Part shown: positions 1 to 64,000 of the stretch, one piece after another
Position numbering within the stretch: the first letter of the stretch is position 1
Layout of the letters: each line of letters begins with the position of its first letter
Assembly: GCA_902762785.1 (NCBI GenBank)
Contig: CACWPL010000024.1
Coordinates: 61,810 to 125,809, forward strand
From: an uncultured Ruminococcus sp.
GTDB lineage: Bacteria; Bacillota; Clostridia; Oscillospirales; Ruminococcaceae
Length of the DNA: 64,000 nt
Direction of reading: 5' to 3'
Position numbers and translations under genes: made by a program
The notes under the pieces: model-generated
The model's database searches: none
Told to the model about the DNA's origin: nothing
The model's input: only the letters and a program-made list of their open reading frames with translations

Positions 1-112
<112 letters not shown>

Positions 113-183
113 TTACCTCCTTAAATCGTTCGCTGGGAGTCATGTGTTTCAAATAAATACAAAAGCGATGCCATTGCAGACGG

Positions 184-615
184 TCAAGCCTCCATATCGC
201 GGATCAGATCCACGCGTCTCTGGTGGCGGCCGCCCTCAAAGCCGGTCTCGAGGAAGATGTCCACGAGCTCGAGCGCGAGGCCCTGGCCGATGACGCGCTC
301 GCCCATGCAGAGGATGTTCGCGTCATTGTGGAGACGGGTGTAGCGGGTCGAGAAGCAGTCGCTGCAAACGGCCGCGCGGATGCCCGGCACCTTGTTGGCG
401 GCGATGCTCATGCCGATGCCCGTGCCGCAAAGCAGGATGCCCCGTTCGCACGCGCCGCTCGTGATCTTCTCCGCGACGGCCTTCGCCATCACGGGATAGT
501 CGCACGGCTCTCCGTCCGTGCCGAGGTCGATGTATTCGATGCCTTTTTCGTCTAAATGCGTCATGACGGCCTTTTTCAAGTTCACTGCCGCATGGTCACA
601 GCCGATCGCGATCAT
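184..615 (-). CDS. rpiB: ribose-5-phosphate isomerase B
   Basis: This 143-residue protein has the usual RpiB length. It interconverts ribose-5-phosphate and ribulose-5-phosphate in the non-oxidative pentose phosphate pathway. Visible family marks are GCDHAA at residues 5-10 for phosphate and substrate binding, the catalytic cysteine (C63) in CGTGIGMSI, and the C-terminal GGRHQRRVDLI stretch. The ATG at 615 has AAGGAG nine bases upstream. It sits between tsaB and upp on one strand, which supplies ribose phosphate next to a PRPP-using enzyme. A lactose-type LacAB subunit is less likely because this is a single gene with the RpiB cysteine. Confidence 0.94.
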   Translation of the reverse strand: MIAIGCDHAAVNLKKAVMTHLDEKGIEYIDLGTDGEPCDYPVMAKAVAEKITSGACERGILLCGTGIGMSIAANKVPGIRAAVCSDCFSTRYTRLHNDANILCMGERVIGQGLALELVDIFLETGFEGGRHQRRVDLIRDMEA

Positions 616-653
616 ATCTTCTACTCCTTGTCCAATAGTGTTCGGACGGCGCT

Positions 654-1310
654 TTAGCCGCCCTTTTTCGTGATGTTCACGGCTTGCAGATAGCTGGCCG
701 TCAGGTCCTGCGGCGCACCGGGCGTCATTTTGGCCGCCGCCGTGCAGACGCCTGCCGCCGTGGGCAGACGCAGCGCCGCGGGCACGGTCTCGAGCGTCGT
801 GCCGCCGGTGTACTGCCGCATCAGCTCCTGTGCCCCATCGCCCACGAGCAGGACGCGGTCATACGGCGCGAGCAGCTCCGTCAGGGCGGGGAGCGTCAGG
901 AGCGCGTCCTCGGTGACACGGTCTCCCCGGAACAGTGCCGCATAGAACAGCTCCGCACGCGCGTGCATGATGCCAAGGACGGGCACATCGCCCGTGAGCA
1001 TCGCCGCGGCGGCCGCGAGCGTCGAAACGCCGATGCACGGGGTCTCCCGCACCATCGCCATGCCCTGTACGGCGGCGATGCCGATGCGCAGTCCCGTGTA
1101 CGATCCCGGCCCCACGGACACGGCGTAGCAGTCGATGTCCGCCGCCGCGAGGCCGCACCCCGCGAGCATGTCCTGCACCATCGGCAGGATCACCTGCGAA
1201 TGGCCGCGCTCCGTGTAGAGCGTGCGGGAGGCCAGGAGCAGGTCGCGCTCCGTGTCGAGGACGGCCGCCGAGGCGACCTTCCCGGAGGTGTCAAGTCCCA
1301 ATATCCGCAA
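654..1310 (-). CDS. tsaB: tRNA t6A37 biosynthesis protein TsaB
   Basis: TsaB is the inactive ASKHA-fold partner of TsaD in the complex that makes threonylcarbamoyl-adenosine at position 37 of ANN-decoding tRNAs. The start RILGLDTSG, the central AVSVGPGSYTGLRIG and the GHSQVILP segment are family signatures. The start is uncertain. An in-frame ATG at 1319 directly abuts AAAGGAG with no spacing, while the TTG at 1310 lies nine bases after it and gives the expected MRILGLDTS N-terminus (218 residues), so TTG is preferred. The gene overlaps the end of tsaE, which fits translational coupling within the t6A pair. Confidence 0.92.
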   Translation of the reverse strand: MRILGLDTSGKVASAAVLDTERDLLLASRTLYTERGHSQVILPMVQDMLAGCGLAAADIDCYAVSVGPGSYTGLRIGIAAVQGMAMVRETPCIGVSTLAAAAAMLTGDVPVLGIMHARAELFYAALFRGDRVTEDALLTLPALTELLAPYDRVLLVGDGAQELMRQYTGGTTLETVPAALRLPTAAGVCTAAAKMTPGAPQDLTASYLQAVNITKKGG

Positions 1311-1737
1311 AACGGGCATCTCCTTTCAGTGTGATACGGCGCTCGTCGTCTCCCGTGCGCGTGAGCGTGAGGACGATGGTCTCGGGCGGGAGGGCGTCGG
1401 CGATGTTCTCCGACCACTCGACCGCGAAGACGCAGTCCTGCTGGGGATAGTCATACCAGCCGGTCGTCTCCAGCTCCTCGGCACCGTCGATGCGGTACAT
1501 GTCGAAATGGATGAGCCGCGGCGGGTCGCCATAGGCATTGACGAGCGCGAAGGTCGGCGAGGTCACGAGGTCGTCGAGCCCCATCCCGAGGGCGATGCCG
1601 CGGGTGAAGGTCGTCTTCCCGGCGCCGAGGTCGCCCCGGTAGGCGAGGATGTCGCCCGGCCGGAGGCGCGCCCCGATCTTGCGGGCGAGCGCGATGGTCT
1701 CCTCCGGCGAGGCGGTCTCCCAAGTGTAGTCGGTCAT
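1291..1737 (-). CDS. tsaE: tRNA t6A37 biosynthesis ATPase TsaE
   Basis: TsaE is the P-loop ATPase that drives turnover of the TsaBDE complex in t6A formation. The 148-residue protein has the Walker A motif GDLGAGKTTF near residues 35-44, the TSPTFALVN switch segment and the HFDMYRI and AVEWSE blocks typical of the family. The ATG at 1737 shares one base with the fhs stop codon (TGATG arrangement). AAGGGA lies eight bases before it. Its 3' end overlaps tsaB, so fhs, tsaE and tsaB appear translationally coupled. tsaD and tsaC are not in the window. Confidence 0.93.
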   Translation of the reverse strand: MTDYTWETASPEETIALARKIGARLRPGDILAYRGDLGAGKTTFTRGIALGMGLDDLVTSPTFALVNAYGDPPRLIHFDMYRIDGAEELETTGWYDYPQQDCVFAVEWSENIADALPPETIVLTLTRTGDDERRITLKGDARFADIGT

Positions 1738-3416
1738 CAGAACAGTCCCTTGATGCTGCCGTTGTTGTCGCAGTCGATGCTGTTGGCGGCGGGCTTCTTG
1801 GGCAGACCGGGCATCGTCATGATGTCGCCCGTCAGCACGACCACGAACCCGGCACCTGCCGAGAGCCGCACGTCGCGGACGGTGATCTGGAAGTTCTCGG
1901 GCTTGCCGAGCGCCTTGGGGTCGTCCGAGAGGGAATACTGCGTCTTGGCGATGCAGACGGGCAGACCGCCGTAGCCGAGCGCCTCGATCTCCGCGAGGGC
2001 CTTGGCGGCCTGCGGGAGGAACTTCACGCCGTCCGCGCGGTAGATCTCCTTGGCGATCGTCTCGACCTTCTTGGCGATGCTCTGGTCGAGGCGGTAGAGC
2101 GGACGGAACTGCTCGCCGCCCTCCTCGGTCATGGCGATGGTGTCCACGACCTTCTGGGCGAGGTCCATGCCGCCCTCGCCGCCCTTGGCGAACACCTCGC
2201 ACATGGACGTCTCGACGCCCATCTTGCGGCAATAGTCCGCGATGAAGGCCAGCTCCTCGTCGCTGTCGGTATGGAAGCGGTTGATGGCAACGACCACCGG
2301 GACATGGTACTTGAACATGTTCTCGATGTGGGTGCGCAGGTTGATGATGCCGCGGCGGAGGGCGTCCACGTCAGGCGTGGTCAGCTCGCTGCGGTCGACG
2401 CCGCCGTTGTACTTCAGCGCACGGACGGTCGCCACGAGGACGACGCACGAGGGCTTCAGGCCGGCATAGCGACACTTGATGTCGAAGAACTTCTCGGCGC
2501 CGAGGTCGGAGCCGAAGCCTGCCTCGGTCACGACATAGTCGCCGAGCTTGAGGGCGAGCTTGGTGGCGCGGACGGAGTTGCACCCGTGGGCGATGTTCGC
2601 GAAGGGGCCGCCGTGGATGAGGACGGGCGTATGCTCGAGGGTCTGGACGAGATTGGGCTTGAGCGCGTCCTTCAGGAGGGCGGTCATCGCGCCCTCGGCG
2701 TGGAGGTCGCGGGCATAGACCGGCTCGCCGTCGGTATTATAGGCCACGAGGATGGAGCCGAGGCGCTTTTTGAGGTCCTCGAGGTCGGAGGCGAGACATA
2801 GGATGGCCATGACCTCGCTGGCGACGGTGATCTGGAAGCCGTCCTCACGCGGCACGCCGTTGACCTTGCCGCCGAGCCCGACGATGATATTGCGGAGGGC
2901 ACGGTCGTTCATGTCGAGACAGCGCTTGAAGAGGATGCGGCGGGTGTCGATCTTGAGCTCGTTGCCCTGCTGGAGGTGGTTGTCGAGGAGGGCGCAGAGG
3001 AGGTTGTTGGCGGCGGTCATGGCGTGGATGTCGCCGGTGAAGTGGAGGTTGATGTCCTCCATGGGGATGACCTGGGAATAGCCGCCGCCGGCCGCACCGC
3101 CCTTGATGCCGAACACCGGCCCGAGGGACGGCTCACGCAGCGCGAGCACGGCCTTCTTGCCGATCTTGGCCATGGCCTGACCGAGGCCGACGGAGACGGT
3201 CGTCTTGCCCTCACCGGCGGGGGTGGGGTTGATGGCGGTCACGAGGATGAGCTTGCCGTCCGGGCGGCAGGCGGTCTTGGCGTAGAGCGATTCGCTGAGC
3301 TTGGCCTTATAGTGGCCGTAGGGCTCGAGCTCCTCGGGGGAGATGCCGAGCGGTGCGGCGATCTCCGTGATGGGCAGCATCTTGGCCTGCTGCGCGATCT
3401 CGATATCAGTGAGCAT
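1737..3416 (-). CDS. fhs: formate-tetrahydrofolate ligase
   Basis: Fhs joins formate to tetrahydrofolate using ATP, giving 10-formyl-THF for purine synthesis and one-carbon metabolism. The 559 residues match the family length. The nucleotide-binding TPAGEGKTT is at about residues 65-73, followed by [20 protein letters not shown] and later [19 protein letters not shown], both hallmark blocks. AGGAGG lies eight bases before the ATG at 3416, and a good promoter sits at 3464-3492. It is the first gene of the minus-strand run that continues into tsaE, tsaB, rpiB and upp. Confidence 0.97.
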
Positions 3417-3463
3417 GGGTAGTACCTCCTGAGCATTATTCCGGCAGAGCCGTGTTTAATTTA

Positions 3464-3492
3464 AGTATACCACATTTCTTCCAAGATGGCAA
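3464..3492 (-). promoter_or_regulatory. promoter of the fhs operon
   Basis: On the minus strand TTGCCA (3492-3487), a 17-base spacer ending in TGG, and TATACT (3469-3464) form a vegetative-type promoter with an extended -10. It leaves a leader of about 40 bases before fhs. Confidence 0.75.
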
Positions 3493-3514
3493 GGGCTTTT
3501 TTTGATTCCATGGG

Positions 3515-3605
3515 GAGACACGACTGCGCCGACCTCCCCCCCGCATGCCCCCTGCGGGGGCATCGCTGTTTTTCGTTTCCTCGCTGCGAGCAGCGAGACG
3601 CGGCC
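3515..3605. repeat. dispersed intergenic repeat, copy A
   Basis: This stretch between the fhs promoter and the xylanase terminator shares CACGACTGCGCC, a GC-rich stem with ATGCCCC and GGGGCAT arms, a T-run and TTTCCTCGC with copy C (59200-59293). It shares the stem, T-run and CTCG tail with copy B (15933-16020). No protein was recognised in it. It looks like a terminator-like intergenic element. Confidence 0.45.
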
Positions 3606-3684
3606 GCGAAACCATGCGATGACTTGGGGCGTTGTTGTTGGACACTGCCCCAGCGAGCGGAGCTATCTCCGGCGCTACATTTAA

Positions 3685-3724
3685 AAAGGATGCAAAACGG
3701 ACGCCCCCGCAAAGGGGAGCGTCC
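3685..3724 (-). terminator. terminator of the xylanase gene
   Basis: Arms GGACGC plus CCCC and GGGG plus GCGTCC (3699-3724) form a stem. Read on the minus strand, it is followed by GTTTT just after the xylanase stop at 3744. Confidence 0.7.
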
Positions 3725-3743
3725 ATCGCGTGTGTGTGTCGGG

Positions 3744-5687
3744 TCACGCCTGCTTGACCGGCAGGGTGACGAGCTTGACCACGGCCTTGAGCACGTTCAG
3801 GGCATCCGTGGTGTCGACGGTGCCGCTCATGTCGACGTCGGCATTGCGGCCGCCCTGCTTGGAGAGCGTCAGGCCGCCCAGCAGGCTCTTGTTGAGCGCG
3901 ATGACGTCCAGGATGTCCACGACGCCGCTCTCATCGACATCGCCGTAATTCGGCTGGGTCGTGCCGGGGCCGTCCTGCGGCTCGGTGGTGTCCTCCTCGG
4001 TCGGTGCCTTGGTCGGTGCCTCGGTCGGGACGGTCTCGGGCGGCGTGATGCCGTCGATGATCGAATAGAACGCGGGCTTCGCGGAATAATCCTCATTGAA
4101 GAGCAGCGGCGAGCCCCATGCACGCCAGCTCATGTCGTCCGTCGTGCCCCAGAAGACCACCGCAGAGACGCTGTCCGCCTGGGCGACGATGCAGTCCATG
4201 ATGTCCGAATAATACTGCGCCTGGTACTCGAGCACCTCGGGCGTCTGCTCGATCTCCTTGTGGATGGTGGCATCCAGCTCGGTGATCTGCACGTCCAGAC
4301 CCGTCGCGGCGAACTTGTCGATCGCGGCCTTGTAGACGTTCACGGTCGGGAAGGGGGTCATGTTGGAGACGTCGTTCGTGTTGACGGCGGCGAGGTGGCT
4401 CTGCATGCCGATGCCGTCGATCGTGCCCTCGGCCTTCAGCTCCTCGGCCATCTGGATGATCGCCTCACGCTTGCCCTGCATGTACTCGTTGAAATCGTTG
4501 TAGTACAGCTTGCAGCCCTCGGGCGCGTACTTGCGTGCGAAGCGGAACGCATAGGGGATGAAGGAATTGTCCCCGAAGACCTGCGTCCAGCCGGAATAGT
4601 TGGCGTTGTCGTCATACATGCCGCCCTGACGCGGTTTGCCGTCGTCGAGCCATGCCTCGTTCACAACGTCCCATGCGTAGAAGTCGACATCCGGATACTC
4701 CTCCTCGAGCACCGCGAACACGCCCTGGATGTAGCTCTCCATGCGCGCGATCATGGTCTCCTTGTCGACCCACTCGCCCTCCTTGGTGTAGTCCTCCTTA
4801 AAGAACCAGCCGGGGGTCTGGGAGTGCCATACCAGCACATGCCCGCGCACGGGGATCTTGTTGTCGCGGCAGAAATCGAGGATGGTGCGCGCGTCCGCAT
4901 TCAGCTTGACGGCCACCTTGCCCGGCTCGCCGTCCGCCGCATAGGCCTGGCACGCTGCCTGGTCGAGCATGTTCTCGGGCTTGAGCTCGTTGCCGAGGGT
5001 GATGGAGTTGTAGTGCTTGAGGATCAGCTCCTTGGTCGTGTCGGGCGACAGCTCGTCCGCCGTCACGGCGCCGCCGATCTTGAACATGCCGGCGTAGACG
5101 TCCTTCAGGCCCGGGATGTCCTCCTCGATGCCGTAGACGGGCGCCTTCGTGATGGTGAAGTCATCCACGAAGAGGTCGGCAGCATCCTGGCCCTCGACAT
5201 AGATGAACACGTCATGCATCGCCGTGGAATAGCTGAATTTCGCCGTCATCTCGACCCAATCGCCCTGGCTCGTGGCGGAGACGAGGTTGCCGTACTTGGC
5301 CTCGTCGGAGCCGTTCGGGGTGTACTGCATGCTGACGTTGCACTGGTTGTACCACGCCGCCTTGACCTTGCAGGTCACGATATAGCGGACGCCCGGCTCG
5401 CAGATCTTGTCCACCTGGATCTGGGGACCGTTCCATCCCTTCGAGCGCCCCGTGACCGCGAGCACCTTCGAGCCTGCCGCTTCATCGTCCACGACGGACA
5501 GCACGGACGTGTCCGTGTCACCGCGCTTGGAGAATGCGGACGTGTCGCCGTCCTCGAAATCGGTCGTGAAGATGACCTTGGCCTCTTCTTTCAGTACCGC
5601 CTCGGCCGCTGCGGCCGTCGGTACGCATGCCGCAGCACAGCACACCGCACTCACGGCGGCCAGCATACGGCGCATCATCGTCTTCAT
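3744..5687 (-). CDS. cellulosomal GH10 endo-xylanase with N-terminal CBM22-like module and C-terminal dockerin
   Basis: This is a secreted 647-residue enzyme that should cut internal beta-1,4-xylan bonds. A signal peptide covers about residues 1-28. A CBM22-like beta-sandwich (DFEDGDTSAF to DDFTITKA) covers about 38-183, and a GH10 catalytic domain about 200-555. The acid/base glutamate lies in WDVVNEA (about 344) and the nucleophile in ITELD (about 468). A Thr/Pro/Glu linker leads to a dockerin (about 583-647) with two calcium-loop repeats, DVDESGVVDILD and DVDMSGTVDTTD. This dockerin is of the same type as in the GH9 enzyme and the ScaC-like protein. The ATG at 5687 has AGGAGG seven bases upstream. 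It begins 24 bases after the membrane-protease-like gene, so the two may be cotranscribed. Confidence 0.95.
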   Translation of the reverse strand: MKTMMRRMLAAVSAVCCAAACVPTAAAAEAVLKEEAKVIFTTDFEDGDTSAFSKRGDTDTSVLSVVDDEAAGSKVLAVTGRSKGWNGPQIQVDKICEPGVRYIVTCKVKAAWYNQCNVSMQYTPNGSDEAKYGNLVSATSQGDWVEMTAKFSYSTAMHDVFIYVEGQDAADLFVDDFTITKAPVYGIEEDIPGLKDVYAGMFKIGGAVTADELSPDTTKELILKHYNSITLGNELKPENMLDQAACQAYAADGEPGKVAVKLNADARTILDFCRDNKIPVRGHVLVWHSQTPGWFFKEDYTKEGEWVDKETMIARMESYIQGVFAVLEEEYPDVDFYAWDVVNEAWLDDGKPRQGGMYDDNANYSGWTQVFGDNSFIPYAFRFARKYAPEGCKLYYNDFNEYMQGKREAIIQMAEELKAEGTIDGIGMQSHLAAVNTNDVSNMTPFPTVNVYKAAIDKFAATGLDVQITELDATIHKEIEQTPEVLEYQAQYYSDIMDCIVAQADSVSAVVFWGTTDDMSWRAWGSPLLFNEDYSAKPAFYSIIDGITPPETVPTEAPTKAPTEEDTTEPQDGPGTTQPNYGDVDESGVVDILDVIALNKSLLGGLTLSKQGGRNADVDMSGTVDTTDALNVLKAVVKLVTLPVKQA

Positions 5688-5711
5688 GATACATTACCTC
5701 CTATTTGATAC

Positions 5712-6356
5712 TCAGTTTCCCCCGAAGGTGCTTTGCAGGACGGAAACGACCTTCCGCCACAGATCGCCGGCATACGGCAGTGCGAGGACGGCCTCCTTGT
5801 TGAAATAGCAGATCGCCCCGAGCACCACGGTCAGCACGAGGATGACCCATCCGGCGCGCGAGAGGATGTTCTTGACGTCCTGACGGCTCAGGGACATGTG
5901 CAGCAGCACGCTGATCTCCAGATAGAGCAAGAGCGCGAGCCACGGCCACGTCACGAGCGGATGCAGGTAACGCACGGCCAGATAGAGGTCGAGCGTGCCC
6001 AGCAGCAGCGGCCCTGCGGACGAGAGCGCCACCTGCATCGCCTGCATCAGCTTCGTACCGCGCGGCACATAGCGGATCTGCCCGATCGAGCCGTCCTGCG
6101 CGGGCGACCAGCGGAACAGGCAGACGCTCGTGATCTTCGCGCCCAGCACGAAGGCCAGCAGCAGATGCGACAGCTCATGGTGGATGACGCCGAAGAACGT
6201 GAGCCGGTGCGTCCATCCGCCGGCGAAGCTGCCGATCCTGTTGCGGATCGCGTCGAGCAGTGCGCCGTAGAGCGTCATCGCCGCGAGCAGGAGCACCGCC
6301 GCGGGCAGTCCCACGGCCAGTGCCGCGAGGACGTCCGTCCAAACAGGTACGTTCAT
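5712..6356 (-). CDS. membrane protein with M50-like HExxH motif
   Basis: This 214-residue integral membrane protein has about five hydrophobic segments. The HExxH zinc motif HHELSH (H60-E61-H64) sits at the end of a segment, as in site-2-protease-like M50 enzymes. A second conserved Asp or Asn metal ligand is not obvious, so proteolytic activity is inferred only. The ATG at 6356 is chosen because GGAGGT lies eleven bases upstream; an in-frame ATG 12 codons earlier lacks a ribosome site and falls at the promoter. It has its own promoter at 6383-6411 and precedes the dockerin xylanase by 24 bases on the same strand. Confidence 0.7.
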   Translation of the reverse strand: MNVPVWTDVLAALAVGLPAAVLLLAAMTLYGALLDAIRNRIGSFAGGWTHRLTFFGVIHHELSHLLLAFVLGAKITSVCLFRWSPAQDGSIGQIRYVPRGTKLMQAMQVALSSAGPLLLGTLDLYLAVRYLHPLVTWPWLALLLYLEISVLLHMSLSRQDVKNILSRAGWVILVLTVVLGAICYFNKEAVLALPYAGDLWRKVVSVLQSTFGGN

Positions 6357-6382
6357 CGTCTGCAAAACACCTCCTTTCCAAT

Positions 6383-6411
6383 ATTGTAGCATGATCTCCC
6401 CGATTTGTCAA
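6383..6411 (-). promoter_or_regulatory. promoter of the HExxH membrane gene and xylanase
   Basis: Minus strand TTGACA (6411-6406), 17-base spacer ending TGC, TACAAT (6388-6383). It is close to consensus. No separate promoter was seen before the xylanase, so this one may drive both genes. Confidence 0.75.
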
Positions 6412-6443
6412 TCGTTTTCGGTGGATGTGACAGTATGTCCGGC

Positions 6444-6473
6444 GCATGATCGTGCCGTTTACGGGGCAGGATA
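6444..6473 (+). promoter_or_regulatory. possible sigma-G-type promoter of spoVAD
   Basis: GCATG (6444-6448), 18 bases, then CAGGATA (6467-6473). This resembles the forespore sigma-G pattern GYATR-N18-CATnnTA with one mismatch, placed 28 bases before the spoVAD start. No vegetative-type promoter was seen here. Confidence 0.4.
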
Positions 6474-6500
6474 AGTGGGAAGAAAGGAGATGTGTGCCCA

Positions 6501-7508
6501 ATGGATGCCACGAATGTGATCCGTTTCCCGCACCCGCCGTCCGTGACGTGCTTCGCCGGGATCGCGGGGGAGAAGGAGACCGCCGGTCCGCTCGGCCGCT
6601 GGTTCGATGCCCTAGCCGACGCCGGAGAGGACGCCCCGAGCTGGGAGGCCGCCGAGCGCCGTCTCCAGGAGCAGGTGCTCACGCTGGCACTGGAGAAGGG
6701 CGGTCTGCGCGCAGAGGCCCTCGACTGCCTCCTCGCCGGCGACCTCACGGCGCAGTGTACCGTCTCTGCGGGCGCCGCACGGACGGCGGGCGTGCCGTTC
6801 CTCGGCGTCTATGGCGCCTGCTCGACCATGGCGGAGAGCCTGCTCCTTGCGGCCGTTTTGACGGCCTCGGGCGCGTGCGGACGGGCGGCGGCCGTCACCT
6901 CGTCCCACTTTTCGACGGCGGAGCGGCAGTTTCGCATGCCCCTCACCTATGGCGGACAGCGTGCCCCCACCGCCCAATGGACCTGTACCGCCGCCGGCGC
7001 CGCGGTGGTGTCCGCCGCGGGAACGGCGCCCCGGATCGTGGGCGGTCTGATCGGGCGCGTGGTCGACCTCGGCGTCACGGATGCCGCCGACATGGGCGCT
7101 GCGATGGCGCCTGCCGCCGCGGACACGATCACACGCTACCTCCACGCCACCGCGACCCGTCCCACCGACTACGACGCGATCGTCACCGGCGACCTCGGCC
7201 TCGTGGGGACGCCCCTCCTGCACGACCTCGCCGCCCGGGACGGCATCCTCCTCGAGGGCATCCACCAGGACTGCGGGGCGATGATGTTCGATCCTGCGCA
7301 GGACGCCCATGCGGGCGGGTCGGGGTGCGGGTGCTGTGCGAGCGTGCTGTGTGCGTACTATCTGCCCCGTCTCGCGGACGGACGTCTGCGGCGGATCCTG
7401 TTCGCGGCCACGGGGGCGCTGCTCTCGGCGGCGTCGTCCCAGCAGGGCGAGACGATCCCGGGGATCTGCCATCTGATCGAGCTGGAGGGAGGTCATCATG
7501 CTGATTGA
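6501..7508 (+). CDS. spoVAD: stage V sporulation protein AD
   Basis: SpoVAD is the thiolase-fold, dipicolinic-acid-binding component of the SpoVA channel that moves DPA into and out of the developing spore. Marks seen include the PFLGVYGACSTMAESL block, TSSHFSTAERQFR, and GIHQDCGAMMFD, the family's DCG motif. The preferred start is the ATG at 6501, ten bases after AAGGAGA, giving 335 residues; an in-frame GTG at 6492 overlaps the ribosome site. Its 3' end overlaps spoVAE by 11 bases. spoVAC, which usually precedes it, is not next to it here. Confidence 0.93.
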   Translation: MDATNVIRFPHPPSVTCFAGIAGEKETAGPLGRWFDALADAGEDAPSWEAAERRLQEQVLTLALEKGGLRAEALDCLLAGDLTAQCTVSAGAARTAGVPFLGVYGACSTMAESLLLAAVLTASGACGRAAAVTSSHFSTAERQFRMPLTYGGQRAPTAQWTCTAAGAAVVSAAGTAPRIVGGLIGRVVDLGVTDAADMGAAMAPAAADTITRYLHATATRPTDYDAIVTGDLGLVGTPLLHDLAARDGILLEGIHQDCGAMMFDPAQDAHAGGSGCGCCASVLCAYYLPRLADGRLRRILFAATGALLSAASSQQGETIPGICHLIELEGGHHAD

Positions 7509-7860
7509 GATACTCAAGGCTTTCCTGGTCGGCGGGGCGTTCTGCGCCGTGGGCCAGGTCCTCATCGACTACACCAAGCTCACCCCCGCCCGGATTCTGA
7601 CGGCCTATGTGGTCGCGGGGGTGCTGCTCTCGTTCACGGGGCTCTACGCGCCGCTCGCGGAGGCAGCGGGCGCCGGTGCGACCGTCCCGCTGACGGGCTT
7701 CGGCCACATGCTCGCGCAGGGCGTGCGGGAGGCGGTCGCGGCGCGCGGTGCCATCGGCATCCTCTCGGGTGGTCTGACCGCGGCGTCCGTCGGGATCACG
7801 GCCGCGCTCCTTGCCGCCCTCCTCGCCGCGCTCGTGACGCCAAGGCGGCGGAAGGTGTGA
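7498..7860 (+). CDS. spoVAE: stage V sporulation protein AE
   Basis: This is a 120-residue integral membrane protein of the SpoVA DPA channel. It matches the short SpoVAE type, with FLVGGAFCAVGQVLIDYTKLTPARIL at the N-terminus and an A/L-rich final membrane span ending in RRRKV. GGAGGTC lies just before the ATG at 7498, inside the end of spoVAD, so translation is coupled. A strong hairpin follows immediately. Confidence 0.92.
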   Translation: MLIEILKAFLVGGAFCAVGQVLIDYTKLTPARILTAYVVAGVLLSFTGLYAPLAEAAGAGATVPLTGFGHMLAQGVREAVAARGAIGILSGGLTAASVGITAALLAALLAALVTPRRRKV

Positions 7861-7873
7861 AGCATCCAAAATA

Positions 7874-7905
7874 GACCGCCCCTATCCAGTCGGACAGGGG
7901 CGGTC
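7874..7905. terminator. bidirectional terminator between spoVAE and the aminotransferase
   Basis: Ten-base arms GACCGCCCCT and AGGGGCGGTC face each other between two convergent genes. T-rich runs are short on both sides. Confidence 0.65.
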
Positions 7906-7933
7906 ATCTATGCCACTATTTAAATGAAAGCGT

Positions 7934-9205
7934 TCACGCCTCGAGCAGCTTCTCGGCAGCGGCCATCTTCGCGCAGAGCACGAACAGATCCATCGCCTTC
8001 TGGAGCTCCGGCACCTCCGGGTAGCTGGGGGCGATGCGGATGTTGCTGTCGTCGGGGTCGACGCCGTAGGGGAACGCCGCACCGGCGCCCGTCAGGACGA
8101 CACCGGCCTCCTTGCAGAGCTGCACGATGCGCTTGGCCGTGCCCTTGGGGGCGTTGAAGGAGACGAAATAGCCGCCCTTCGGCTCCGTCCAGGCGCCGAT
8201 GCCCAGCGGACGCAGCTCCTTGGCCAGCGTATCCAGTACGCAGGCGAACTTCGGTGCCAGCTCGGCACGCTGCTTCTCCATGTGTGCCAGCACGTTCTCG
8301 AACTTGCCGTCGAAGAACTTGACGTGGCGCATCTGGTTGATCTTGTCGAAGCTGATCGTGAAGACGGTCAGGCCCTTCTTGAGGTCGGCAAGGTTCGCCT
8401 TGGAGGCCGCCAGCATGGACACGCCTGCGCCCGCGAACGTCACCTTCGCGGTGGACGCGAACTCGTACACGATGTCCTCATTGCCGCATTTCTTGGCCTC
8501 GGCGAGGATCGGCAGGATGGTCTTGGGGGAGTCCACGAGATGATGGATGCAGTACGCGTTGTCCCAGAAGATGCGGAAGTCCTTGGCGGCGGGCTTGAGC
8601 GCGGCGAAGCGCTTCACGACCTCATCGCTGTAGACGATGCCGGACGGGTTGGAATACTGCGGCACGCACCAGATGCCCTTCACCGCCGGATCCTGGACGT
8701 ACTGCTCGACCAGATCCATGTCGGGGCCGTCCTCGTTCGTGGGGATGTTGATCATCTCGGCGCCGAAATACTGCGTGATCTTGAAGTGGCGGTCATAGCC
8801 CGGCACGGGGCAGAGGAACTTGACCTTCTCCAGACGGCTCCAGGGCGTGCCGCCGAGGACACCGTGGGAATAGGCGTTGGAGATGCAGAAATACATGGCC
8901 TGGAGAGAGGCGTTGCCGAACATGAACATCTCGTCCGGCTCCACGCCCAGCATCGGGGCGAAGAGGCGCTTTGCCTCCGGGATGCCGTCGAGCAGGCCGT
9001 AGTTGCGGTAATCGCCGGCCTCACCGACCAGCTCGTCGCTGCGGATGCAGTCGAGCAGACCGGCGCTCAGGGCGAGCTGCTTGGGAGAGGGCTTGCCGCG
9101 GGACATATCCAGCTTGAGCCCCTGCGCCTGGTAGTCGGCGTAGTCGGCCTTACATGCATCGTAGAACGCGGTCAGATCCGCCTTGCTGTAGGAAGTCAGT
9201 TCCAT
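7934..9205 (-). CDS. PLP-dependent aminotransferase, aspartate aminotransferase-like (PF12897 type)
   Basis: This 423-residue fold-type I aminotransferase should transfer amino groups between aspartate or a related amino acid and a 2-oxo acid. Family marks are DMSRGKPSP near residue 34, DYRNYGLLDG, the CPVPGYDRHF block, the PQYSNPSG cofactor region, and the probable PLP lysine in STAKVTFAG near residue 250. This layout resembles the MocR-like family described as aspartate or alanine-glyoxylate transaminases, so the exact substrate is inferred. It is a single gene with its own promoter and a structured leader of about 120 bases. Confidence 0.85.
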   Translation of the reverse strand: MELTSYSKADLTAFYDACKADYADYQAQGLKLDMSRGKPSPKQLALSAGLLDCIRSDELVGEAGDYRNYGLLDGIPEAKRLFAPMLGVEPDEMFMFGNASLQAMYFCISNAYSHGVLGGTPWSRLEKVKFLCPVPGYDRHFKITQYFGAEMINIPTNEDGPDMDLVEQYVQDPAVKGIWCVPQYSNPSGIVYSDEVVKRFAALKPAAKDFRIFWDNAYCIHHLVDSPKTILPILAEAKKCGNEDIVYEFASTAKVTFAGAGVSMLAASKANLADLKKGLTVFTISFDKINQMRHVKFFDGKFENVLAHMEKQRAELAPKFACVLDTLAKELRPLGIGAWTEPKGGYFVSFNAPKGTAKRIVQLCKEAGVVLTGAGAAFPYGVDPDDSNIRIAPSYPEVPELQKAMDLFVLCAKMAAAEKLLEA

Positions 9206-9257
9206 ATCCTTTTGCTCCTTGTCATAAAAAATGTAAAAATATCGCTATCTCACGCGG

Positions 9258-9322
9258 CTCCTGGCGCCTCTGGGAGGCCGGGAGGGCCGCAGCGGTGTTC
9301 TCGACACTGTCCGTGCCAGGAG
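9258..9322 (-). promoter_or_regulatory. structured leader hairpin of the aminotransferase mRNA
   Basis: Arms CTCCTGGC (9258-9265) and GCCAGGAG (9315-9322) pair over a GC-rich interior in the 5' leader between the promoter and the start codon. No known riboswitch signature was recognised. Confidence 0.4.
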
Positions 9323-9335
9323 AACGACTGTATTT

Positions 9336-9364
9336 ATTATACAGTATCACGCGGCGTTCTGCAA
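9336..9364 (-). promoter_or_regulatory. promoter of the aminotransferase gene
   Basis: Minus strand TTGCAG (9364-9359), 17-base spacer, TATAAT (9341-9336). It lies downstream of the terminator of the adjacent candidate small RNA, so the two are separate transcription units. Confidence 0.8.
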
Positions 9365-9458
9365 GCCCCTTTTGCATCGAAACGGCGAATTTTGTGGATA
9401 TAGATAGATCTCGACAAGCCCCGCGGCGGGGACGATGTGCATTTTGCAAATGCGGCAG

Positions 9459-9555
9459 AAAAAACAAGCAGACCCGCCGGGGAGGGCGGGCCTGCTTGCC
9501 ATGATATAGGGATCATATAGGGGATATCATCAACGCTGGGGAACGTTGGATGACA
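9459..9555 (-). ncRNA. candidate small RNA, copy 1 of a two-member family
   Basis: On the minus strand a predicted start near 9555 is followed by three parts. The first is a hairpin (CATCAACG with CGTTGGATG, 9528-9552) with a C-rich loop. The second is an unpaired stretch with two ATCCC repeats ending in CCCTATATCATG (9500-9527). The third is a 13-base GC-rich terminator stem (9466-9478 with 9485-9497) followed by GTTTTTT. The same order of parts recurs at 16098-16242. No open frame is evident. No known RNA family was recognised, so function is unknown. Confidence 0.55.
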
Positions 9556-9561
9556 GTTTTT

Positions 9562-9616
9562 ATTGTACTGTTTTCATGTGATAAAATGGTGAAAATAAGG
9601 CGAAAAGTAAATGATA
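9562..9616 (-). promoter_or_regulatory. -10 box and 11-bp iterated boxes of small RNA copy 1
   Basis: TACAAT (minus, 9567-9562) has no good -35. Nine bases upstream begins TGTGATA (plus, 9577-9583). Degenerate copies follow at 9588, 9599 and 9610, exactly 11 bp apart. The layout matches that of copy 2 and resembles sites for OmpR/PhoB-family activators. Confidence 0.45.
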
Positions 9617-9767
9617 AGCATATAGAAAATATTTTTAGTTAGTTATAGGTTGACGATCTGATGCACATGAGCGCCATTTCTATCCAAAATTTGCCGGAAA
9701 CTGAACAAAGTTCGCTCTGCTTCCGGGGCGGCGGCAGAGATGGCGTGGCGTATTTTTTAAAAAGGAC

Positions 9768-9796
9768 TTGACAAATGCGGGAAAAACGTTTACAAT
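9768..9796 (+). promoter_or_regulatory. promoter of rny
   Basis: TTGACA (9768-9773), 17-base spacer, TACAAT (9791-9796). It is near consensus and implies a leader of about 340 bases before the rny start. Confidence 0.75.
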
Positions 9797-9802
9797 AATA
9801 AT

Positions 9803-10141
9803 GTTGTATGATATTTGAGCGAGCCTGTGTGCGGCAGCCAGCCGCGGATGGGGATCCCTGCCGCCGGTGACAGCAGCGGTGTTACGCAGCAGTATATGCA
9901 GCTTTCGGGCGTGAGCCCGGTACTTTATATCATTCACATTTTCTTTTTGGATCTGTGCCATACCATGGCGCAGTCTGATATACGGCACGTCCGTGCGGCG
10001 AACACCGCGCAGTCCTGCCGAATTTTGAAAAATGAATACATACATAAGTAGAGAAGCAGCATTTACCGCCTGCGTAAAGTGTGGACTGAGATACGATACA
10101 TCGAGACTACTTTACAAACTGGACAAGGAGGTAATGCACAC
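9803..10141 (+). promoter_or_regulatory. long structured leader of rny, no gene seen
   Basis: The stretch holds a stem GCGGCAG with CTGCCGC near 9832-9869 and a CGGGC-GTGA-GCCCG hairpin with a GNRA-type loop near 9905-9920. A later AT-rich part ends in AAGGAGG before the rny ATG. No known riboswitch pattern was recognised, and the short open frames here lack ribosome sites. Confidence 0.35.
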
Positions 10142-11797
10142 ATGAACACAGTGGCGATCATCATCATCGCGCTGCTCGCGATCGCACTTTGTGCGGCGAT
10201 CGCTGTTTGCTTCGTGATGAGGAGCTCGGCTGAATCCAAGGGCTTCGACCGCGGCCTGACACAGGGCAGACGCGAGATGGAGAGCGAGGCAGCCGAGAGA
10301 GAACGCAAGGCGCAGGCGCGTCACGACGAGGCGGAGAAGAGGATCCGCGACGCCGAGCAGAAGCGTGCCGCCGCCGACGAGCTGATCGAGAACGCTGCCC
10401 GCGAGGCCGAAGCCGCCAAGAAGGCCGCCCTCGTCGAGGCCAAGGACGAGATCTACAAGCTCCGCCAGGAAGCGGAGAAGGAGATCCGCGACCGCCGTAC
10501 CGAGATCGGCAAGCAGGAGCGCCGTCTCCACCAAAAGGAGGAAGCGCTCGACAAGAAGATCGACAGCATCGAGAAGAAGGAGGAGACCCTCCAGGCCAAG
10601 CTCCAGGAGGCCGACACCATCCGTGAGGAGGTCGAGGCCGTCAAGACCAAGCAGATCGAGGAGCTCGAGCGCATCTCCGGCCTGACGCGCGAGCAGGCCA
10701 AGGAGTACATCCTCCAGGCGCTCGACGACGACCTGACCCACGAGAAGGCCGTCAAGGTCTCTGCCTACGAGCAGCAGGTCAAGGAGGAGTGTGAGGAGAA
10801 GGCACGCAGCTATATCTCCCTCTCCATCGCCAAGTGCGCGGCCGATCAGGTATCCGAGGCCGCTGTCTCCGTCGTGGCACTGCCCAGCGACGAGATGAAG
10901 GGCCGCATCATCGGCCGTGAGGGCCGCAACATCCGCACCCTCGAAACGCTTACCGGCGTCGACCTCATCATCGACGACACGCCGGAGGCCATCACCCTTT
11001 CGTGCTTTGATCAGGTACGCCGCGAGATCGCGCGCATCGCGCTCGAGCGTCTGATCGCGGACGGCCGCATCCATCCCTCCCGCATCGAGGAGATGGTCGA
11101 GAAGGCCAAGCGCGAGGTCGAGCACAAGATCAAGCAGGAGGGCGAGCGCGCCGTCCTGGAGACGAACGTACACGGCATCAACCACGAGCTGGTCAAGCTC
11201 CTGGGCCGTCTGAAATTCCGCACCAGCTACCGCCAGAACGTGCTGACCCATTCCATCGAGGTCGCACAGCTCTCCGGCGTGCTGGCTGCCGAGCTCGGCG
11301 TGGACGTCAACCTCGCCAAGCGTGCCGGCCTGCTCCACGACATCGGCAAGGCGCTGACCTCCGAGGTCGAGGGCTCGCATGTCCAGATCGGCGTGGACGT
11401 TTGCCGCAAGGCGCATGAGAACCCCGAGGTCATCCATGCCATCGAGGCGCACCACAATGACGTCGAGCCGCGCACGGCCATCGCCTGCATCGTACAGGCC
11501 GCCGACGCCATCTCTGCCGCCCGTCCCGGCGCACGCTCTGAGAATTACGAGAACTACATCAAGCGTCTCGAGAAGCTCGAGGAGATCTGCAAGTCCTATA
11601 AGGGCGTGGAGAAGTGCTATGCCGTACAGGCAGGCCGCGAGATCCGCGTCATGGTGCAGCCCGAGGTCATCAACGACGAGAAGATGGTCCTGGTCGCTCG
11701 CCAGATCGCCCAGCAGATCGAGGACGAGATGGAGTATCCCGGCCAGATCAAGGTCAACCTCATCCGCGAGAGCCGTACCGTGGACTACGCGAAGTAA
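10142..11797 (+). CDS. rny: ribonuclease Y
   Basis: RNase Y is the membrane-bound endoribonuclease that starts mRNA decay in many Firmicutes. Seen in order are an N-terminal membrane segment (about residues 4-24), a long charged coiled coil (about 35-205), a KH RNA-binding domain with [15 protein letters not shown], and an HD domain with HSIEVA and HDIGKA (about 399), then EAHHNDVEP. The 551-residue length is slightly above the usual 520. The ATG at 10142 follows AAGGAGG by eleven bases. It has its own promoter and long leader and ends in a terminator. Confidence 0.96.
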
Positions 11798-11808
11798 CAC
11801 CAGCAAAG

Positions 11809-11845
11809 AGCCCGGTGGCGGCATGTCCGTCACCGGCGCTTTTTA
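11809..11845 (+). terminator. terminator of rny
   Basis: CCGGTGGCGG (11812-11821) pairs with CCGTCACCGG (11827-11836), followed by CGCTTTTTA. It lies 15 bases past the rny stop. Confidence 0.75.
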
Positions 11846-11869
11846 TCCTGTAGTTTGGAGTGATCTAGT

Positions 11870-13333
11870 ATGCCAAAAACGATATTCGGAACGACCGAAA
11901 AGTCCAACTTCATCCTCAACATGACCCAGGAGGGCTACTGGAACTGGGATCTGCGCGTGCTGACGCTGTTCATGATCCTGATGCCGTGCTTCTCCGTGCT
12001 GCTCGAGTGCGCGAAGGTCTACAGCGTGCCGGGCATGGCGCTGGCGATCACGGGCGTGTTCGCGATCGTGTTCGTCTTCATCGGGTACATGAAGAAGGTG
12101 ACGCCGAAGAAGCTCCTCGCACCGGCGCTCCTCGCGGCTGGCATGGTCGCGTGGGGCGTGGTGAGCCTGCTCAATGGCTACAGCTACACCATCGGCATCC
12201 TCGGCGCGGACGGCCGCAGCGAGGGCGCGCTCTCGTTCCTCTTCTACGGATGCTTCTTCCTCCTCGGCGCCCAGCTCGGCACCGATCAGAACCGCATCCG
12301 CCTGCTCCGTGCGGCGCAGCTCATGGGGCTCGCGGAATGTCTCTGGGCGCTGCTCCAGGTGCTGCCGATCGGCTTCCCTTCTTATTATAAGGACCTCGAG
12401 CCGCTGCTGCTCTTCCGCGTGTTCCTGCCCTCGGGACTGACGGGGTCGCCCATCTTTTTCGCGATCCTGCTGGTGATGCTGGCCTATCCGTCCTTCCTCG
12501 GCGCGGTCTATGACGAGGAGAAAAAGGCGCGCGTGCTGCATACGGTGTGCGCGGCCGTGTTCACGCTGTTCGCCGTGCGGACACAGGTCCTGGTCGGACT
12601 GGCGGGGACGGTGCTGATGCTCCTGCTCGCGCTCGTCCATGTGGTAAGACATAAGGGCGGCCACCGCGCGTGGACAAGGCTCGGCGGCGTGCTGTGTGCG
12701 GCGGTGCTGGCGTTCGGATGGAGCACCCTCGCGCCGCAGATCAACGGCACCTATGGCCGCGAGGGCGGCGAGAACGTGGCCTCGTCAGGGCAGATGCTGT
12801 ATGACGGCGCTGTCATGTCCAAGGACGGCTCCTACCGTCTCTCCGTGGCAGGCTACTACATGGCCGGCTATCAGGAGAACCCCAACGGCACCTACGACGC
12901 CACTGACATCGCGAGCACCTACGGCTACCTCTGGCGCACGACGGGCAAGGTCATCGCGAAGTACCCGCTCGTGGGGTCCGGCCCAGATCAGCTCGTCTAT
13001 CCGCAGCTCTTCCACGACCTCGCGATCATGAGCAACAACAACACCTTCGACCGTGCCTACGACTACTACCTCCAGCTCGCCGCGACCTGCGGCATCCCGA
13101 TGCTGCTGCTGTTCCTGGGGATCTGCGCGATCTCCGTGGTGCGGGGCGCGAAGGAGACGGCGAAGCGCCGTGAGAGCTGGATCACGGCGGGGCTGTTCGG
13201 TGCGGTGGTGCTGTATCTGCTGATGATGGTCATTGGCACGAGCAGCATCACGGTAGCGCCGGTGTTCTGGGATTTCCTCGGATGCTGCGCCGACCCCTGC
13301 GCCTACACGCCCAAGACAGAAGAGACCAAGTGA
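11870..13333 (+). CDS. O-antigen ligase / Wzy-type polysaccharide membrane protein
   Basis: This 487-residue protein has about ten hydrophobic segments and a large extracytoplasmic loop before the last spans. The loop carries the family's GSGPDQLVYPQL-type motif, seen in O-antigen ligases and Wzy polymerases that join or polymerise lipid-linked glycans at the cell surface. The substrate is unknown. No glycosyltransferase cluster adjoins it. The ATG at 11870 has only a weak upstream ribosome site (GGAGTGAT). A strong terminator follows. Confidence 0.75.
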   Translation: MPKTIFGTTEKSNFILNMTQEGYWNWDLRVLTLFMILMPCFSVLLECAKVYSVPGMALAITGVFAIVFVFIGYMKKVTPKKLLAPALLAAGMVAWGVVSLLNGYSYTIGILGADGRSEGALSFLFYGCFFLLGAQLGTDQNRIRLLRAAQLMGLAECLWALLQVLPIGFPSYYKDLEPLLLFRVFLPSGLTGSPIFFAILLVMLAYPSFLGAVYDEEKKARVLHTVCAAVFTLFAVRTQVLVGLAGTVLMLLLALVHVVRHKGGHRAWTRLGGVLCAAVLAFGWSTLAPQINGTYGREGGENVASSGQMLYDGAVMSKDGSYRLSVAGYYMAGYQENPNGTYDATDIASTYGYLWRTTGKVIAKYPLVGSGPDQLVYPQLFHDLAIMSNNNTFDRAYDYYLQLAATCGIPMLLLFLGICAISVVRGAKETAKRRESWITAGLFGAVVLYLLMMVIGTSSITVAPVFWDFLGCCADPCAYTPKTEETK

Positions 13334-13350
13334 CCATGCTTCGACGATAC

Positions 13351-13387
13351 GACGCCGCTCCCCACATGCGCGGAGCGGCGTCGTTTT
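13351..13387 (+). terminator. terminator of the O-antigen-ligase-like gene
   Basis: Eleven-base perfect arms GACGCCGCTCC and GGAGCGGCGTC, followed by GTTTT. Confidence 0.8.
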
Positions 13388-13452
13388 GCGGAAAGAGGCG
13401 TCCCCACATCGGAGGGGAAATTTGGGCAAAACGCAGAAAGCGGGCGGGGCAC

Positions 13453-13481
13453 TTGCTTTCTGGCGCCGATCGTGCTAGACT
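13453..13481 (+). promoter_or_regulatory. promoter of the AEC transporter gene
   Basis: TTGCTT (13453-13458), 17-base spacer ending TGC, TAGACT (13476-13481). The predicted start falls at the first base of a tandem hairpin leader. Confidence 0.6.
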
Positions 13482-13485
13482 GTTA

Positions 13486-13545
13486 GATGGACGAATGTCT
13501 CCAAACGGGGACGAAAATGGACGAATGTCTCCCACGGAGACGGAA
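13486..13545 (+). repeat. tandem hairpin repeat in the AEC leader
   Basis: GGACGAATGTCTCC occurs twice, 28 bases apart. Each copy forms a small stem: GTCTCC with GGGGAC, then GTCTCC with GGAGAC. Both copies also read MDECL in frame with the transporter gene, but neither has a ribosome site. The second stem ends 12 bases before the AGAGGTG ribosome site. Confidence 0.5.
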
Positions 13546-13558
13546 AGAGGTGTGGCAA

Positions 13559-14473
13559 ATGGCATTGGTGGTGCTGCGGCAGGCGGTCATCATGCTGATC
13601 CTGATCGTGATGGGTGCGGGGTGCTTCAAGCTGAAGATCCTGTCCAAGGAGACGGTCACGCAGATCTCGGGCCTGGTGCTCAAGGTCGTCAACCCGATCG
13701 TGATTCTGCTGGCGTATCAGCGGGAGCTGGACCCGGCGCTCGTGAAGAGCCTGGGGTGGACGTTTTTGCTGGCGGCGGTGTCGTATGCGTGCGCGTTCGC
13801 GGTCGCGTATCTGGGCATCCGGGACAAAGCAGGCCGCGAGACGGTCGTGGAGCGCTTCTCGGCGATCTACTCGAACTGCGGATTCATGGGCATCCCGCTC
13901 GTGCAGGCGATGTTCGGGTATGAGGGCGTGTTCTACCTGACGGCATTCTTGACGGTGTTCAATCTGCTGGTCTGGTCGCACGGGGTCATGCAGATGTCCG
14001 GGCAGCGGTCGCTGAAGTCGCTGGTGCGGGTGCTGTACTCGCCGGCGATCATCGCCATCTTGGTCGGCCTGGTGCTGTTCTTTTTGCAGATCACGCTGCC
14101 CTCGCTCCTCAAGGACACGCTCGAGATGGTCGGCGCGCTCAACTCGCCGCTGGCGATGTTCGTGGCCGGCGCGACCATCATCCAGACGGACCTGCTCGGC
14201 GTGCTGAAAAAGCCCCGCATCCTGTACGTCAGCTTTTTGAAGCTGATCGTGATCCCGCTGGCGTCGATGGGGGCGTTTTTGCTGTTCTCGGCGCCGGACA
14301 TCGTGGAGATGACGGTCACGGCCGCCGCCGCCGCCCCCAGCGCGGCCATCTGCACGATGCAGTGCCTGAACTACAAACGAAACGCCGCCTACGCCGCGGA
14401 GATCTTCGGCGTCACCACGCTGCTCTCCGTCGCGACCATGCCGCTGATGATGGTCGTGTATGGACTGCTTTGA
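13559..14473 (+). CDS. AEC (auxin efflux carrier) family transporter
   Basis: This 304-residue integral membrane protein has about ten hydrophobic spans in the repeated five-span arrangement of the AEC/bile-acid-transporter group. Family marks include LVLKVVNPIVIL in the first half and SNCGFMGIPLVQAMFG, then the second-half SPLAMFVAGATI. Bacterial members export small organic acids such as malate, but the substrate here is unknown. The ATG at 13559 is preferred because AGAGGTG lies just before it; an in-frame ATG at 13487 would add 24 hydrophilic residues encoded by the tandem leader repeat. Confidence 0.88.
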   Translation: MALVVLRQAVIMLILIVMGAGCFKLKILSKETVTQISGLVLKVVNPIVILLAYQRELDPALVKSLGWTFLLAAVSYACAFAVAYLGIRDKAGRETVVERFSAIYSNCGFMGIPLVQAMFGYEGVFYLTAFLTVFNLLVWSHGVMQMSGQRSLKSLVRVLYSPAIIAILVGLVLFFLQITLPSLLKDTLEMVGALNSPLAMFVAGATIIQTDLLGVLKKPRILYVSFLKLIVIPLASMGAFLLFSAPDIVEMTVTAAAAAPSAAICTMQCLNYKRNAAYAAEIFGVTTLLSVATMPLMMVVYGLL

Positions 14474-14483
14474 TAGACTGCAC

Positions 14484-14511
14484 GCCCCGCTGTCCCGATG
14501 GACGGCGGGGC
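14484..14511. terminator. hairpin after the AEC gene
   Basis: Twelve-base arms GCCCCGCTGTCC and GGACGGCGGGGC close a four-base loop. No T-run follows, so it may serve as an RNA 3' end without being a classical terminator. Confidence 0.4.
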
Positions 14512-14567
14512 ATCGCCGTCATACCATGCTGCCAAAACTTTTTAATAAGATTTTTTTACAAATACCC

Positions 14568-14624
14568 TTGCTTTTTCCGCGCGGATATGGTATAATATTT
14601 TAACAAATGATATTATAACAAATG
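14568..14624 (+). promoter_or_regulatory. promoter and possible operator of the ROK regulator
   Basis: TTGCTT (14568-14573), 17-base spacer ending TGG, TATAAT (14591-14596). AACAAATG is repeated at 14602-14609 and 14617-14624 over the transcription start, which suggests an autoregulatory site. Confidence 0.65.
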
Positions 14625-14647
14625 CTATGAGGAAAGGGGGATGCACC

Positions 14648-15916
14648 GTGCTCAGTGGTATCAGCAAGCTCGATCTGAAACGGATCAACCGGATGCAGGT
14701 GCTGCGGACGGTGTGGAGCTCGGGGCCCATCTCGCGTGTGGACCTCTCCCAGACGCTCCAGATCACCAGGGCCTCGATCACACAGATCACCAACGCCATG
14801 ATCGAGGAGGGACTGCTCGTCGAGATCGGCGAGGCGCCCTATCAGCAGGGGATGAAGGAGAAGCTCCCCAAGGGCAGGCGCAAGATCCTGCTCGACATCA
14901 ATGCCAATTTCAAGTTCGTGCTCGGCGCGGTCATCAGCGAGCAGGAGATCACGGTCGGCCTGTGTACGATGCACATGGAGATCCTCGACAAGGTCTCTAT
15001 GCCCTGCACCGACCACACCACCCGCAAGGAGATCTGGCAGTTCATCATCAACGGCACAGAGCGCATGATGAACAACGCCTGTCTCACCCGGGACGATGTG
15101 CTCGGCCTCGGCGTGGGCGTCATGCCGATCATGATCGGACGGATGCGCGTGTACTACAAGGACGGCGTGCTCGATTTCAGCGACCTGACGCGCGCCCTGA
15201 GCGTCCCGCAGATGCCGCCGGTGTTCTGCGGCAATGCCGTGTGGCTCCTGTCTCTCGCGAACGCCGATGTCCAGCGCGGCAGCGGCGTGCAGGACATGAA
15301 CCAGGTCTATTTGCATCTGGGCAGTCACATCCACATCTCGCTCCTGCGCCCCGAGAAGACCGAGGACGATTATCTGACCTACAGCTATCTCACCGAGCGC
15401 TGCATCGTCCGTCCGGGGGGGCGTCAGCAGGACGGCTATCCGGCGGGGTCTGTCCGCGCACAGCTCTCCGTACAGGCCATGCAGGCGCGTATCGCGGAGG
15501 TCTACTCCAAGGAGCGCACGCCCTTCCTCTATTCGGCCACGGACGGCTACATCGAGCACGTCACGCTCGAGCAGATGTATGAGGCCGTGTCCGCGGGCGA
15601 CACGCGCTGTGAGGAGGTCGTGCGGGAGATCATGCAGGACTGGAGCGTGCTGCTGCACAATCTCGTCTGTTCCTACCAGTCGCGGCGCGTGGTGCTGCAC
15701 CATTTCGGCCTGGGCGAGAAGGGCTTCGCGCAGTTCAAGAACTATATCCGCACCTTCGTCGGTGACGACATCGCCGAGCGCATCGTGCCCAGTCAGATCG
15801 AGGACAAGACCGACTTCCTCGGCGGCTGCGCGCTCGTCCTCCTGAAGAACTTCTACCTCAGCGGCGGCATCCCCGACATGCACCCCACCGCTGTCCCCCG
15901 CGGCGGCCGCTTTTAA
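14648..15916 (+). CDS. ROK-family (NagC/XylR-like) transcriptional regulator
   Basis: This 422-residue protein has an N-terminal winged-helix domain of the ROK repressor type (NRMQVLRTVWSSGPISRVDLSQ, about residues 15-40) and a C-terminal ROK sugar-kinase-like domain. The kinase domain is degenerate: the usual ENDxNA-type substrate block reads FCGNAVW, and the zinc-binding cysteine cluster is not evident. It probably binds DNA and senses a sugar without phosphorylating it. The GTG at 14648 is chosen because AAAGGGGG sits seven bases upstream; an ATG at 14627 has none. The regulated genes are unknown. Confidence 0.8.
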   Translation: MLSGISKLDLKRINRMQVLRTVWSSGPISRVDLSQTLQITRASITQITNAMIEEGLLVEIGEAPYQQGMKEKLPKGRRKILLDINANFKFVLGAVISEQEITVGLCTMHMEILDKVSMPCTDHTTRKEIWQFIINGTERMMNNACLTRDDVLGLGVGVMPIMIGRMRVYYKDGVLDFSDLTRALSVPQMPPVFCGNAVWLLSLANADVQRGSGVQDMNQVYLHLGSHIHISLLRPEKTEDDYLTYSYLTERCIVRPGGRQQDGYPAGSVRAQLSVQAMQARIAEVYSKERTPFLYSATDGYIEHVTLEQMYEAVSAGDTRCEEVVREIMQDWSVLLHNLVCSYQSRRVVLHHFGLGEKGFAQFKNYIRTFVGDDIAERIVPSQIEDKTDFLGGCALVLLKNFYLSGGIPDMHPTAVPRGGRF

Positions 15917-15932
15917 GTCCCATACGGAAGGC

Positions 15933-16020
15933 ACGGCGCACGTTGCTTTTCACCGCTTGCCCGCCTGCTTGCGCACGGCGGGCAATGCTCCTTTTTATCA
16001 ACTCGCGGCGGGGCGGCGAG
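15933..16020. repeat. dispersed intergenic repeat, copy B
   Basis: TTGCCCGC and GCGGGCAA arms, a T-run and ACTCGCGGCG align with copies A (3515-3605) and C (59200-59293). Copy B is the most divergent. No gene was recognised in it. Confidence 0.4.
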
Positions 16021-16040
16021 GCATGTCTGAAAAAATACAC

Positions 16041-16080
16041 ACCGCCCCCGCATCGAATCATGATGCGGGGGCGGTCTTTC
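16041..16080 (+). terminator. terminator of the ROK regulator
   Basis: ACCGCCCCCGCATC pairs with GATGCGGGGGCGGT, followed by CTTTCTC. It is a strong stem between the plus-strand ROK gene and the minus-strand small RNA. Confidence 0.7.
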
Positions 16081-16097
16081 TCATGTGCCGGTGTCGT

Positions 16098-16242
16098 CCG
16101 GACACACAAAACCCCGACGGGGTGGTCGGGGGCTTGTGCATGATATAGGGATTATTGGGGATGCTCTTAATAACGTTGGGGTAGAAACGTTATTATGTGC
16201 GGATGGTAATGCGGCACGGATCTGCACGGCACTATTACCACA
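16098..16242 (-). ncRNA. candidate small RNA, copy 2 of a two-member family
   Basis: Read on the minus strand from about 16242, parts appear in this order. A stem TGGTAAT with ATTACCA has no counterpart in copy 1. Next comes a perfect nine-base stem AATAACGTT/AACGTTATT with a C-rich loop, then an unpaired stretch with two ATCCC repeats ending in CCCTATATCATG. Last is a GC-rich terminator stem (16107-16138) followed by TTTTGTG. The last three parts match copy 1 (9459-9555). It starts about 90 bases past the end of the histidine kinase gene on the same strand. Confidence 0.55.
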
Positions 16243-16248
16243 AAATAA

Positions 16249-16303
16249 AGTATACTGTATGTATATGATAAACATGTGATAATTGTGTGATAGTTCTGTG
16301 ATA
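16249..16303 (-). promoter_or_regulatory. -10 box and four 11-bp iterated boxes of small RNA copy 2
   Basis: TATACT (minus, 16254-16249) lacks a -35. Upstream lie TATGATA (plus, 16264) and TGTGATA at 16275, 16286 and 16297, exactly 11 bp apart. The nearest box ends nine bases from the -10, as in copy 1. This spacing is typical of OmpR/PhoB-family activator sites. Confidence 0.55.
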
Positions 16304-16334
16304 ACGTGAAAAGATCATATCACGCCGGGGATCC

Positions 16335-17807
16335 TCACTTTTCGCCGCTGCGGGGACGTTTTTTCTCCGGCGTTCCCGTCCGCAGGAGGAACCAGAACAC
16401 CGACCCCTCGCCGAGCTTCGAGCGCACGCCGAAGGGACATCCGTGCATCTTCAGGATCGCCTTGACGATCGAGAGGCCAAGGCCGGTGCCGACCACCTCG
16501 CGCTTGTGATTCTCGCTGCGGTAGTATTTGTCGAAGATCTTCTGGATCTTGTCCTCCTCGATGCCGTCGCCGGTGTCGCGCACCTCGATGCGCACGCCCT
16601 CGGGGCAGTTGACCTGCGTCACGAAGACCTGCTTGTCGGCGCCGGTGTAGTTGATGGCGTTGTTGATGAGGTTGCAGACGACGCGCTCCATCTTCCCGGG
16701 GTCGCACACGACCTCCGCGGGCTCGTCCGGCGTGAAGGTGATGTGGTAGCCCATGCGCTCGGAGATGCCCTTATAGCGCGTGATGATGTCCGTGAGCCAG
16801 ACGGTGACGTCGAGCGTCTCCGGCTCGAGCTTCTGGGAGCCGTTCTCGAGCTTGGAGAGGTCGAGGATGTCGCTGACGAGGGCGGTCAGGCGGTCGGTCT
16901 CGTCGATGATGATGTTGAGGTGCGCCTCCCGCTTGACGGGGTCGTTGCCGGAGAGGTCGCGGATCATCTCGGCGTAGGCCTTGAGCATGGTCAGCGGTGT
17001 GCGGAGGTCGTGGGAGACGTTCGCGATGAGGTCGCGCTGCATCATGTCCGCCTTGGAGATCTCCTGCTCGGCGTAGGTGAGGGCGCGGGCGAGCTCATCG
17101 ACCTCGCGGCAGCTCCCGCCCTCGAAGCGTGTGGTGTAGTCGCCGTGTGCCATGCGCTTGGCGGATTCGGTGATGCGCGTGATGGGGACGGAGATGTGCT
17201 TGGAGATGATGTAGGAGATGCCGCATCCGATCAGCAGCACGAGCACGCTGTAGAGCAGGATCATCCGCTTGAGCACGCGGCTCGTGGCGTCGACCGGCTC
17301 TAAGATCGTATTGATGAAGATGCACCCCTGGACATCGTCCTTGGTGCCGAGGACATAGCCGACGAGGAGCGTCTCGCGCCCGATCTTCTCATCGAAGACA
17401 CGCAGACAGATGCTGCCGTCCTCGCTGGCATCGAGCGCCTCGACGAACTCGAGGAGGCGGCTGTCGTGGCCGTGGATGAGGCAGCGGTTGTCCATGACGT
17501 CGCGGTGATAGGGGAGACGCTGGCGCGAGTCATAGAGGGAGATGCACATTTGGTCGGAGACGGCTGCGGTGGAGAGCTTTTCCTTGAAGGTCTCGATGCT
17601 GTCGGAGCGGTAGCTCTCGACGAGCTCGAGGGCGGCACGCTGCGTGTCGCGGATCTTGAAGCGGAAATAGAACTTCTCGAGCAGCACGACCTCGAAGAGC
17701 CACAGGAGCCACGCGATGATGACCGTGAAGATCACGAAGCTCGCGGCGAGGCGCCCGCGCAGGGGCGTCCGGCACCGGAAACGGTGCATGAGACCTTTAA
17801 GTCGCAT
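16335..17807 (-). CDS. sensor histidine kinase
   Basis: This 490-residue membrane kinase has membrane spans near residues 22-42 and 190-212 that flank an extracytoplasmic sensor region. A HAMP segment follows (ISVPITRITESAKRMAHGDY), then the phospho-accepting histidine in NVSHDLRTPLTM (about 267). The ATPase domain has NLINNAINYT, RDTGDGIEED and GTGLGLSI boxes. It should phosphorylate the response regulator encoded just upstream, whose 3' end it overlaps by 11 bases. The stimulus is unknown. A candidate small RNA lies immediately downstream on the same strand. Confidence 0.93.
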   Translation of the reverse strand: MRLKGLMHRFRCRTPLRGRLAASFVIFTVIIAWLLWLFEVVLLEKFYFRFKIRDTQRAALELVESYRSDSIETFKEKLSTAAVSDQMCISLYDSRQRLPYHRDVMDNRCLIHGHDSRLLEFVEALDASEDGSICLRVFDEKIGRETLLVGYVLGTKDDVQGCIFINTILEPVDATSRVLKRMILLYSVLVLLIGCGISYIISKHISVPITRITESAKRMAHGDYTTRFEGGSCREVDELARALTYAEQEISKADMMQRDLIANVSHDLRTPLTMLKAYAEMIRDLSGNDPVKREAHLNIIIDETDRLTALVSDILDLSKLENGSQKLEPETLDVTVWLTDIITRYKGISERMGYHITFTPDEPAEVVCDPGKMERVVCNLINNAINYTGADKQVFVTQVNCPEGVRIEVRDTGDGIEEDKIQKIFDKYYRSENHKREVVGTGLGLSIVKAILKMHGCPFGVRSKLGEGSVFWFLLRTGTPEKKRPRSGEK

Positions 17808-18495
17808 CGGGGTCGAACTTGTAGCCGAGACCGCGGAGGGTCACGATGTAGGTGCGGTATTCGCCGAGGGAGCCGCGGAGCATCTTGATGTGGGTATCGA
17901 CGGTACGGTCATCGCCGAAGAAATCGTAGCCCCAGACGGCCTCGAGCAGCTTGTCGCGGGAGAGCGCGAGGCCCTTGTTGCGCACGAGGTAGAAGAGGAG
18001 GTCGTACTCCTTGGGGGTCATGGAGGCCTTGTGTCCGTCGACGTAGACCTCGCGGCCGGCCAGGTCGATCTCGAGGCCGCCGAAGACGAGGCGTTCGTTC
18101 TGTGCGGGCGCCTGTGCGGCGGCTGCGGCGGCGGCAGCGCTCCGGGCGAGCACGGCCTTGACGCGCGCCATCAGCTCCTTGGGCGAGAAGGGCTTGACGA
18201 CGTAATCGTCCGCACCGATCTCGAAGCCGAAGAGCTTGTCATACTCCTCGCCGCGGGCGGAGAGCATGATGATCGGGATGTCCTTGTGGCGCTTGATCTC
18301 CTTGCTGGCGGAATAGCCGTCGAGCTTGGGCATCATGACGTCCATGATGATGAGGTCATAGTCGTTGCTGCGGCACTTCTCGACCGCCTCCATGCCGTTC
18401 GAGGCCTCGTCGACCTCGTATTCCTCAAATTCTGCATATTCGCGCACGACCGCGCGGATGTTCACCTCATCGTCAACGATCAGGAGCTTGCTCAT
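17797..18495 (-). CDS. OmpR/PhoB-family response regulator
   Basis: This 232-residue regulator has a receiver domain (DDE at residues 8-10, phospho-Asp in IIMDVMMPKLDG near 51, conserved Lys in VVKPFSPKEL) and a C-terminal winged-helix DNA-binding domain (TPKEYDLLFYLVRNKG, VDTHIKMLRGSLG). The linker is an unusual run of eight alanines (SAAAAAAAAQAP). The ATG at 18495 follows a GGAAG ribosome site. It is cotranscribed with the kinase. OmpR-family proteins bind direct repeats about 11 bp apart, so it is a natural candidate activator of the small RNA genes. Confidence 0.93.
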   Translation of the reverse strand: MSKLLIVDDEVNIRAVVREYAEFEEYEVDEASNGMEAVEKCRSNDYDLIIMDVMMPKLDGYSASKEIKRHKDIPIIMLSARGEEYDKLFGFEIGADDYVVKPFSPKELMARVKAVLARSAAAAAAAAQAPAQNERLVFGGLEIDLAGREVYVDGHKASMTPKEYDLLFYLVRNKGLALSRDKLLEAVWGYDFFGDDRTVDTHIKMLRGSLGEYRTYIVTLRGLGYKFDPDAT

Positions 18496-18580
18496 GGGGA
18501 TGACACTTCCTTTCTCATGCCGCAGGGCGCCGCCGCACAGCGAGACGGCCGGCATGTCCTGCGTACTTCGGTATATTTGT

Positions 18581-18609
18581 ATTATAACAGATTTTTTTGG
18601 ATCTTGCAA
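18581..18609 (-). promoter_or_regulatory. promoter of the two-component operon
   Basis: Minus strand TTGCAA (18609-18604), 17-base spacer, TATAAT (18586-18581). Confidence 0.75.
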
Positions 18610-18735
18610 GCGTTCGTGAAAAGTTCTGTGGAAAAAGAGGACGGCGGACATTTTGATCATATCGTCTGCGTCACGGAAAACCACGCGCCAGGCCGTCAGA
18701 AAACTGTGCAGACTGCCGGAAGATCGGCGGGACGG

Positions 18736-18764
18736 TTGCATTTTGGGGCGATGTGTGCTATAAT
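18736..18764 (+). promoter_or_regulatory. promoter of the CapA-like lipoprotein gene
   Basis: TTGCAT (18736-18741), 17-base spacer ending TGC, TATAAT (18759-18764). It faces away from the two-component promoter in a 353-base gap that holds nothing else recognisable. Confidence 0.75.
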
Positions 18765-18848
18765 GAAGGATATGATGCTTTTGCGGAGGACGTCCCTCCG
18801 TTCGACGTTCGCGCACCTGCGCGTGATACCAAAGAAAGGGATACCATC

Positions 18849-20156
18849 ATGACGAATGTCCAGAAGATCGGATGCGTCTGCACCGCCCTGCTGCTCACAG
18901 CACTGACGGGATGCGGCGGCATCTCCCAGAACGACCCGAACTACGCTTCCGGCGACTCGGTGCTCGAGACCATCGCGACCGTGCCGCGTGAGGGCGAGAC
19001 GACTGCCGTGCAGGACGACCCGCTCGACCCCTCCGACGATCCGTTCGGCGAGACCCTCCCCGAGGAGACCGAGGCCGCCGGCGGCAGCGGCACCATCCAC
19101 TTCCTCGCCGTGGGCGATGACCTGCTCCACACCCGCGTCTACCAGTCCGCCGCGGCCCATGCGGAGGACGGCGAGGACTACAATTTCTACTACTGCTACC
19201 AGGGCGTGGCCGACCGCGTCGAGGAGGCGGACCTGGCCTTCATCAACCAGGAGACCGTCATCTGCAACGGCGAATACGAGGTCTGCGGCTCCAACCTGAA
19301 CTTCTGCTCGCCGGACGAGCTGGGGTATCAGCTCATCGACATCGGCTTCGACATCTTCAACCTCTCCAATAACCACATCCTCGACAAGGGCGCCGACGGC
19401 ATGCGCGCGTGCCTTGACTACTGGGATGCCCGCGTCGCCGAGAACGACGGCCTCATCGTCGAGGGCGTCTACCGCGACTACCAGGACATGTTCGACTACC
19501 GCACCACCGAGGTCAACGGCGTCACCGTCGGCGTCCTCGGCTACACCGACCATACCAACGGCTACTCCCTCCCCGCCACCTCCGAGATGGAGATCCCCTA
19601 TCTGAATCAGACCGACCTCATCGAGCGCCAGATCAAGGAGCTGTCCGAGCAGGTGGACTGCGTGGTCGTCTCCGCGCACTGGGGCGTCGAGGACACGCAC
19701 ACCGTCAGTGAGGACGTCAAGTCCATCGCCAAGAAGATGATCGAGTGGGGCGCCGACGTCATCATCGGCACCGGCCCGCATACCCTCCAGACCATGGAGT
19801 ACATCGACAGGAGCGACGGCACACAGGGCTTCGTCTACTATTCGCTGGGCAACTTCATCTCTGGCCAGACCGACAGCTTCAACATGGTCGGCGGCATGGC
19901 GCTCTTCGACATCGTCAAGGAGAACGGCGTCACCACCATCGAGACCCCCCAGCTCACCCCCATCATCACGCAGTACGAGACCGGCTCGCTCAACGACGTC
20001 CGCGTCATCCCGTACTATGACTACACCGACGACCTCATCGCCGCCCATGGCCTGCCGTATTCCCCCTGGGGCACGGCCAAGACCTGGAGCCGCAGCGTCA
20101 TCGAGACCATCATCGAGAACAATGTCCCCGAGGAATATCGCCGCCTGACCAGGTGA
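18849..20156 (+). CDS. CapA-family (PGA_cap) lipoprotein
   Basis: This 435-residue lipoprotein has the lipobox LTALTGCGG (lipidated C22), an acidic Thr-rich linker to about residue 80, and a CapA-like metallophosphatase-fold domain. Marks include AVGDDLLHTRVY, INQETVIC, FNLSNNHILDKG, VVSAHWGVED, GTGPHTLQ and YSLGNFISGQ. CapA proteins take part in poly-gamma-glutamate capsule handling, but many relatives have other, unknown surface roles. No capB or capC partner is nearby. The ATG at 18849 follows AAAGGG. A terminator follows the gene. Confidence 0.88.
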   Translation: MTNVQKIGCVCTALLLTALTGCGGISQNDPNYASGDSVLETIATVPREGETTAVQDDPLDPSDDPFGETLPEETEAAGGSGTIHFLAVGDDLLHTRVYQSAAAHAEDGEDYNFYYCYQGVADRVEEADLAFINQETVICNGEYEVCGSNLNFCSPDELGYQLIDIGFDIFNLSNNHILDKGADGMRACLDYWDARVAENDGLIVEGVYRDYQDMFDYRTTEVNGVTVGVLGYTDHTNGYSLPATSEMEIPYLNQTDLIERQIKELSEQVDCVVVSAHWGVEDTHTVSEDVKSIAKKMIEWGADVIIGTGPHTLQTMEYIDRSDGTQGFVYYSLGNFISGQTDSFNMVGGMALFDIVKENGVTTIETPQLTPIITQYETGSLNDVRVIPYYDYTDDLIAAHGLPYSPWGTAKTWSRSVIETIIENNVPEEYRRLTR

Positions 20157-20162
20157 CGCACC

Positions 20163-20192
20163 GCCCCCTCCCGCCCGGAGGGGGCATTTTTC
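20163..20192 (+). terminator. terminator of the CapA-like gene
   Basis: GCCCCCTCC pairs with GGAGGGGGC, followed by ATTTTT. Confidence 0.8.
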
Positions 20193-20417
20193 GTCCCTCC
20201 GGCGCATTTTCCACTTTTCCCTCCCACATGTGGAAAAGCGGGGACGTGAGCGTGCCTTAAAGGGTGTTTTAAGGTTTTGTGGGTATACTGTGAACAAAGG
20301 ACAAAAGTGCCGCCGTTCACAAAAAGTACATACTATGTCTAAAGAATGATAATTTGTGGAAAGCCCATAAATACCCGCACGGGATCTGTGGATTCTGTAA
20401 ATTTTTCTGAAAAGGTA
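20193..20417. other. non-coding gap with several small hairpins
   Basis: Three stems are visible: TTTTCCAC/GTGGAAAA (20207-20237), CCTTAAA/TTTAAGG followed by TTTTG (20255-20278), and TGTGAAC/GTTCACA (20289-20321). No supported gene or known RNA was seen. It may hold regulatory DNA for the scaffoldin cluster. Confidence 0.3.
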
Positions 20418-20446
20418 TTTACTTTTTTTCGTGATCGATATATAAT
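20418..20446 (+). promoter_or_regulatory. upstream promoter of the scaffoldin cluster
   Basis: TTTACT (20418-20423), 17-base spacer, TATAAT (20441-20446). No gene with a ribosome site lies between it and the second promoter, so it probably gives a leader of about 315 bases. Confidence 0.6.
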
Positions 20447-20592
20447 GAAGAGTGTTAGGAACATTTGGGCAAGTGGACAGGTGCTGAGGACCGTCTCTGT
20501 GGAGAATGGGCGTAAGTTTCAACGGGATCTGACATGTTGCACAAAAGAGGTAATAAGTTTTTTACATCTCACACAAAATGTTATGATCGCTC

Positions 20593-20621
20593 TTGACTTA
20601 TGTGATATTTTGTCCTATAAT
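20593..20621 (+). promoter_or_regulatory. proximal promoter of the scaffoldin cluster
   Basis: TTGACT (20593-20598), 17-base spacer, TATAAT (20616-20621), giving a leader of about 140 bases before the ScaC-like gene. Confidence 0.8.
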
Positions 20622-20767
20622 AACAGTAAGTAGAGGTAGGGCTGGCTGTGTAACGTCTTGCCCCTGCGGATGATATGAGGATATAATTGGAGGAAGTGCG
20701 GCTTCCTTTGGTTATATGACTTTGTATTACTTTTCACTGACCAAAAATAACGAAGGAGGAAAGACAC

Positions 20768-21598
20768 ATGAAGGTAAGGAAGATCGTTGCCGCTATGGCA
20801 GCAATGTCCATGCTGGCAGCGTTTTCGGCGCAGACTGCTTCGGCAGCCGGCGCAGTGACCCTGGCGGCAGAGAAGGTGAACGTAGAGGCGGGCTCTGATT
20901 TCGAGCTCAAGATCAACATCGGGGGGCTCCCGGATACGGGCCTGTCGGTGCTGGAGTTCGCAGTCAAGTATGACAGCTCTAAGATCACCATCAATTCTAT
21001 CGACGCAGGGACCGCCGCGAGCACAGGGGTAGACGCAGCAGAGGTCCTGGAGGGCGTGACCGCGTTCAGCGTGCAGTCCCCCGCAGCAGGCACTTACACC
21101 GTGACCTATTCCACGGGCAAGTCTGACAAGCAGTACTGCATCTCCAAGGAGGGCGACTTCGCCGTGATCAAGGGCTCCGTTCCGGCTGGCACAGCAGCTG
21201 GTGAGTATGCCGTTGAGCTCGTTGCGATCGACCGCGAGACCACCCAGGGCAGCGGCACCAAGAACACCGAGATCGTTGCCGGCTACATCGACGCCAATGA
21301 CGTTGGCACCAAGTACGAGGTGACTGCCACCGCTGGTGCTGTCATCGTAGGCGATGGCGAGACCGACCCGACCCCGACCCAGGGCGGCGACGTTCTGTAC
21401 GGCGACTGCGACGTTGACGGTGACGTTGACATCATGGACGTTATCGCGATCAACAAGGCGATCCTCGGCTCCTATACGCTGAGCCCCCAGGGCAAGATCA
21501 ACGCCGACGTTGACCTCAACCAGGTGATCGACACCACGGATGCACTGAACATCCTGAAGAATGTCGTAAAGCTCGTTGAGCTGCCGGTAAAGTCCTGA
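20768..21598 (+). CDS. scaC: ScaC-like adaptor scaffoldin, one cohesin plus dockerin
   Basis: This secreted 276-residue protein has a signal peptide (about 1-27), one cohesin-type beta-sandwich (about 30-195, with LEFAVKYDSSKITINS and ends in VTATAGAVIVGDG), a short Thr/Pro linker and a dockerin (about 210-276, DCDVDGDVDIMD and DVDLNQVIDTTD loops). The dockerin closely resembles those of the GH10 and GH9 enzymes. It should therefore dock where enzymes dock and offer its own cohesin as an adaptor, as ScaC does in R. flavefaciens. The ATG follows AAGGAGG. Gene symbol is by cluster position and architecture. It opens the scaC-scaA-scaB run. Confidence 0.82.
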   Translation: MKVRKIVAAMAAMSMLAAFSAQTASAAGAVTLAAEKVNVEAGSDFELKINIGGLPDTGLSVLEFAVKYDSSKITINSIDAGTAASTGVDAAEVLEGVTAFSVQSPAAGTYTVTYSTGKSDKQYCISKEGDFAVIKGSVPAGTAAGEYAVELVAIDRETTQGSGTKNTEIVAGYIDANDVGTKYEVTATAGAVIVGDGETDPTPTQGGDVLYGDCDVDGDVDIMDVIAINKAILGSYTLSPQGKINADVDLNQVIDTTDALNILKNVVKLVELPVKS

Positions 21599-21774
21599 TC
21601 GGACCTGCACCCAGCCAAACAAATGACAGCTTATGACGTCATCTCTGTTGTGACATCCTGTTCCTGACCTCTTGCTCAAAAAAGCGACATCTTTTGTTGA
21701 GACACCGATGATCTGCACACCGCAGGCAGCGACAAATGTCTGCAAAACCCATATAAGAAAGGAATTTATTAGTT

Positions 21775-23508
21775 ATGAAGAAGGTAATCTCTGCACTGAC
21801 AGCAGCTGCAATGTGCGCGAGCATGTCTGCTGGCATCATGACGGCTTTCGCCGCTTTCTCCGCTGACAACATGTCCCTGTACCTGAAGGTCGTTGACGAC
21901 TCTTCCGGTAAGGGCGTCATCGACGGCAACACCATCACCTTTAAGTCCGGCGAGACTAACGGTGCTGTGCTGACCCTCCAGGAGTTCATCGACTGCGACG
22001 TGAACGGCGCTCAGATCCAGCAGGTAGGCTCCACCTTTACCACCAACTCCACGAACATCAAGCTCGGGGATCCTGTATCCTACAGCAAGAACTACACCGA
22101 GAAGACCTACACCCTGGCCAACGGCACGACCTTCACGACCGACCTGTTCCCGTGCTGCTTCGGCTGGTGGGACAGCGACTTTGGGGAGTTCAACACCGGC
22201 TCCCAGGCTTCCACTGGTACCAACGCTGATTGGGGCGCTGGCTTCGTCGGCAACGGCGACAACGACATCGTTCTCGTAAACTGGGCGACCAGCTTCGACG
22301 AGACCTGCGGCAGAGACGATTGGAAGACCACCGCAGCCTTCATGGACAGCAAGTCCGACACCCTGCCCTTCTTCCAGTTCACCGCTACCCTCGGCGACCT
22401 GGCTGACGGCACCTATGAGATCACCTTCCTTGATGAGTGGACCCACGGCGAGTTCGGCAAGCAGATCGGTAACTATGTAAACACCGAGGGCAAGTCCTCC
22501 ACCAAGTACGCGCTGACCAAGCACACCGGCATCAAGATCGTTGTTGGTGACGCTACCGAGGAGACTACCCAGGCCACCGAGGCGACCGACAAGCCCACTG
22601 AGGCTCCGACCACTGAGCCTACGACCGCTCCGACCGACAAGCCCACCGACGCTCCGACCCAGCCGGCCACCGGCAGCCAGGAGGAGATCTCCGGCAGAGC
22701 TTGGTACATGAAGGACTATGTCGTTGAGGATCTCGATGCCTTCGCTGCAAAGCCCACCGTTACCTTCCCGATCTACTCCAACGGCGACACCGGTACGTTC
22801 GGCTACTCCGTGACCGTTCTGGCCGATGGCAAGTCCCTGAAGGAGCGCTTCGCGAAGGTCGCTGCAAAGCAGCAGGGCGCCACCAAGCTCTCCGGCTTCG
22901 TGACGAACTACGATGAGTCCATCTTCGGTGCTTCCGAGTCCGAGCAGAAGGGTGACCACATCTTCGCTGACGGCGACACCATCATGACCTTCTCCCTGAC
23001 CATCAAGGATGAGGACATCCAGGCCGCAAAGGCTGCCAAGGCCGAGGGCAAGGAGTACAAGATCGACCTGAGCATGTCTGACCTGACCGTCGGCAACTAC
23101 GCACAGGAGTCCTTCGCTGGCGGCACCGACATCAAGATGATCGGCGCTTCCATCATCCTGGCTTCCGGCGCGTCCGATCCGACCGAGGAGCCCACTGAGG
23201 CTACGACCGACAAGCCCACCGAGCCTCCGACTGAGGGCACGACGGCTCCCGTTACCGGCGACTATCTGTACGGCGACGTAAACGAGAACGGCACTGTTGA
23301 GCTCGTTGACGTTGTAATGCTGAACAGATACCTGACCAAGTACGAGAATCAGGCTCTGACCGCTCGCGCGATCGTTAACGCGAACTGCCTGCGCAACGGC
23401 GAGACGGACGAGGCTACCAAGGCTTCTGACCTGAACGGTAAGGACTCCGTTGAGATCCTGAAGTTCCTGATCGGCTCTGTCAAGACGCTGCCGACTCAGG
23501 CGAAGTAA
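21775..23508 (+). CDS. scaA: ScaA-like scaffoldin, two cohesins plus divergent dockerin
   Basis: This secreted 577-residue protein has a signal peptide (about 1-27), a first cohesin-like domain (about 28-260, divergent, with a CCFGWWDSDFGEF insert), and a Thr/Pro/Glu linker. A second cohesin-like domain (about 303-468) starts WYMKDYVVEDLDAF, and a dockerin covers about 497-577. The second domain is nearly identical to three domains of the next gene. The dockerin is atypical: DVNENGTVELVD is followed by a second half with extra residues (NCLRNGETDEATKAS) before SDLNGKDSVEIL. It should bind the second cohesin type of ScaB. AAAGGAA lies before the ATG. Confidence 0.83.
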   Translation: MKKVISALTAAAMCASMSAGIMTAFAAFSADNMSLYLKVVDDSSGKGVIDGNTITFKSGETNGAVLTLQEFIDCDVNGAQIQQVGSTFTTNSTNIKLGDPVSYSKNYTEKTYTLANGTTFTTDLFPCCFGWWDSDFGEFNTGSQASTGTNADWGAGFVGNGDNDIVLVNWATSFDETCGRDDWKTTAAFMDSKSDTLPFFQFTATLGDLADGTYEITFLDEWTHGEFGKQIGNYVNTEGKSSTKYALTKHTGIKIVVGDATEETTQATEATDKPTEAPTTEPTTAPTDKPTDAPTQPATGSQEEISGRAWYMKDYVVEDLDAFAAKPTVTFPIYSNGDTGTFGYSVTVLADGKSLKERFAKVAAKQQGATKLSGFVTNYDESIFGASESEQKGDHIFADGDTIMTFSLTIKDEDIQAAKAAKAEGKEYKIDLSMSDLTVGNYAQESFAGGTDIKMIGASIILASGASDPTEEPTEATTDKPTEPPTEGTTAPVTGDYLYGDVNENGTVELVDVVMLNRYLTKYENQALTARAIVNANCLRNGETDEATKASDLNGKDSVEILKFLIGSVKTLPTQAK

Positions 23509-23540
23509 ATCGAACGAAGCTACCTCTGATCCAAAGCTGT

Positions 23541-23572
23541 GTTCAGCCGGTCTCCGGCTGAACATGGTTTTG
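23541..23572 (+). terminator. hairpin between scaA and scaB
   Basis: GTTCAGCCGG and CCGGCTGAAC enclose three bases, followed by ATGGTTTTG. The weak T-run suggests partial termination or a 3' end that sets the ratio of the two mRNAs. Confidence 0.5.
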
Positions 23573-23659
23573 ATAGATCGGGGAAGATCCCGCCCGGCAG
23601 CAGGACGAGCCTGCGCCTAGGGATCGCTCCCATACTTTATCAGAAAGGAATTACGCGCA

Positions 23660-26600
23660 ATGAAGAGATTTATTTCTGCATTGACGGCAGTCTGCTTGGC
23701 TGCGTCGATGACAGTGACTTCGCTTCCTGCTTCTGCGCTGTCTATCGCTGATCGTTCCGTCTCTGATGTCGCTCAGGCAGGTGACCGCACCTGGTACATG
23801 GAGGATTATGTCGTTGAGGATCTCGACGCGTTCGCTGCAAAGCCGACCGTTGCCTTCCCGATCTACTACTCTGGTGATACCGGTACGTTCGGTTATTCTG
23901 TAACCGTACTGGCCGATGGCGAGACGCTCAAGGACCGCTTCGCGAAGGTCGCTGCCAAGCAGCAGGGCACCACGAAGATGTCCGGCTTTGTAGCGAACTA
24001 CGACGAGTCCCTCTTCGGCGGCTCTGAGTCGGAGCAAAAGGAAGATCACGTTTGGGCAGACGGCGACAGCATCTTCACCCTCTCCCTCACCGTAAAGGAT
24101 GAGGACATCCAGAAGGCGAAGGAGGCTAAGGCAGCCGGTAAGGAATACAAGATCGACCTGACCATGTCTGACCTGACGGTCGGCAACTTCGCGCAGGAGA
24201 GCTTCGTTGGCGGTACCGACATTGTGATGAAGGGCGCGTCCATCATCCTCGCTTCCGGCGAGGCTGAGGAGACCACTGCTACGACCGCAACGACCGCAAC
24301 GACCAAGCCTACGACCCCCACCACGCCGACCTCCGGCGAGGATGAGAAGGTCGAGGGCAGATGCTGGTACATGAAGGACTATGTCGTAGAGGATCTCGAC
24401 GCCTTCGCAGCAAAGCCCACCGTTACCTTCCCGATCTATTCCAACGGCGACACCGGTACCTTCGGTTACTCTGTGACCGTCAAGGCAGACGGCAAGGCGC
24501 TGAAGGAGCGCTTCGCGAAGGTCGCTGCAAAGCAGCAGGGCGCCACCAAGCTCTCCGGCTTCGTGACGAACTACGATGAGTCTATCTTCGGTGCCTCTGA
24601 GTCTGAGCAGAAGGAAGACCACGTCTTCGCGGACGGCGACACCATCATGACCTTCTCCCTCACCATCAAGGATGAGGACATCGAGGCCGCAAAGGCCGCG
24701 AAGGCCGCTGGTGAGCGCTATGAGATCCCGCTGGAGATGTCCGATCTGACCGTCGGCAACTTCGCACAGGAGTCCTTCTTCGGCGGCACCGACATCAAGA
24801 TGATCGGCGCTTCCATCGTCCTCTCCGACGGTGAGCAGGATCCGGTCGAGACCACCGCTCCGACCACCACCACTGCTCCCACTGCTCCCACTACGCCTAC
24901 TGACGATGTTGTCGAGGGCAGATGCTGGTACATGAAGGAATATGTGGTCGAGGACCTCGACGCCTTCGCTGATAAGCCTGTCGTTCCGTTCTCCATCTAC
25001 TCCAACGGCGATACCGGTACCTTCGGCTATTCCGTCACCGTCAAGGCAGACGGCAAGGCGCTGAAGGAGCGCTTCGCGAAGGTCGCTGCCAAGCAGCAGG
25101 GCGCTACCAAGCTCTCCGGCTTCGTTGCGAACTACGACGAGTCCATCTTCGGTGCATCTGAGTCCGAGCAGAAGGAAGACCACATCTTTGCAGACGGCGA
25201 CTCCATCATGACCTTCTCCTTTACCATCAAGGATGAGGACATCGAGGCAGCGAAGGCTGCAAAGGCTGCTGGCAAGCGCTATGAGATCCCGGTAGAGATG
25301 TCTGATCTGACGGTCGGCAACTACGCCCAGGAGTCCTTCTTCGGCGGCAAGGACATCAAGATGATCAATGCTTCTATCGTCCTCTCCACTGGCGAGCAGG
25401 ATCCGGTAGAGACCACCACGACTGTTGCGACCACCACGACCGCTCCGTTCGTGGAGAAGTCCAAGGAGGTAGACGCAGTTTGGGATATCGGTGAGTACGA
25501 GGATGCAGAGCCTGGCGAGACCGTGAAGGTACCTGTTTCCATCACCGGCAACGAGGGCTTCAACAGCTACATCGCCAAGATGACTGTTGAAGCGGGACCG
25601 TCCTTCGGCGGTGCGACCTCCGGCGCTGACTTCAGCGCACTTGAGCTCGCGATCAACCCGGACACCCTCGCGATTGCTGGTACCGATTACACCACCGGCG
25701 CGAACATCACCAAGGATGGCGACGTTTACTACATGACGTTCACCGTTCCGGCTGATGCAGCACCTGGCACCCAGTACGACATCGACTTTGCGGATCTGTC
25801 TGTTTATGACATCGACATGACCAAGCTGATCCCGAAGACCAGTGCCGGCTACATCAAGGTCAAGGATGCCGAGACCACGACCCTTCCTGGCGACAAGGCG
25901 ACCGCTGCAAAGTGGATCATCAGCAAGGAAGAGGTTGAGGCTGGCGAGACCGCTCATGTGACCGTTTCCGTAACGGGCGCTGATGTTGACGGTATCAACA
26001 GCTACATGGTCAAGCTCACGCAGGAAGACGGCCCGACCGCTACCGGCGCGACCAAGGGCGATGCGTATGCATCCCTCGAGTTCGCCGAGAACACCAAGGC
26101 TCTGAGCTTTGGCGGTACCGATTCGACGACCGGTGCTTCTGTGACCACGCCTGACGGTGTCGTATTCACGATCGACTTCGACGTTCCTGCCGATGCTGCA
26201 CCTGGCACCACGTACGACATCAAGTTCTCCGACATCGAGCTGCGCGACAGCGACATGGCTCGCCTGATCCCGTCCACCGTGGATGGTTGGATCAAGGTAA
26301 AGGAAGCAGAGACCACCGCGGCTACCACCACCACCCTGCCTGATCTTGACGATGCCGGCAAGTGGATCATCGGTACTGCTGAGGTCGATCCTGGCGCGAC
26401 TGTGACCATCCCTGTTTCCGTAACGGGCGATAAGAACGGTCTGAACAGCTACATCGCGAAGATTGGCTACAAGGGACAGCCTAAGGGACAGCCTGATCTG
26501 ACGATCACTGGTGCAGAGGGCGGTACTGCATTTGCAGGCGCTGACTTCGCATCCAACAACGATAACGCCACCTACGGTGCGACCATCTACACGGATCCGC

Positions 26601-29014
26601 TGGCGAACGTGATCGGCGATGGCGATGTATTCTACATCACCTTCCAGGTACCTGCTGATGCAGCTCCTGGCACGACCTATCCGCTGACCTTCGACGGTCT
26701 GGACATCTACGATGTGACCATGCGTGCGCTCACGCCTGAGAAGCAGGATGGTTGGATCAAGATCAAGGATCAGGAGACCACCACGACCACTGAGGCGACC
26801 ACGGAGTCCACTGTGGCCACCACGACCACTGAGGCTACCACGGAGTCCACTGTGGCCACCACGACCACCGAGGAGACCACTGCGGCCACCACGACCACCG
26901 AGGAGACCACCGTCGCCACCACGACGACTGAGGAGTCCACGGTAGCGACCACCACGACTCTGGCGACCACCACGACGGTAGCGACCACCACGACGGTAGA
27001 GACCACTACCACGCAGGCCACCACGACCACCCTGCCGGATCTCGGCGAGGCTGGCATGTGGATCATCGGCACTGCTGAGGTAGAGCCTGGTGCGACTGTG
27101 ACCATCCCTGTTGCTGTCGTAGGCGACAAGAACGGTCTGAACAGCTACATCGCGAAGATCGGCTACAAGGGACAGCCTAAGGGACAGCCTGATCTGACGA
27201 TCACTGGTGCGGAGAACGGCACTGCTTATGCAGGTGCTGAGTTCGCATCCAACATCGACACCGGCGCATTCGGCGGCACCATCTATACCGAGCCGCTTGC
27301 GAACGTGATCGGCGACGGCGATGTATTCTATATCACCTTCCAGGTACCCGAGAACGCAGCTCCTGGCACGACCTATCCGCTGACCTTCGACGGTCTGAAC
27401 GTATACGACGTGACCATGCGCGCGCTCGAGCCGGCTACTCAGGATGGTTGGATCAGGATCAAGGATGTAGAGACCACCACCACAACTGAGGAGACCACGG
27501 AGTCCACTGTGGCTACCACCACTACTGAGGGTACCACGGAGTCCACTGTGGCTACCACCACCACTGAGGGTACCACGGAGTCCACTGTGGCTACCACCAC
27601 CACTGAGGGTACCACGGAGTCCGAGGGTACCACGGAGTCCACTGTGGCTACCACCACCACGGAGTCCACTGCGGCTACCACCACCACTGAGGGCACCACG
27701 GAGTCCACTGTGGCTACCACCACTACTGAGGCTACCACGGAGTCCACTGTGGCCACTACGACCACTGAGGAGACCACGCAATCCACTGTGGCCACCACGA
27801 CCACTGAGGAGACCACCACCACCAAGTCCAGTGAGTATCTCGACCTCGACAATCTGAAGGCGACCTGGACCATCGGCGTAGCAGTTGCTAAGGCTGGCGA
27901 CGAGAACGTCAAGCTGCCGGTAACGGTAAGCGGCGATCCTGGTCTGAACAGCTTCATCTTCTCCGTCAATGCTGCTGACGGCCTGACCTTCAGCAAGTAT
28001 GCACAGGGCAACGCTTACGATCTGCTGACCATGGCAGTTGAGTATCCGAAGTTCAGCGCGACTTCCGAGGATCCGACCATCACGAACGTACAGGCTGCTG
28101 AGGATGCGACCGTTGTTGATCTCTACTTCAACGTTGGCGCTGACGTAGCTCCTGGCAAGTATGCTGTTACCTTCGATGGCGACGTACAGGCACTTCGCAT
28201 CTCCACCAAGGCGATCGACGTGACCGAGATCGATGGTTACATCGAGGTGCTCGATGAGGAGCCTGCCGTATCTGGCTACAGATATGTCATCAGAGGCAAC
28301 GACAAGTTCTACCTGTCCCACGACCCGAGAGCGTTCAGCGCCGCTGATCTCATCAAGTCCATCAGACGTCAGGAGATCCTGACCAAGGCGGACGGCTCTG
28401 TGACCTACGGCACGCTGGAGACCGTTGATCCCAGCACGCTGAACATCGCAATGGTACCCACCGGCTCTGACCTGACGAGCCCGAAGGCGTACTATGACAA
28501 CGCCGGCACTCCTTACTGCGTCGTACCGATGTCCGCGATCATCACCGATGAGGTGAACGGCGAGCAGAAGGTAACGACCGTTGAGGTAGAGGGTGCTACC
28601 GCTTACATCGGTGTCAAGGGCGATACTGACCTGAACGGTACCTGCCTCGCACCTGATGCATCCGAGGTACTCATCTACGCGACCGAGAAGGGCGTAGGCC
28701 GTGGCCCGAAGCTGTTCAATGCGGACAGAACGTGGCTGCCTGATAGCCTGAAGCTCCCGTGGAGCGAGACCCTGGAGAACTTCGTATACTTCCTGTCCGA
28801 TGTCACCAACGAGTCTGAGGACGGCGGCTCTACCGATCCGAATGGCGGCGGCAAGACGGATGTCGATGCGAACGACGCATCCCTCCAGCTTGTATACGCT
28901 GCGATCTGCGGTACCAAGGGTATCCCGAACACCAGCTGGGCATATGATGTCCTGGATGGTGCAGTTGATCCGATGCCTTACTACACCGCTCTGATCGAGG
29001 GCTACAACAAGTAA
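23660..29014 (+). CDS. scaB: ScaB-like large scaffoldin, eight cohesins of two types plus X-module-dockerin
   Basis: This secreted 1784-residue scaffoldin has a signal peptide (about 1-30). Three ScaA-type cohesins follow (about 43-200, 232-394, 419-580), each starting W-Y-M-x-x-YVVEDLDAF. Then come five cohesins of a second type (about 605-738, 748-883, 898-1037, 1130-1270, 1398-1532), with blocks such as PVSVTGDKNGLNSYIAKI and VPADAAPGTTY. Thr/Glu-rich linkers separate the fourth and fifth from the rest. The C-terminus (about 1535-1784) is an X-module-dockerin-like region with GDTDLNGTCLAPDASE and DVDANDASLQL loops. The 3-plus-5 mix matches ScaB of R. flavefaciens FD-1 in principle. The X-dockerin should bind a surface anchor not in this window. 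Confidence 0.85.
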   Translation: MKRFISALTAVCLAASMTVTSLPASALSIADRSVSDVAQAGDRTWYMEDYVVEDLDAFAAKPTVAFPIYYSGDTGTFGYSVTVLADGETLKDRFAKVAAKQQGTTKMSGFVANYDESLFGGSESEQKEDHVWADGDSIFTLSLTVKDEDIQKAKEAKAAGKEYKIDLTMSDLTVGNFAQESFVGGTDIVMKGASIILASGEAEETTATTATTATTKPTTPTTPTSGEDEKVEGRCWYMKDYVVEDLDAFAAKPTVTFPIYSNGDTGTFGYSVTVKADGKALKERFAKVAAKQQGATKLSGFVTNYDESIFGASESEQKEDHVFADGDTIMTFSLTIKDEDIEAAKAAKAAGERYEIPLEMSDLTVGNFAQESFFGGTDIKMIGASIVLSDGEQDPVETTAPTTTTAPTAPTTPTDDVVEGRCWYMKEYVVEDLDAFADKPVVPFSIYSNGDTGTFGYSVTVKADGKALKERFAKVAAKQQGATKLSGFVANYDESIFGASESEQKEDHIFADGDSIMTFSFTIKDEDIEAAKAAKAAGKRYEIPVEMSDLTVGNYAQESFFGGKDIKMINASIVLSTGEQDPVETTTTVATTTTAPFVEKSKEVDAVWDIGEYEDAEPGETVKVPVSITGNEGFNSYIAKMTVEAGPSFGGATSGADFSALELAINPDTLAIAGTDYTTGANITKDGDVYYMTFTVPADAAPGTQYDIDFADLSVYDIDMTKLIPKTSAGYIKVKDAETTTLPGDKATAAKWIISKEEVEAGETAHVTVSVTGADVDGINSYMVKLTQEDGPTATGATKGDAYASLEFAENTKALSFGGTDSTTGASVTTPDGVVFTIDFDVPADAAPGTTYDIKFSDIELRDSDMARLIPSTVDGWIKVKEAETTAATTTTLPDLDDAGKWIIGTAEVDPGATVTIPVSVTGDKNGLNSYIAKIGYKGQPKGQPDLTITGAEGGTAFAGADFASNNDNATYGATIYTDPLANVIGDGDVFYITFQVPADAAPGTTYPLTFDGLDIYDVTMRALTPEKQDGWIKIKDQETTTTTEATTESTVATTTTEATTESTVATTTTEETTAATTTTEETTVATTTTEESTVATTTTLATTTTVATTTTVETTTTQATTTTLPDLGEAGMWIIGTAEVEPGATVTIPVAVVGDKNGLNSYIAKIGYKGQPKGQPDLTITGAENGTAYAGAEFASNIDTGAFGGTIYTEPLANVIGDGDVFYITFQVPENAAPGTTYPLTFDGLNVYDVTMRALEPATQDGWIRIKDVETTTTTEETTESTVATTTTEGTTESTVATTTTEGTTESTVATTTTEGTTESEGTTESTVATTTTESTAATTTTEGTTESTVATTTTEATTESTVATTTTEETTQSTVATTTTEETTTTKSSEYLDLDNLKATWTIGVAVAKAGDENVKLPVTVSGDPGLNSFIFSVNAADGLTFSKYAQGNAYDLLTMAVEYPKFSATSEDPTITNVQAAEDATVVDLYFNVGADVAPGKYAVTFDGDVQALRISTKAIDVTEIDGYIEVLDEEPAVSGYRYVIRGNDKFYLSHDPRAFSAADLIKSIRRQEILTKADGSVTYGTLETVDPSTLNIAMVPTGSDLTSPKAYYDNAGTPYCVVPMSAIITDEVNGEQKVTTVEVEGATAYIGVKGDTDLNGTCLAPDASEVLIYATEKGVGRGPKLFNADRTWLPDSLKLPWSETLENFVYFLSDVTNESEDGGSTDPNGGGKTDVDANDASLQLVYAAICGTKGIPNTSWAYDVLDGAVDPMPYYTALIEGYNK
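26775..27830 (+). repeat. tandem repeats coding Thr/Glu linkers in scaB
   Basis: Two blocks (26775-27030 and 27475-27830) consist of units such as ACCACGGAGTCCACTGTGG with ACCACCACT, about 39 bp per unit in the second block and coding TTESTVATTTTEG. Units are nearly identical, so length may vary by slippage or recombination. Confidence 0.85.
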
Positions 29015-29029
29015 GAAGCTCCCAACAGA

Positions 29030-29062
29030 ACGACCCCTGCCGAATGGCGGGGGTCGTTTTTG
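29030..29062 (+). terminator. terminator of the scaffoldin cluster
   Basis: ACGACCCC pairs with GGGGTCGT, followed by TTTTTG, 16 bases after the scaB stop. Confidence 0.8.
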
Positions 29063-29096
29063 TGTGGGATGCGGCCGGACGTCGGCTGTGGAAAGC

Positions 29097-29130
29097 CGAA
29101 AAAGCCCCTCCCTGAGACACAGGGAGGGGC
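29097..29130 (-). terminator. terminator of the DUF4364 gene
   Basis: GCCCCTCCCT and AGGGAGGGGC enclose a seven-base loop and are followed on the minus strand by TTTTTCGG. Confidence 0.8.
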
Positions 29131-29142
29131 AGGTCGTTTCGT

Positions 29143-29748
29143 TCAATTATCGGTCAGGTCGATGGGCTCCTCGCGGGTGCGCATCAGCGACTGGACGATG
29201 TCGTGATAGAGGGCCGCGGGGTTCGCGAGGATGCGTTCCCCGAGAATGTGCGCCTGGTCGAGGTCGGGGGCGAAGAGCGTGAGGCGCAGCAGGACAAGGT
29301 CCTGGTCGGTGAGCGTGACGTGCAGATGACACCCGCGCTCGAGCGTCTCGTATTCGAGCTTGACATCGCGCTCGTTCCGGCGGCGCTGGACGGCGCGCTT
29401 GGCAGCGGTCACGATCTCGTCGCGGTAGCTCTTGGCAGCGATGGTCTTGAGGCGCCGCGCACAGGCGATGCCCTTCTCCGTCAGCGCGAGGACGGTGGAG
29501 CCGTCGTCCTGCTTTTGCGGGACGATGGTCTCGTTGGCCTGGAGGGAATCCATGGCGTCCTGGTAGATGAAATAATTGATGATCCCGCCCGTGACGGCCA
29601 CATCGTACAGCAGCTCGCTGTCCATGGGCGTCTCGACGCGATAGAGCATGTAGCAGATCAGGATCTGTGCGAGCGTGACGTCGTTGACCGTGCGGTCGGC
29701 GTTCTCCGCGAACCGCATCAGGTTCTCGTCGGACATCTTCTTCTTCAT
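29143..29748 (-). CDS. DUF4364 family protein
   Basis: This 201-residue cytoplasmic protein resembles the DUF4364 family of Firmicutes. An N-terminal winged-helix-like half (LAQILICYMLYRVETPMDSELLYDVAVTGGIINYFIYQDAMDSL, given by its key blocks LICYML and GIINYF) is followed by GSTVLALTEKGI and a basic middle part. DNA binding is inferred from fold similarity only. The ATG at 29748 has GAGGAGG five bases upstream. It follows aroC after 30 bases on the same strand, so it may be the last gene of the aro operon. Confidence 0.75.
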   Translation of the reverse strand: MKKKMSDENLMRFAENADRTVNDVTLAQILICYMLYRVETPMDSELLYDVAVTGGIINYFIYQDAMDSLQANETIVPQKQDDGSTVLALTEKGIACARRLKTIAAKSYRDEIVTAAKRAVQRRRNERDVKLEYETLERGCHLHVTLTDQDLVLLRLTLFAPDLDQAHILGERILANPAALYHDIVQSLMRTREEPIDLTDN

Positions 29749-29778
29749 GGGCCCTCCTCTCTGCGGTGTGGAAAATGG

Positions 29779-30861
29779 TCAGCCGGTGAAGTGCGGATGA
29801 TCGAGCATGTGGTCGAGCAGTGCGATGTTCACGCAGGCCTCCACACAGGGCACCGTCCGCGGCACGAGGCACGAAACAGCGCAGCTCTCGGCATCGAGCT
29901 TTTCGGTCTCCATGGTCGAGAGGTTGACGGTCTCCTGGGCCTGTCCGATCGAGGCGGTCGGCTTGACGGCGACGCGCAGCACGATGGGCATGCCGGACGA
30001 GATCCCGCCGAGGATGCCGCCGTGGTTGTTGGACGCCGTGCGGACGTGGCCGTGGTCATCGACATAGAAGCTGTCGTTGGACTGGCTGCCGACCATCTTG
30101 GCCGACTCGAAGCCCGCGCCGAACTCGAGCCCACGCACGCCGGGGATGCCGAAGAGCAGCGACGCGATGGTGTTCTCGAGGCCGTCGAAGATGGGCGAGC
30201 CGATGCCCGCGGGGACGTTGATCGCGACACATTCCACGATGCCGCCGAGCGTCTCACCGCCCTCGGCCGCCGCGCGGATGTCCTCGAGCATGTCCCGTCC
30301 TGCCTTGTTGGAGATGACGGGGAAGCTCTTCCCGCGCACGGCGACGATGTCCTCACGCGTCACGTCTGCATGGTCGAACTCCTTGTCGCGGATGCCGTGG
30401 ATCTCGAGTGCATGGGCGCCGACATAGATGCCGCGGCGCTCGAGGATCTGCCCGCAGACCGCGCCCGCGAAGCAGAGCGGTGCTGTGAGCCGGTCGGAGA
30501 GATGGCCGCCGTCGCGGATGTCGTTGAAGCCGCGGTAGCGGAGCGTGCCGGTGTAGTCGGCGTGGCCGGGACGGGGGAGCCGCCCGAGCTGCTCCTTGAC
30601 GTCAGGCACGACGACGTCGGTATTCTGGATGAACGCGCAGAGCGGGGAGCCGGTCGTGCGGTCGTTCATGATGCCGGACATGATCTGGCAGAGCTCGCCG
30701 CCCTCGTGGACGCCGGGCATGCGGCGCTCCATGAAGCGGTGGAGCTGCTTGACGTCGATGAACTCGCCGGGCGGGAGGTCGTCGACGGTGACGCCGATGG
30801 CGGGGCCCTGTGCCTCGCCGAACACGGAGACCGAGATGCGGTCACTCCAAATGGATGCCAT
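29779..30861 (-). CDS. aroC: chorismate synthase
   Basis: AroC converts 5-enolpyruvylshikimate-3-phosphate to chorismate with reduced FMN, the last shikimate step. The 360-residue protein shows FGEAQGPAIGVTVDDLPPG, RPGHADYTGTLRY, a GGHLSDRLTAP block and the C-terminal ASNNHGGILGGISSGMPI, all family signatures. The ATG at 30861 is preferred to an ATG three codons upstream because GGAGGTG lies eight bases before it. It overlaps the end of aroA by 20 bases, so translation is coupled. It also has a possible extra promoter inside aroA. Confidence 0.96.
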   Translation of the reverse strand: MASIWSDRISVSVFGEAQGPAIGVTVDDLPPGEFIDVKQLHRFMERRMPGVHEGGELCQIMSGIMNDRTTGSPLCAFIQNTDVVVPDVKEQLGRLPRPGHADYTGTLRYRGFNDIRDGGHLSDRLTAPLCFAGAVCGQILERRGIYVGAHALEIHGIRDKEFDHADVTREDIVAVRGKSFPVISNKAGRDMLEDIRAAAEGGETLGGIVECVAINVPAGIGSPIFDGLENTIASLLFGIPGVRGLEFGAGFESAKMVGSQSNDSFYVDDHGHVRTASNNHGGILGGISSGMPIVLRVAVKPTASIGQAQETVNLSTMETEKLDAESCAVSCLVPRTVPCVEACVNIALLDHMLDHPHFTG

Positions 30862-32071
30862 TGGCAGCACCTCCTAATGCTTGATAGTCCTCAAAGAACG
30901 CAGGATAGGACTTTTCGACCGATTCCGCGCCCTTGATGATGACAGGCCCATCCGCACAGGTCGCTGCGATGGCCGCAGACATGGCGATGCGGTGATCGCC
31001 GGCACTGTCGACCGTGCCCCCATGGTAGCGGGGGACGGGACGGATCAGCAGTCCGTCCTCGCGGACGGTGCAGTCGCCGCCGAGCGCGTTGAGGAGCGCC
31101 GCGGTCGTCTCGAGGCGGTCGCTCTCCTTGATGCGCAGCCGCCTTGCACCGACGATCTCGACCGTGGAGCCGCAAACTCCGGCCGCCACGCTGAGGATCG
31201 GGACGAGGTCAGGGATGTCGGTCGCGTCGATCTGGAATATCCTGTCTTTTTTATTATACCACATCTCGCGCAGGATCTCAACCCCTTTTCGGTCGCCCTG
31301 TGCAGATTCCTGTGGGATATTTTGGAGGACGATGTCGGACCCCATCGCGTTGGCGGCGTAAAAGAACGCGGCCTGCGAGAAGTCGCCCTCGACCGTGACG
31401 TCGGCGGGACAGTACTTTTGTCCGCCGGGGATGCGGTAGCCGTCCGCCGTCTCCTCGACGGTGACGCCGAAGCGTCTCATACTGTCGAGCGTCATGTCGG
31501 CATAGGGCTTGGATTCGAGGCGGGAGAGGAGCCGGATCTCGCTGTCACCGTCGAGCAGGGGGAGCGCGAAGAGGAGGCCGGTGATGAATTGTGACGAGAT
31601 ATCGCCCTCGAGCTCGTAGATACCGCTTTGCAGACGGCCGGAGACGGTGAAGGGCATGGTGTCGTGATAGTCGAAGGTGACGCCGTTCTTCGTCATCTCG
31701 CGCAGATAGGGCGTGATCGGGCGCTGGGGGAGACGGCCCTGCCCGCGGAACTCGGTCGTGACGCCGAGCGCGGCGGCGACGGGGATCAGAAAGCGCAGCG
31801 TCGAGCCACTTTCGCAGCAGTCCGCGACGGCAGAGGCGGCAGGATAGGCGATGCCGCGCATGGCGATCGTGTCGCCCTTGGTCTGGCAGAAGGCGCCGAG
31901 GGCGGTCATGACGCCGAGGGTCGCGTAGATGTCCTTGGAGAAGCTGACGCCGCGGATGGCGGACGACCCGTCGGCGAGGGCGGCGCAGATGATGGCACGG
32001 TGCGCCATGCTCTTGGACGAGGGGACGCGGACGGTGCCGGAGAGACGGCGCGGTTCGATGCGGATGTCCAT
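30842..32071 (-). CDS. aroA: 3-phosphoshikimate 1-carboxyvinyltransferase (EPSP synthase)
   Basis: AroA transfers enolpyruvate from PEP to shikimate-3-phosphate. The 409-residue protein has VPSSKSMAHRAI near the N-terminus, ESGSTLRFLIP, the GRLPQRPI PEP/phosphate region, GDISSQFITGLLFALP, and RIKESDRLETT near the C-terminus. The ATG at 32071 begins one base after the aroB stop, with AAAGGACG upstream. A local AT-rich patch coding MWYNKKDRIF sits in a normally variable segment and contains a promoter-like sequence. It lies between aroB and aroC in one transcription unit. Confidence 0.96.
   Translation of the reverse strand: MDIRIEPRRLSGTVRVPSSKSMAHRAIICAALADGSSAIRGVSFSKDIYATLGVMTALGAFCQTKGDTIAMRGIAYPAASAVADCCESGSTLRFLIPVAAALGVTTEFRGQGRLPQRPITPYLREMTKNGVTFDYHDTMPFTVSGRLQSGIYELEGDISSQFITGLLFALPLLDGDSEIRLLSRLESKPYADMTLDSMRRFGVTVEETADGYRIPGGQKYCPADVTVEGDFSQAAFFYAANAMGSDIVLQNIPQESAQGDRKGVEILREMWYNKKDRIFQIDATDIPDLVPILSVAAGVCGSTVEIVGARRLRIKESDRLETTAALLNALGGDCTVREDGLLIRPVPRYHGGTVDSAGDHRIAMSAAIAATCADGPVIIKGAESVEKSYPAFFEDYQALGGAANGIHLE
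31253..31281 (-). promoter_or_regulatory. possible internal promoter within aroA
   Basis: Minus strand TTGAGA (31281-31276), 17-base spacer ending TGG, TATAAT (31258-31253), in an AT-rich patch of an otherwise GC-rich gene. It would add transcripts of aroC and the DUF4364 gene. Confidence 0.4.
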
Positions 32072-32072
32072 G

Positions 32073-33122
32073 TCAGACCGTCCTTTCAAAGAGCGCGGCG
32101 AAGCCCTCGAGCGTGGCGTCGCGGATGACGGCATGTCCCACCGGCTCGCAGACGATGTAGCGCAGATGAGACCCTGCGCGCTTCTTGTCGTGTCCGCAGA
32201 GGGGGACGAGCTCGCCGATCGGCGCATCCACGCGGGACGGGAGCCCGTAGCGCTCGACGCACGCACGGAGCCGCGCGGCGGTGTCGGCATCGCCCGTGTA
32301 GTCGGTCATGAGGCACATCCCGGCGGCGACGGCGCAGCCGTGGGTATACGTCTCATAATGGTAATAGGCCTCGATGGCGTGGCCGAGGGTGTGGCCGAAA
32401 TTGAGGATCATCCGCAGACCGGTGTCCAGCTCGTCCTCCGCGACGACATCGCGCTTGATGCCGACGCAGGCGGGGATGATGTCGTCGAAACGGTCCTGCA
32501 CTGTGTCGAGATCGAGGCCGCAGAGCGTGTCGAAGAGGGCGGCGTCGGCGATCATGCCGTACTTGATGACCTCGCCCATGCCGTCGGTGAGGAAGGTGCG
32601 GGGGAGGGTGCGGAGCGTGTCCGGGTCACAGAGGACAGCGGCCGGCTGCTTGAACGCGCCGACGAGGTTCTTGCCCTCGGGGAGGTCGATGGCGGTCTTG
32701 CCGCCGACGGACGAATCGACCTGCGCGAGCAGGGACGTCGGGATCTGGACATAGGGCATCCCGCGCAGGAAGGTCGCGGCCGCGAAGCCCGTGATGTCCC
32801 CGACGACACCGCCGCCGAGGGCGATGAGGCAGTCCGACCGCGTGAGCCCCTCGGTGCAGAGGAACGACCAGATGGCCGCGAGCGTGGCGGCATTCTTGGA
32901 CGCCTCGCCGTGGGGGAAGGTGAAGCGGACGGCGCGCAGCCCGGCCTCCCGCAGCGACGCCTCGACGGCATCGGCATAGAGGGGGCCGACATGGTCATCG
33001 GTGATGACGGCGCAGGTCTCGGCCTTGGTGAGCGCACGGACGGTCTCGCCGGCCTTGGCGAGGATCCCCCGCTCGATGAGGACGTCATACGCCTGTGCCA
33101 CAGGGACATGGATCTTCTTCAT
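32073..33122 (-). CDS. aroB: 3-dehydroquinate synthase
   Basis: AroB closes DAHP to 3-dehydroquinate, the second shikimate step, using NAD and a divalent metal. The 349-residue protein has FPHGEASKN, the GGGVVGDITGFAAATFLRG nucleotide and substrate block, PTSLLAQVDSSVGGKTA, and metal-binding NFGHTLGHAIE. It is the first gene of aroB-aroA-aroC, with a near-consensus promoter and a short leader containing a GCTCC/GGAGC hairpin. GGAGGT precedes the ATG at 33122. Confidence 0.96.
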   Translation of the reverse strand: MKKIHVPVAQAYDVLIERGILAKAGETVRALTKAETCAVITDDHVGPLYADAVEASLREAGLRAVRFTFPHGEASKNAATLAAIWSFLCTEGLTRSDCLIALGGGVVGDITGFAAATFLRGMPYVQIPTSLLAQVDSSVGGKTAIDLPEGKNLVGAFKQPAAVLCDPDTLRTLPRTFLTDGMGEVIKYGMIADAALFDTLCGLDLDTVQDRFDDIIPACVGIKRDVVAEDELDTGLRMILNFGHTLGHAIEAYYHYETYTHGCAVAAGMCLMTDYTGDADTAARLRACVERYGLPSRVDAPIGELVPLCGHDKKRAGSHLRYIVCEPVGHAVIRDATLEGFAALFERTV

Positions 33123-33175
33123 GATAATAACCTCCGGTCATAGGATGGTGCTCCCGCAGGAGCAGACCTATTCTA

Positions 33176-33204
33176 ATTTTACCTGATTTTTCGTCATTTG
33201 TCAA
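33176..33204 (-). promoter_or_regulatory. promoter of the aroBAC operon
   Basis: Minus strand TTGACA (33204-33199), 17-base spacer, TAAAAT (33181-33176). Confidence 0.8.
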
Positions 33205-33238
33205 GCATGTGTCAATGGTATGCCGGGACTTCGTCCGC

Positions 33239-33277
33239 AAAAAAGACGCCCGCCAAGCATATGCCTGGAGGGCGGTC
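33239..33277 (-). terminator. terminator of the GH9 gene
   Basis: GACGCCCGCC (33245-33254) pairs with GGGCGGTC (33270-33277). On the minus strand it is followed by TTTTTTG. Confidence 0.75.
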
Positions 33278-33291
33278 CTTTGGATGCTGTT

Positions 33292-36024
33292 TTACTTCTT
33301 GCCGACGGGCAGCGTCACCAGCTTGACGACGGCCTTGAGGAGGTTGAGCGCATCGGTCGAATCGATGGCGTCATCCACATCCACATCGGCATTGGTCTTG
33401 CCCTGGGCAGTCAGGGTCGCACCGCCGAGGAGGCTCTTGTTGATGAGCACGACGTCGAGGATGTCGACCACGCCGTTCACGTCTACATCACCATAGAGCA
33501 CGCTGGACACGGGGGACTCGGCCTCGTCAGGCGCACCGGCGGGCGGCGTGCCGGAGACGAGCTTGCCGTCGACATACATCGTGATCGTATCGGTCAGCTC
33601 GGGGGCGACGTTGAGCCCCTTGCCGATCTCATCGGCCGTGCGGATGCCGGAGCGGCTGTAGTCGTTCGAGGGATCCCACACGAAGGTGTAAAGATCGCCG
33701 CCATTCTCGCCCTTGCCGGGGATGATGGCCTGCGTGTCGGCCATGAGCGCGAACTGGAACTGCTCTGTGCCGTAGAACTTGTAGTCCGGCCAGGTCAGCT
33801 CGATGTAGCAGTCGCCGGCGTCATTGTACTGCACCATCTCATAGGTGACGACGCGCTCGGCGTTCGTCGCGGACTTGACGGCGTCATAGTCGATACGGAC
33901 GTTCAGGTCGTCGACGGTCTGGCCGTTCTCGAGCAGCTCGGCGATGTTGAAATAGTAGCGCGCGCGGATGTCCTCGGGATAGCGCGGCGGCACCTGGGTA
34001 TGGTTCTCGATCTCGATGAGGACCTGGGTGGCCATGTTGTCCTCCTGCCCGACCGCGGCCTTCATCGTGAACTCGGTGACGGGCTTGCCGCCGTTGCGCT
34101 CCTGCTCGGTCGGCGGGAAATCGGCCATAGGCATATCGCCGTCGTCCTTGCCGTAGAAATGGTAAAGACCGGCACACGCGCCCACGAAGGCGGCATTGTA
34201 GTCCACCGCGACCTCATTGTAGATATAGTCCTTGGTCAGGTCACGGTGCCAGTCGATGGCATCGGGACCGCCGACGAGCGCGCCCCAGAGCACATGGGTC
34301 TGGTCGGCGGGATCGTCCATGTTCAGCGTGGTGGAGCCGTGGGAGGCACGGTGGTGCGGGTGGCACGCGCCGTTCTCCAGGTCATAGCCGACGATATAGG
34401 AGCGCCCCATGGGGTTATTGCCCATGATGTAATCCATCTGGCCGCGCGACCACTCCACGAAGGTCATGTCGCCGGTCTCCTTGGCGTAGACCATGGCCTC
34501 GAGCTGGGCAGCGGTGTCGTAGCGGGCGGAGCCGTAGTCATTGAGCATCGCGAAGCCCGCGGGGGTCTTTTTGAGCCATGCGCCGTCCTTTTCGGGGAGG
34601 GACGCGATCTGGTCGGCGGTGATGGACGTGTTCCAGACCTCGTCGTCACGTCCGAAGTCCTTATGCCCGGTCACGGCCGCAGGGAGGCCGGTGGCCTTGG
34701 CAGCGTCGGCCGGCTCCATGCCGCTCCAGAACTCGAGGTTCCAGCGGAAGATGTACCAGTCGCGGGAGCAGTTCGTGATCGGCGCGAGTTTGGCGAACAC
34801 GCCGCCCCAGACGGTATCCCAGCAATGCACCCAGATGTTCTGCCAGCAGTTGCCGGTATCCTTGATGATGCGCTTGATGTAGCCGGTGTAGGGATGGGCG
34901 CCCATGTCGCCGGTGACGTTCTCGTTGACGTGGACGATGTGGTCGATGTAGGTGTCGTCGCCGGTACACTCATAGAGCCAAACGGCCGCCCACGCGAGCT
35001 CGTCGTAGTCGTAGCTGGAGGTGTAGAAGCCGCCGTCGTAGCCCAGCGACGTCACCTTCATGCTGGAGTTCTCGACGCCGGCATTGGCGGCATCGGGATC
35101 GTCCTCGGAATAGGTCTTGCCGCCGTTGTCGGAATCGGCATCGTCGAGGAGCTCCTCGGTGTGGGTGTTGCGCGCGAAGCGGTAGAGGGCCTTGGCGGCC
35201 TTGAGGGACTCGGCGGCGTACTCCGGCTCGGTGTCCTTGAAGTTCAGGTAATTGACCGCGAGGGACGCCGCCACGCCCGCGCACATGTCGGACGCGGGGG
35301 TCTCGACCGTGGCGAAATAGGCGGGACGCTCGTAGTCGAGGAGCCAGGTGCCCTGGAGCTCGGGGGCGATCCAGTAGTTATGGTCGATGTTGCCCTCGCC
35401 GACCTGGTAGCAGAACGCGAGGACGTCCTCGCCGCTCTCGTCGTAATACAGGCATTTCAGATAGTAGTCGTTGAAGCAGTGGAGGATCTCCTCGCAGTGC
35501 TCGGCCTGTCCGGCGGCCTTGTAGTCATCGCGGAACTCGTAGTAGCCCCAGCCGAGGGTCGAGGCCGCGTAGCTGCCCGGGAGGCAGAACTTGACGCAGT
35601 CGCCCGCGTCGTGCATGCCGCCCTCGACGTCGATGGTGCCGTCCCCGTCCGGGTCGAGGATGTCGCGGTGGGCGTCGATGAATTCCTGGGAGAGGTTCGT
35701 GCCGCGCTTCTTCTCGGTCATCGGGATCAGCGGGACATGGGCGTCCTCCATGTGGCAGTCGCCGCGCCAATCGAGGTTGCCGGTGGCCTTGCCGCACTTG
35801 TTCTCGTCGTAGAAATAGAGCGAGAGCTGGAGCGCCTTGGCGAAGTCCTCATCGACGGGCTTGAGCGTTTCCGGGTCGGGGAAGGTCTTGTCCTCGTCCT
35901 TGACCTTGTCGAGCTCCTCCCCGGCAGCGGCCGCGGCGGCCATGGGGACCGGCGTCAGGAGCATCGCGAGCCCCGCAGCGCCGGCCAGGAATCGCCCGGC
36001 AAGATGTCTCTTCTTCATGTGCAT
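33292..36024 (-). CDS. cellulosomal GH9 endoglucanase with CBM3c-like module and dockerin
   Basis: This secreted 910-residue enzyme is expected to cut cellulose processively. A signal peptide covers about 1-34 and a GH9 catalytic domain about 50-620. The GH9 base is in HDAGDC (about 137), HPHHRASHG holds the conserved histidines, and the acid glutamate lies in NEVAVDYNAAFVGA (about 603). A CBM3c-like module (about 635-790, with FTMKAAVG, PEDIRARYYFNIAE and YIELTW) follows as in theme B GH9 enzymes. The dockerin (about 845-905) has DVDVNGVVDILD and DVDDAIDSTD loops and matches the GH10 and ScaC-like dockerins. The start may be the ATG at 36024 or at 36018; AAAGGA is close to the first. Confidence 0.94.
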   Translation of the reverse strand: MHMKKRHLAGRFLAGAAGLAMLLTPVPMAAAAAAGEELDKVKDEDKTFPDPETLKPVDEDFAKALQLSLYFYDENKCGKATGNLDWRGDCHMEDAHVPLIPMTEKKRGTNLSQEFIDAHRDILDPDGDGTIDVEGGMHDAGDCVKFCLPGSYAASTLGWGYYEFRDDYKAAGQAEHCEEILHCFNDYYLKCLYYDESGEDVLAFCYQVGEGNIDHNYWIAPELQGTWLLDYERPAYFATVETPASDMCAGVAASLAVNYLNFKDTEPEYAAESLKAAKALYRFARNTHTEELLDDADSDNGGKTYSEDDPDAANAGVENSSMKVTSLGYDGGFYTSSYDYDELAWAAVWLYECTGDDTYIDHIVHVNENVTGDMGAHPYTGYIKRIIKDTGNCWQNIWVHCWDTVWGGVFAKLAPITNCSRDWYIFRWNLEFWSGMEPADAAKATGLPAAVTGHKDFGRDDEVWNTSITADQIASLPEKDGAWLKKTPAGFAMLNDYGSARYDTAAQLEAMVYAKETGDMTFVEWSRGQMDYIMGNNPMGRSYIVGYDLENGACHPHHRASHGSTTLNMDDPADQTHVLWGALVGGPDAIDWHRDLTKDYIYNEVAVDYNAAFVGACAGLYHFYGKDDGDMPMADFPPTEQERNGGKPVTEFTMKAAVGQEDNMATQVLIEIENHTQVPPRYPEDIRARYYFNIAELLENGQTVDDLNVRIDYDAVKSATNAERVVTYEMVQYNDAGDCYIELTWPDYKFYGTEQFQFALMADTQAIIPGKGENGGDLYTFVWDPSNDYSRSGIRTADEIGKGLNVAPELTDTITMYVDGKLVSGTPPAGAPDEAESPVSSVLYGDVDVNGVVDILDVVLINKSLLGGATLTAQGKTNADVDVDDAIDSTDALNLLKAVVKLVTLPVGKK

Positions 36025-36128
36025 ACCGTCCTTTCCTGTGTGTTTTGTCTTTCTCTTAGACAGCAGACCACGCGCGGATCGTATGATCTGCCGCCTCGTT
36101 CACTCGGCGTATACTTTGTACAGTTTAT

Positions 36129-36157
36129 ATTTTAGTATATTTGGATGAAAATGTCAA
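36129..36157 (-). promoter_or_regulatory. promoter of the GH9 gene
   Basis: Minus strand TTGACA (36157-36152), 17-base spacer, TAAAAT (36134-36129), giving a leader of about 100 bases. Confidence 0.8.
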
Positions 36158-36308
36158 TACTTTTGTAAGATCTCTTGAGAAATATTTTTGTATATCTGAT
36201 GCGGAACGGGGACAGCGCTCGCACGAGCAGCGTTTCTGTGAAAAAAGAAACAGAATCGTCAGAGCGTATAAACGAAAACGATTTATCCAACATGACCAGC
36301 CTTCGCAC

Positions 36309-36323
36309 TATACAAATTGTATA
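36309..36323. promoter_or_regulatory. perfect palindrome, possible operator
   Basis: TATACAA-A-TTGTATA has seven-base perfect arms. It sits between the divergent GH9 and repeat-protein promoters, 26 bases before the latter's -35. The rest of the gap (36160-36348) shows only a small GTTTC/GAAAC hairpin and no gene. Confidence 0.45.
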
Positions 36324-36348
36324 TTTAAGAAAAAAGTTTAAAAAACAG

Positions 36349-36377
36349 TTGATTTTTCTTTTGAAATGTGGTATGAT
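36349..36377 (+). promoter_or_regulatory. promoter of the DLMAEF-repeat protein operon
   Basis: TTGATT (36349-36354), 17-base spacer ending TGG, TATGAT (36372-36377). Confidence 0.7.
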
Positions 36378-36452
36378 ATTAGTGAAGGATTCGGATCGCC
36401 GCGGCTCGGGGTAGGACAGGGCCGGGATGGATCCAGTTTAGGAGGGATCGCT

Positions 36453-39449
36453 ATGCAAGTGTTTCTGTACAAGGATGCAAAAGACCAGAGCATCCACGGA
36501 TCGGAGAACCAGAAAACGACCGGCTGCCGCATCAACCTGATGAAGCCGGAGAACATCGCGCGTTTTTCTAAGGACGGCACAGCGGATGATGCTGAGGGCC
36601 TGTTCCGGATCAGCTGCGCGAAATGTCAGGACCTCTTCATCAAGAAGATGCTGAAGGCCGACAACAAGATGCGCGCCCAGCAGGCCAAGGAGGAGCGCAG
36701 GCGCCAGAAGGAGCAGGGCGACAACGACAACATGGTCTCCCTGGCCGAGGTGCAGGAGAAGAAGCGCAAGGAGGCCGAGCGCGAGGCGCAGCGTGCTGCC
36801 GCCGCCGAGGCGGAGGCCAAGAAGAAGGCCGAGGAGGCCAAGCAGAGGGCCGAGGAGGAAGCCAAGCTCCGCGCCCGTGAGGAGGAGCTGCAAAAGCAGC
36901 GCGAGGCCGAGCTCGCCCAGCGCGAGAAGGAGCTCGCGGCCCGTGAGGCCGAGATCGCGTCCAAGCTCCAGTACCAGGAGTATGTGGCACCGAAGAAGAA
37001 GCCCGCGCCGCAGCCGGCCGTGAACCCCGGATTCCCGGGCTTCGCGCTCGACAGCGACCTCGCCCAGTTCGCCCTGCCGTCTACCGGGCAGGACCCCACC
37101 GCCGCAGCATTCGCGGCCAATGAGGGGAAGAATCCCAACGTCCTCGCCAGCATGAACAACACTGCCAAGAGCGACGTCAACGCGATCATGAAGGAGTTCG
37201 GTGTGGATGCCGCACCGAAGCCTGCCGCCAGCTTCGACGACCTGATGGCAGAGTTCGGCATCCCGACGCCGGCCGCGCCCGCGCCCGCTGCCCCCGCCGG
37301 TGACATCGACCTGATGGCGATGTTCGGCGGCCAGGAGGCGCCCACTGCGCCCCCGCCGGTCCGTGCGATGCAGCAGGCACCCGAGGCAGCGCCCGCACCC
37401 GCGCCTGTCCAGGCACAGGCGCCCGCCCCGCAGGCAGCCGCCCCGGTCATCGCTGGGATGGAGGATCTGATGGCCGCGTTCAGCGTGCCGCAGCCCGCCG
37501 CGCCCGCACCTGCCCCTGCGCCCGCGCCCGTCCAGGCACAGGCACCCGCGCCCGCTCCCACACCGACCGCCCCGGTCATCTCCGGGATGGAGGACCTGAT
37601 GGCGGAGTTCGGCCTGGATGCACCGAAGGCCCCCGCACCTGCGCCCGCGCCCGTACAGGCCGCGCCCGCGCCCGCACCTGAGAAGCCCGCACCTGCCCCC
37701 GCTCCGGTCGTTTCCGGGATGGAGGACATGGACGATATGATGGCCGCGCTGAACTCGCTCTCGCAGGCCGCTCCCGCCCCTGCACCGGCACCTGCGCCTG
37801 TTCAGGCGGCACCTGCTCCCGCACCTGCCCCTGCCGCCCCGGTCATCTCCGGCATGGAGGACCTGATGGCGGAGTTCAGTCTGGATGCACCGAAGGCCGC
37901 ACCGGCGCCAGCACCTGTTCAGGAAGCACCTGCTCCTGCACCGGCGCCCACGCCTGTACAGGCCGCACCGGCACCCGCGCCCGCTCCAGCCGCTCCGGCA
38001 GCGTCCATGATGGACGATCTGATGGCGGAGTTCAGCCTCGGCGCATCTGCCGCACCGGCGTCCGCGCCTGCCAAGCCCGCACCGCCCGCACCGCCTGCCG
38101 GCGGCGTACAGGATCTGTTCAATGAGCTCGGCGGCGGTTCCGATGATATGGACGACCTCATGGCGAAGTTCACGGCGCCCAAGAACGAGCCCGCACCTGC
38201 GCCCGCACCCGCTGAGCCTGCCGCGACCTCTGCATCGGCCGCAGCCGCGATGAGCGCGCCTGTCTCCGATGAGATGGATGACCTGATGGCACGCTTCTCT
38301 GCGCCCGTCCAGGAGCCCGCACCCGCCGCGCCGGCCGCCTCTGCGTCCGAGCTGTTCGGCGAGATGCTCGACAGTGCATCCGAGGATGACGATGTGATCG
38401 AGACCCAGCTCGTCGAGAGCATGGCACCCGTCGTCGAGAAGGTCGAGGAGCCCGAGGTCGATGCAACGGATGACGTCGCCGCGATGGCCGACATCGCCGA
38501 TGATATGTTCAACGAGCCGGCACCCGCGCCGCAGCCTGTCGTACACCAGCCGGCACCCGCTCCCGCACCTGCGCCTGTCGCTCCGGCTCCCGCCGCTGCC
38601 GCACCGCAGCAGCCCGCCGCCAAGGCACCCGCCGCACCGCAGCAGCCTGCCGCCGCCGCACAGTCCTACCCGAACGCCCAGCAGATGGGCGCCGCAGCCG
38701 GCGTGATGATGCAGCAGGGCATGCCGCAGATGATGCCGCAGTTCATGGGCTACGATGCAGCCGGCCAGCCGATGTATGCGCAGCCGATGCAGCAGAGCTA
38801 CCCGCAGGTACAGCAGCCCGTCTTCGCACAGCCCGGCTACCAGTTCATGGGCTACGATGCCGCCGGCAAGCCGATGTATGCCCCCATCCAGCAGCCCATG
38901 TTCCAGCAGACGCCGGTACAGCCTGTCCAGCAGACGCCCGTACAGCCTGTCCAGCAGACGCCGGTACAGCCTGTCCAGCAGACGCCGGTAAAGCCTGTCC
39001 AGCAGACGCCCGTACAGCCGGCACCGATGATGCGTCCGATGCCGCAGCCCGCACCGGGCGGCCAGGGCATCCATGTCTCCGTGATCGGGCAGAACGCCGG
39101 TCATATGCCGGATGCCGTCCGTTCCGCGGTGGCACGCTCCGCGACCGCACCGCAGGCCAATATCTTCGATAAGCAGGGCAAGGCCGTCCCCGTGATGGAC
39201 AACATCGAGGACATCCTGAGCTCGATGGGCGAGGACACCTCCTCCATGAAGAAGAAGGAGGAGGAGAAGGTCGCCGACATCGCCTACGAGGAGTACAAGC
39301 CGCGTAACCGCAAGGCTCCCAGGAAGAAGGCCGCCGACAAGACCTCCCAGCCCGACCGTCCGCTCACGGCACAGGAGCTGAAGGAAAAGAAGCGCCGCGA
39401 CAAGATCGACGCACAGTTCAAGAAGGACCTCGCCAAGAAGGGCTTCTGA
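36453..39449 (+). CDS. unknown Pro/Ala-rich hub protein with repeated DLMAEF motifs
   Basis: This 998-residue protein was not recognised. Residues 1-70 form a small domain with C25 and C55-x-x-C58 and a nearby H15, possibly zinc-binding. Residues 75-185 are a highly charged coiled coil. Residues 235-690 are Pro/Ala/Gln-rich linkers separating about ten short motifs of the form (M/F)(E/D)DLMAEF, for example FDDLMAEFG, MEDLMAAFS, MEDLMAEFS, MDDLMAKFT and MDDLMARFS. Residues 750-880 are Gln/Pro/Met-rich with FMGYDAAGxPMYA twice and QTPVQPV tandem units. The C-terminus has IEDILSSMGED and a basic tail. There is no signal or membrane segment, so it is cytoplasmic. AGGAGG precedes the ATG. It is cotranscribed with a TPR gene. 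A scaffold that binds a partner many times is inferred from the repeats alone. Confidence 0.8.
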   Translation: MQVFLYKDAKDQSIHGSENQKTTGCRINLMKPENIARFSKDGTADDAEGLFRISCAKCQDLFIKKMLKADNKMRAQQAKEERRRQKEQGDNDNMVSLAEVQEKKRKEAEREAQRAAAAEAEAKKKAEEAKQRAEEEAKLRAREEELQKQREAELAQREKELAAREAEIASKLQYQEYVAPKKKPAPQPAVNPGFPGFALDSDLAQFALPSTGQDPTAAAFAANEGKNPNVLASMNNTAKSDVNAIMKEFGVDAAPKPAASFDDLMAEFGIPTPAAPAPAAPAGDIDLMAMFGGQEAPTAPPPVRAMQQAPEAAPAPAPVQAQAPAPQAAAPVIAGMEDLMAAFSVPQPAAPAPAPAPAPVQAQAPAPAPTPTAPVISGMEDLMAEFGLDAPKAPAPAPAPVQAAPAPAPEKPAPAPAPVVSGMEDMDDMMAALNSLSQAAPAPAPAPAPVQAAPAPAPAPAAPVISGMEDLMAEFSLDAPKAAPAPAPVQEAPAPAPAPTPVQAAPAPAPAPAAPAASMMDDLMAEFSLGASAAPASAPAKPAPPAPPAGGVQDLFNELGGGSDDMDDLMAKFTAPKNEPAPAPAPAEPAATSASAAAAMSAPVSDEMDDLMARFSAPVQEPAPAAPAASASELFGEMLDSASEDDDVIETQLVESMAPVVEKVEEPEVDATDDVAAMADIADDMFNEPAPAPQPVVHQPAPAPAPAPVAPAPAAAAPQQPAAKAPAAPQQPAAAAQSYPNAQQMGAAAGVMMQQGMPQMMPQFMGYDAAGQPMYAQPMQQSYPQVQQPVFAQPGYQFMGYDAAGKPMYAPIQQPMFQQTPVQPVQQTPVQPVQQTPVQPVQQTPVKPVQQTPVQPAPMMRPMPQPAPGGQGIHVSVIGQNAGHMPDAVRSAVARSATAPQANIFDKQGKAVPVMDNIEDILSSMGEDTSSMKKKEEEKVADIAYEEYKPRNRKAPRKKAADKTSQPDRPLTAQELKEKKRRDKIDAQFKKDLAKKGF

Positions 39450-39472
39450 TCTCTCAACAACAGCGAAACGAT

Positions 39473-39509
39473 CCGCAGGGCTCACCGCCGGAAGGGGTGA
39501 GCCTTGCGG
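39473..39509 (+). promoter_or_regulatory. intercistronic hairpin before the TPR gene
   Basis: CCGCAGGGCTCACC pairs with GGTGAGCCTTGCGG over 14 positions. No T-run follows. It ends 26 bases before the next start codon and could stabilise or process the mRNA. Confidence 0.5.
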
Positions 39510-39535
39510 TGCATATCGTGGAAAGGAACATCATC

Positions 39536-40570
39536 ATGACCGAACAGGAAAGAACGAACGTCGTCCTTGCGTGCCGCGCACGTCTGACGGGCGATGCGGA
39601 GAAGGACATCGACATGCTCCGGCAGGAGGTGCTGCGCTACGAGAAGACCGAGCCGGCGCTCGCACAGGAGCTCGTGGAGATCGCACACTCGCTGCTGTCC
39701 CCGGAGCAGGCGGACTATCTCAAGTCCCACATCTACCTCGACGGCAAGCGCCTCGATCAGGTCTATGCCGAGGCCGATGCACTGACGCAGGCGGGCAAGT
39801 ATGCCGAGTCCGAGCAGCTGACCCGCAAGCTCTATGAGCACATCCTCGTGCAGTTCAAGGAGACGGCCGAGGCGCGGTTCTTCAGCTTCCGCAACCGACT
39901 GGAGTCGGAGCTCTACCACCAGCTCTTCCACCCGACCAAGCAGCTCCTGAAGGCGCCCTTCGACTTTGCACGATTCATCGGCCTTCATGCGTACAACCTC
40001 GTCGAGCTTCGCCGGACGGCGGAGGCGCTGCCGGTGCTCGAGCGTGCCGTGCGGTATGACCCGGTGAACCCGGATCCGCGCTTCGAGATCGCGGAGGTCT
40101 GCAAGCTGCTGCGTGCGCACGACCAGCTCCTCGAGGCCATCCGCCAGACGCTGCCGCTGTGTACCACGCCGTATGCGTTCGCGCGCTGCTACGCGAACAT
40201 GGGCTTTTACTGCGTCGAGGTCGAGGACTATCCGAGCGCGGTGTGCTTCTATTATGAGAGCCTGCGCTATGAGGACCATCCGGCGATCCCGGGCGAGCTG
40301 CGCCATGTGGCCGCGCTGATGGGGCACAAGATCGTGCCGCCGACGCGGGACATGATCCTGGATGCGTTCGCGAAGTACGACATCCTGAACGGCCCCGGCC
40401 GCGAGCTGCTCTATGTGGCGACCACTCTGGGCGAGCAGGCCATGCACGACGAGCGCTGGCCAGAGGGCGCGTACTACTACGACCTCATCGCCGCCCTGAC
40501 CCACGACGCCAAGGCCACCGAGCTCTTCAAGGTCTGCGCCTCGCACCTCGAGAAGAAGTCGGATCAGTGA
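39536..40570 (+). CDS. TPR-like helical-repeat protein
   Basis: This 344-residue cytoplasmic protein is almost entirely helical. It has tetratricopeptide-like stretches such as AYNLVELRRTAEALPVLERAVRYDP followed by NPDPRFEIAEVCKLL and YANMGFYCVEVEDYPSAVCFYYES. The N-terminal half has LDQVYAEADALTQAGKYAESEQL. TPR proteins bind short peptides, so the neighbouring protein with many short motifs is an attractive partner, though this is inference. The ATG at 39536 follows GAAAGGAA. The gene is 86 bases after the repeat protein on the same strand with no promoter seen between. Confidence 0.75.
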   Translation: MTEQERTNVVLACRARLTGDAEKDIDMLRQEVLRYEKTEPALAQELVEIAHSLLSPEQADYLKSHIYLDGKRLDQVYAEADALTQAGKYAESEQLTRKLYEHILVQFKETAEARFFSFRNRLESELYHQLFHPTKQLLKAPFDFARFIGLHAYNLVELRRTAEALPVLERAVRYDPVNPDPRFEIAEVCKLLRAHDQLLEAIRQTLPLCTTPYAFARCYANMGFYCVEVEDYPSAVCFYYESLRYEDHPAIPGELRHVAALMGHKIVPPTRDMILDAFAKYDILNGPGRELLYVATTLGEQAMHDERWPEGAYYYDLIAALTHDAKATELFKVCASHLEKKSDQ

Positions 40571-40575
40571 TGAAA

Positions 40576-40610
40576 CAAGGCTCCCGCCGTGCGCGGGGGC
40601 CTTGCTGTAT
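40576..40610 (+). terminator. terminator of the TPR gene
   Basis: CAAGGCTCCCGC (40576-40587) pairs with GCGGGGGCCTTG (40593-40604). A T-run is weak. Confidence 0.6.
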
Positions 40611-40638
40611 CTATCATGATGAAAACGGCCATATATCC

Positions 40639-40673
40639 AAAAAACAAGGCTCCCGCTTGATACGGGAGCCTTG
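40639..40673 (-). terminator. terminator of the GH26 gene
   Basis: CAAGGCTCCCG pairs with CGGGAGCCTTG. On the minus strand it is followed by TTTTTTG. Its left arm repeats that of the neighbouring plus-strand terminator. Confidence 0.8.
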
Positions 40674-40678
40674 CTTTG

Positions 40679-42547
40679 TCACTTGAAGGTCCGCTGCACG
40701 TCCTCGAGGGTGAGGGCGGCTTCGGAGTTGTAGAACTCGATCATGCGGGTGGAGGAGGTGTAGGTCTCGGCGTACTTGCCGTCGGCGTCGATCAGGTAGT
40801 CGCCGTACCAGAGGCCGGCGTAGCTCCAGATCGTGTGGTCGCGGAACATCGTGTTCATGTCCGGGACGGTGCTGCACTCGCTCAGCGCGAGCATCTTGCT
40901 GCCGCCCGTCATGCGGTAGAGCGAGAGGAACTGCTCATACCGGCTGCCGAACTCCTTGTCTGGCGAGAGGTAGATGTCCGCGGAGGCGATGTCGTACTGG
41001 TCGACGAGATAGTCCGCGTTCTGGCCGTTCCAGACCCAGATCAAGTTATGCAGGCCATGGTATTCGGTCATGCGGCGGTACATCACGTCCCAGAGCCAGC
41101 GGTACGGCTCGGGGCCGTCCGCGCCCCACCAGAACCAGCTCCCCGCGCCCTCGTGGAGGGGACGCCAGAGCACCGGCACATCCGCATCCGCGAGCGGGCG
41201 GAGGGTCTCGGCGACGGCGTCGATGTCACGCAGGAGCGCGGCGCAGTCGGCCTTGAGGGTGCCGTTCTTCACCAGCTTGTCCACCTCGTCGATGTCCATG
41301 AGCGCCACGTCGACGGAGAACTCATAGCGCTGGACGATCGTCGGCTCGGCGGCCTCGGTCTCGGCGGTCTTCTTCTTTTTCTTGGTGGACGTGTCGTCGG
41401 GGTCCACCTGGTCGTCGTCGTGCTCCATCTCGTCCGGCAGCTCCGGCTCGACGACCACGTTCGTGACATTGTAGGGCGGGAGCGCGTCCTTCAGGGAGAA
41501 GTCCGTCTCCTCGGCGTAGACGGAGCTGATGCCGGTCGGCGCGTCCCAGTGCCACATCAGGCCGACGATGCCGCCCTGCTCCGCCCAATCGAGGCTCGCC
41601 CCGATGACGTCGCCCGCCTTGGCCGTGCTGTTCTCCGTGTAGCTCTCGACATCGCCGAAGCGGATGGCCGGGAGCTTGCCGGTCAGACGGCGGATCAGCT
41701 CGAGCTCGGTGTCATCGGCACCGGCAGTGTGCTGGCCGGTGAGGACCTTGCTGCCGTAGTTCTCGGCAAGGAAGGCCATCAGCTTCTTCGCGCCCGCGGA
41801 CGCCTTGGGGTCGCAGGGCGTGTAGCTGCCCTGGTAGTTGAGCGCGGCGAGCTCCTTGTGGTCGGTGACCTCCAGATAGTCGACCGCGATGCCGCCGTCC
41901 ATGACCTCGACGGCGACCGAGGCATCGCCCTTTTTCAGGTAGATGCCGGGGAACGTCACGCGGACGAAGCGCTCGGTCTCCTCCTCGGAGATGGAGAAGG
42001 TGCCGATGCGCGTGCCGCCGACGGTGAGGGCGTTCGTCACGGGGGACTCGGCGTAGACCGCCACGGTGATGTCATAATGCTGCGCCGTGGGGAGGGTGAA
42101 GCGGGCCTTGACGGTGTCGGAGCTGCCGCCCGAGAATCCCACGAGATAGCCGTCGCCGCTCGCACCGGGATGCAGGTCCTCCGTCTCGATCTTGCCGGTG
42201 TAGACGGCCTCCTCGGCCTCTACGCGGAGCTGGAAGTCCTCGGCCTGCACGGTCGGGACGTCGAGGCGGACGGTGGGATATTCCGGCGCAGGGAACGTGC
42301 CGTCCTCCGTCTCCTCGACGCTCTCATCGGAGACGGACGCGGCCGGGACATCGCCGGGGGCACTGTCCTCGGCCGCAGGGCTCTCGGTCACGGAGGCGGC
42401 GGGCTTTTCGGCGCGCGGATGCGTCTGGTGGTAGTGGATCAGCACGACGGCGCCGATCAGCGCGGCCAGGAAGACCAGCGCCACGATCAGCGGCAGGTAC
42501 TTGTGCCGCGGCGCAGCCTTGGGGGAATGCTCGGGTAAACGTTTCAT
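40679..42547 (-). CDS. membrane-anchored GH26 beta-mannanase with CBM35-like module
   Basis: This 622-residue protein has a cytoplasmic basic N-terminus and one membrane span (about 18-38) without a signal cleavage site, so it is probably tethered to the cell surface. A Ser/Glu/Ala linker leads to a CBM35-like module (about 95-210, VEAEEAVYTGKIETED to DYLEVTDH) and a GH26 domain (about 225-615). The acid/base is in RPLHEGAGSWFWWG (about 465) and the nucleophile probably in ALSECST (about 557). An Asp- and Lys-rich insertion of about 45 residues (near 365-410, including DEMEHDDDQVDPDD and KKKKK) interrupts the catalytic domain. There is no dockerin. GGAGGT precedes the ATG. Confidence 0.88.
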   Translation of the reverse strand: MKRLPEHSPKAAPRHKYLPLIVALVFLAALIGAVVLIHYHQTHPRAEKPAASVTESPAAEDSAPGDVPAASVSDESVEETEDGTFPAPEYPTVRLDVPTVQAEDFQLRVEAEEAVYTGKIETEDLHPGASGDGYLVGFSGGSSDTVKARFTLPTAQHYDITVAVYAESPVTNALTVGGTRIGTFSISEEETERFVRVTFPGIYLKKGDASVAVEVMDGGIAVDYLEVTDHKELAALNYQGSYTPCDPKASAGAKKLMAFLAENYGSKVLTGQHTAGADDTELELIRRLTGKLPAIRFGDVESYTENSTAKAGDVIGASLDWAEQGGIVGLMWHWDAPTGISSVYAEETDFSLKDALPPYNVTNVVVEPELPDEMEHDDDQVDPDDTSTKKKKKTAETEAAEPTIVQRYEFSVDVALMDIDEVDKLVKNGTLKADCAALLRDIDAVAETLRPLADADVPVLWRPLHEGAGSWFWWGADGPEPYRWLWDVMYRRMTEYHGLHNLIWVWNGQNADYLVDQYDIASADIYLSPDKEFGSRYEQFLSLYRMTGGSKMLALSECSTVPDMNTMFRDHTIWSYAGLWYGDYLIDADGKYAETYTSSTRMIEFYNSEAALTLEDVQRTFK

Positions 42548-42591
42548 ATAGGGGACCTCCCTTGTCCCGGACGGATGCCCGGGGGATGCCG

Positions 42592-42819
42592 TCATTGCGG
42601 CGGATAGGTGACAGTGGACGGGACGAGGATGGCGGACAGGATGCCGCAGATCCCCGTCACGAGGAGCAGGATGAGCAGGAACGCCCCGATCATCCTGACG
42701 TGCTTTTTGCGGCTCTCCCGGACGTTCTGGGTGCGGTGCAGGATCACGGCGAGGATGCCGCAGACCACGTTCAGCACCACGAGGATCGGCAGGAGATACC
42801 AGAGACTCAGTCGCACCAT
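42592..42819 (-). CDS. small two-span membrane protein, unknown
   Basis: This 75-residue protein has two hydrophobic segments (about 5-28 and 42-65) separated by a basic loop (HRTQNVRESRKKHVR). AAAGGTG lies eight bases before the ATG. It lies 44 bases before the GH26 gene on the same strand and just after the GH95 gene, so all three may be cotranscribed. A role in anchoring or export of the neighbouring enzyme is possible but unproven. Confidence 0.6.
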   Translation of the reverse strand: MVRLSLWYLLPILVVLNVVCGILAVILHRTQNVRESRKKHVRMIGAFLLILLLVTGICGILSAILVPSTVTYPPQ

Positions 42820-42851
42820 GATGTCACACCTTTAAAAGTTATGGCTAAATG

Positions 42852-45206
42852 TTATGGCTTGATGATGTAGACGGCGCCGGGGTCGGTGTCGAAGCGGATG
42901 GTGCCGCCGGCGAGCGCCGCATGGACGGACGAGCCGTCCTCCCGATGGACGGTCACGAGGCCGGGCGTGCGCAGGACGCAGTCACGGCCGCAGTGGGAGA
43001 CGATGCGCGCCTCCGTGAGCCTGCCGTCCCTCCAGACGATGTCCACCTCGAAGCCGCCGCGTGCGCGAAGTCCCTTGACTTGGCCATTTTTCCAGGTCTT
43101 GGGGAGGGCGGGCAGGAGCGAGATCTCGCCGCCGTGGCTCTGGAGGAGCGCCTCGGCGATGCCGGCCGCGCCGCCGAAGTTGCCGTCGATCTGGAAGGGC
43201 GGGTGGGAGTCGAGGAGGTTGGGGTTCGTGGAGTGGGTGAGGAGCTTGCGGAGGTTCTCATAGACCATGTCCGCATCGTGCAGACGTGCCCACATATTGA
43301 TGATCCACGCGCAGCTCCATCCCGTATGGCCGCCGCCGTGGATGAGACGGCGGATCATGGTCGCGCGGGCGGCCGCGGCGAGCTTGGGGGTGCCGTGCGG
43401 GGTGATGAGCCCGGCGGGATGCAGCGCGAAGAGCTGGGAGATGTGGCGATGGCCGATCTCGACCTCGTCATAGTCCTCCGCCCACTCCATGATCTGGCCG
43501 TACTTGCCGACCGTGATGGGCGGGAGCTTGGGGAGCATCGCCGCGAGCTTGTCGGCAAGCGCGGCGCCCTCGCCGAGGATGCCGGACGCCTCGATCACGT
43601 CCTGGAAGAGGACGGTGATGATCTGCGTGTCCATCGAGGGGCCGATGCAAAGGCTCCCGCGGACGCCGCTCGCAGTCTGGTAGGTGTTCTCCGGGGAGAC
43701 GGACGGGCCGGTCACGAGCTGGCCGGATGCGTTCTCGAACAGATAGCCCGTGAAGAACTCCGCCGCCTCGCACATGGCGCCGAAATGGTCGCGGAGGAAG
43801 GCGATGTCCTGGGTGAAGCGGTAGTGCTCGAAGATGTGGAGACAGAGCCACGCGGCGCCCATCGGCCAGATGGTCGCGGGCATCCAGAGGTCCTGCGGGG
43901 CGCAGTCGCCCCAGATGTCGGTGTTATGGTGACAGCAGAAGCCGGGGGCGTGGTACATCTCCTGCGCGGCGGCGCGCCCGGACGGACGCATCCGCTCGAT
44001 CAGGTCGAAGAGCGGCAGGTGACACTCCGGCAGCGCACAGACCTCGGCGGGCCAGTAGTTCATCTCCGTGTTGATGTTGATGGTGAAGCGGCTGCCCCAC
44101 GCCGGCCACATGTCCTCGTTCCAGATGCCCTGGAGGTTCATCGGCTGGGAGCCGGGACGGGAGGCGGCGATCATGAGGTAGCGGGCGTAGTTGAAGTAGA
44201 GGACGGCGAGGCAGTTGTCGCGGATGAGCGCGATGCAGGCCTTGTCGTCATCGGCGTCGCCGTGGAGACGGGTGATGCGGTCGCCGGTGGGGAGACGCTC
44301 GGCATCGCCGCCGCTGTTGTCCTCGAGCCGGAGGGACACGCGGTCGTAGAGCGAACGGTAGTCCTCGACATGGGCCTTGCGCAGACGTGCCGCGGCCTTG
44401 CCGGGGTCCGTCTCGTCCCCGAGCGCCTCGGCCAGACGGGACAGCGCCCGATCGGCGTACTCGTCGCCGCAGTAGAAGCTCGTCTCGGCGGAGAGGAGCA
44501 GGAGCGCCTCGTCGGCATCCTTGACGGAGAGCGCATTGCCGACCGTCTCGACGGTGCCGCTCTTGGCAAGGACGGTCATCCCGGCGGCAAAGAAGATGCC
44601 GTCGCGGCTGCCCGTGCCGCCGGTGTAGAGGACGGTGCGCTCGTCGACGGGACGGTCGTCGTCATAATAATCATCGCGGCCGTCGATGGCGGCGGAGAAG
44701 TCGAGCTTGCCGGGGGTGTCGCAGGTCAGGTGGATGGCGATGATCTGCGCCGGGAAGGACGCGAAGTAGTCCCGCCGGAACGAGACGCCCGCATCGTCAT
44801 GGAACTGCACGGACGCGATGCCCTCGCGCAGGTCGAGCGAGCGGACGTATTCACGCGCCTTGCCCTTGAAGCCGAAGTACATGGTCAGGTCGCCGAGGGG
44901 CATGTAGTGGCGGGAATTGGGGCCGACGCCCTGCATCTTCTGGAAGGCGAGCGCCTCGGCCTCGGGGATGCGCTCCTCGAGGAGAAGCTTGCGGATCTCC
45001 TGGTATCCCTCGTAGGCATGGGGATTCAGGCGATTCCGCGGCCCGCCCGACCAGACGGAATCCTCGTTGAGCTTGACGATGTCCTTCTTGGCGCCGCCGA
45101 AGAGCATGCCGCCCATGCGGCCGTTGCCGATGGGGAGGGCGCTGTTGAAGTCGGGTGCCTCCTTGGTGTACCAAAGGAGCTGATCGGTGTTTTTCTCTAT
45201 CTGCAT
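42852..45206 (-). CDS. GH95 alpha-L-fucosidase / alpha-galactosidase family protein
   Basis: This 784-residue protein matches the GH95 family, inverting enzymes that remove terminal alpha-1,2-L-fucose or L-galactose from host or plant glycans. Seen are the N-terminal [15 protein letters not shown] and [17 protein letters not shown], the central [36 protein letters not shown] and NTDIWGD catalytic-region blocks, then [17 protein letters not shown] and [20 protein letters not shown]. There is no signal peptide, so it acts inside the cell on imported oligosaccharides. The start [13 protein letters not shown] at 45206 follows GGAGA. Confidence 0.93.
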
Positions 45207-45288
45207 GTGATGTCTCCTATCTAAAACAGTTCGTCGTACAGCGGATGTACGGACCGCACCGCCGTCAGGCGATAAACAGCCACTTTAT

Positions 45289-45327
45289 AGTATAGCATAT
45301 CCCGCCCCAAAAAGCAAGCGGGGCGGG
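45289..45327 (-). promoter_or_regulatory. GH95 promoter embedded in an inverted repeat
   Basis: Minus strand TTGCTT (45317-45312), 17-base spacer ending TGC, TATACT (45294-45289). CCCGCCCC (45301-45308) and GGGGCGGG (45320-45327) flank the -35. The same hairpin follows the Sel1 gene, so it may end that transcript while also shaping this promoter. Confidence 0.65.
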
Positions 45328-45349
45328 GCGCTTTCGTGATTCTGACGGA

Positions 45350-46417
45350 TCAGTCCTCGGGACGCTCGAGCTGTTCGGCCTGGTCACGGAGCAGTGCGGC
45401 CTCGCGACGGTCCTGGGGGACGCCGCGGCCCTCCGCGTAGCAGTCGGCGAGGCGGCGGCAGGAGATGGGGTCGCCCGCATCGGCACCGCGCTCGTACATT
45501 TCCGCGGCGGCGTCGTCATCCTGGACCATCCCGTAGCCGTTGGCATAGCAGTCCCCGAGCATCCGATACGAGTCCGGGCGGATGTGGGGGAAGGCCGTCT
45601 CCTCCTTGAGCCACTGGGCGATCATGAGCGTGGAGATGCTGGGGAGGGGCATATCGCGGTAATGGAGGAAGAGATACTGCCCGAGCGTGCGCCCGTCGAG
45701 CAGGCCGAGCTGGCTGCAGCGTGCCTCCCAATAGGCGGCGAAGTCGGCATCCCTGCGGCACCCGATGCCGCGCCGCGCACATTCCCACACGAGGAGCGCA
45801 GAGATGGTGCTGCCGAGATTCGCGGCCTGCTTGTAGCAGGCGAGGGCGTCCTCGTGACGTGGCGCATGGATGACGCCGAGCAGGTACATGTCGCCTAGGA
45901 GCAGCGCGGCCCTTGCCACGCCCTTTTCGCGGCCGCGGCTGAAGCAGTCGAGCGCGGCCTCGCAGTCCCCCTTTTCCAGGCGCATCAGTCCGCACGTCAC
46001 CAGCGCATCCGGCCAGCCATTCTTGGCGGCCATCTCATAAAGCTCCATCGCGTAGCCGGGCGCTTTCGGGATGCCGGGGATGCCGCCGATCTGGTAGAGC
46101 TTGCCGACGCAGGCATACGCCTTGCCCATGCCGTGATCCGCGGCACGCTCGTACCATTTCAGCGCGGTGGGGATGTCCACGTCGGTGCAGACGCCGACGC
46201 AGTACCAGCTTCCAAGCGCCAGCTCCGCCTCGGGATAGCCCTTGTTCGCCGCCTCCGTCATGTACCGCAGCGCCGCGGCGGGGTCCTTCTTCGTGCCCTT
46301 GCCGTAGCACAGGCAGTCGGCCGCGATGTACTGCGCTTTCGTGTGCCCGCGGTCTGCGAGCTGCCGGATGTTCTGAAAACGATGCTCAAGATAGCTCTCG
46401 TCGATGGTGATGTCCAT
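45350..46417 (-). CDS. Sel1-repeat (TPR-like) protein
   Basis: This 355-residue cytoplasmic protein is built of Sel1-like repeats of about 36 residues, for example AQYIAADCLCYGKGTKKDPAAALRYMTEAANKG, later AELALGSWYCVGV and RMLGDCYANGYGMVQDDDAAAEMYERGADAG, described here by their blocks LGDCYANGYG and ALRYMTEAA. Such proteins mediate protein contacts; no partner can be named. AAAGGAG precedes the ATG at 46417 by seven bases. It has its own promoter and sits alone between GH95 and the divergent two-component genes. Confidence 0.85.
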   Translation of the reverse strand: MDITIDESYLEHRFQNIRQLADRGHTKAQYIAADCLCYGKGTKKDPAAALRYMTEAANKGYPEAELALGSWYCVGVCTDVDIPTALKWYERAADHGMGKAYACVGKLYQIGGIPGIPKAPGYAMELYEMAAKNGWPDALVTCGLMRLEKGDCEAALDCFSRGREKGVARAALLLGDMYLLGVIHAPRHEDALACYKQAANLGSTISALLVWECARRGIGCRRDADFAAYWEARCSQLGLLDGRTLGQYLFLHYRDMPLPSISTLMIAQWLKEETAFPHIRPDSYRMLGDCYANGYGMVQDDDAAAEMYERGADAGDPISCRRLADCYAEGRGVPQDRREAALLRDQAEQLERPED

Positions 46418-46464
46418 GCCAACGCTCCTTTCTAAGGTCGATACATCTATATCACTACATTACT

Positions 46465-46493
46465 ATTTTACATCATCCGGGCAGGTAAGTCAA
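46465..46493 (-). promoter_or_regulatory. promoter of the Sel1-repeat gene
   Basis: Minus strand TTGACT (46493-46488), 17-base spacer, TAAAAT (46470-46465). Confidence 0.75.
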
Positions 46494-46559
46494 GCGGCCT
46501 CTCCCCAAAAAATGAATTGTGCAAGTTCTCATGCGTATTTTACATTTCTACCACATAAT

Positions 46560-46603
46560 GTTCATAAACAGTTCATATAATAAGTTGAAAAATCATGTAT
46601 AAT
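46560..46603 (+). promoter_or_regulatory. 11-bp direct repeat and -10 box before the response regulator
   Basis: GTTCATAAACA (46560-46570) and GTTCATATAAT (46571-46581) are direct repeats in 11-bp phase, followed by TATAAT at 46598-46603. OmpR-family regulators bind such repeats, so autoregulation is suggested. Confidence 0.4.
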
Positions 46604-46680
46604 AAAGAATGAGATAGCATCGCCGGACGTCCCGGCGCTCACACCTGCCCACCATTACACATAGAAAGGAGAAATACGTT

Positions 46681-47379
46681 ATGGCACTAGAAAAAGTATT
46701 GGTCGTTGACGACGATCAGAACATCTGTGATCTGCTGCGGATGTATCTGGAGAAGGAAGGCTACTCCGTCATCATCTCGAACGACGGCAAGGAGGCCGTG
46801 AACAAGTTCAACGCGCTCACCCCGGACATCGTCCTCCTCGACATCATGCTGCCCTCCATGGACGGGCGGCAGGTCTGCCGTGAGATCCGCAAGAACTCCA
46901 ATGTCCCGATCATCATGATCTCCGCCAAGAACGAGACCTTCGACAAGGTCCTCGGCCTGGAGCTGGGCGCGGACGACTATATCTCCAAGCCCTTCGACGC
47001 CAAGGAGGTCATCGCCCGCATCAAGGCCATCGCGCGCCGCATGGGCACCTCTTCCGCGGAGCAGGAGGAGAACAAGGAGGTCCGCTACGACAAGCTCGTC
47101 GTCAACATGACCCGCTACGAGCTGCGCGTCAACGACAAGGTGCTCGACACGCCCCCCAAGGAGCTCGAGCTGCTCTTCTACCTCGCCTCCAACCCGAACC
47201 ACGTCTACACCCGCGACCAGCTCCTCGATGAGGTCTGGGGCTTCGAGTATTACGGCGACTCCCGCACCATCGACGTCCACATCAAGCGTCTGCGCGAGAA
47301 GCTCGCGGACGTGTCGCCGCATTGGGCGCTCAAGACCGTTTGGGGCGTGGGCTATAAGTTCGAGTCCGACGAGGAGTGA
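46681..47379 (+). CDS. OmpR/PhoB-family response regulator
   Basis: This 232-residue regulator has a receiver domain (VDDDQ near residues 9-13, phospho-Asp in IVLLDIMLPSMDG near 54, Lys in YISKPFDAKE) and a winged-helix output domain (TPPKELELLFYLASNPN, RTIDVHIKRLREKL, WGVGYKFE). AAAGGAG precedes the ATG. Its stop shares one base with the kinase start. Together with the kinase and the HtrA gene that follow, this resembles envelope-stress systems such as CssRS, which control HtrA-type proteases; that role is inferred from the neighbourhood. Confidence 0.95.
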   Translation: MALEKVLVVDDDQNICDLLRMYLEKEGYSVIISNDGKEAVNKFNALTPDIVLLDIMLPSMDGRQVCREIRKNSNVPIIMISAKNETFDKVLGLELGADDYISKPFDAKEVIARIKAIARRMGTSSAEQEENKEVRYDKLVVNMTRYELRVNDKVLDTPPKELELLFYLASNPNHVYTRDQLLDEVWGFEYYGDSRTIDVHIKRLREKLADVSPHWALKTVWGVGYKFESDEE

Positions 47380-48809
47380 TGCGCCGCAAGAATCAGCCGG
47401 TGAGCCTGTCGCGGAGCTATTTTAGGCTCTCGGCCGTGCTGCTGGTCGTGGCCATCCTGGCGACCGGCATCGTCATGGTGACGACTGCCGTGGCCACCTA
47501 CACCGACACCGTCAAGCGTGCCATGCTACAGAACTGTGAGACCCTGGCCGCCAACCTCTCCGAGATCCACAATGTCGGCCTCCCCCTCGGCGGCGAGGAC
47601 GCCAAGCGTCTCATCCGCACGGCGGAGCAGGAATACCAGTACCGTGTCTGGGTCTACAGCGACGACAGCACGGAGCTGTACCCCGCCGACGGCGGCAGCT
47701 TCCGCCTCCTCACCCCGCAGGTGCGCGCCTTCCTGAACACCGGCGAATACATGGAGCTCGGCTATTACACGGACGATGCCCAGTCCCCCCAGCTCTGCTG
47801 CGTCATCCGCAGCTACAGCGAGGGGCCGCAGCGGCAGGTCGAGATGTTCTACCTCGCCGCGCTCTGCGATGCCGCGAACGTGCAGGAGTACAGCAATATG
47901 CTGATCCGGGCGCTCGTGGTCTGCCTGCTCGCGGCGGTGCTGCTCTTCATGCTGCTCTTCCGCTTCAGCACGCTGCGGCTCGATTCGGATTTCGAGGCCA
48001 TCAGCGAGGTCACGGCGCAGTATGCCGAGGGCGATTTCTCCGCCCGTGTGGAGCTCCCGGAGCACGCCGCGCTCTACCCCTACGCCGTCACCCTCGACCG
48101 CATGGCGGGCTTCATCGAGCAGAACGAGACCACCCGGCGCAACTTCATCGCCAACGTCTCCCATGAGCTGCGCACGCCCATGACCACCATCGGCGGCTTC
48201 GCGGACGGCATCCTCGACGGCACCATCCCGCCCGAGCAGCACCGGCGCTACATCAAGATCATCGCGGAGGAGATCCACCGTCTGCGGACGCTCGTCAACT
48301 CCATGCTCAACCTCACCAAGTTCGAGGCCGGCGAGATGCAGCTCCGCCTGGGCAATGTCGACGTGGCCGCGCTCCTCATCAAGACCGTCCTCATGTTCGA
48401 GAAGCGCATCAGCGACAAGAACGTCGAGGTCGAGGGCCTGGAGGACCTCCAGCTCACCGTCCGCGCGGACGAGGACCTGCTCTCGCAGGTGCTCTATAAC
48501 CTGATCGAGAACGCGGTCAAGTTCGTCAACGAGGGCGGCGTCATCAGCTTCGCGACCCGCGTCGAGAACGGCACCGCCTGTATCACCGTGAAAAACACCG
48601 GCGAAGGCCTTGCGGACGATGAGCTCCCCAAGATCTTCGACCGCTTCTACAAGACCGACACCTCCCGCAGCAAGGACAAGACCGGCCTCGGCCTCGGCCT
48701 GTCCATCGCACGCAAGATCGTGCATCTGCACAGCGGCCATATCGTCGTCAAGAGCGTCAAGGGAGAGTACACTGCCTTCGAGATCCAGATCCCGGCGAAC
48801 GGCAAGTGA
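47379..48809 (+). CDS. sensor histidine kinase
   Basis: This 476-residue kinase has an N-terminal span (about 15-37), an extracytoplasmic region of about 125 residues, a second span (about 172-192), a HAMP-like linker, and the phospho-accepting His in NVSHELRTPMTTIGGF. The ATPase boxes are NLIENAVKF, VKNTGEGL, FDRFYKTDTSR and GLGLGLSIA. The ATG at 47379 overlaps the regulator stop (TGATG), so translation is coupled. It should respond to an envelope signal and phosphorylate the preceding regulator. An HtrA protease gene follows 22 bases later. Confidence 0.94.
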   Translation: MRRKNQPVSLSRSYFRLSAVLLVVAILATGIVMVTTAVATYTDTVKRAMLQNCETLAANLSEIHNVGLPLGGEDAKRLIRTAEQEYQYRVWVYSDDSTELYPADGGSFRLLTPQVRAFLNTGEYMELGYYTDDAQSPQLCCVIRSYSEGPQRQVEMFYLAALCDAANVQEYSNMLIRALVVCLLAAVLLFMLLFRFSTLRLDSDFEAISEVTAQYAEGDFSARVELPEHAALYPYAVTLDRMAGFIEQNETTRRNFIANVSHELRTPMTTIGGFADGILDGTIPPEQHRRYIKIIAEEIHRLRTLVNSMLNLTKFEAGEMQLRLGNVDVAALLIKTVLMFEKRISDKNVEVEGLEDLQLTVRADEDLLSQVLYNLIENAVKFVNEGGVISFATRVENGTACITVKNTGEGLADDELPKIFDRFYKTDTSRSKDKTGLGLGLSIARKIVHLHSGHIVVKSVKGEYTAFEIQIPANGK

Positions 48810-48831
48810 TCCGGTCAAAGAAAGGACCAAC

Positions 48832-50403
48832 ATGGACGACTATAAAGACTTTTACCCCCGTCCCGAGGGGACGGATGCCCCTTCCGACGGCATCCCGCCT
48901 CTGCCTGAGACGGACATGCCCGCGGATGCCCCGCAGGAGCCGCCTGTGACGGCGCCCCTCCCGGAGACGCCCGCCAAGGATGCGCCTCCCGTGACCGCCT
49001 ACGGCACCGCCTCCACCGGCGATGCCCCCAAGCCCGACTTGGGCGCCCCGCCGCCCTATGGCACGCCGTCAGGGGAGACGGGCCATCCCGCCGAGGATCC
49101 CGGCCGTCCGGCCGCGCCGACGATGCAGAGCGGCAGCGTGTTCTACGGCGACCCCTCTGCCCCCACCGGGCAGGTCCCGCCGCCCCCCTACACGATCCCC
49201 GAGGTGCCGCCGCAAAAGCCCGTCACCATGGACAAGCGCATCTATACGATGTGCGCGGTGGCGGCTGCGCTGGTGTTTTTGCTCTGTGTGTACTGCATCG
49301 GGTCTGACCTGATCCGCGGTGCGCTCGGTGACGGGGACATCTCCCCCGTCCACTACACCGTCGAGATCAAGACCCAGAAAAAGCCCGACCTTGACCCGAA
49401 GGACGACGATGTCAACGCCGACGGCACCTATACCGTCCGCGGCGTGGCAGAGCTCGTCAAGCCCTCGATCGTCGAGGTCTACACCTACTCCGGCACCGAG
49501 ATCCGCGAGCGCGACCTCATGGGCGAGGGCTCCGGCATCATCATCACGGAGGACGGCTTCATCGTCACGAACGCGCATGTCGTGCAGGGCGGTGCCTTCC
49601 GCGTCGTCCTCGATGACGAGAGCGAGTATCCCGCCGAGCTGATCGGCGCGGACTCCAAGACCGACCTCGCCGTCCTCAAGATCAATGCGGACGGGGCGCT
49701 CCCCGCGGCTGTCCTCGGCGATTCCACGGAGGTCTATGTCGGGGAGGACGTGCTGGCCATCGGCAATCCCGCCGGCTTCACGAACTCCGTGACGCGCGGC
49801 ATCGTCTCCGCGATCGGCCGTCAGGTCCGCGCGGACAGCAGCGCCTTCCGCATGGAGTGCATCCAGACGGACGCCGCGATCAGCCCCGGCAACTCCGGCG
49901 GCGCACTGGTCAATATGTACGGCCAGGTCATCGGCATCACGTCCTCGAAATATGCCTCCAGCTATTCGAGCACCTATGAGGGGCTGGGCTTCGCCATCAC
50001 GATCGACCAGGCGCTCCCCATCGTGCAGGACATCATCGAGAACGGCTATGTTTCGGGCCGCTTCCGCATCGGCATCGTCTTCTCCTCAACGAGCAACGAT
50101 ATGGCGCGCGAGGAGCTGGAGGAGCACTTCGGCGAGCCGCTCCCCGAGGAGCTGGAGGACTGCCTCTGGATCAGCGAGGTCGCGGAGGACTGCGACATCG
50201 CGAACACGGAGCTGCGCGCGAACGACTTCATCCTCGAGGTCGAGGGCCAGCGCGTCACCGGCTATGACGACGTGCTCGCGGCGCTCGAGGGCTTCGAGGG
50301 CGGCGACACCGTGACGGCGACCTGCGCCCGCTGGGAGAAGGGCCGCGTGAGCACCTTCGAGATCAGCTTCAAGCTCGAGGAGGACACGTCCGGGAATTTC
50401 TGA
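48832..50403 (+). CDS. membrane-anchored HtrA/DegP-family serine protease with PDZ domain
   Basis: This 523-residue protease should degrade misfolded proteins outside the membrane. A Pro/Ala-rich cytoplasmic region of about 130 residues precedes one membrane span (about 137-157). The trypsin-like domain carries the triad His in TNAHVV (about 248), Asp in KTDLAVLKI (about 277) and Ser in SPGNSGGAL (about 353). A PDZ-like domain (about 415-515) ends the protein. The long proline-rich cytoplasmic extension is larger than in most HtrA proteins. AAAGGA precedes the ATG at 48832. It follows the two-component genes closely and is probably their cotranscribed target. Confidence 0.93.
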   Translation: MDDYKDFYPRPEGTDAPSDGIPPLPETDMPADAPQEPPVTAPLPETPAKDAPPVTAYGTASTGDAPKPDLGAPPPYGTPSGETGHPAEDPGRPAAPTMQSGSVFYGDPSAPTGQVPPPPYTIPEVPPQKPVTMDKRIYTMCAVAAALVFLLCVYCIGSDLIRGALGDGDISPVHYTVEIKTQKKPDLDPKDDDVNADGTYTVRGVAELVKPSIVEVYTYSGTEIRERDLMGEGSGIIITEDGFIVTNAHVVQGGAFRVVLDDESEYPAELIGADSKTDLAVLKINADGALPAAVLGDSTEVYVGEDVLAIGNPAGFTNSVTRGIVSAIGRQVRADSSAFRMECIQTDAAISPGNSGGALVNMYGQVIGITSSKYASSYSSTYEGLGFAITIDQALPIVQDIIENGYVSGRFRIGIVFSSTSNDMAREELEEHFGEPLPEELEDCLWISEVAEDCDIANTELRANDFILEVEGQRVTGYDDVLAALEGFEGGDTVTATCARWEKGRVSTFEISFKLEEDTSGNF

Positions 50404-50417
50404 GCGAGACCATCTAG

Positions 50418-50445
50418 GATGCCCCGTCCTTCCCGGCGGGGCATC
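50418..50445 (+). terminator. terminator after the HtrA gene
   Basis: GATGCCCCG pairs with CGGGGCATC. The following T-run is weak. Confidence 0.55.
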
Positions 50446-50452
50446 TGTGCGT

Positions 50453-50485
50453 TTCTGTGAGATACGTTTCGTATCCTTTACAGAA
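50453..50485 (+). promoter_or_regulatory. hairpin just before the GNAT ribosome site
   Basis: TTCTGT/ACAGAA outer arms and GATACG/CGTATC inner arms form a stem that ends two bases before the GAAAGGAG ribosome site. It could modulate translation. Confidence 0.4.
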
Positions 50486-50499
50486 CGAAAGGAGAGCCT

Positions 50500-50970
50500 A
50501 TGGAGATACGACGCGCAGTGCAGGGGGACATCCCTGCGCTGCATCGGCTCCTCCGGCAGGTGCTGGAGGTGCATCATGAGGGACGTCCCGACCTCTTCAA
50601 GGGCGGCGTCACCAAGTACACCGACGAGGAGCTGGCCGCGCTCCTTGCGGACGATACCCGTCCCGTTTTCGGCGCTTTCGATGACGCGGGACATCTGCTC
50701 GGCCACGCCTTCTGCGTCCTGGAGGACTACCGGAGCGACAACATCATGACCGACCGAAAAACGCTCTACATCGACGACATCTGCGTCGATGAGACGTCCC
50801 GCGGACAGCATGTCGGCACCGCGCTCTATACCTATGTGAAAGACTGGGCGCGCGAGGCGGGGTGCTACAACGTGACGCTGAACGTCTGGCGCTGCAACGC
50901 CGGCGCGATGGCGTTCTATGAGGCGATGGGGCTCGTGCCCTATAAGATCGGGATGGAGGCGATCCTGTAG
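50500..50970 (+). CDS. GNAT-family N-acetyltransferase
   Basis: This 156-residue protein has the GNAT fold, with an N-terminal EIRRAVQGDIPALHRLL helix, DDICVDETSRGQHVGTALYTYV as the acetyl-CoA-binding block (motif RGQHVG), and a C-terminal FYEAMGLVPYKIGME. It transfers an acetyl group from acetyl-CoA to an unknown amine. GAAAGGAG precedes the ATG. Its stop codon is directly followed by the ATG of the next gene, so the two are coupled. Confidence 0.9.
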   Translation: MEIRRAVQGDIPALHRLLRQVLEVHHEGRPDLFKGGVTKYTDEELAALLADDTRPVFGAFDDAGHLLGHAFCVLEDYRSDNIMTDRKTLYIDDICVDETSRGQHVGTALYTYVKDWAREAGCYNVTLNVWRCNAGAMAFYEAMGLVPYKIGMEAIL

Positions 50971-51438
50971 ATGGACATCCTGCTGGTCTTTGGCATCGTC
51001 ATGCTGCTCCTGGCGGCGGCCGTCGCTGTCCTCGGCGTCCGACACGGGACGGTCGAGATCGCGAACGACGCCCGCGCCAAGGAGACGGACGCTGTGGTCG
51101 CTTCGATGCCGCGTAGGCTGGGCATCGTCCTCCTGAACTGGATCCCGCTCGTGGCGTTCGAGTATGCGCCCGTGCTGCGCTATCGGACGGAGACGGGGGA
51201 GGACGTCGAGGGGACGCTGCCGTGGGCCGTCGGCATCTCGCCGGAGATCCGCGCCTGCCGCACGAGCCTCGAGACCCACACGCCCCTGACCGTCCATTAC
51301 GACCCCGACACGCCCGCGTCCTGCTGGATCAGGCCACGCACGGCGTTCCGCATCCGCGAGGTCATCTATTATTTCGTGGTCGCGGGGATCTTGGCCGCAA
51401 TTGGCATCTTCGTCCTCTGGGGGAGGACGCTGATATAG
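50971..51438 (+). CDS. DUF3592-like membrane protein
   Basis: This 155-residue protein has a membrane span at each end (about 3-22 and 131-150). The middle domain holds PVLRYRTETGEDVEGT and LTVHYDPDTPASCWI, which match the pattern of DUF3592 proteins. Function is unknown. It starts on the base after the GNAT stop codon and is followed 40 bases later by a zinc-ribbon gene. Confidence 0.7.
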   Translation: MDILLVFGIVMLLLAAAVAVLGVRHGTVEIANDARAKETDAVVASMPRRLGIVLLNWIPLVAFEYAPVLRYRTETGEDVEGTLPWAVGISPEIRACRTSLETHTPLTVHYDPDTPASCWIRPRTAFRIREVIYYFVVAGILAAIGIFVLWGRTLI

Positions 51439-51478
51439 GAGAAATGGCGAAGCATCGCCAAAAAGGAGGAGCATCATC

Positions 51479-51703
51479 ATGAAGACGACGAAGGTATGCC
51501 CGAAATGCCGCGGCATCCATATCCTGCTGATCGAGGGATGGGCAGGGGGCTATGGCTCGGGGAACAACATCCCCGTGGGCGCGACCATCTTCTCGGCCGT
51601 CCCGGTGGACCGCTATGTCTGCAAGGACTGCGGCTACAGCGAGGAATGGGTCCGCCGCGAGGACATTGAGAAGCTCACGAAGAGCAAGCATGCACGGACG
51701 TGA
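51479..51703 (+). CDS. small zinc-ribbon protein
   Basis: This 74-residue protein has two CxxC pairs, CPKC near residue 7 and CKDC near residue 48, forming a probable zinc ribbon. The segment between them is Gly-rich. AAGGAGG lies before the ATG at 51479. Similar small ribbon proteins occur widely in Firmicutes without assigned function. It is probably the third gene of the GNAT run. Confidence 0.75.
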   Translation: MKTTKVCPKCRGIHILLIEGWAGGYGSGNNIPVGATIFSAVPVDRYVCKDCGYSEEWVRREDIEKLTKSKHART

Positions 51704-51743
51704 GCTGTTCAAAAATATTTACAAAAAACCCGGCCAACACCTA

Positions 51744-51772
51744 TTGACAAAAAAATAACAATGTGGTACAAT
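51744..51772 (+). promoter_or_regulatory. adhE promoter with Rex-like operator
   Basis: TTGACA (51744-51749), 17-base spacer ending TGG, TACAAT (51767-51772). TTGACA-N6-TAACAA (51744-51761) fits the Rex half-site pattern TTGTTA-N6-TAACAA with two mismatches, so redox repression is plausible. Confidence 0.65.
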
Positions 51773-51903
51773 AGGGATAAGGCAGAGCGGTGACGCCGCT
51801 GCTGCACGACCTCCCCACGGCACGCTTCCGCCGGAGGGAGACGATCCGTACATCACCGGCAGGCCGAAAAAGGCCGCCGGATCAAAATGAAAAGGAGCAG
51901 ATC

Positions 51904-54528
51904 ATGAGCAACGCAAAACAGAAGGAGCCTGTGACGATCGTAGACAGCGTGGAGACGCTGGAGATCCGTCTGGCCGAGATCCGCAAGGCACAGGAGCAGT
52001 ACGCCACCTACACGCAGGAGCAGGTGGACGCCATCTTCCGCGCCGCCGCCATCGCGGCGAACCACGCCCGCATCCCGCTGGCCAAGATGGCCGTCGAGGA
52101 GACCGGCATGGGCATCGTCGAGGACAAGGTCATCAAGAACAACTATGCGGCCGAGCACATCTATAATGCCTACCGCAATGTCAAGACCTGCGGCGTCATC
52201 GAGGAGGACCCGGTCTACGGCGTGACCAAGATCGCCGAGCCGATCGGCGTCATCGCCGCCGTCATCCCGACCACGAACCCCACGTCTACCGCCATTTTTA
52301 AGTGCCTGCTCGCCCTCAAGACGCGCAACGGCATCATCATCTCGCCCCATCCGCGTGCCAAGGCCAGCACCATCGCGGCGGCCAAGATCGTCCTCGATGC
52401 GGCGGTCAAGGCAGGCGCACCGGCCGGCCTGATCGGCTGGGTGGACGTGCCGTCGCTGGAGATGACCAACATGGTCATGAAGGAGGCCGACATCATCCTC
52501 GCGACCGGCGGTCCCGGCATGGTCAAGGCGGCCTATTCGTCCGGCACGCCGGCCATCGGCGTCGGCGCGGGCAATGCGTCCGCTGTCATCGACAAGTCCG
52601 CGGACATCATCAACGCCGTGAACTCCATCATCCATTCCAAGACCTTCGATAACGGCATGATCTGCGCCACCGAGCAGACCATCATCGCACACAAGGACGT
52701 CTATGATGCCGTCCGCGATGAGCTCGTAAAGCGCGGCTGCTACATGCTCAACGACGAGGAGAAGGACAAGATCCGCCGCACCATGCTCATCAACGGCGCC
52801 CTGAACGCCAAGATCGTCGGCCAGCGCCCCGTCACCATCGCCAAGCTCGCAGGCTTCGAGGTGCCGGAGGACGTGAAGGTGCTCGTCGGTGAGGTCGAGA
52901 GCACGAGCGTGGACGAGGCCTTCGCCCACGAGAAGCTCACCACCATCCTCGCCCTCTACAAGGCCGACAGCTTCGAGGAGGCCATGGACAAGGCCGAGCA
53001 GATCCTGGTGAACGCCGGCGGCCTCGGTCACACCAGCTCCCTCTGGGTCGACGAGGTCAACGAGCGCGAGAAGATCATGACCTTCGCCGACCGCATGAAG
53101 ACCTGCCGTATCCTCGTGAACACGCCGTCCTCCCTCGGCGGCATCGGCGACCTCTACAACTTCAAGTTCACCCCGTCCCTGACACTGGGCTGCGGCTCGT
53201 GGGGCGGCAACTCCGTCTCCGAGAACGTCGGTGTCAAGCACCTGCTCAACATCAAGACCGTCGCCGAGCGCCGCGAGAACATGCTCTGGTTCCGCACGCC
53301 GGACAAGGTCTACTTCAAGAAGGGCTGCCTGCCCGTCGCCCTCAGCGAGCTGCGCGACGTGCTGCATAAGAAGCGCGTGTTCCTCGTGACGGACAGCTTC
53401 CTCTATAAGAACGGCTTCACCAAGGTCATCACCGATAAGCTGACCGACATGGGCATCGCCTATACCGTCTTTTCCGACGTCGAGCCGGATCCGACGCTGC
53501 TCTCCGCCCAGAAGGGCGCGGAGGCCATGCGCTCCTTCGAGCCGGACTGCGTCATCGCCCTCGGCGGCGGCTCCGCGATGGATGCCGGCAAGATCATGTG
53601 GGTGCTCTATGAGCATCCCGAGGCGGACTTCCTCGACATGGCCATGCGCTTCATCGACATCCGCAAGCGTGTCTACACCTTCCCGGAGATGGGCCAGAAG
53701 GCCTACTTCATCGCCATCCCGACGTCCTCCGGCACCGGCTCTGAGGTGACGCCCTTCGCGGTCATCACCGACCAGACCACCGGCCATAAGTATCCTCTTG
53801 CGGACTATCAGCTCCTGCCGAACATGGCCATCATCGACACTGACCTCATGATGAGCGCCCCCAAGGGCCTGACCGCAGCGTCCGGCTTCGATGCGATGGT
53901 ACATGCGCTCGAGGCGTATGTCTCCGTCATGGCGACCGACTACACGGACGGTCTGGCCATCCGCGCGATGCAGCTCATCTTCGCGAACCTGCCCACTGCC
54001 TACAACGACGGCACCAATGTCGCCGCCCGCGAGAAGATGGCGACCGCGTCCACGATGGCCGGTATGGCCTTCGCGAACGCGTTCCTGGGCGTTTGCCACT
54101 CCATGGCGCACAAGCTCGGCGCCTACCATCACCTGCCGCACGGCGTGGCCAATGCGCTGCTGCTGACGGACGTGATGCGCTACAATGCCTCCGAGAAGCC
54201 GCGTAAGATGGGCACCTTCTCGCAGTATAAGTTCCCGCACGCCCTCGAGCGCTACTGCGAGTGCGCCAAGGCCTGCGGCGTGACCGGCGAGACGAACGAG
54301 GAGATCTTCGAGAAGTTCCTCGCCAAGCTCGAGGCCCTCAAGGAGACCATCGGCATCAAGAAGACCATCCGCGACTACGGCGTCGACGAGAAGGCCTTCC
54401 TCGACAGCCTCGACCAGATGAGCGAGGACGCCTTCGATGACCAGTGTACCGGCGCGAACCCGCGCTATCCGCTGATCTCCGAGATCCGCGCGATGTACCT
54501 CAAGGCCTACTACGGCGAGGAGAAGTGA
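51904..54528 (+). CDS. adhE: bifunctional aldehyde-alcohol dehydrogenase
   Basis: AdhE reduces acetyl-CoA to acetaldehyde and then ethanol with NADH, the main ethanol route in many fermenters. It assembles into spirosome filaments. The 874 residues hold an N-terminal aldehyde dehydrogenase domain (about 15-440, catalytic Cys in GMICATEQ near 255, NPTSTAIFK) and a C-terminal iron-dependent alcohol dehydrogenase domain (about 455-874). The latter carries GGGSAMDAGK, PTSSGTGSEVTPF, and iron ligands in GFDAMVHALEA and GVCHSMAHKLGAYHHLPHG. AAAGGAG precedes the ATG at 51904. The stop overlaps the next start. Confidence 0.97.
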   Translation: MSNAKQKEPVTIVDSVETLEIRLAEIRKAQEQYATYTQEQVDAIFRAAAIAANHARIPLAKMAVEETGMGIVEDKVIKNNYAAEHIYNAYRNVKTCGVIEEDPVYGVTKIAEPIGVIAAVIPTTNPTSTAIFKCLLALKTRNGIIISPHPRAKASTIAAAKIVLDAAVKAGAPAGLIGWVDVPSLEMTNMVMKEADIILATGGPGMVKAAYSSGTPAIGVGAGNASAVIDKSADIINAVNSIIHSKTFDNGMICATEQTIIAHKDVYDAVRDELVKRGCYMLNDEEKDKIRRTMLINGALNAKIVGQRPVTIAKLAGFEVPEDVKVLVGEVESTSVDEAFAHEKLTTILALYKADSFEEAMDKAEQILVNAGGLGHTSSLWVDEVNEREKIMTFADRMKTCRILVNTPSSLGGIGDLYNFKFTPSLTLGCGSWGGNSVSENVGVKHLLNIKTVAERRENMLWFRTPDKVYFKKGCLPVALSELRDVLHKKRVFLVTDSFLYKNGFTKVITDKLTDMGIAYTVFSDVEPDPTLLSAQKGAEAMRSFEPDCVIALGGGSAMDAGKIMWVLYEHPEADFLDMAMRFIDIRKRVYTFPEMGQKAYFIAIPTSSGTGSEVTPFAVITDQTTGHKYPLADYQLLPNMAIIDTDLMMSAPKGLTAASGFDAMVHALEAYVSVMATDYTDGLAIRAMQLIFANLPTAYNDGTNVAAREKMATASTMAGMAFANAFLGVCHSMAHKLGAYHHLPHGVANALLLTDVMRYNASEKPRKMGTFSQYKFPHALERYCECAKACGVTGETNEEIFEKFLAKLEALKETIGIKKTIRDYGVDEKAFLDSLDQMSEDAFDDQCTGANPRYPLISEIRAMYLKAYYGEEK

Positions 54529-55217
54529 TGGCGGACGTACTGACCTTCCCGGTGCCGGGAAAGCTGTATTTCAAGAAGGGCAGTCTGCCGGTCGCCCTGC
54601 GGGAGCTGCGCGATGTCTATCGCGTGTCCCGCGCGGCGGTGACGGCGGACGAGGCCATGCGGCATGACGGACGGATCGACGCGGTGACGCGCGTTTTGCA
54701 GGATCTCGGCCTCTCGTATGCCGTGAACAGCACGAGCTTCACGGCCGAGGCGGCGATCGCGTTCGGCTCGCACGAGACATGGGACGCGCTCCCGGAGACG
54801 GGGCTGCGCATCATCATCCCGACGCGCATCGACACGATCGGGGCGAAGGCGTGGCTCGGCGCGGACATGGTCATCCTCGATGAGGATGTGCTGCATGACG
54901 ACACGCCCCTGCCCGTGCAGAGATGGCAGATCCTCGACAACGCCCGCCGCTCCCTGAAGGGCGAGAACGCCTCGGACTACACGCTCGCGTGGGCCGTCCA
55001 GGCGATGCGGCTCGTCTTTGACGGCGACGACAGCGCCGAGACCCTGCTCCATGCGGCGTCGCTGGCGCGGCTCGCGTACGCCGCGGCCGTCCCCGGGGAC
55101 GCGCGCATGGGGACGGAGGACCTTCTCGATGACGCGGCCGCGGCCCTTTGCACCACGGCGCATGCGCTCGAGCAGCGGATCTGCGGATACGCTGTGACGG
55201 CACTTGGCGACCGCTGA
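54528..55217 (+). CDS. probable AdhE-derived pseudoenzyme
   Basis: This 229-residue protein starts on the last base of the adhE stop (TGATG). Its N-terminus, PGKLYFKKGSLPVALRELRDV, differs at few positions from PDKVYFKKGCLPVALSELRDV, the start of the alcohol-dehydrogenase half of AdhE. Further segments stay colinear: VLQDLGLSYAVNS, IIIPTRIDTIG, GADMVILDEDVL, and DYTLAWAVQAMRLVF against DYTDGLAIRAMQLIF. The NAD loop GGGS and all iron-binding histidines are missing, so it should be catalytically dead. Translational coupling suggests a stoichiometric or regulatory role with AdhE, for example in filament assembly. That is inference. Confidence 0.75.
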   Translation: MADVLTFPVPGKLYFKKGSLPVALRELRDVYRVSRAAVTADEAMRHDGRIDAVTRVLQDLGLSYAVNSTSFTAEAAIAFGSHETWDALPETGLRIIIPTRIDTIGAKAWLGADMVILDEDVLHDDTPLPVQRWQILDNARRSLKGENASDYTLAWAVQAMRLVFDGDDSAETLLHAASLARLAYAAAVPGDARMGTEDLLDDAAAALCTTAHALEQRICGYAVTALGDR

Positions 55218-55282
55218 TCCCTTAAGCTCTATTTACGGCCATGAGGCCGATACCATATCAAAATGACAGGAGGAAGACCCAT

Positions 55283-56026
55283 ATGGAAATTTTGCTCGAG
55301 CGTCCGAACAAGGTGATCTACCGTGACGGCGACTATGCCGTCAAGCAGTTCAGCCCGGACTACTCCACATCCGACGTCCTCAACGAGGCGCTGAACCAGG
55401 CGCGTGTCGAGGAGACCGGCCTGCCGATCCCGAAGCTCATCGAGGTGCGCAAGAACGCCGATAAGTGGGAGATCGTGATGGACTACATCCCCGGCAAGAC
55501 CATGAAGCAGCTCCTGGAGGAGGACCCCTCCCGCGAGGACGAGCTGCTGGAGCGCTTCGTCGACATCCAGCTCTCCATCCATGCGACCGTGGCGCCCGCG
55601 ACGCTCAACAAGCTCAAGGACAAGATGCAGCGCAAGATCTCCGAGAGCAAGCTGGACGCGACCACGCGCTATGAGCTGCACACCCGTCTGGAGTCCATGC
55701 CGAAGCACAAGAAGGTCTGCCACGGCGACCTTGGTCTGGGCGATGTCATCATCACGCCGGACGACAAGTATTACATCATCGACTGGGCACACGCCACGCA
55801 GGGCAATGCCTCCGCCGATGCCGCCCGCACGTTCCTCAAGTTCTCGCTGACCTACGGCGAGGCGCGTGCGAACAAGTACCTTGACCTGTTCTGCAAGAAG
55901 AGCGACACGGCCAAGCAGTACGTCCAGCGCTGGATGCCGATCGTGGCCGCCTCGCAGTCCGTCAAGGGACACGAGGAGGAGCGCGACCTGCTGCTCCGCT
56001 GGGTCGATGTCGTCGAGTACCAGTAA
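55283..56026 (+). CDS. APH-fold small-molecule kinase-like protein
   Basis: This 247-residue protein resembles the aminoglycoside phosphotransferase/choline kinase superfamily (TIGR02172-like group). The Lys in YAVKQFS, PGKTMKQLLEE, the catalytic loop HGDLGLGDVI (Asp near 148) and the metal-binding IIDWAHAT follow the expected order. The loop has Asp where most members have Asn (HGDLxxxN), so activity may differ. The substrate is unknown, and antibiotic resistance should not be assumed. AGGAGGA precedes the ATG at 55283. It lies 65 bases after the AdhE-like gene, with a terminator after it. Confidence 0.78.
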   Translation: MEILLERPNKVIYRDGDYAVKQFSPDYSTSDVLNEALNQARVEETGLPIPKLIEVRKNADKWEIVMDYIPGKTMKQLLEEDPSREDELLERFVDIQLSIHATVAPATLNKLKDKMQRKISESKLDATTRYELHTRLESMPKHKKVCHGDLGLGDVIITPDDKYYIIDWAHATQGNASADAARTFLKFSLTYGEARANKYLDLFCKKSDTAKQYVQRWMPIVAASQSVKGHEEERDLLLRWVDVVEYQ

Positions 56027-56034
56027 ACCAACGA

Positions 56035-56067
56035 GCGCCCCATCGTCCTTGCGGACGGTGGGGCGTG
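56035..56067 (+). terminator. terminator of the APH-fold gene
   Basis: GCGCCCCATCGTCC pairs with GGACGGTGGGGCGT, followed by GCTTTG. Confidence 0.7.
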
Positions 56068-56257
56068 CTTTGTGGGGCAGCGTGTGTCCGATCGGAGCGG
56101 CGGCGCCCTGTTTGGAGCAGACACGGCATGAGAAATATGCTATACTGAACATGATGCACAGACGGTGTGGCGTCATATCTGTGACGATGGGTAAGCAAAT
56201 GCTTACTGCCACTGTGCCATATATCTCAAAAGGTCCAAACAAGGAGGATATATCATC

Positions 56258-56683
56258 ATGAGCAAGATCGCAGTTGTATACTGGAGCAGCACGGGCAACA
56301 CCGAGTCCATGGCGAACGCCGTTGCCGACGGCATCACCGCTGCCGGTGCCGAGGCCGCCCTCATCACCGCCGCCGACTTCTCCGCCGATGCCGTGGCCGA
56401 GTACGATGCCTTTGCGTTCGGCTGCCCGGCGATGGGCGCCGAGGTGCTGGAGGAGGATGAGTTCCAGCCGATGTGGGACGGCGTGAAGGCCGCGCTCGCT
56501 GGCAAGAAGGTCGCACTGTTCGGCTCCTATGGCTGGGGCGACGGCGAGTGGATGCGGGGTTGGGAGGACGACGCCAAGTCCGCCGGCATCACGCTGGTGA
56601 CCGACAGCGTCCTGGCCAACGAGGCGCCCGATGACGACGCCGTTGCCGCCTGCAAGGCCCTCGGCGAGGCACTGACCAAGTAA
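56258..56683 (+). CDS. flavodoxin
   Basis: This 141-residue short-chain flavodoxin is an FMN electron carrier. The phosphate-binding loop YWSSTGNTESMA is at residues 8-19. FGCPAMGAEVLEE and GSYGWGDGEWMRGW supply the flavin-stacking aromatic residues. AAGGAGG precedes the ATG. A possible promoter (CAGACA, 17 bases, TATACT near 56143-56148) lies upstream. It is a single-gene unit near the adhE region, fitting anaerobic redox metabolism. Confidence 0.94.
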   Translation: MSKIAVVYWSSTGNTESMANAVADGITAAGAEAALITAADFSADAVAEYDAFAFGCPAMGAEVLEEDEFQPMWDGVKAALAGKKVALFGSYGWGDGEWMRGWEDDAKSAGITLVTDSVLANEAPDDDAVAACKALGEALTK

Positions 56684-56704
56684 GACCATCTCTCTCCCAT
56701 CAAA

Positions 56705-56740
56705 AACGGAGCCCCTTCCGCCGCGCGGCAGAAGGGGCTC
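56705..56740. terminator. bidirectional terminator between flavodoxin and lipoprotein genes
   Basis: GAGCCCCTTCCGCC pairs with GGCAGAAGGGGCTC. On the minus strand it is followed by CGTTTTTG. Confidence 0.75.
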
Positions 56741-56766
56741 TGTCTCGTTCCGATCATGATCTGCCG

Positions 56767-57678
56767 TCACGGCGCCTTGAGGTCGATTGGCTCGCCGAGG
56801 ACGTTCGTGCCTGTGGCGGTGTAGCGGTCGACGGTGTACCAGTCGCTGGTGGCGGTGTGGCCGTCCATGTCATCATAGAGATGGATGGCGATCTTCTCGT
56901 CGTAGTTGATCATGGCCTCGGCCGCCGCGGGACGGTAGCCGTTGTGGGCCTGGTAATAATTGAGCGCCATCTCGCAGAGCTGGACGTTCGGGAAGAAGTC
57001 GAGCGGCTCGGAGGCGCTGTTGCGGATCTGACGAATCGTCTCGCCCCAGGTGCCGTTCCAGAGGAGGTAGGCCGTGCCGTTGTCCGCCCAGGTCACCTCG
57101 ACATTGTCGGTGCGGTCGGCGATGTGGAAGACGGCGGTGTCGTCATCGTGCAGCTCATAGGTGAAGCTGAGGCCGTCGCCGGTCTCCTGGTCGCGGTAGC
57201 TGCCGTTATGGTCATCATAGAAGGTGAAGTAGCGGTCGGTGCCGTCATCGGCATGGGCGAGCCAGACCTTGTCCGCGAGGCGGTTCGATGCACCGACGGC
57301 GGGCATCACATCGCCCGGCTGCGGGCCGGTGTCGCCCTGCGGCTGCGCGGCGGGGGCGTTCGGGTCAGCATTCGGATCGGCGGGGGCGTCTGTGGCGGCG
57401 TTCGGGTCGGCGGCAGGCGCGTCCGTCGCAGCAGTCGAGTCGTTCTCCGTGGAGACGGCCGTGATCTTCTGGGGGGCGGCAGTCGTCTCGCTGAGGAAGC
57501 CGGAGACCTCCTCCTTGACCTCGGAGGGGGAGAGGGTCGTGGCGGCCTCGGTGGTGTCGTCCACAGAGGACGCCGGCACTTCCTCGGGGGAGCTGCATCC
57601 GCCCGCGGCCGCGCAGAGGATGCCGATCATCAGCGCCCCGCAGGTGCGCAGGGCATGCTTCATCATGTCGTTCTTCAT
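56767..57678 (-). CDS. lipoprotein of unknown function
   Basis: This 303-residue protein has a lipobox CAAAGGC (lipidated C28), a Thr/Ala/Pro/Asp-rich low-complexity stretch to about residue 120 with DPNADPNAP units, and a C-terminal domain of about 170 residues (KVWLAHADDGTDRYFTFYDD, described by blocks FTFYDDHNG and YELHDDDTAVFHIADR). The domain looks like a small beta-barrel but was not recognised. AGGAGGT precedes the ATG at 57678. It is expected on the outer face of the membrane, and its promoter faces that of the dockerin esterase. Confidence 0.72.
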   Translation of the reverse strand: MKNDMMKHALRTCGALMIGILCAAAGGCSSPEEVPASSVDDTTEAATTLSPSEVKEEVSGFLSETTAAPQKITAVSTENDSTAATDAPAADPNAATDAPADPNADPNAPAAQPQGDTGPQPGDVMPAVGASNRLADKVWLAHADDGTDRYFTFYDDHNGSYRDQETGDGLSFTYELHDDDTAVFHIADRTDNVEVTWADNGTAYLLWNGTWGETIRQIRNSASEPLDFFPNVQLCEMALNYYQAHNGYRPAAAEAMINYDEKIAIHLYDDMDGHTATSDWYTVDRYTATGTNVLGEPIDLKAP

Positions 57679-57715
57679 AGGGACCTCCTATCAGGTGTTT
57701 GTTTCCATCTCCTCT

Positions 57716-57744
57716 ATTATAGCGTATCATACGGCAAATGTCAA
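57716..57744 (-). promoter_or_regulatory. promoter of the lipoprotein gene
   Basis: Minus strand TTGACA (57744-57739), 17-base spacer, TATAAT (57721-57716), full consensus. Confidence 0.85.
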
Positions 57745-57764
57745 GGCGGATGCGCCGAACTGCC

Positions 57765-57793
57765 TTGACAGACGTACCAAAAAGTGCTATGAT
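57765..57793 (+). promoter_or_regulatory. promoter of the dockerin esterase gene
   Basis: TTGACA (57765-57770), 17-base spacer ending TGC, TATGAT (57788-57793). It is back to back with the lipoprotein promoter, 20 bases between the two -35 boxes. Confidence 0.8.
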
Positions 57794-57847
57794 GAAAGCA
57801 TCAAGGAGCGCCGAACGAACGGCCTCCCATAGAGAGGGAAATGTGAT

Positions 57848-59173
57848 ATGAAGAAAATGAAGAAACACAGCCAACGCGCCGCCGCAGCCGCGGCCGCAGC
57901 GGCGATGCTCGCGGCGCTCGTGCCGTGCGCTGCATCGGCCGCACCGGCGGCGAATCCCGTCATCAGCAGAGGATGCCCCGCCTACGCCGGGACGAATCCC
58001 GCCACCGCCTCCGCGGGGTGCGATGCGTTCTATTATTCGTTCTGGAACGGCAGTGCCCCGGACGACTACCTCGCCTACGACCTCTCCGGCGTCCCGGCGG
58101 CGCAGCGGCAGGTCATCGACCTGGTGTGGTACAACACGAGCGCATATGACGTCATCGGGATGTATGTCAACCGCAACCAGGAGCCGTCCGACTACACGAT
58201 CGAGGTCAATGCGGCGCCCGGCGGCACCTATCCCGAGGACGGGTGGGTCGTCGTGGACACGGTCGCGGGGAACACGCTCAGCTCGCGGCAGCATGTGGTC
58301 GACTTCGACGGCTACAACTGGATCCGGTTCCACCTGACCGGCGTGGACGAGAAGACCAGCGGCACGGCCATGATCAACATGGACATCCACGACGTCTCGA
58401 ACGGGGTGCAGGATAGCTGGCTCTTCCTGGGCGACAGCATCACGGCCATGTCGATGAACAATTGCTACGGCACGGGCTTTGCGACCTTCGTCAGCGAGGC
58501 GGTGCCGGGGTATTTCCCGATCCAGCAGAACGGCGGCATCGGCGGCATCACCAGCAAGGACGGCCGCGAGAACATCGACCGCTGGCTCGACACCTTCCCT
58601 GGCCGCTATGTCAGCATCGCCTATGGCACGAACGATGCCTGGGGCGACCAGACCGGCGCGGAGCAGTATTACGAGAACACGGTCTACATGGTCGAGGCCG
58701 TGCTCGCGCGGGGGATGGTCCCGGTGGTCGGCAAGATCCCGGCGTCCGCGGAGCCGGGCGTCGCGGACAATTTGGAGAAGTACAACGCCATGATCGACCG
58801 GCTCTGGGAGGCGTACCCGCAGGTCGTGCAGGGGCCGGATCTGTATGCGTTCTTCACGGAGCACCCGGACTATCTCGGCGGTGACGGCGTCCATCCGACC
58901 TCGGACGGGCAGGAGGCCATGCGCCAGTTTTGGGCGCAGGAGATGGCCGCGCGCGTCTATGCGGCAGAGGACGCACCGGCTGTCGTGGGCGATGTGGACG
59001 GCAGCGGTGCGGTCGGCCTGACCGACATCGTGATGCTGCAAAGGTACCTCCTCGGCATGGGGCAGATGACCGCGCCCCAGAATTCGGACGTCTATGCCGA
59101 CGGCGTGACCGATGTCCTCGACCTCGGCGCGCTCAAGCGGCTCTTCACGTCGCAGATGTACATCCTGCACTGA
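57848..59173 (+). CDS. secreted SGNH-hydrolase esterase with divergent dockerin
   Basis: This 441-residue secreted protein has an Ala-rich signal peptide (about 1-32), an N-terminal beta-sandwich region (about 38-180) and an SGNH-hydrolase domain (about 185-375). Catalytic Ser lies in FLGDSITAM, GTND is block III, and the Asp/His pair is in DGVHPT. Such enzymes remove acetyl groups from xylan or related polymers; the substrate is inferred. The dockerin (about 382-441, DVDGSGAVGLTD and VYADGVTDVLDL loops, Gln-Arg at the recognition positions) differs clearly from the GH10 and GH9 dockerins, so it probably binds a different cohesin. Confidence 0.88.
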   Translation: MKKMKKHSQRAAAAAAAAAMLAALVPCAASAAPAANPVISRGCPAYAGTNPATASAGCDAFYYSFWNGSAPDDYLAYDLSGVPAAQRQVIDLVWYNTSAYDVIGMYVNRNQEPSDYTIEVNAAPGGTYPEDGWVVVDTVAGNTLSSRQHVVDFDGYNWIRFHLTGVDEKTSGTAMINMDIHDVSNGVQDSWLFLGDSITAMSMNNCYGTGFATFVSEAVPGYFPIQQNGGIGGITSKDGRENIDRWLDTFPGRYVSIAYGTNDAWGDQTGAEQYYENTVYMVEAVLARGMVPVVGKIPASAEPGVADNLEKYNAMIDRLWEAYPQVVQGPDLYAFFTEHPDYLGGDGVHPTSDGQEAMRQFWAQEMAARVYAAEDAPAVVGDVDGSGAVGLTDIVMLQRYLLGMGQMTAPQNSDVYADGVTDVLDLGALKRLFTSQMYILH

Positions 59174-59199
59174 GCGCGGGGCCCGCGCTGGCGTTCCCC

Positions 59200-59293
59200 A
59201 TCCGGTGGGCACGACTGCGCCCATCTCCACCCGCAATGCCCGCTCGCTGACGCGACGCGGGCAAAGCGCTTTTTTCTTTCCTCGCGGCGTGCC
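59200..59293. repeat. dispersed intergenic repeat, copy C
   Basis: It carries CACGACTGCGCC, TGCCCG and CGGGCA arms, CTTTTTT and TTTCCTCGCGGCG, aligning with copy A at 3515-3605 and more loosely with copy B at 15933-16020. Here the stem plus T-run could also terminate the esterase transcript. Confidence 0.5.
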
Positions 59294-59319
59294 GTTGGGC
59301 GCACTGGCGCGGAAAGGGG

Positions 59320-59348
59320 TTGACATCCTCCCGAAAATGTACTATAAT
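59320..59348 (+). promoter_or_regulatory. promoter of greA-lysS
   Basis: TTGACA (59320-59325), 17-base spacer, TATAAT (59343-59348), full consensus. The leader of about 110 bases holds a TGAGACG/CGTCTCA hairpin before the greA ribosome site. Confidence 0.85.
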
Positions 59349-59465
59349 AGGATAGATAGACCGGTGCGTCCCCAGCGGAAGAGACTGCGGTGTGCCGGCT
59401 GAGACGCTGTCATCTCGTCTCACGAGACCATGACCTTTTCATCACATAAGTAAGGAGTATGCATC

Positions 59466-59942
59466 ATGGAGAAGAAGAAGATCTCCCGCGAGGGATTAGA
59501 AAAGCTGCAAAAGGAGCTCCAGCGCCTGGTCACTGTCGAGCGCCCCGCCATCGCCGAGAAGCTGAAGGAAGCTCGTTCCTACGGCGACCTTTCCGAGAAC
59601 GCCGAGTACGATGAGGCACGCCGCGAGCAGCAGGATACCGAGATGCGCATCAAGGAGCTCGAGGATGCCATCGCCAATGCCGAGGTCGTCGAGGATGACG
59701 AGATCTCGGCGGACGAGGTCGGCGTCGGTGTTTACGTCACCCTCAAGCGCCTGTCCAACGATAAGATCGAGACCTTCAAGATCGTCGGCACCAACGAGGT
59801 CAACATCGCCGAGCACAAGATCAGCGATGAGTCCCCCATCGGCAAGGGCGCGCTCAAGAAGAAGGTCGGCGACATCTTCGAGGTAGAGACCCCCGGCGGC
59901 CTTGCGCAGTTCGAGGTGCTCAATATCTCGATCTCTATGTGA
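59466..59942 (+). CDS. greA: transcription elongation factor GreA
   Basis: GreA rescues backtracked RNA polymerase by stimulating transcript cleavage. The 158-residue protein has the N-terminal coiled coil with the tip acidic pair in GDLSENAEYDEARREQ and the C-terminal FKBP-like domain (ISDESPIGKGALKKKVGDIFEV). AAGGAG precedes the ATG. It is cotranscribed with lysS, 16 bases apart, a pairing common in Firmicutes. Confidence 0.97.
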   Translation: MEKKKISREGLEKLQKELQRLVTVERPAIAEKLKEARSYGDLSENAEYDEARREQQDTEMRIKELEDAIANAEVVEDDEISADEVGVGVYVTLKRLSNDKIETFKIVGTNEVNIAEHKISDESPIGKGALKKKVGDIFEVETPGGLAQFEVLNISISM

Positions 59943-59958
59943 GAAGGGAGCAGACAGT

Positions 59959-61578
59959 ATGGCAGACGAAAAGGACCTCACCCCGTCCCCCGAGACGGAT
60001 TCTACCGACTACCGCCAGATCCGCCTCGACAAGCTCAATGCCCTCAAGGCGGCCGGCCAGGACCCCTTCACCATCACCAGCTACCCGGTCGACGAGTCTC
60101 TCGCCGCGCTGCGTGCCAAGTTCGAGGCCGCAGAGGCAGAGGCCAAGGCACAGGCCGGTGACGACGCCGAGGCGCTCGCAGCCGCGCTCGAGCCCTTCTC
60201 CGCACAGCGCTTCCATGTGGCTGGCCGTATCATGAGCCGCCGTCACATGGGCAAGGCCAGCTTCTTCGACCTGCGCGACCACAGCGACCGCATGCAGATG
60301 TACATCCGCATGAACGAGGTCGGCAAGGAGGCCTTCGAGGCCTTCAAGAAGTGGGACATCGGCGACATCGCCGGCGTCAAGGGCTTCGTGTTCCGCACGC
60401 GCACCGGCGAGATCTCCCTCCACGTCGAGGAGATCACGCTGCTCGCCAAGTCCCTCCTGCCCCTGCCTGAGAAGTGGCACGGCCTCAAGGACCAGGACAC
60501 CCGCTATCGCCAGCGCTACCTCGACCTCATCTGCTCCCCGCAGGTGAAGGACACCTTCATCAAGCGCAGCGCCATCATGCGTGAGATCCGCAGCTATCTC
60601 GACGGCATCGGCTACATCGAGGTCGATACCCCCGTCCTGCTGCCCATCGAGATCGGCGCGTCCGCACGTCCGTTCGTGACGCACCACAACACGCTCGGCA
60701 TGGACATGTACCTGCGCATCGAGACGGAGCTGAACCTCAAGCGCCTGATCGTCGGCGGCTTCGACCGTGTGTACGAGGTCGGCCGTATCTTCCGCAATGA
60801 GGGCATGGACCCGTCCCACAACCCGGAGTTCACCTCTGTGGAGATGTACCAGGCCTACACCGACTACCTCGGCATGATGGACCTCATCGAGGACATGTAC
60901 CGCACCGTCGCCCGCAATGTCTGCGGCACGGACACCATCACCTACCAGGGCACCGAGATCGCCATCGGCAAGCCGTGGGAGCGCCTGACCATGATCGAGG
61001 CCGTCAAGAAGTATGCCGGTGTCGACTATCATGACTGGGCGGACGATGCCGCGGCCCGCGCGTGTGCCAAGGCGCACGGCGTCGAGGTCGAGGAGGGCGA
61101 GACCGCCACGAAGGGCCACGTCCTGATCGCGTTCTTCGATGCCTTCGTCGAGGAGAAGCTCATCCAGCCGACGATCATCTATGATTACCCGGTCGAGAAC
61201 TCCCCGCTGGCCAAGCGCAAGCCCGCCGATCCCGCGTTCACCGAGCGCTTTGAATACTTCATGTATGCCCGCGAGATGGGCAATGCCTTCAGCGAGCTGA
61301 ACGACCCGATCGACCAGCGCGAGCGCTTCGAGCGCCAGGTGGCCGCCAAGCGTGCGCAGGGCAACATGAACTGCCAGGTCGATGACGACTACGTCACCGC
61401 GCTCGAGTACGGCCTGCCGCCGACGGGCGGTCTGGGCTTCGGCGTGGATCGTCTGGTCATGCTGCTGACCGACAGTCCGTCCATCCGCGACGTGCTGCTC
61501 TTCCCGACGATGAAGCCCCTGCCCACCCAGGGCGCCGCTCCCGCCGCCGAGGATGCCCCCGCAGATGCCGCCGAGTGA
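59959..61578 (+). CDS. lysS: lysyl-tRNA synthetase, class II
   Basis: LysS charges tRNA-Lys. The 539-residue class II enzyme has an N-terminal OB-fold anticodon-binding domain (FHVAGRIMSRRHMGKASFFDL, marks HVAGRIMSRRHMGK) and a catalytic domain. Motif 1 is in YIEVDTPVLLP, motif 2 in RIFRNEGMDPSHNPEFTS, and motif 3 in GLPPTGGLGFGVDRLVML. GAAGGGAG precedes the ATG at 59959. It ends with an Ala/Glu-rich tail, and a terminator-type hairpin follows. Confidence 0.97.
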   Translation: MADEKDLTPSPETDSTDYRQIRLDKLNALKAAGQDPFTITSYPVDESLAALRAKFEAAEAEAKAQAGDDAEALAAALEPFSAQRFHVAGRIMSRRHMGKASFFDLRDHSDRMQMYIRMNEVGKEAFEAFKKWDIGDIAGVKGFVFRTRTGEISLHVEEITLLAKSLLPLPEKWHGLKDQDTRYRQRYLDLICSPQVKDTFIKRSAIMREIRSYLDGIGYIEVDTPVLLPIEIGASARPFVTHHNTLGMDMYLRIETELNLKRLIVGGFDRVYEVGRIFRNEGMDPSHNPEFTSVEMYQAYTDYLGMMDLIEDMYRTVARNVCGTDTITYQGTEIAIGKPWERLTMIEAVKKYAGVDYHDWADDAAARACAKAHGVEVEEGETATKGHVLIAFFDAFVEEKLIQPTIIYDYPVENSPLAKRKPADPAFTERFEYFMYAREMGNAFSELNDPIDQRERFERQVAAKRAQGNMNCQVDDDYVTALEYGLPPTGGLGFGVDRLVMLLTDSPSIRDVLLFPTMKPLPTQGAAPAAEDAPADAAE

Positions 61579-61600
61579 CGGATAGCACGTCTCACTAACG

Positions 61601-61640
61601 CAAAAAAACGCCGCTCCTGTGCAAAACAGGGGCGGCGTTC
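61601..61640 (-). terminator. terminator of the 254-residue unknown gene
   Basis: AACGCCGC and GCGGCGTT arms with inner CTG/CAG are followed on the minus strand by TTTTTTTG. On the plus strand it may also end lysS. Confidence 0.75.
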
Positions 61641-61659
61641 GGTGTTCCTGTGGGGGATG

Positions 61660-62424
61660 TCACTGGTTCCCGCGCTCGAGGATGGTCTTGCAGAGACCGC
61701 AGATGTACTGCACGGCGGCGTTGTCCGGGAACTCCTTCTGCCAGGTCGGCCAGGCGGGCATGAGGAGGTTGTTCTGGCCGGTGACGGGGGCATAGTCCTT
61801 GTAGATCAGGAGACCGGCGAAGGACTTCTGGTCCATGACCTTGGCGAGGGCAGCGATCTCGTCGGTGCGGAAATCGCGGTCGACGGTGCATGCGGCGTTG
61901 ATGCGCACGAGGCCGGCGAGGTCGACATTGCTCAGACGCTCTGCCTCGGGACGGGCGGAGCGCTTGTCCTCATAGCGACGGGCATAGGCGTCCATGGTCG
62001 CGGCATAGTGGGGGTACTTCTCGGCGATGTCGAGGCTGCTCCAGTTGTCGGCGAACCAGCGGAGGAAGTAGACGGACATGGCCTCGCAGATGGTCTCCTC
62101 GATCCAGTTGATCTGGCTGCGGGGGGTGGGGTCGTTCATATTGATGAAGTAGTGTCCCATCTCCTGCGCGAGCTCATAGACGATGGCAGCGAGCCGGTCG
62201 TCGCCGCGCTCGAGGTCGCGGATGATGATGACGGGGACATTGTAGACCTCGCGGAAGTGCGGGCGGGTGCCGCGCTCGTCACGGAGGATGTGGCAGTCGC
62301 GCATCTCATCGAGCACGAGGCCGGAATCCTGCACATGGTCGGCGATGGCATCCGCGATGAGCTGCATCTCCTCGTCCATGGGGTTGTGGAGCGGGCTCAC
62401 ACCAAAGTATTCAGCAAATCTCAT
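61660..62424 (-). CDS. unknown protein with a degenerate metallopeptidase-like motif
   Basis: This 254-residue cytoplasmic protein was not recognised. ELAQEMGHYFIN (about residues 84-95) resembles the HExxH helix of zinc peptidases of the ImmA/IrrE type but has Gln in place of the first His. EETICEAMSVYFLRWF downstream resembles the second metal-ligand helix. It may be an inactive relative of that family. The ATG at 62424 follows AAAGGGGAG. It has its own near-consensus promoter and a terminator, so it is a single-gene unit. Confidence 0.65.
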   Translation of the reverse strand: MRFAEYFGVSPLHNPMDEEMQLIADAIADHVQDSGLVLDEMRDCHILRDERGTRPHFREVYNVPVIIIRDLERGDDRLAAIVYELAQEMGHYFINMNDPTPRSQINWIEETICEAMSVYFLRWFADNWSSLDIAEKYPHYAATMDAYARRYEDKRSARPEAERLSNVDLAGLVRINAACTVDRDFRTDEIAALAKVMDQKSFAGLLIYKDYAPVTGQNNLLMPAWPTWQKEFPDNAAVQYICGLCKTILERGNQ

Positions 62425-62462
62425 AAGGATCTCCCCTTTCCAGGTATTTGATCTATAGTAAC

Positions 62463-62491
62463 AGTATAACACAGCTTGGCCGATTTGTCAA
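62463..62491 (-). promoter_or_regulatory. promoter of the 254-residue unknown gene
   Basis: Minus strand TTGACA (62491-62486), 17-base spacer ending TGT, TATACT (62468-62463). Confidence 0.8.
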
Positions 62492-62554
62492 GAAAAAGAA
62501 AGACCGTTGTCAAAAGGTCTCCACGGCCGCGCGGCCGTGTTTTGAGAAGCGTCC

Positions 62555-62591
62555 ACAAAAACGCCCCTCCCGCGTGCATCCGGGAGGGGCG
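62555..62591 (-). terminator. terminator of the CPBP protease gene
   Basis: CGCCCCTCCCG pairs with CGGGAGGGGCG, followed on the minus strand by TTTTTG. A further CACGGCCGC/GCGGCCGTG stem lies at 62522-62539. Confidence 0.8.
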
Positions 62592-62595
62592 AGCG

Positions 62596-63792
62596 TCATT
62601 CATAAAGCGTATAATACACAGCCGCGCCGACATGGGCGGCGATGGCGATGAGCAGGAGGGGACTGGTCAGCGTGATCCGCAGGCCGCGCTCCGTCTGGGC
62701 GGGGACGGTCTTGGGGAGGCGCTCCCGGATGAACATGACGACCAGCAGGATGACCCCAAAGGCCGCGACGCCCATATAGATCATATCCAGCACGTCATAC
62801 AGATCATACCAGCCGTAGGTATCGCAGATGCTGAACAGCTCCGCCACGCCGTTGACGAACATATGGCAGACGATCGAGGGCAGGAGCGAATCGTGCTTGA
62901 CCGCGAGATAGCCGAAGAAGATGCCGCCCACGAACGCCAGCAGGAACTGCCCCAGGTTCTCATGCCACACGCCGAAGAGGAACGCGCTCATGAAGATGCC
63001 GAAGCGCTGACTGACGCGCGAGAGGTTCTTGAGGACGAAGCCGCGCATCAGCAGCTCCTCCGTCACCGGCGCGATCAGGATGGAATAGATCACCGAGAGG
63101 ATCGTACACTTGATCTCGGGGAGCGTCTCGAAGTCGGCCTCGTATGGCTCGATGCCGACGGAGCTGAGCATGTCCGTGAGGAAGTCGGCGGCGTAGCCCA
63201 TCGTGCATTGGATCGTGATGATGATGCAGATATAGGCGGCCGCATGCCAGATGGTGAAGCCCTTGGTGCGGAAGAGCGAGGCGGGCCGTATCTTCGTGAC
63301 GCGCAGACCGATCAGCGCGGTCACGGCGTTCACGAGGCCGAAGATCAGCAGATTGACGGCGGTCATCGTGGCGCCGTCATAGAGCAGCGTCTCGGCGCGC
63401 AGATCATAGTCGGCCGGCAGCGTCCCGCCCGCACGCACGGTGTCGATCCCGTAGAGGAGCGCCGACACCAGCATCATCAGTCCGATGGCCAGCGCGTTCG
63501 AGACGACGAAATGCAGCAGCAGCGCGCCGCCGACCGTGTTGTGGTAGTGCCGGATGCGCGAGCGCTCGCGGCGGTTCGGCTTGAGGGGGATGTGGCACCC
63601 TGGGATCCGGATCTGCGGCACGATCTCGCCGTAGTCCTCGGCGTAGTCGTGGAACTCGGTCTCGTTGTCGAAGGGGTCCTGGGGGTCGATGGTGACGGCG
63701 TCCCGCCGTTGCAGCTCGGCGACGGCCTGACTGAGCTCGAGCGCCTGCTGCCGGAACTGGTCGGCCGTGAAGATCTCTTGATTCTCGTTCAT
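62596..63792 (-). CDS. CPBP-family intramembrane metalloprotease
   Basis: This 398-residue membrane protein has a hydrophilic N-terminal region of about 95 residues and about eight membrane segments. The CPBP (Abi/CAAX protease) motifs are present in order: EELLMRG (EExxxR), FGVWHENLGQF (conserved His) and IVCHMFVNG (last His). Bacterial members process membrane peptides or confer immunity to bacteriocins, but no bacteriocin genes adjoin this one. AAAGGAG precedes the ATG at 63792. Confidence 0.9.
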   Translation of the reverse strand: MNENQEIFTADQFRQQALELSQAVAELQRRDAVTIDPQDPFDNETEFHDYAEDYGEIVPQIRIPGCHIPLKPNRRERSRIRHYHNTVGGALLLHFVVSNALAIGLMMLVSALLYGIDTVRAGGTLPADYDLRAETLLYDGATMTAVNLLIFGLVNAVTALIGLRVTKIRPASLFRTKGFTIWHAAAYICIIITIQCTMGYAADFLTDMLSSVGIEPYEADFETLPEIKCTILSVIYSILIAPVTEELLMRGFVLKNLSRVSQRFGIFMSAFLFGVWHENLGQFLLAFVGGIFFGYLAVKHDSLLPSIVCHMFVNGVAELFSICDTYGWYDLYDVLDMIYMGVAAFGVILLVVMFIRERLPKTVPAQTERGLRITLTSPLLLIAIAAHVGAAVYYTLYE

Positions 63793-63858
63793 GCGTCTGT
63801 GCTCCTTTGTATCTCTGTGTATCGCGGCATCCGAGGATGCGAGAAGTGTCGTATCTCT

Positions 63859-63887
63859 ATTATAACACATGTTTTTAGAAAAAGCAA
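63859..63887 (-). promoter_or_regulatory. promoter of the CPBP protease gene
   Basis: Minus strand TTGCTT (63887-63882), 17-base spacer ending TGT, TATAAT (63864-63859). Beyond it, 63893-64000 shows no supported feature. Confidence 0.8.
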
Positions 63888-64000
63888 GGCGGGAAAGCAA
63901 GGGGGAGTGTCCAACCGCGCATATTAAAGGAAATCGACGAGGCCAAGAGGATACTTGTGGTCTGGGAACTGTTGCCGGTGCTTGTAAACGGCTAAATGGA

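Follow-up and report, generated by a model that had tools for sequence, protein, structure and literature searches.

A short unit on the minus strand near the left end of the window (the whole stretch of DNA analysed here, 64,000 nucleotides from an uncultured Ruminococcus sp.) raises the question of whether it encodes a regulated small RNA and, if so, what would switch that RNA on and what the RNA would do. A reading made from the sequence alone had proposed a -10 box, phased upstream boxes, a hairpin with a C-rich loop, ATCCC repeats and a terminator. All of these parts were present on the minus strand where they had been placed:

9562-9616, minus strand: promoter of copy 1, read from the sequence; four boxes in 11-bp phase, a 9-nt gap and a -10 box
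9616-9610, 9605-9599, 9594-9588 and 9583-9577, minus strand: the boxes TATCATT, TTTCGCC, TTTCACC and TATCACA, respectively
9567-9562, minus strand: -10 box TACAAT, 9 nt from the last box
9459-9557, minus strand: predicted sRNA of about 99 nt (copy 1), with its 5' end inferred from the -10 box
9555-9525, minus strand: hairpin 1, read from sequence and fold, with the loop CCCC
9525-9500, minus strand: C-rich linker with AUCCCC (9525-9520) and AUCCC (9513-9509), leading to CCCTATATCATG
9499-9459, minus strand: terminator with six T at its end

After the AUCCCC and AUCCC runs comes CAUG and then the terminator. The boxes keep strict 11-bp phase, the last being the only perfect TATCACA, and no -35 element was seen when one was looked for before copy 1. 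The fold has a z-score of -8.6, and none of 200 shuffled sequences folded equally well. Copy 1 is located between an aspartate aminotransferase gene and a divergent RNase Y gene.

The same parts had been said to recur at 16098-16303. The boxes, the -10 box, the hairpin and the linker do recur there; what the second copy lacks is a clean T-run at its first terminator. The region reads as follows:

17797-18489, minus strand: OmpR/PhoB-type response regulator of 230 aa (Response_reg and Trans_reg_C)
16335-17807, minus strand: histidine kinase of 490 aa (HAMP, HisKA and HATPase_c)
16249-16303, minus strand: promoter of copy 2, with TATCACA at 16303, 16292 and 16281, TATCATA at 16270, and a 9-nt gap
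16254-16249, minus strand: -10 box TATACT
About 16103-16242, minus strand: predicted sRNA of about 140 nt (copy 2), whose 3' end may reach about 16030
16195-16168, minus strand: hairpin 1, whose loop includes CCCC (16181-16178)
16162-16157 and 16152-16148, minus strand: AUCCCC and AUCCC of the linker
About 16140-16104, minus strand: terminator-like hairpin with CACCCC in its loop
16075-16030, minus strand: second, stronger terminator-like hairpin with six T, read from the sequence, downstream of copy 2

Copy 2 has an extra 5' hairpin, after which its parts follow as in copy 1, and the hairpin that ends it is followed by TTTTGTGTGT. The stop codon of the kinase gene lies 80 nt upstream of the -10 box. 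The fold of copy 2 has a z-score of -5.75, again with none of 200 shuffles equally good.

Both copies contain the 14-mer ATCCCTATATCATG, which occurs nowhere else in the assembly (92% complete). The exact 14-mer was found in 31 of the 38 genomes of the genus, the present one included, and in 11 of the 12 good genomes. A scan of named genomes returned 70 stretches labelled mostly Ruminococcus, Oscillospiraceae or Clostridia, among them R. flavefaciens YRD2003, XPD3002 and SAb67; five stretches came from unrelated organisms and carried the 14-mer without the rest of the unit. After removal of seven chance matches (L041, L106, L119, L125, L126, L180 and L183), 102 distinct places with the 14-mer left 95 units. 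A covariance model (R1) built from 28 of these units, all of one type (alignment A3), gave 57.9 bits for copy 1 (E 2.7e-10) and 56.2 bits for copy 2. It was positive in 31 of the 38 genus genomes, 27 of which had exactly two copies. With a second model (R2), whose alignment includes both copies, the scores were 68.6 bits for copy 1 and 70.9 bits for copy 2.

Beyond the genus, R1 matched 43 of 297 genomes sampled from the family (E<=0.01, with some weak matches among them), and R2 matched 51 of 396 genomes, representing 15 of 126 genera, at E<=0.001. Matches below E 1e-6 were obtained in 11 of the 126 genera; this strong group leaves out four whose E-values lay between 1e-4 and 1e-3. In a sample of the order, which takes in this family, three of 345 genomes matched, all of them from the family itself. 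Filters in these large-sample searches were stricter, and weak members may be missed. The model match L223 was discarded on reading as a chance match. No match to AATCCCCAATAATCCCTATATCAT was found in viral contigs, and by eye no sRNA stood behind the kinase homologues from outside the family (L088-L092). Judged by these comparisons, the units form a clade-specific sRNA family with copies 1 and 2 as paralogous members, and the proposal that the two copies represent a real RNA family is borne out by homologues with covarying stems in many genomes.

Some members have lost parts of the unit. In the unit L159 of R. flavefaciens YRD2003 (about 3058-3149) the CCCC loop of hairpin 1 is lost and the linker and terminator are intact. 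Behind the kinase gene of L086 (G013), where the covariance model found no match, lies what appears by eye to be a decayed unit, with two boxes and two C-runs kept and the first hairpin and CATG lost.

Three kinds of unit are found in the genus: kind A behind the kinase gene, kind B about 200 bp beyond it in a tandem arrangement, and kind C, to which copy 1 belongs, kilobases away. Of 104 distinct places with the 14-mer, 7 of them chance matches, 77 have a same-strand kinase match that ends no more than 900 nt upstream of it; most of the others are second copies at a distance or lie at the end of a contig. Since most units stand behind a kinase gene, and since copy 1 precedes the same-strand aminotransferase gene by about 250 nt, it might be thought that the element is not a free RNA but acts in cis, as a leader or attenuator, or forms the 3' end of the transcript from the kinase operon. 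We consider this very improbable, because the units own a conserved promoter and because in 51 of the 85 testable units the opposite strand carries the next downstream open reading frame (on crude ORF calls; ten further units were too near a contig end for the test). Moreover, second copies in the window and in genomes G002, G034 and G036 are separated from the first by 6 to 11 kb and vary in orientation.

The structure is supported by covariation. In A3, 20 of 25 pairs changed on both sides and 96.4% were paired, values not equalled by any of 500 shuffles. A search of 91 chosen loci with R1 gave 113 matches, of which 110 were distinct sequences; these make up alignment A4. All 25 pairs change on both sides in A4, 96.0% of the cells are paired, and the covariation score is 0.847 compared with 0.243 for shuffled and at most 0.141 for slid alignments. 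A4 was fitted to the structure and leans to the model, and on one of five measures (the 25 pairs changed on both sides) it was equalled by 100 of 500 shuffles. A mixed alignment of 91 rows (A2, near-duplicates L147, L156, L172 and L176 omitted) was replaced by A3 and A4: RNAalifold recovered only the terminator from it because the 5' hairpin was misaligned. A hairpin follows CAUG in all 95 units, as the best-folding stretch chosen by a script, and the T-runs after it vary.

The C-rich parts are retained alongside these changing stems. Loop 1 has CCC or CUCC in 108 of the 110 sequences (CCCC in 95) and the linker has two C-runs in 101; CCC is present in 23 terminator loops, where letter shuffling leads one to expect 9.5 (the highest of 200 shuffles gave 16). 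The 14-mer does not vary within the genus, but there the search pattern itself required it. The linker was also read in 16 units of other genera found by covariance model and not by the 14-mer, of which 12 have CCCCAATAATCC and 15 have CCTATATCAT. Stem covariation together with C-run retention indicates that the stems are free to change and that the unpaired C-rich parts are held. As deduced from the alignments, then, the RNA has two hairpins, both covarying, and between them an unpaired linker that is strongly conserved. Six units of other genera (L218-L222 and L224) were seen by eye to carry one more hairpin, with the loop ACCCC, further upstream.

The unit could conceivably be a small mRNA, translated into a peptide from the ATG in ATATCATG. 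This ATG is present in every counted unit of the genus, though the search pattern required it; at its place most of the model-found units of other genera have CATA or CACA. Furthermore, the bases after the ATG form a terminator stem that changes freely, and we regard a peptide as scarcely credible.

What would control the RNA is suggested by the promoter, whose conserved layout consists of 11-bp repeats, TWTCACA-N4, nine bases from the -10 box. Three of the 95 units yielded no promoter candidate; in 87 of the remaining 92 the best gap between box and -10 was 9, compared with 141 of 1217 shuffled sequences, which confirms the iterated site nine bases upstream that had been described for copy 1. 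The best period was 11 in 85 of 94 units and in 111 of 938 shuffled sequences. Across the whole assembly, TWTCAYA-N4-TWTCAYA-N9-TANNNT is matched with zero mismatch only by the promoter of copy 2 and by that of a gene for a 160-aa protein; the promoter of copy 1 is a one-mismatch match in the genome scan. With up to two mismatches the scan gave 18 places and its reversed control 8, so weak matches are uninformative.

The promoter of the 160-aa protein gene (L225, G000:C21, 976-1458, minus strand) is laid out like those of the sRNAs. Its product is membrane-like by eye and matches no Pfam family. The gene is held by four of 41 genomes (three of 40 others and the present one), and the layout is found before all four.

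At copy 2, head-to-tail sites 11 bp apart take the place of a -35 element and adjoin a gene for an OmpR/PhoB-type regulator. PhoP, a relative of this regulator, binds a site of 7-bp direct repeats with a 4-bp spacer, according to the accessible part of PMC4832192. The 7+4-bp layout of PhoP/PhoB boxes is thus alike, as far as that part describes PhoP, whereas the box sequence here, TWTCACA, differs. From the site geometry and the linkage to the operon we infer that the regulator beside copy 2 is probably the owner of the iterated site and the activator of both sRNAs. The histidine kinase would phosphorylate the regulator encoded with it, which would then bind the 7+4-bp sites head to tail in replacement of a -35 element and switch both sRNAs on. 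Among the 25 best NCBIfam matches shown for each of the regulator and kinase proteins, none reaches the cut-off.

The operon itself may be a further target of the regulator. Upstream regions of at least 180 nt were taken from 53 regulator genes of at least 70% identity; period 11 was best in 41 of them (146 of 1059 shuffled) and gap 9 in 32 (119 of 1059 shuffled). Their mean score was 14.9 compared with 13.0 for shuffled sequences, and 8 of the 53 scored at least 16, as did 0.4% of shuffled sequences. The window's own regulator gene (L068) shows no convincing box promoter, its score of 11.5 being tied lowest of 55. These counts suggest self-activation of the regulator operon in relatives, not seen for the present genome; in most relatives the regulator would probably switch on its own operon as well as the sRNAs.

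Divergent from the regulator operon, a capsule-synthesis-type protein (PGA_cap) is encoded at 18753-20156 on the plus strand of the window. Two secreted-looking proteins are encoded on the same strand at 20768-23508, and their C-terminal ends look, we presume, dockerin-like.

How might such an RNA act? We think it probable that it is a C-rich trans-acting sRNA, activated by the response regulator, that pairs with the ribosome sites of mRNAs. The RNA is presumably transcribed, and would expose C-runs in hairpin loop 1, in the linker (as a rule two) and in some cases in the loop of the terminator. Most likely these C-runs would base-pair with G-rich stretches where ribosomes bind several mRNAs, and so block translation.

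Pairing of the ATCCC repeats with GGGAT-type sequences near ribosome sites had been suggested for copy 1; two limited searches, on crude gene calls and a partial genome, gave no signal of it. A duplex-energy search covered 863,908 bases (the window and 40 stretches of its own genome) with 725 crude gene starts, and the type A linker only was compared with shuffles. The linker was no better than shuffled sequences, its mean energy being equalled or bettered by 43 of 60, and strong pairings numbered 68 against a shuffled average of 61.9, a figure reached by 23 of the 60. The 11-nt linker complement ATAGGGATTAT occurs at 143 places in the 38 genomes, 58 of which are the sRNAs themselves; the other 85 compare with 12 for the reversed pattern. 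This excess looks like coding bias, because several of the places recur from genome to genome at what seem to be equivalent coding positions and because a longer open frame lies on the opposite strand at 61 of the 80 places read. A start codon 8-19 nt downstream that opens at least 40 aa was found at 7 of those 80. For the same reason, coding bias judged by eye, a count of 67 matches with up to two mismatches in the own assembly (control, 7) was set aside as evidence of targets.

The absence of a target signal in these searches agrees with the main rival to mRNA pairing, namely that the C-rich loops and linker sequester an RNA-binding protein, so that the two-component system frees the mRNA targets of that protein. 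Two further observations favour it: the C-runs are kept while the surrounding stems change freely, and the six other-genus units described above carry an additional ACCCC-loop hairpin. CsrB and RsmZ sequester CsrA through GGA loops in such a manner. A specific form of the idea, titration of a C-binding protein by repeated ACCCC loops, would amount to the Gac/Rsm-Csr logic in Gram-positive form, built on another protein; we consider this form distinctly doubtful. For sequestration in general, no candidate protein is known, CCC is found in just 23 of 110 terminator loops, and conservation of the linker extends over about 24 nt, more than mere repetition of a motif requires. We therefore judge it unlikely, if worth bearing in mind, and a similar protein-binding possibility is raised for LhrC by its authors in the accessible part of PMC4132741.

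Pairing with mRNAs, the preferred reading, has precedents among sRNAs of other Gram-positive bacteria. CiaR of Streptococcus is a regulator of the OmpR class. The csRNAs of the CiaRH system, as described in the accessible part of PMC3091779, have two stem-loops around an unpaired conserved linker, are encoded by two to six genes per genome, and are transcribed from promoters with TTTAAG-N5-TTTAAG direct repeats 11 bp apart, 10 bp to the -10 box. On that partial description csRNAs (RF02379) share with the present family two hairpins, an unpaired conserved linker, multiple copies and, as predicted here, two-component control; the sites here, when read as TWTCAC-N5, also share the csRNA period and distance to the -10 box. 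Pairing of the csRNA linker with the SD sequence and start codon of its targets has no counterpart in the results here, the target searches on crude gene calls and part of the genome having shown no enrichment. The csRNA model aligns over its whole length with one unit of R. flavefaciens, scoring 30.6 bits (E 0.01-0.02), where the gathering score is 57. The csRNA model had no match in either copy in the window, and none was listed in eight further loci searched with less permissive filters. The families differ in their boxes (TWTCACA here and TTTAAG there) and in their linkers, and copy 2 adjoins the operon of its own regulator.

LhrC is an Rfam family and had no match to the two copies at gathering score or in E-value mode. 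In the accessible part of PMC4132741, LhrC1-5 of the LisRK regulon of Listeria are described as multicopy and two-component-dependent, with a C-rich motif in loop A, in an unpaired stretch and in the terminator loop, and their binding to lapB mRNA is shown by experiment. The same part states that the C-rich motif of the UCCC-motif sRNAs RNAIII, RsaE, SprD and FsrA takes part in binding mRNAs at SD sequences. At the places where LhrC has its motif, our family has a C-run in loop 1 in 108/110, two in the linker in 101/110, and one in the terminator loop in 23/110 only. However, the motif described for LhrC is of the UCCC type, whereas it is (U)ACCCC and AUCCC(C) here, and binding of a target mRNA is proven for LhrC, whereas pairing here is predicted from sequence alone. 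The other UCCC-motif sRNAs have a C-rich motif that is alike, and none had an Rfam match at gathering score in the scanned stretches. By analogy, the present RNAs look built to work like csRNAs and LhrC, and membership of the copies in either family is not supported.

Ruminococcus species are fibre degraders of the gut and rumen, and the sRNA family found in them was previously unnamed. Because the family usually has two copies per genome in the genus, a candidate regulator, a defined promoter and a conserved linker, it is directly testable. The family also suggests that the coupling of multicopy C-rich sRNAs to a two-component system, as seen in Streptococcus and Listeria, is a design that recurs across Gram-positive bacteria.

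The family had been called new-looking, and this impression held up. With Rfam 15 no family reached the gathering score in the window, nor did any reach it in E-value mode on either copy. Among the papers listed by a literature search, with most subscription papers outside it, none described an sRNA of Ruminococcus under two-component control, and the main text of a paper on structured RNAs (PMC2864571) does not mention the genus. At the 14 loci fetched from relatives (4 + 10), no Rfam family reached the gathering score except a SAM riboswitch (RF00162) elsewhere on L196, located at 2922-3024 on the minus strand near the sRNA unit of that related genome.
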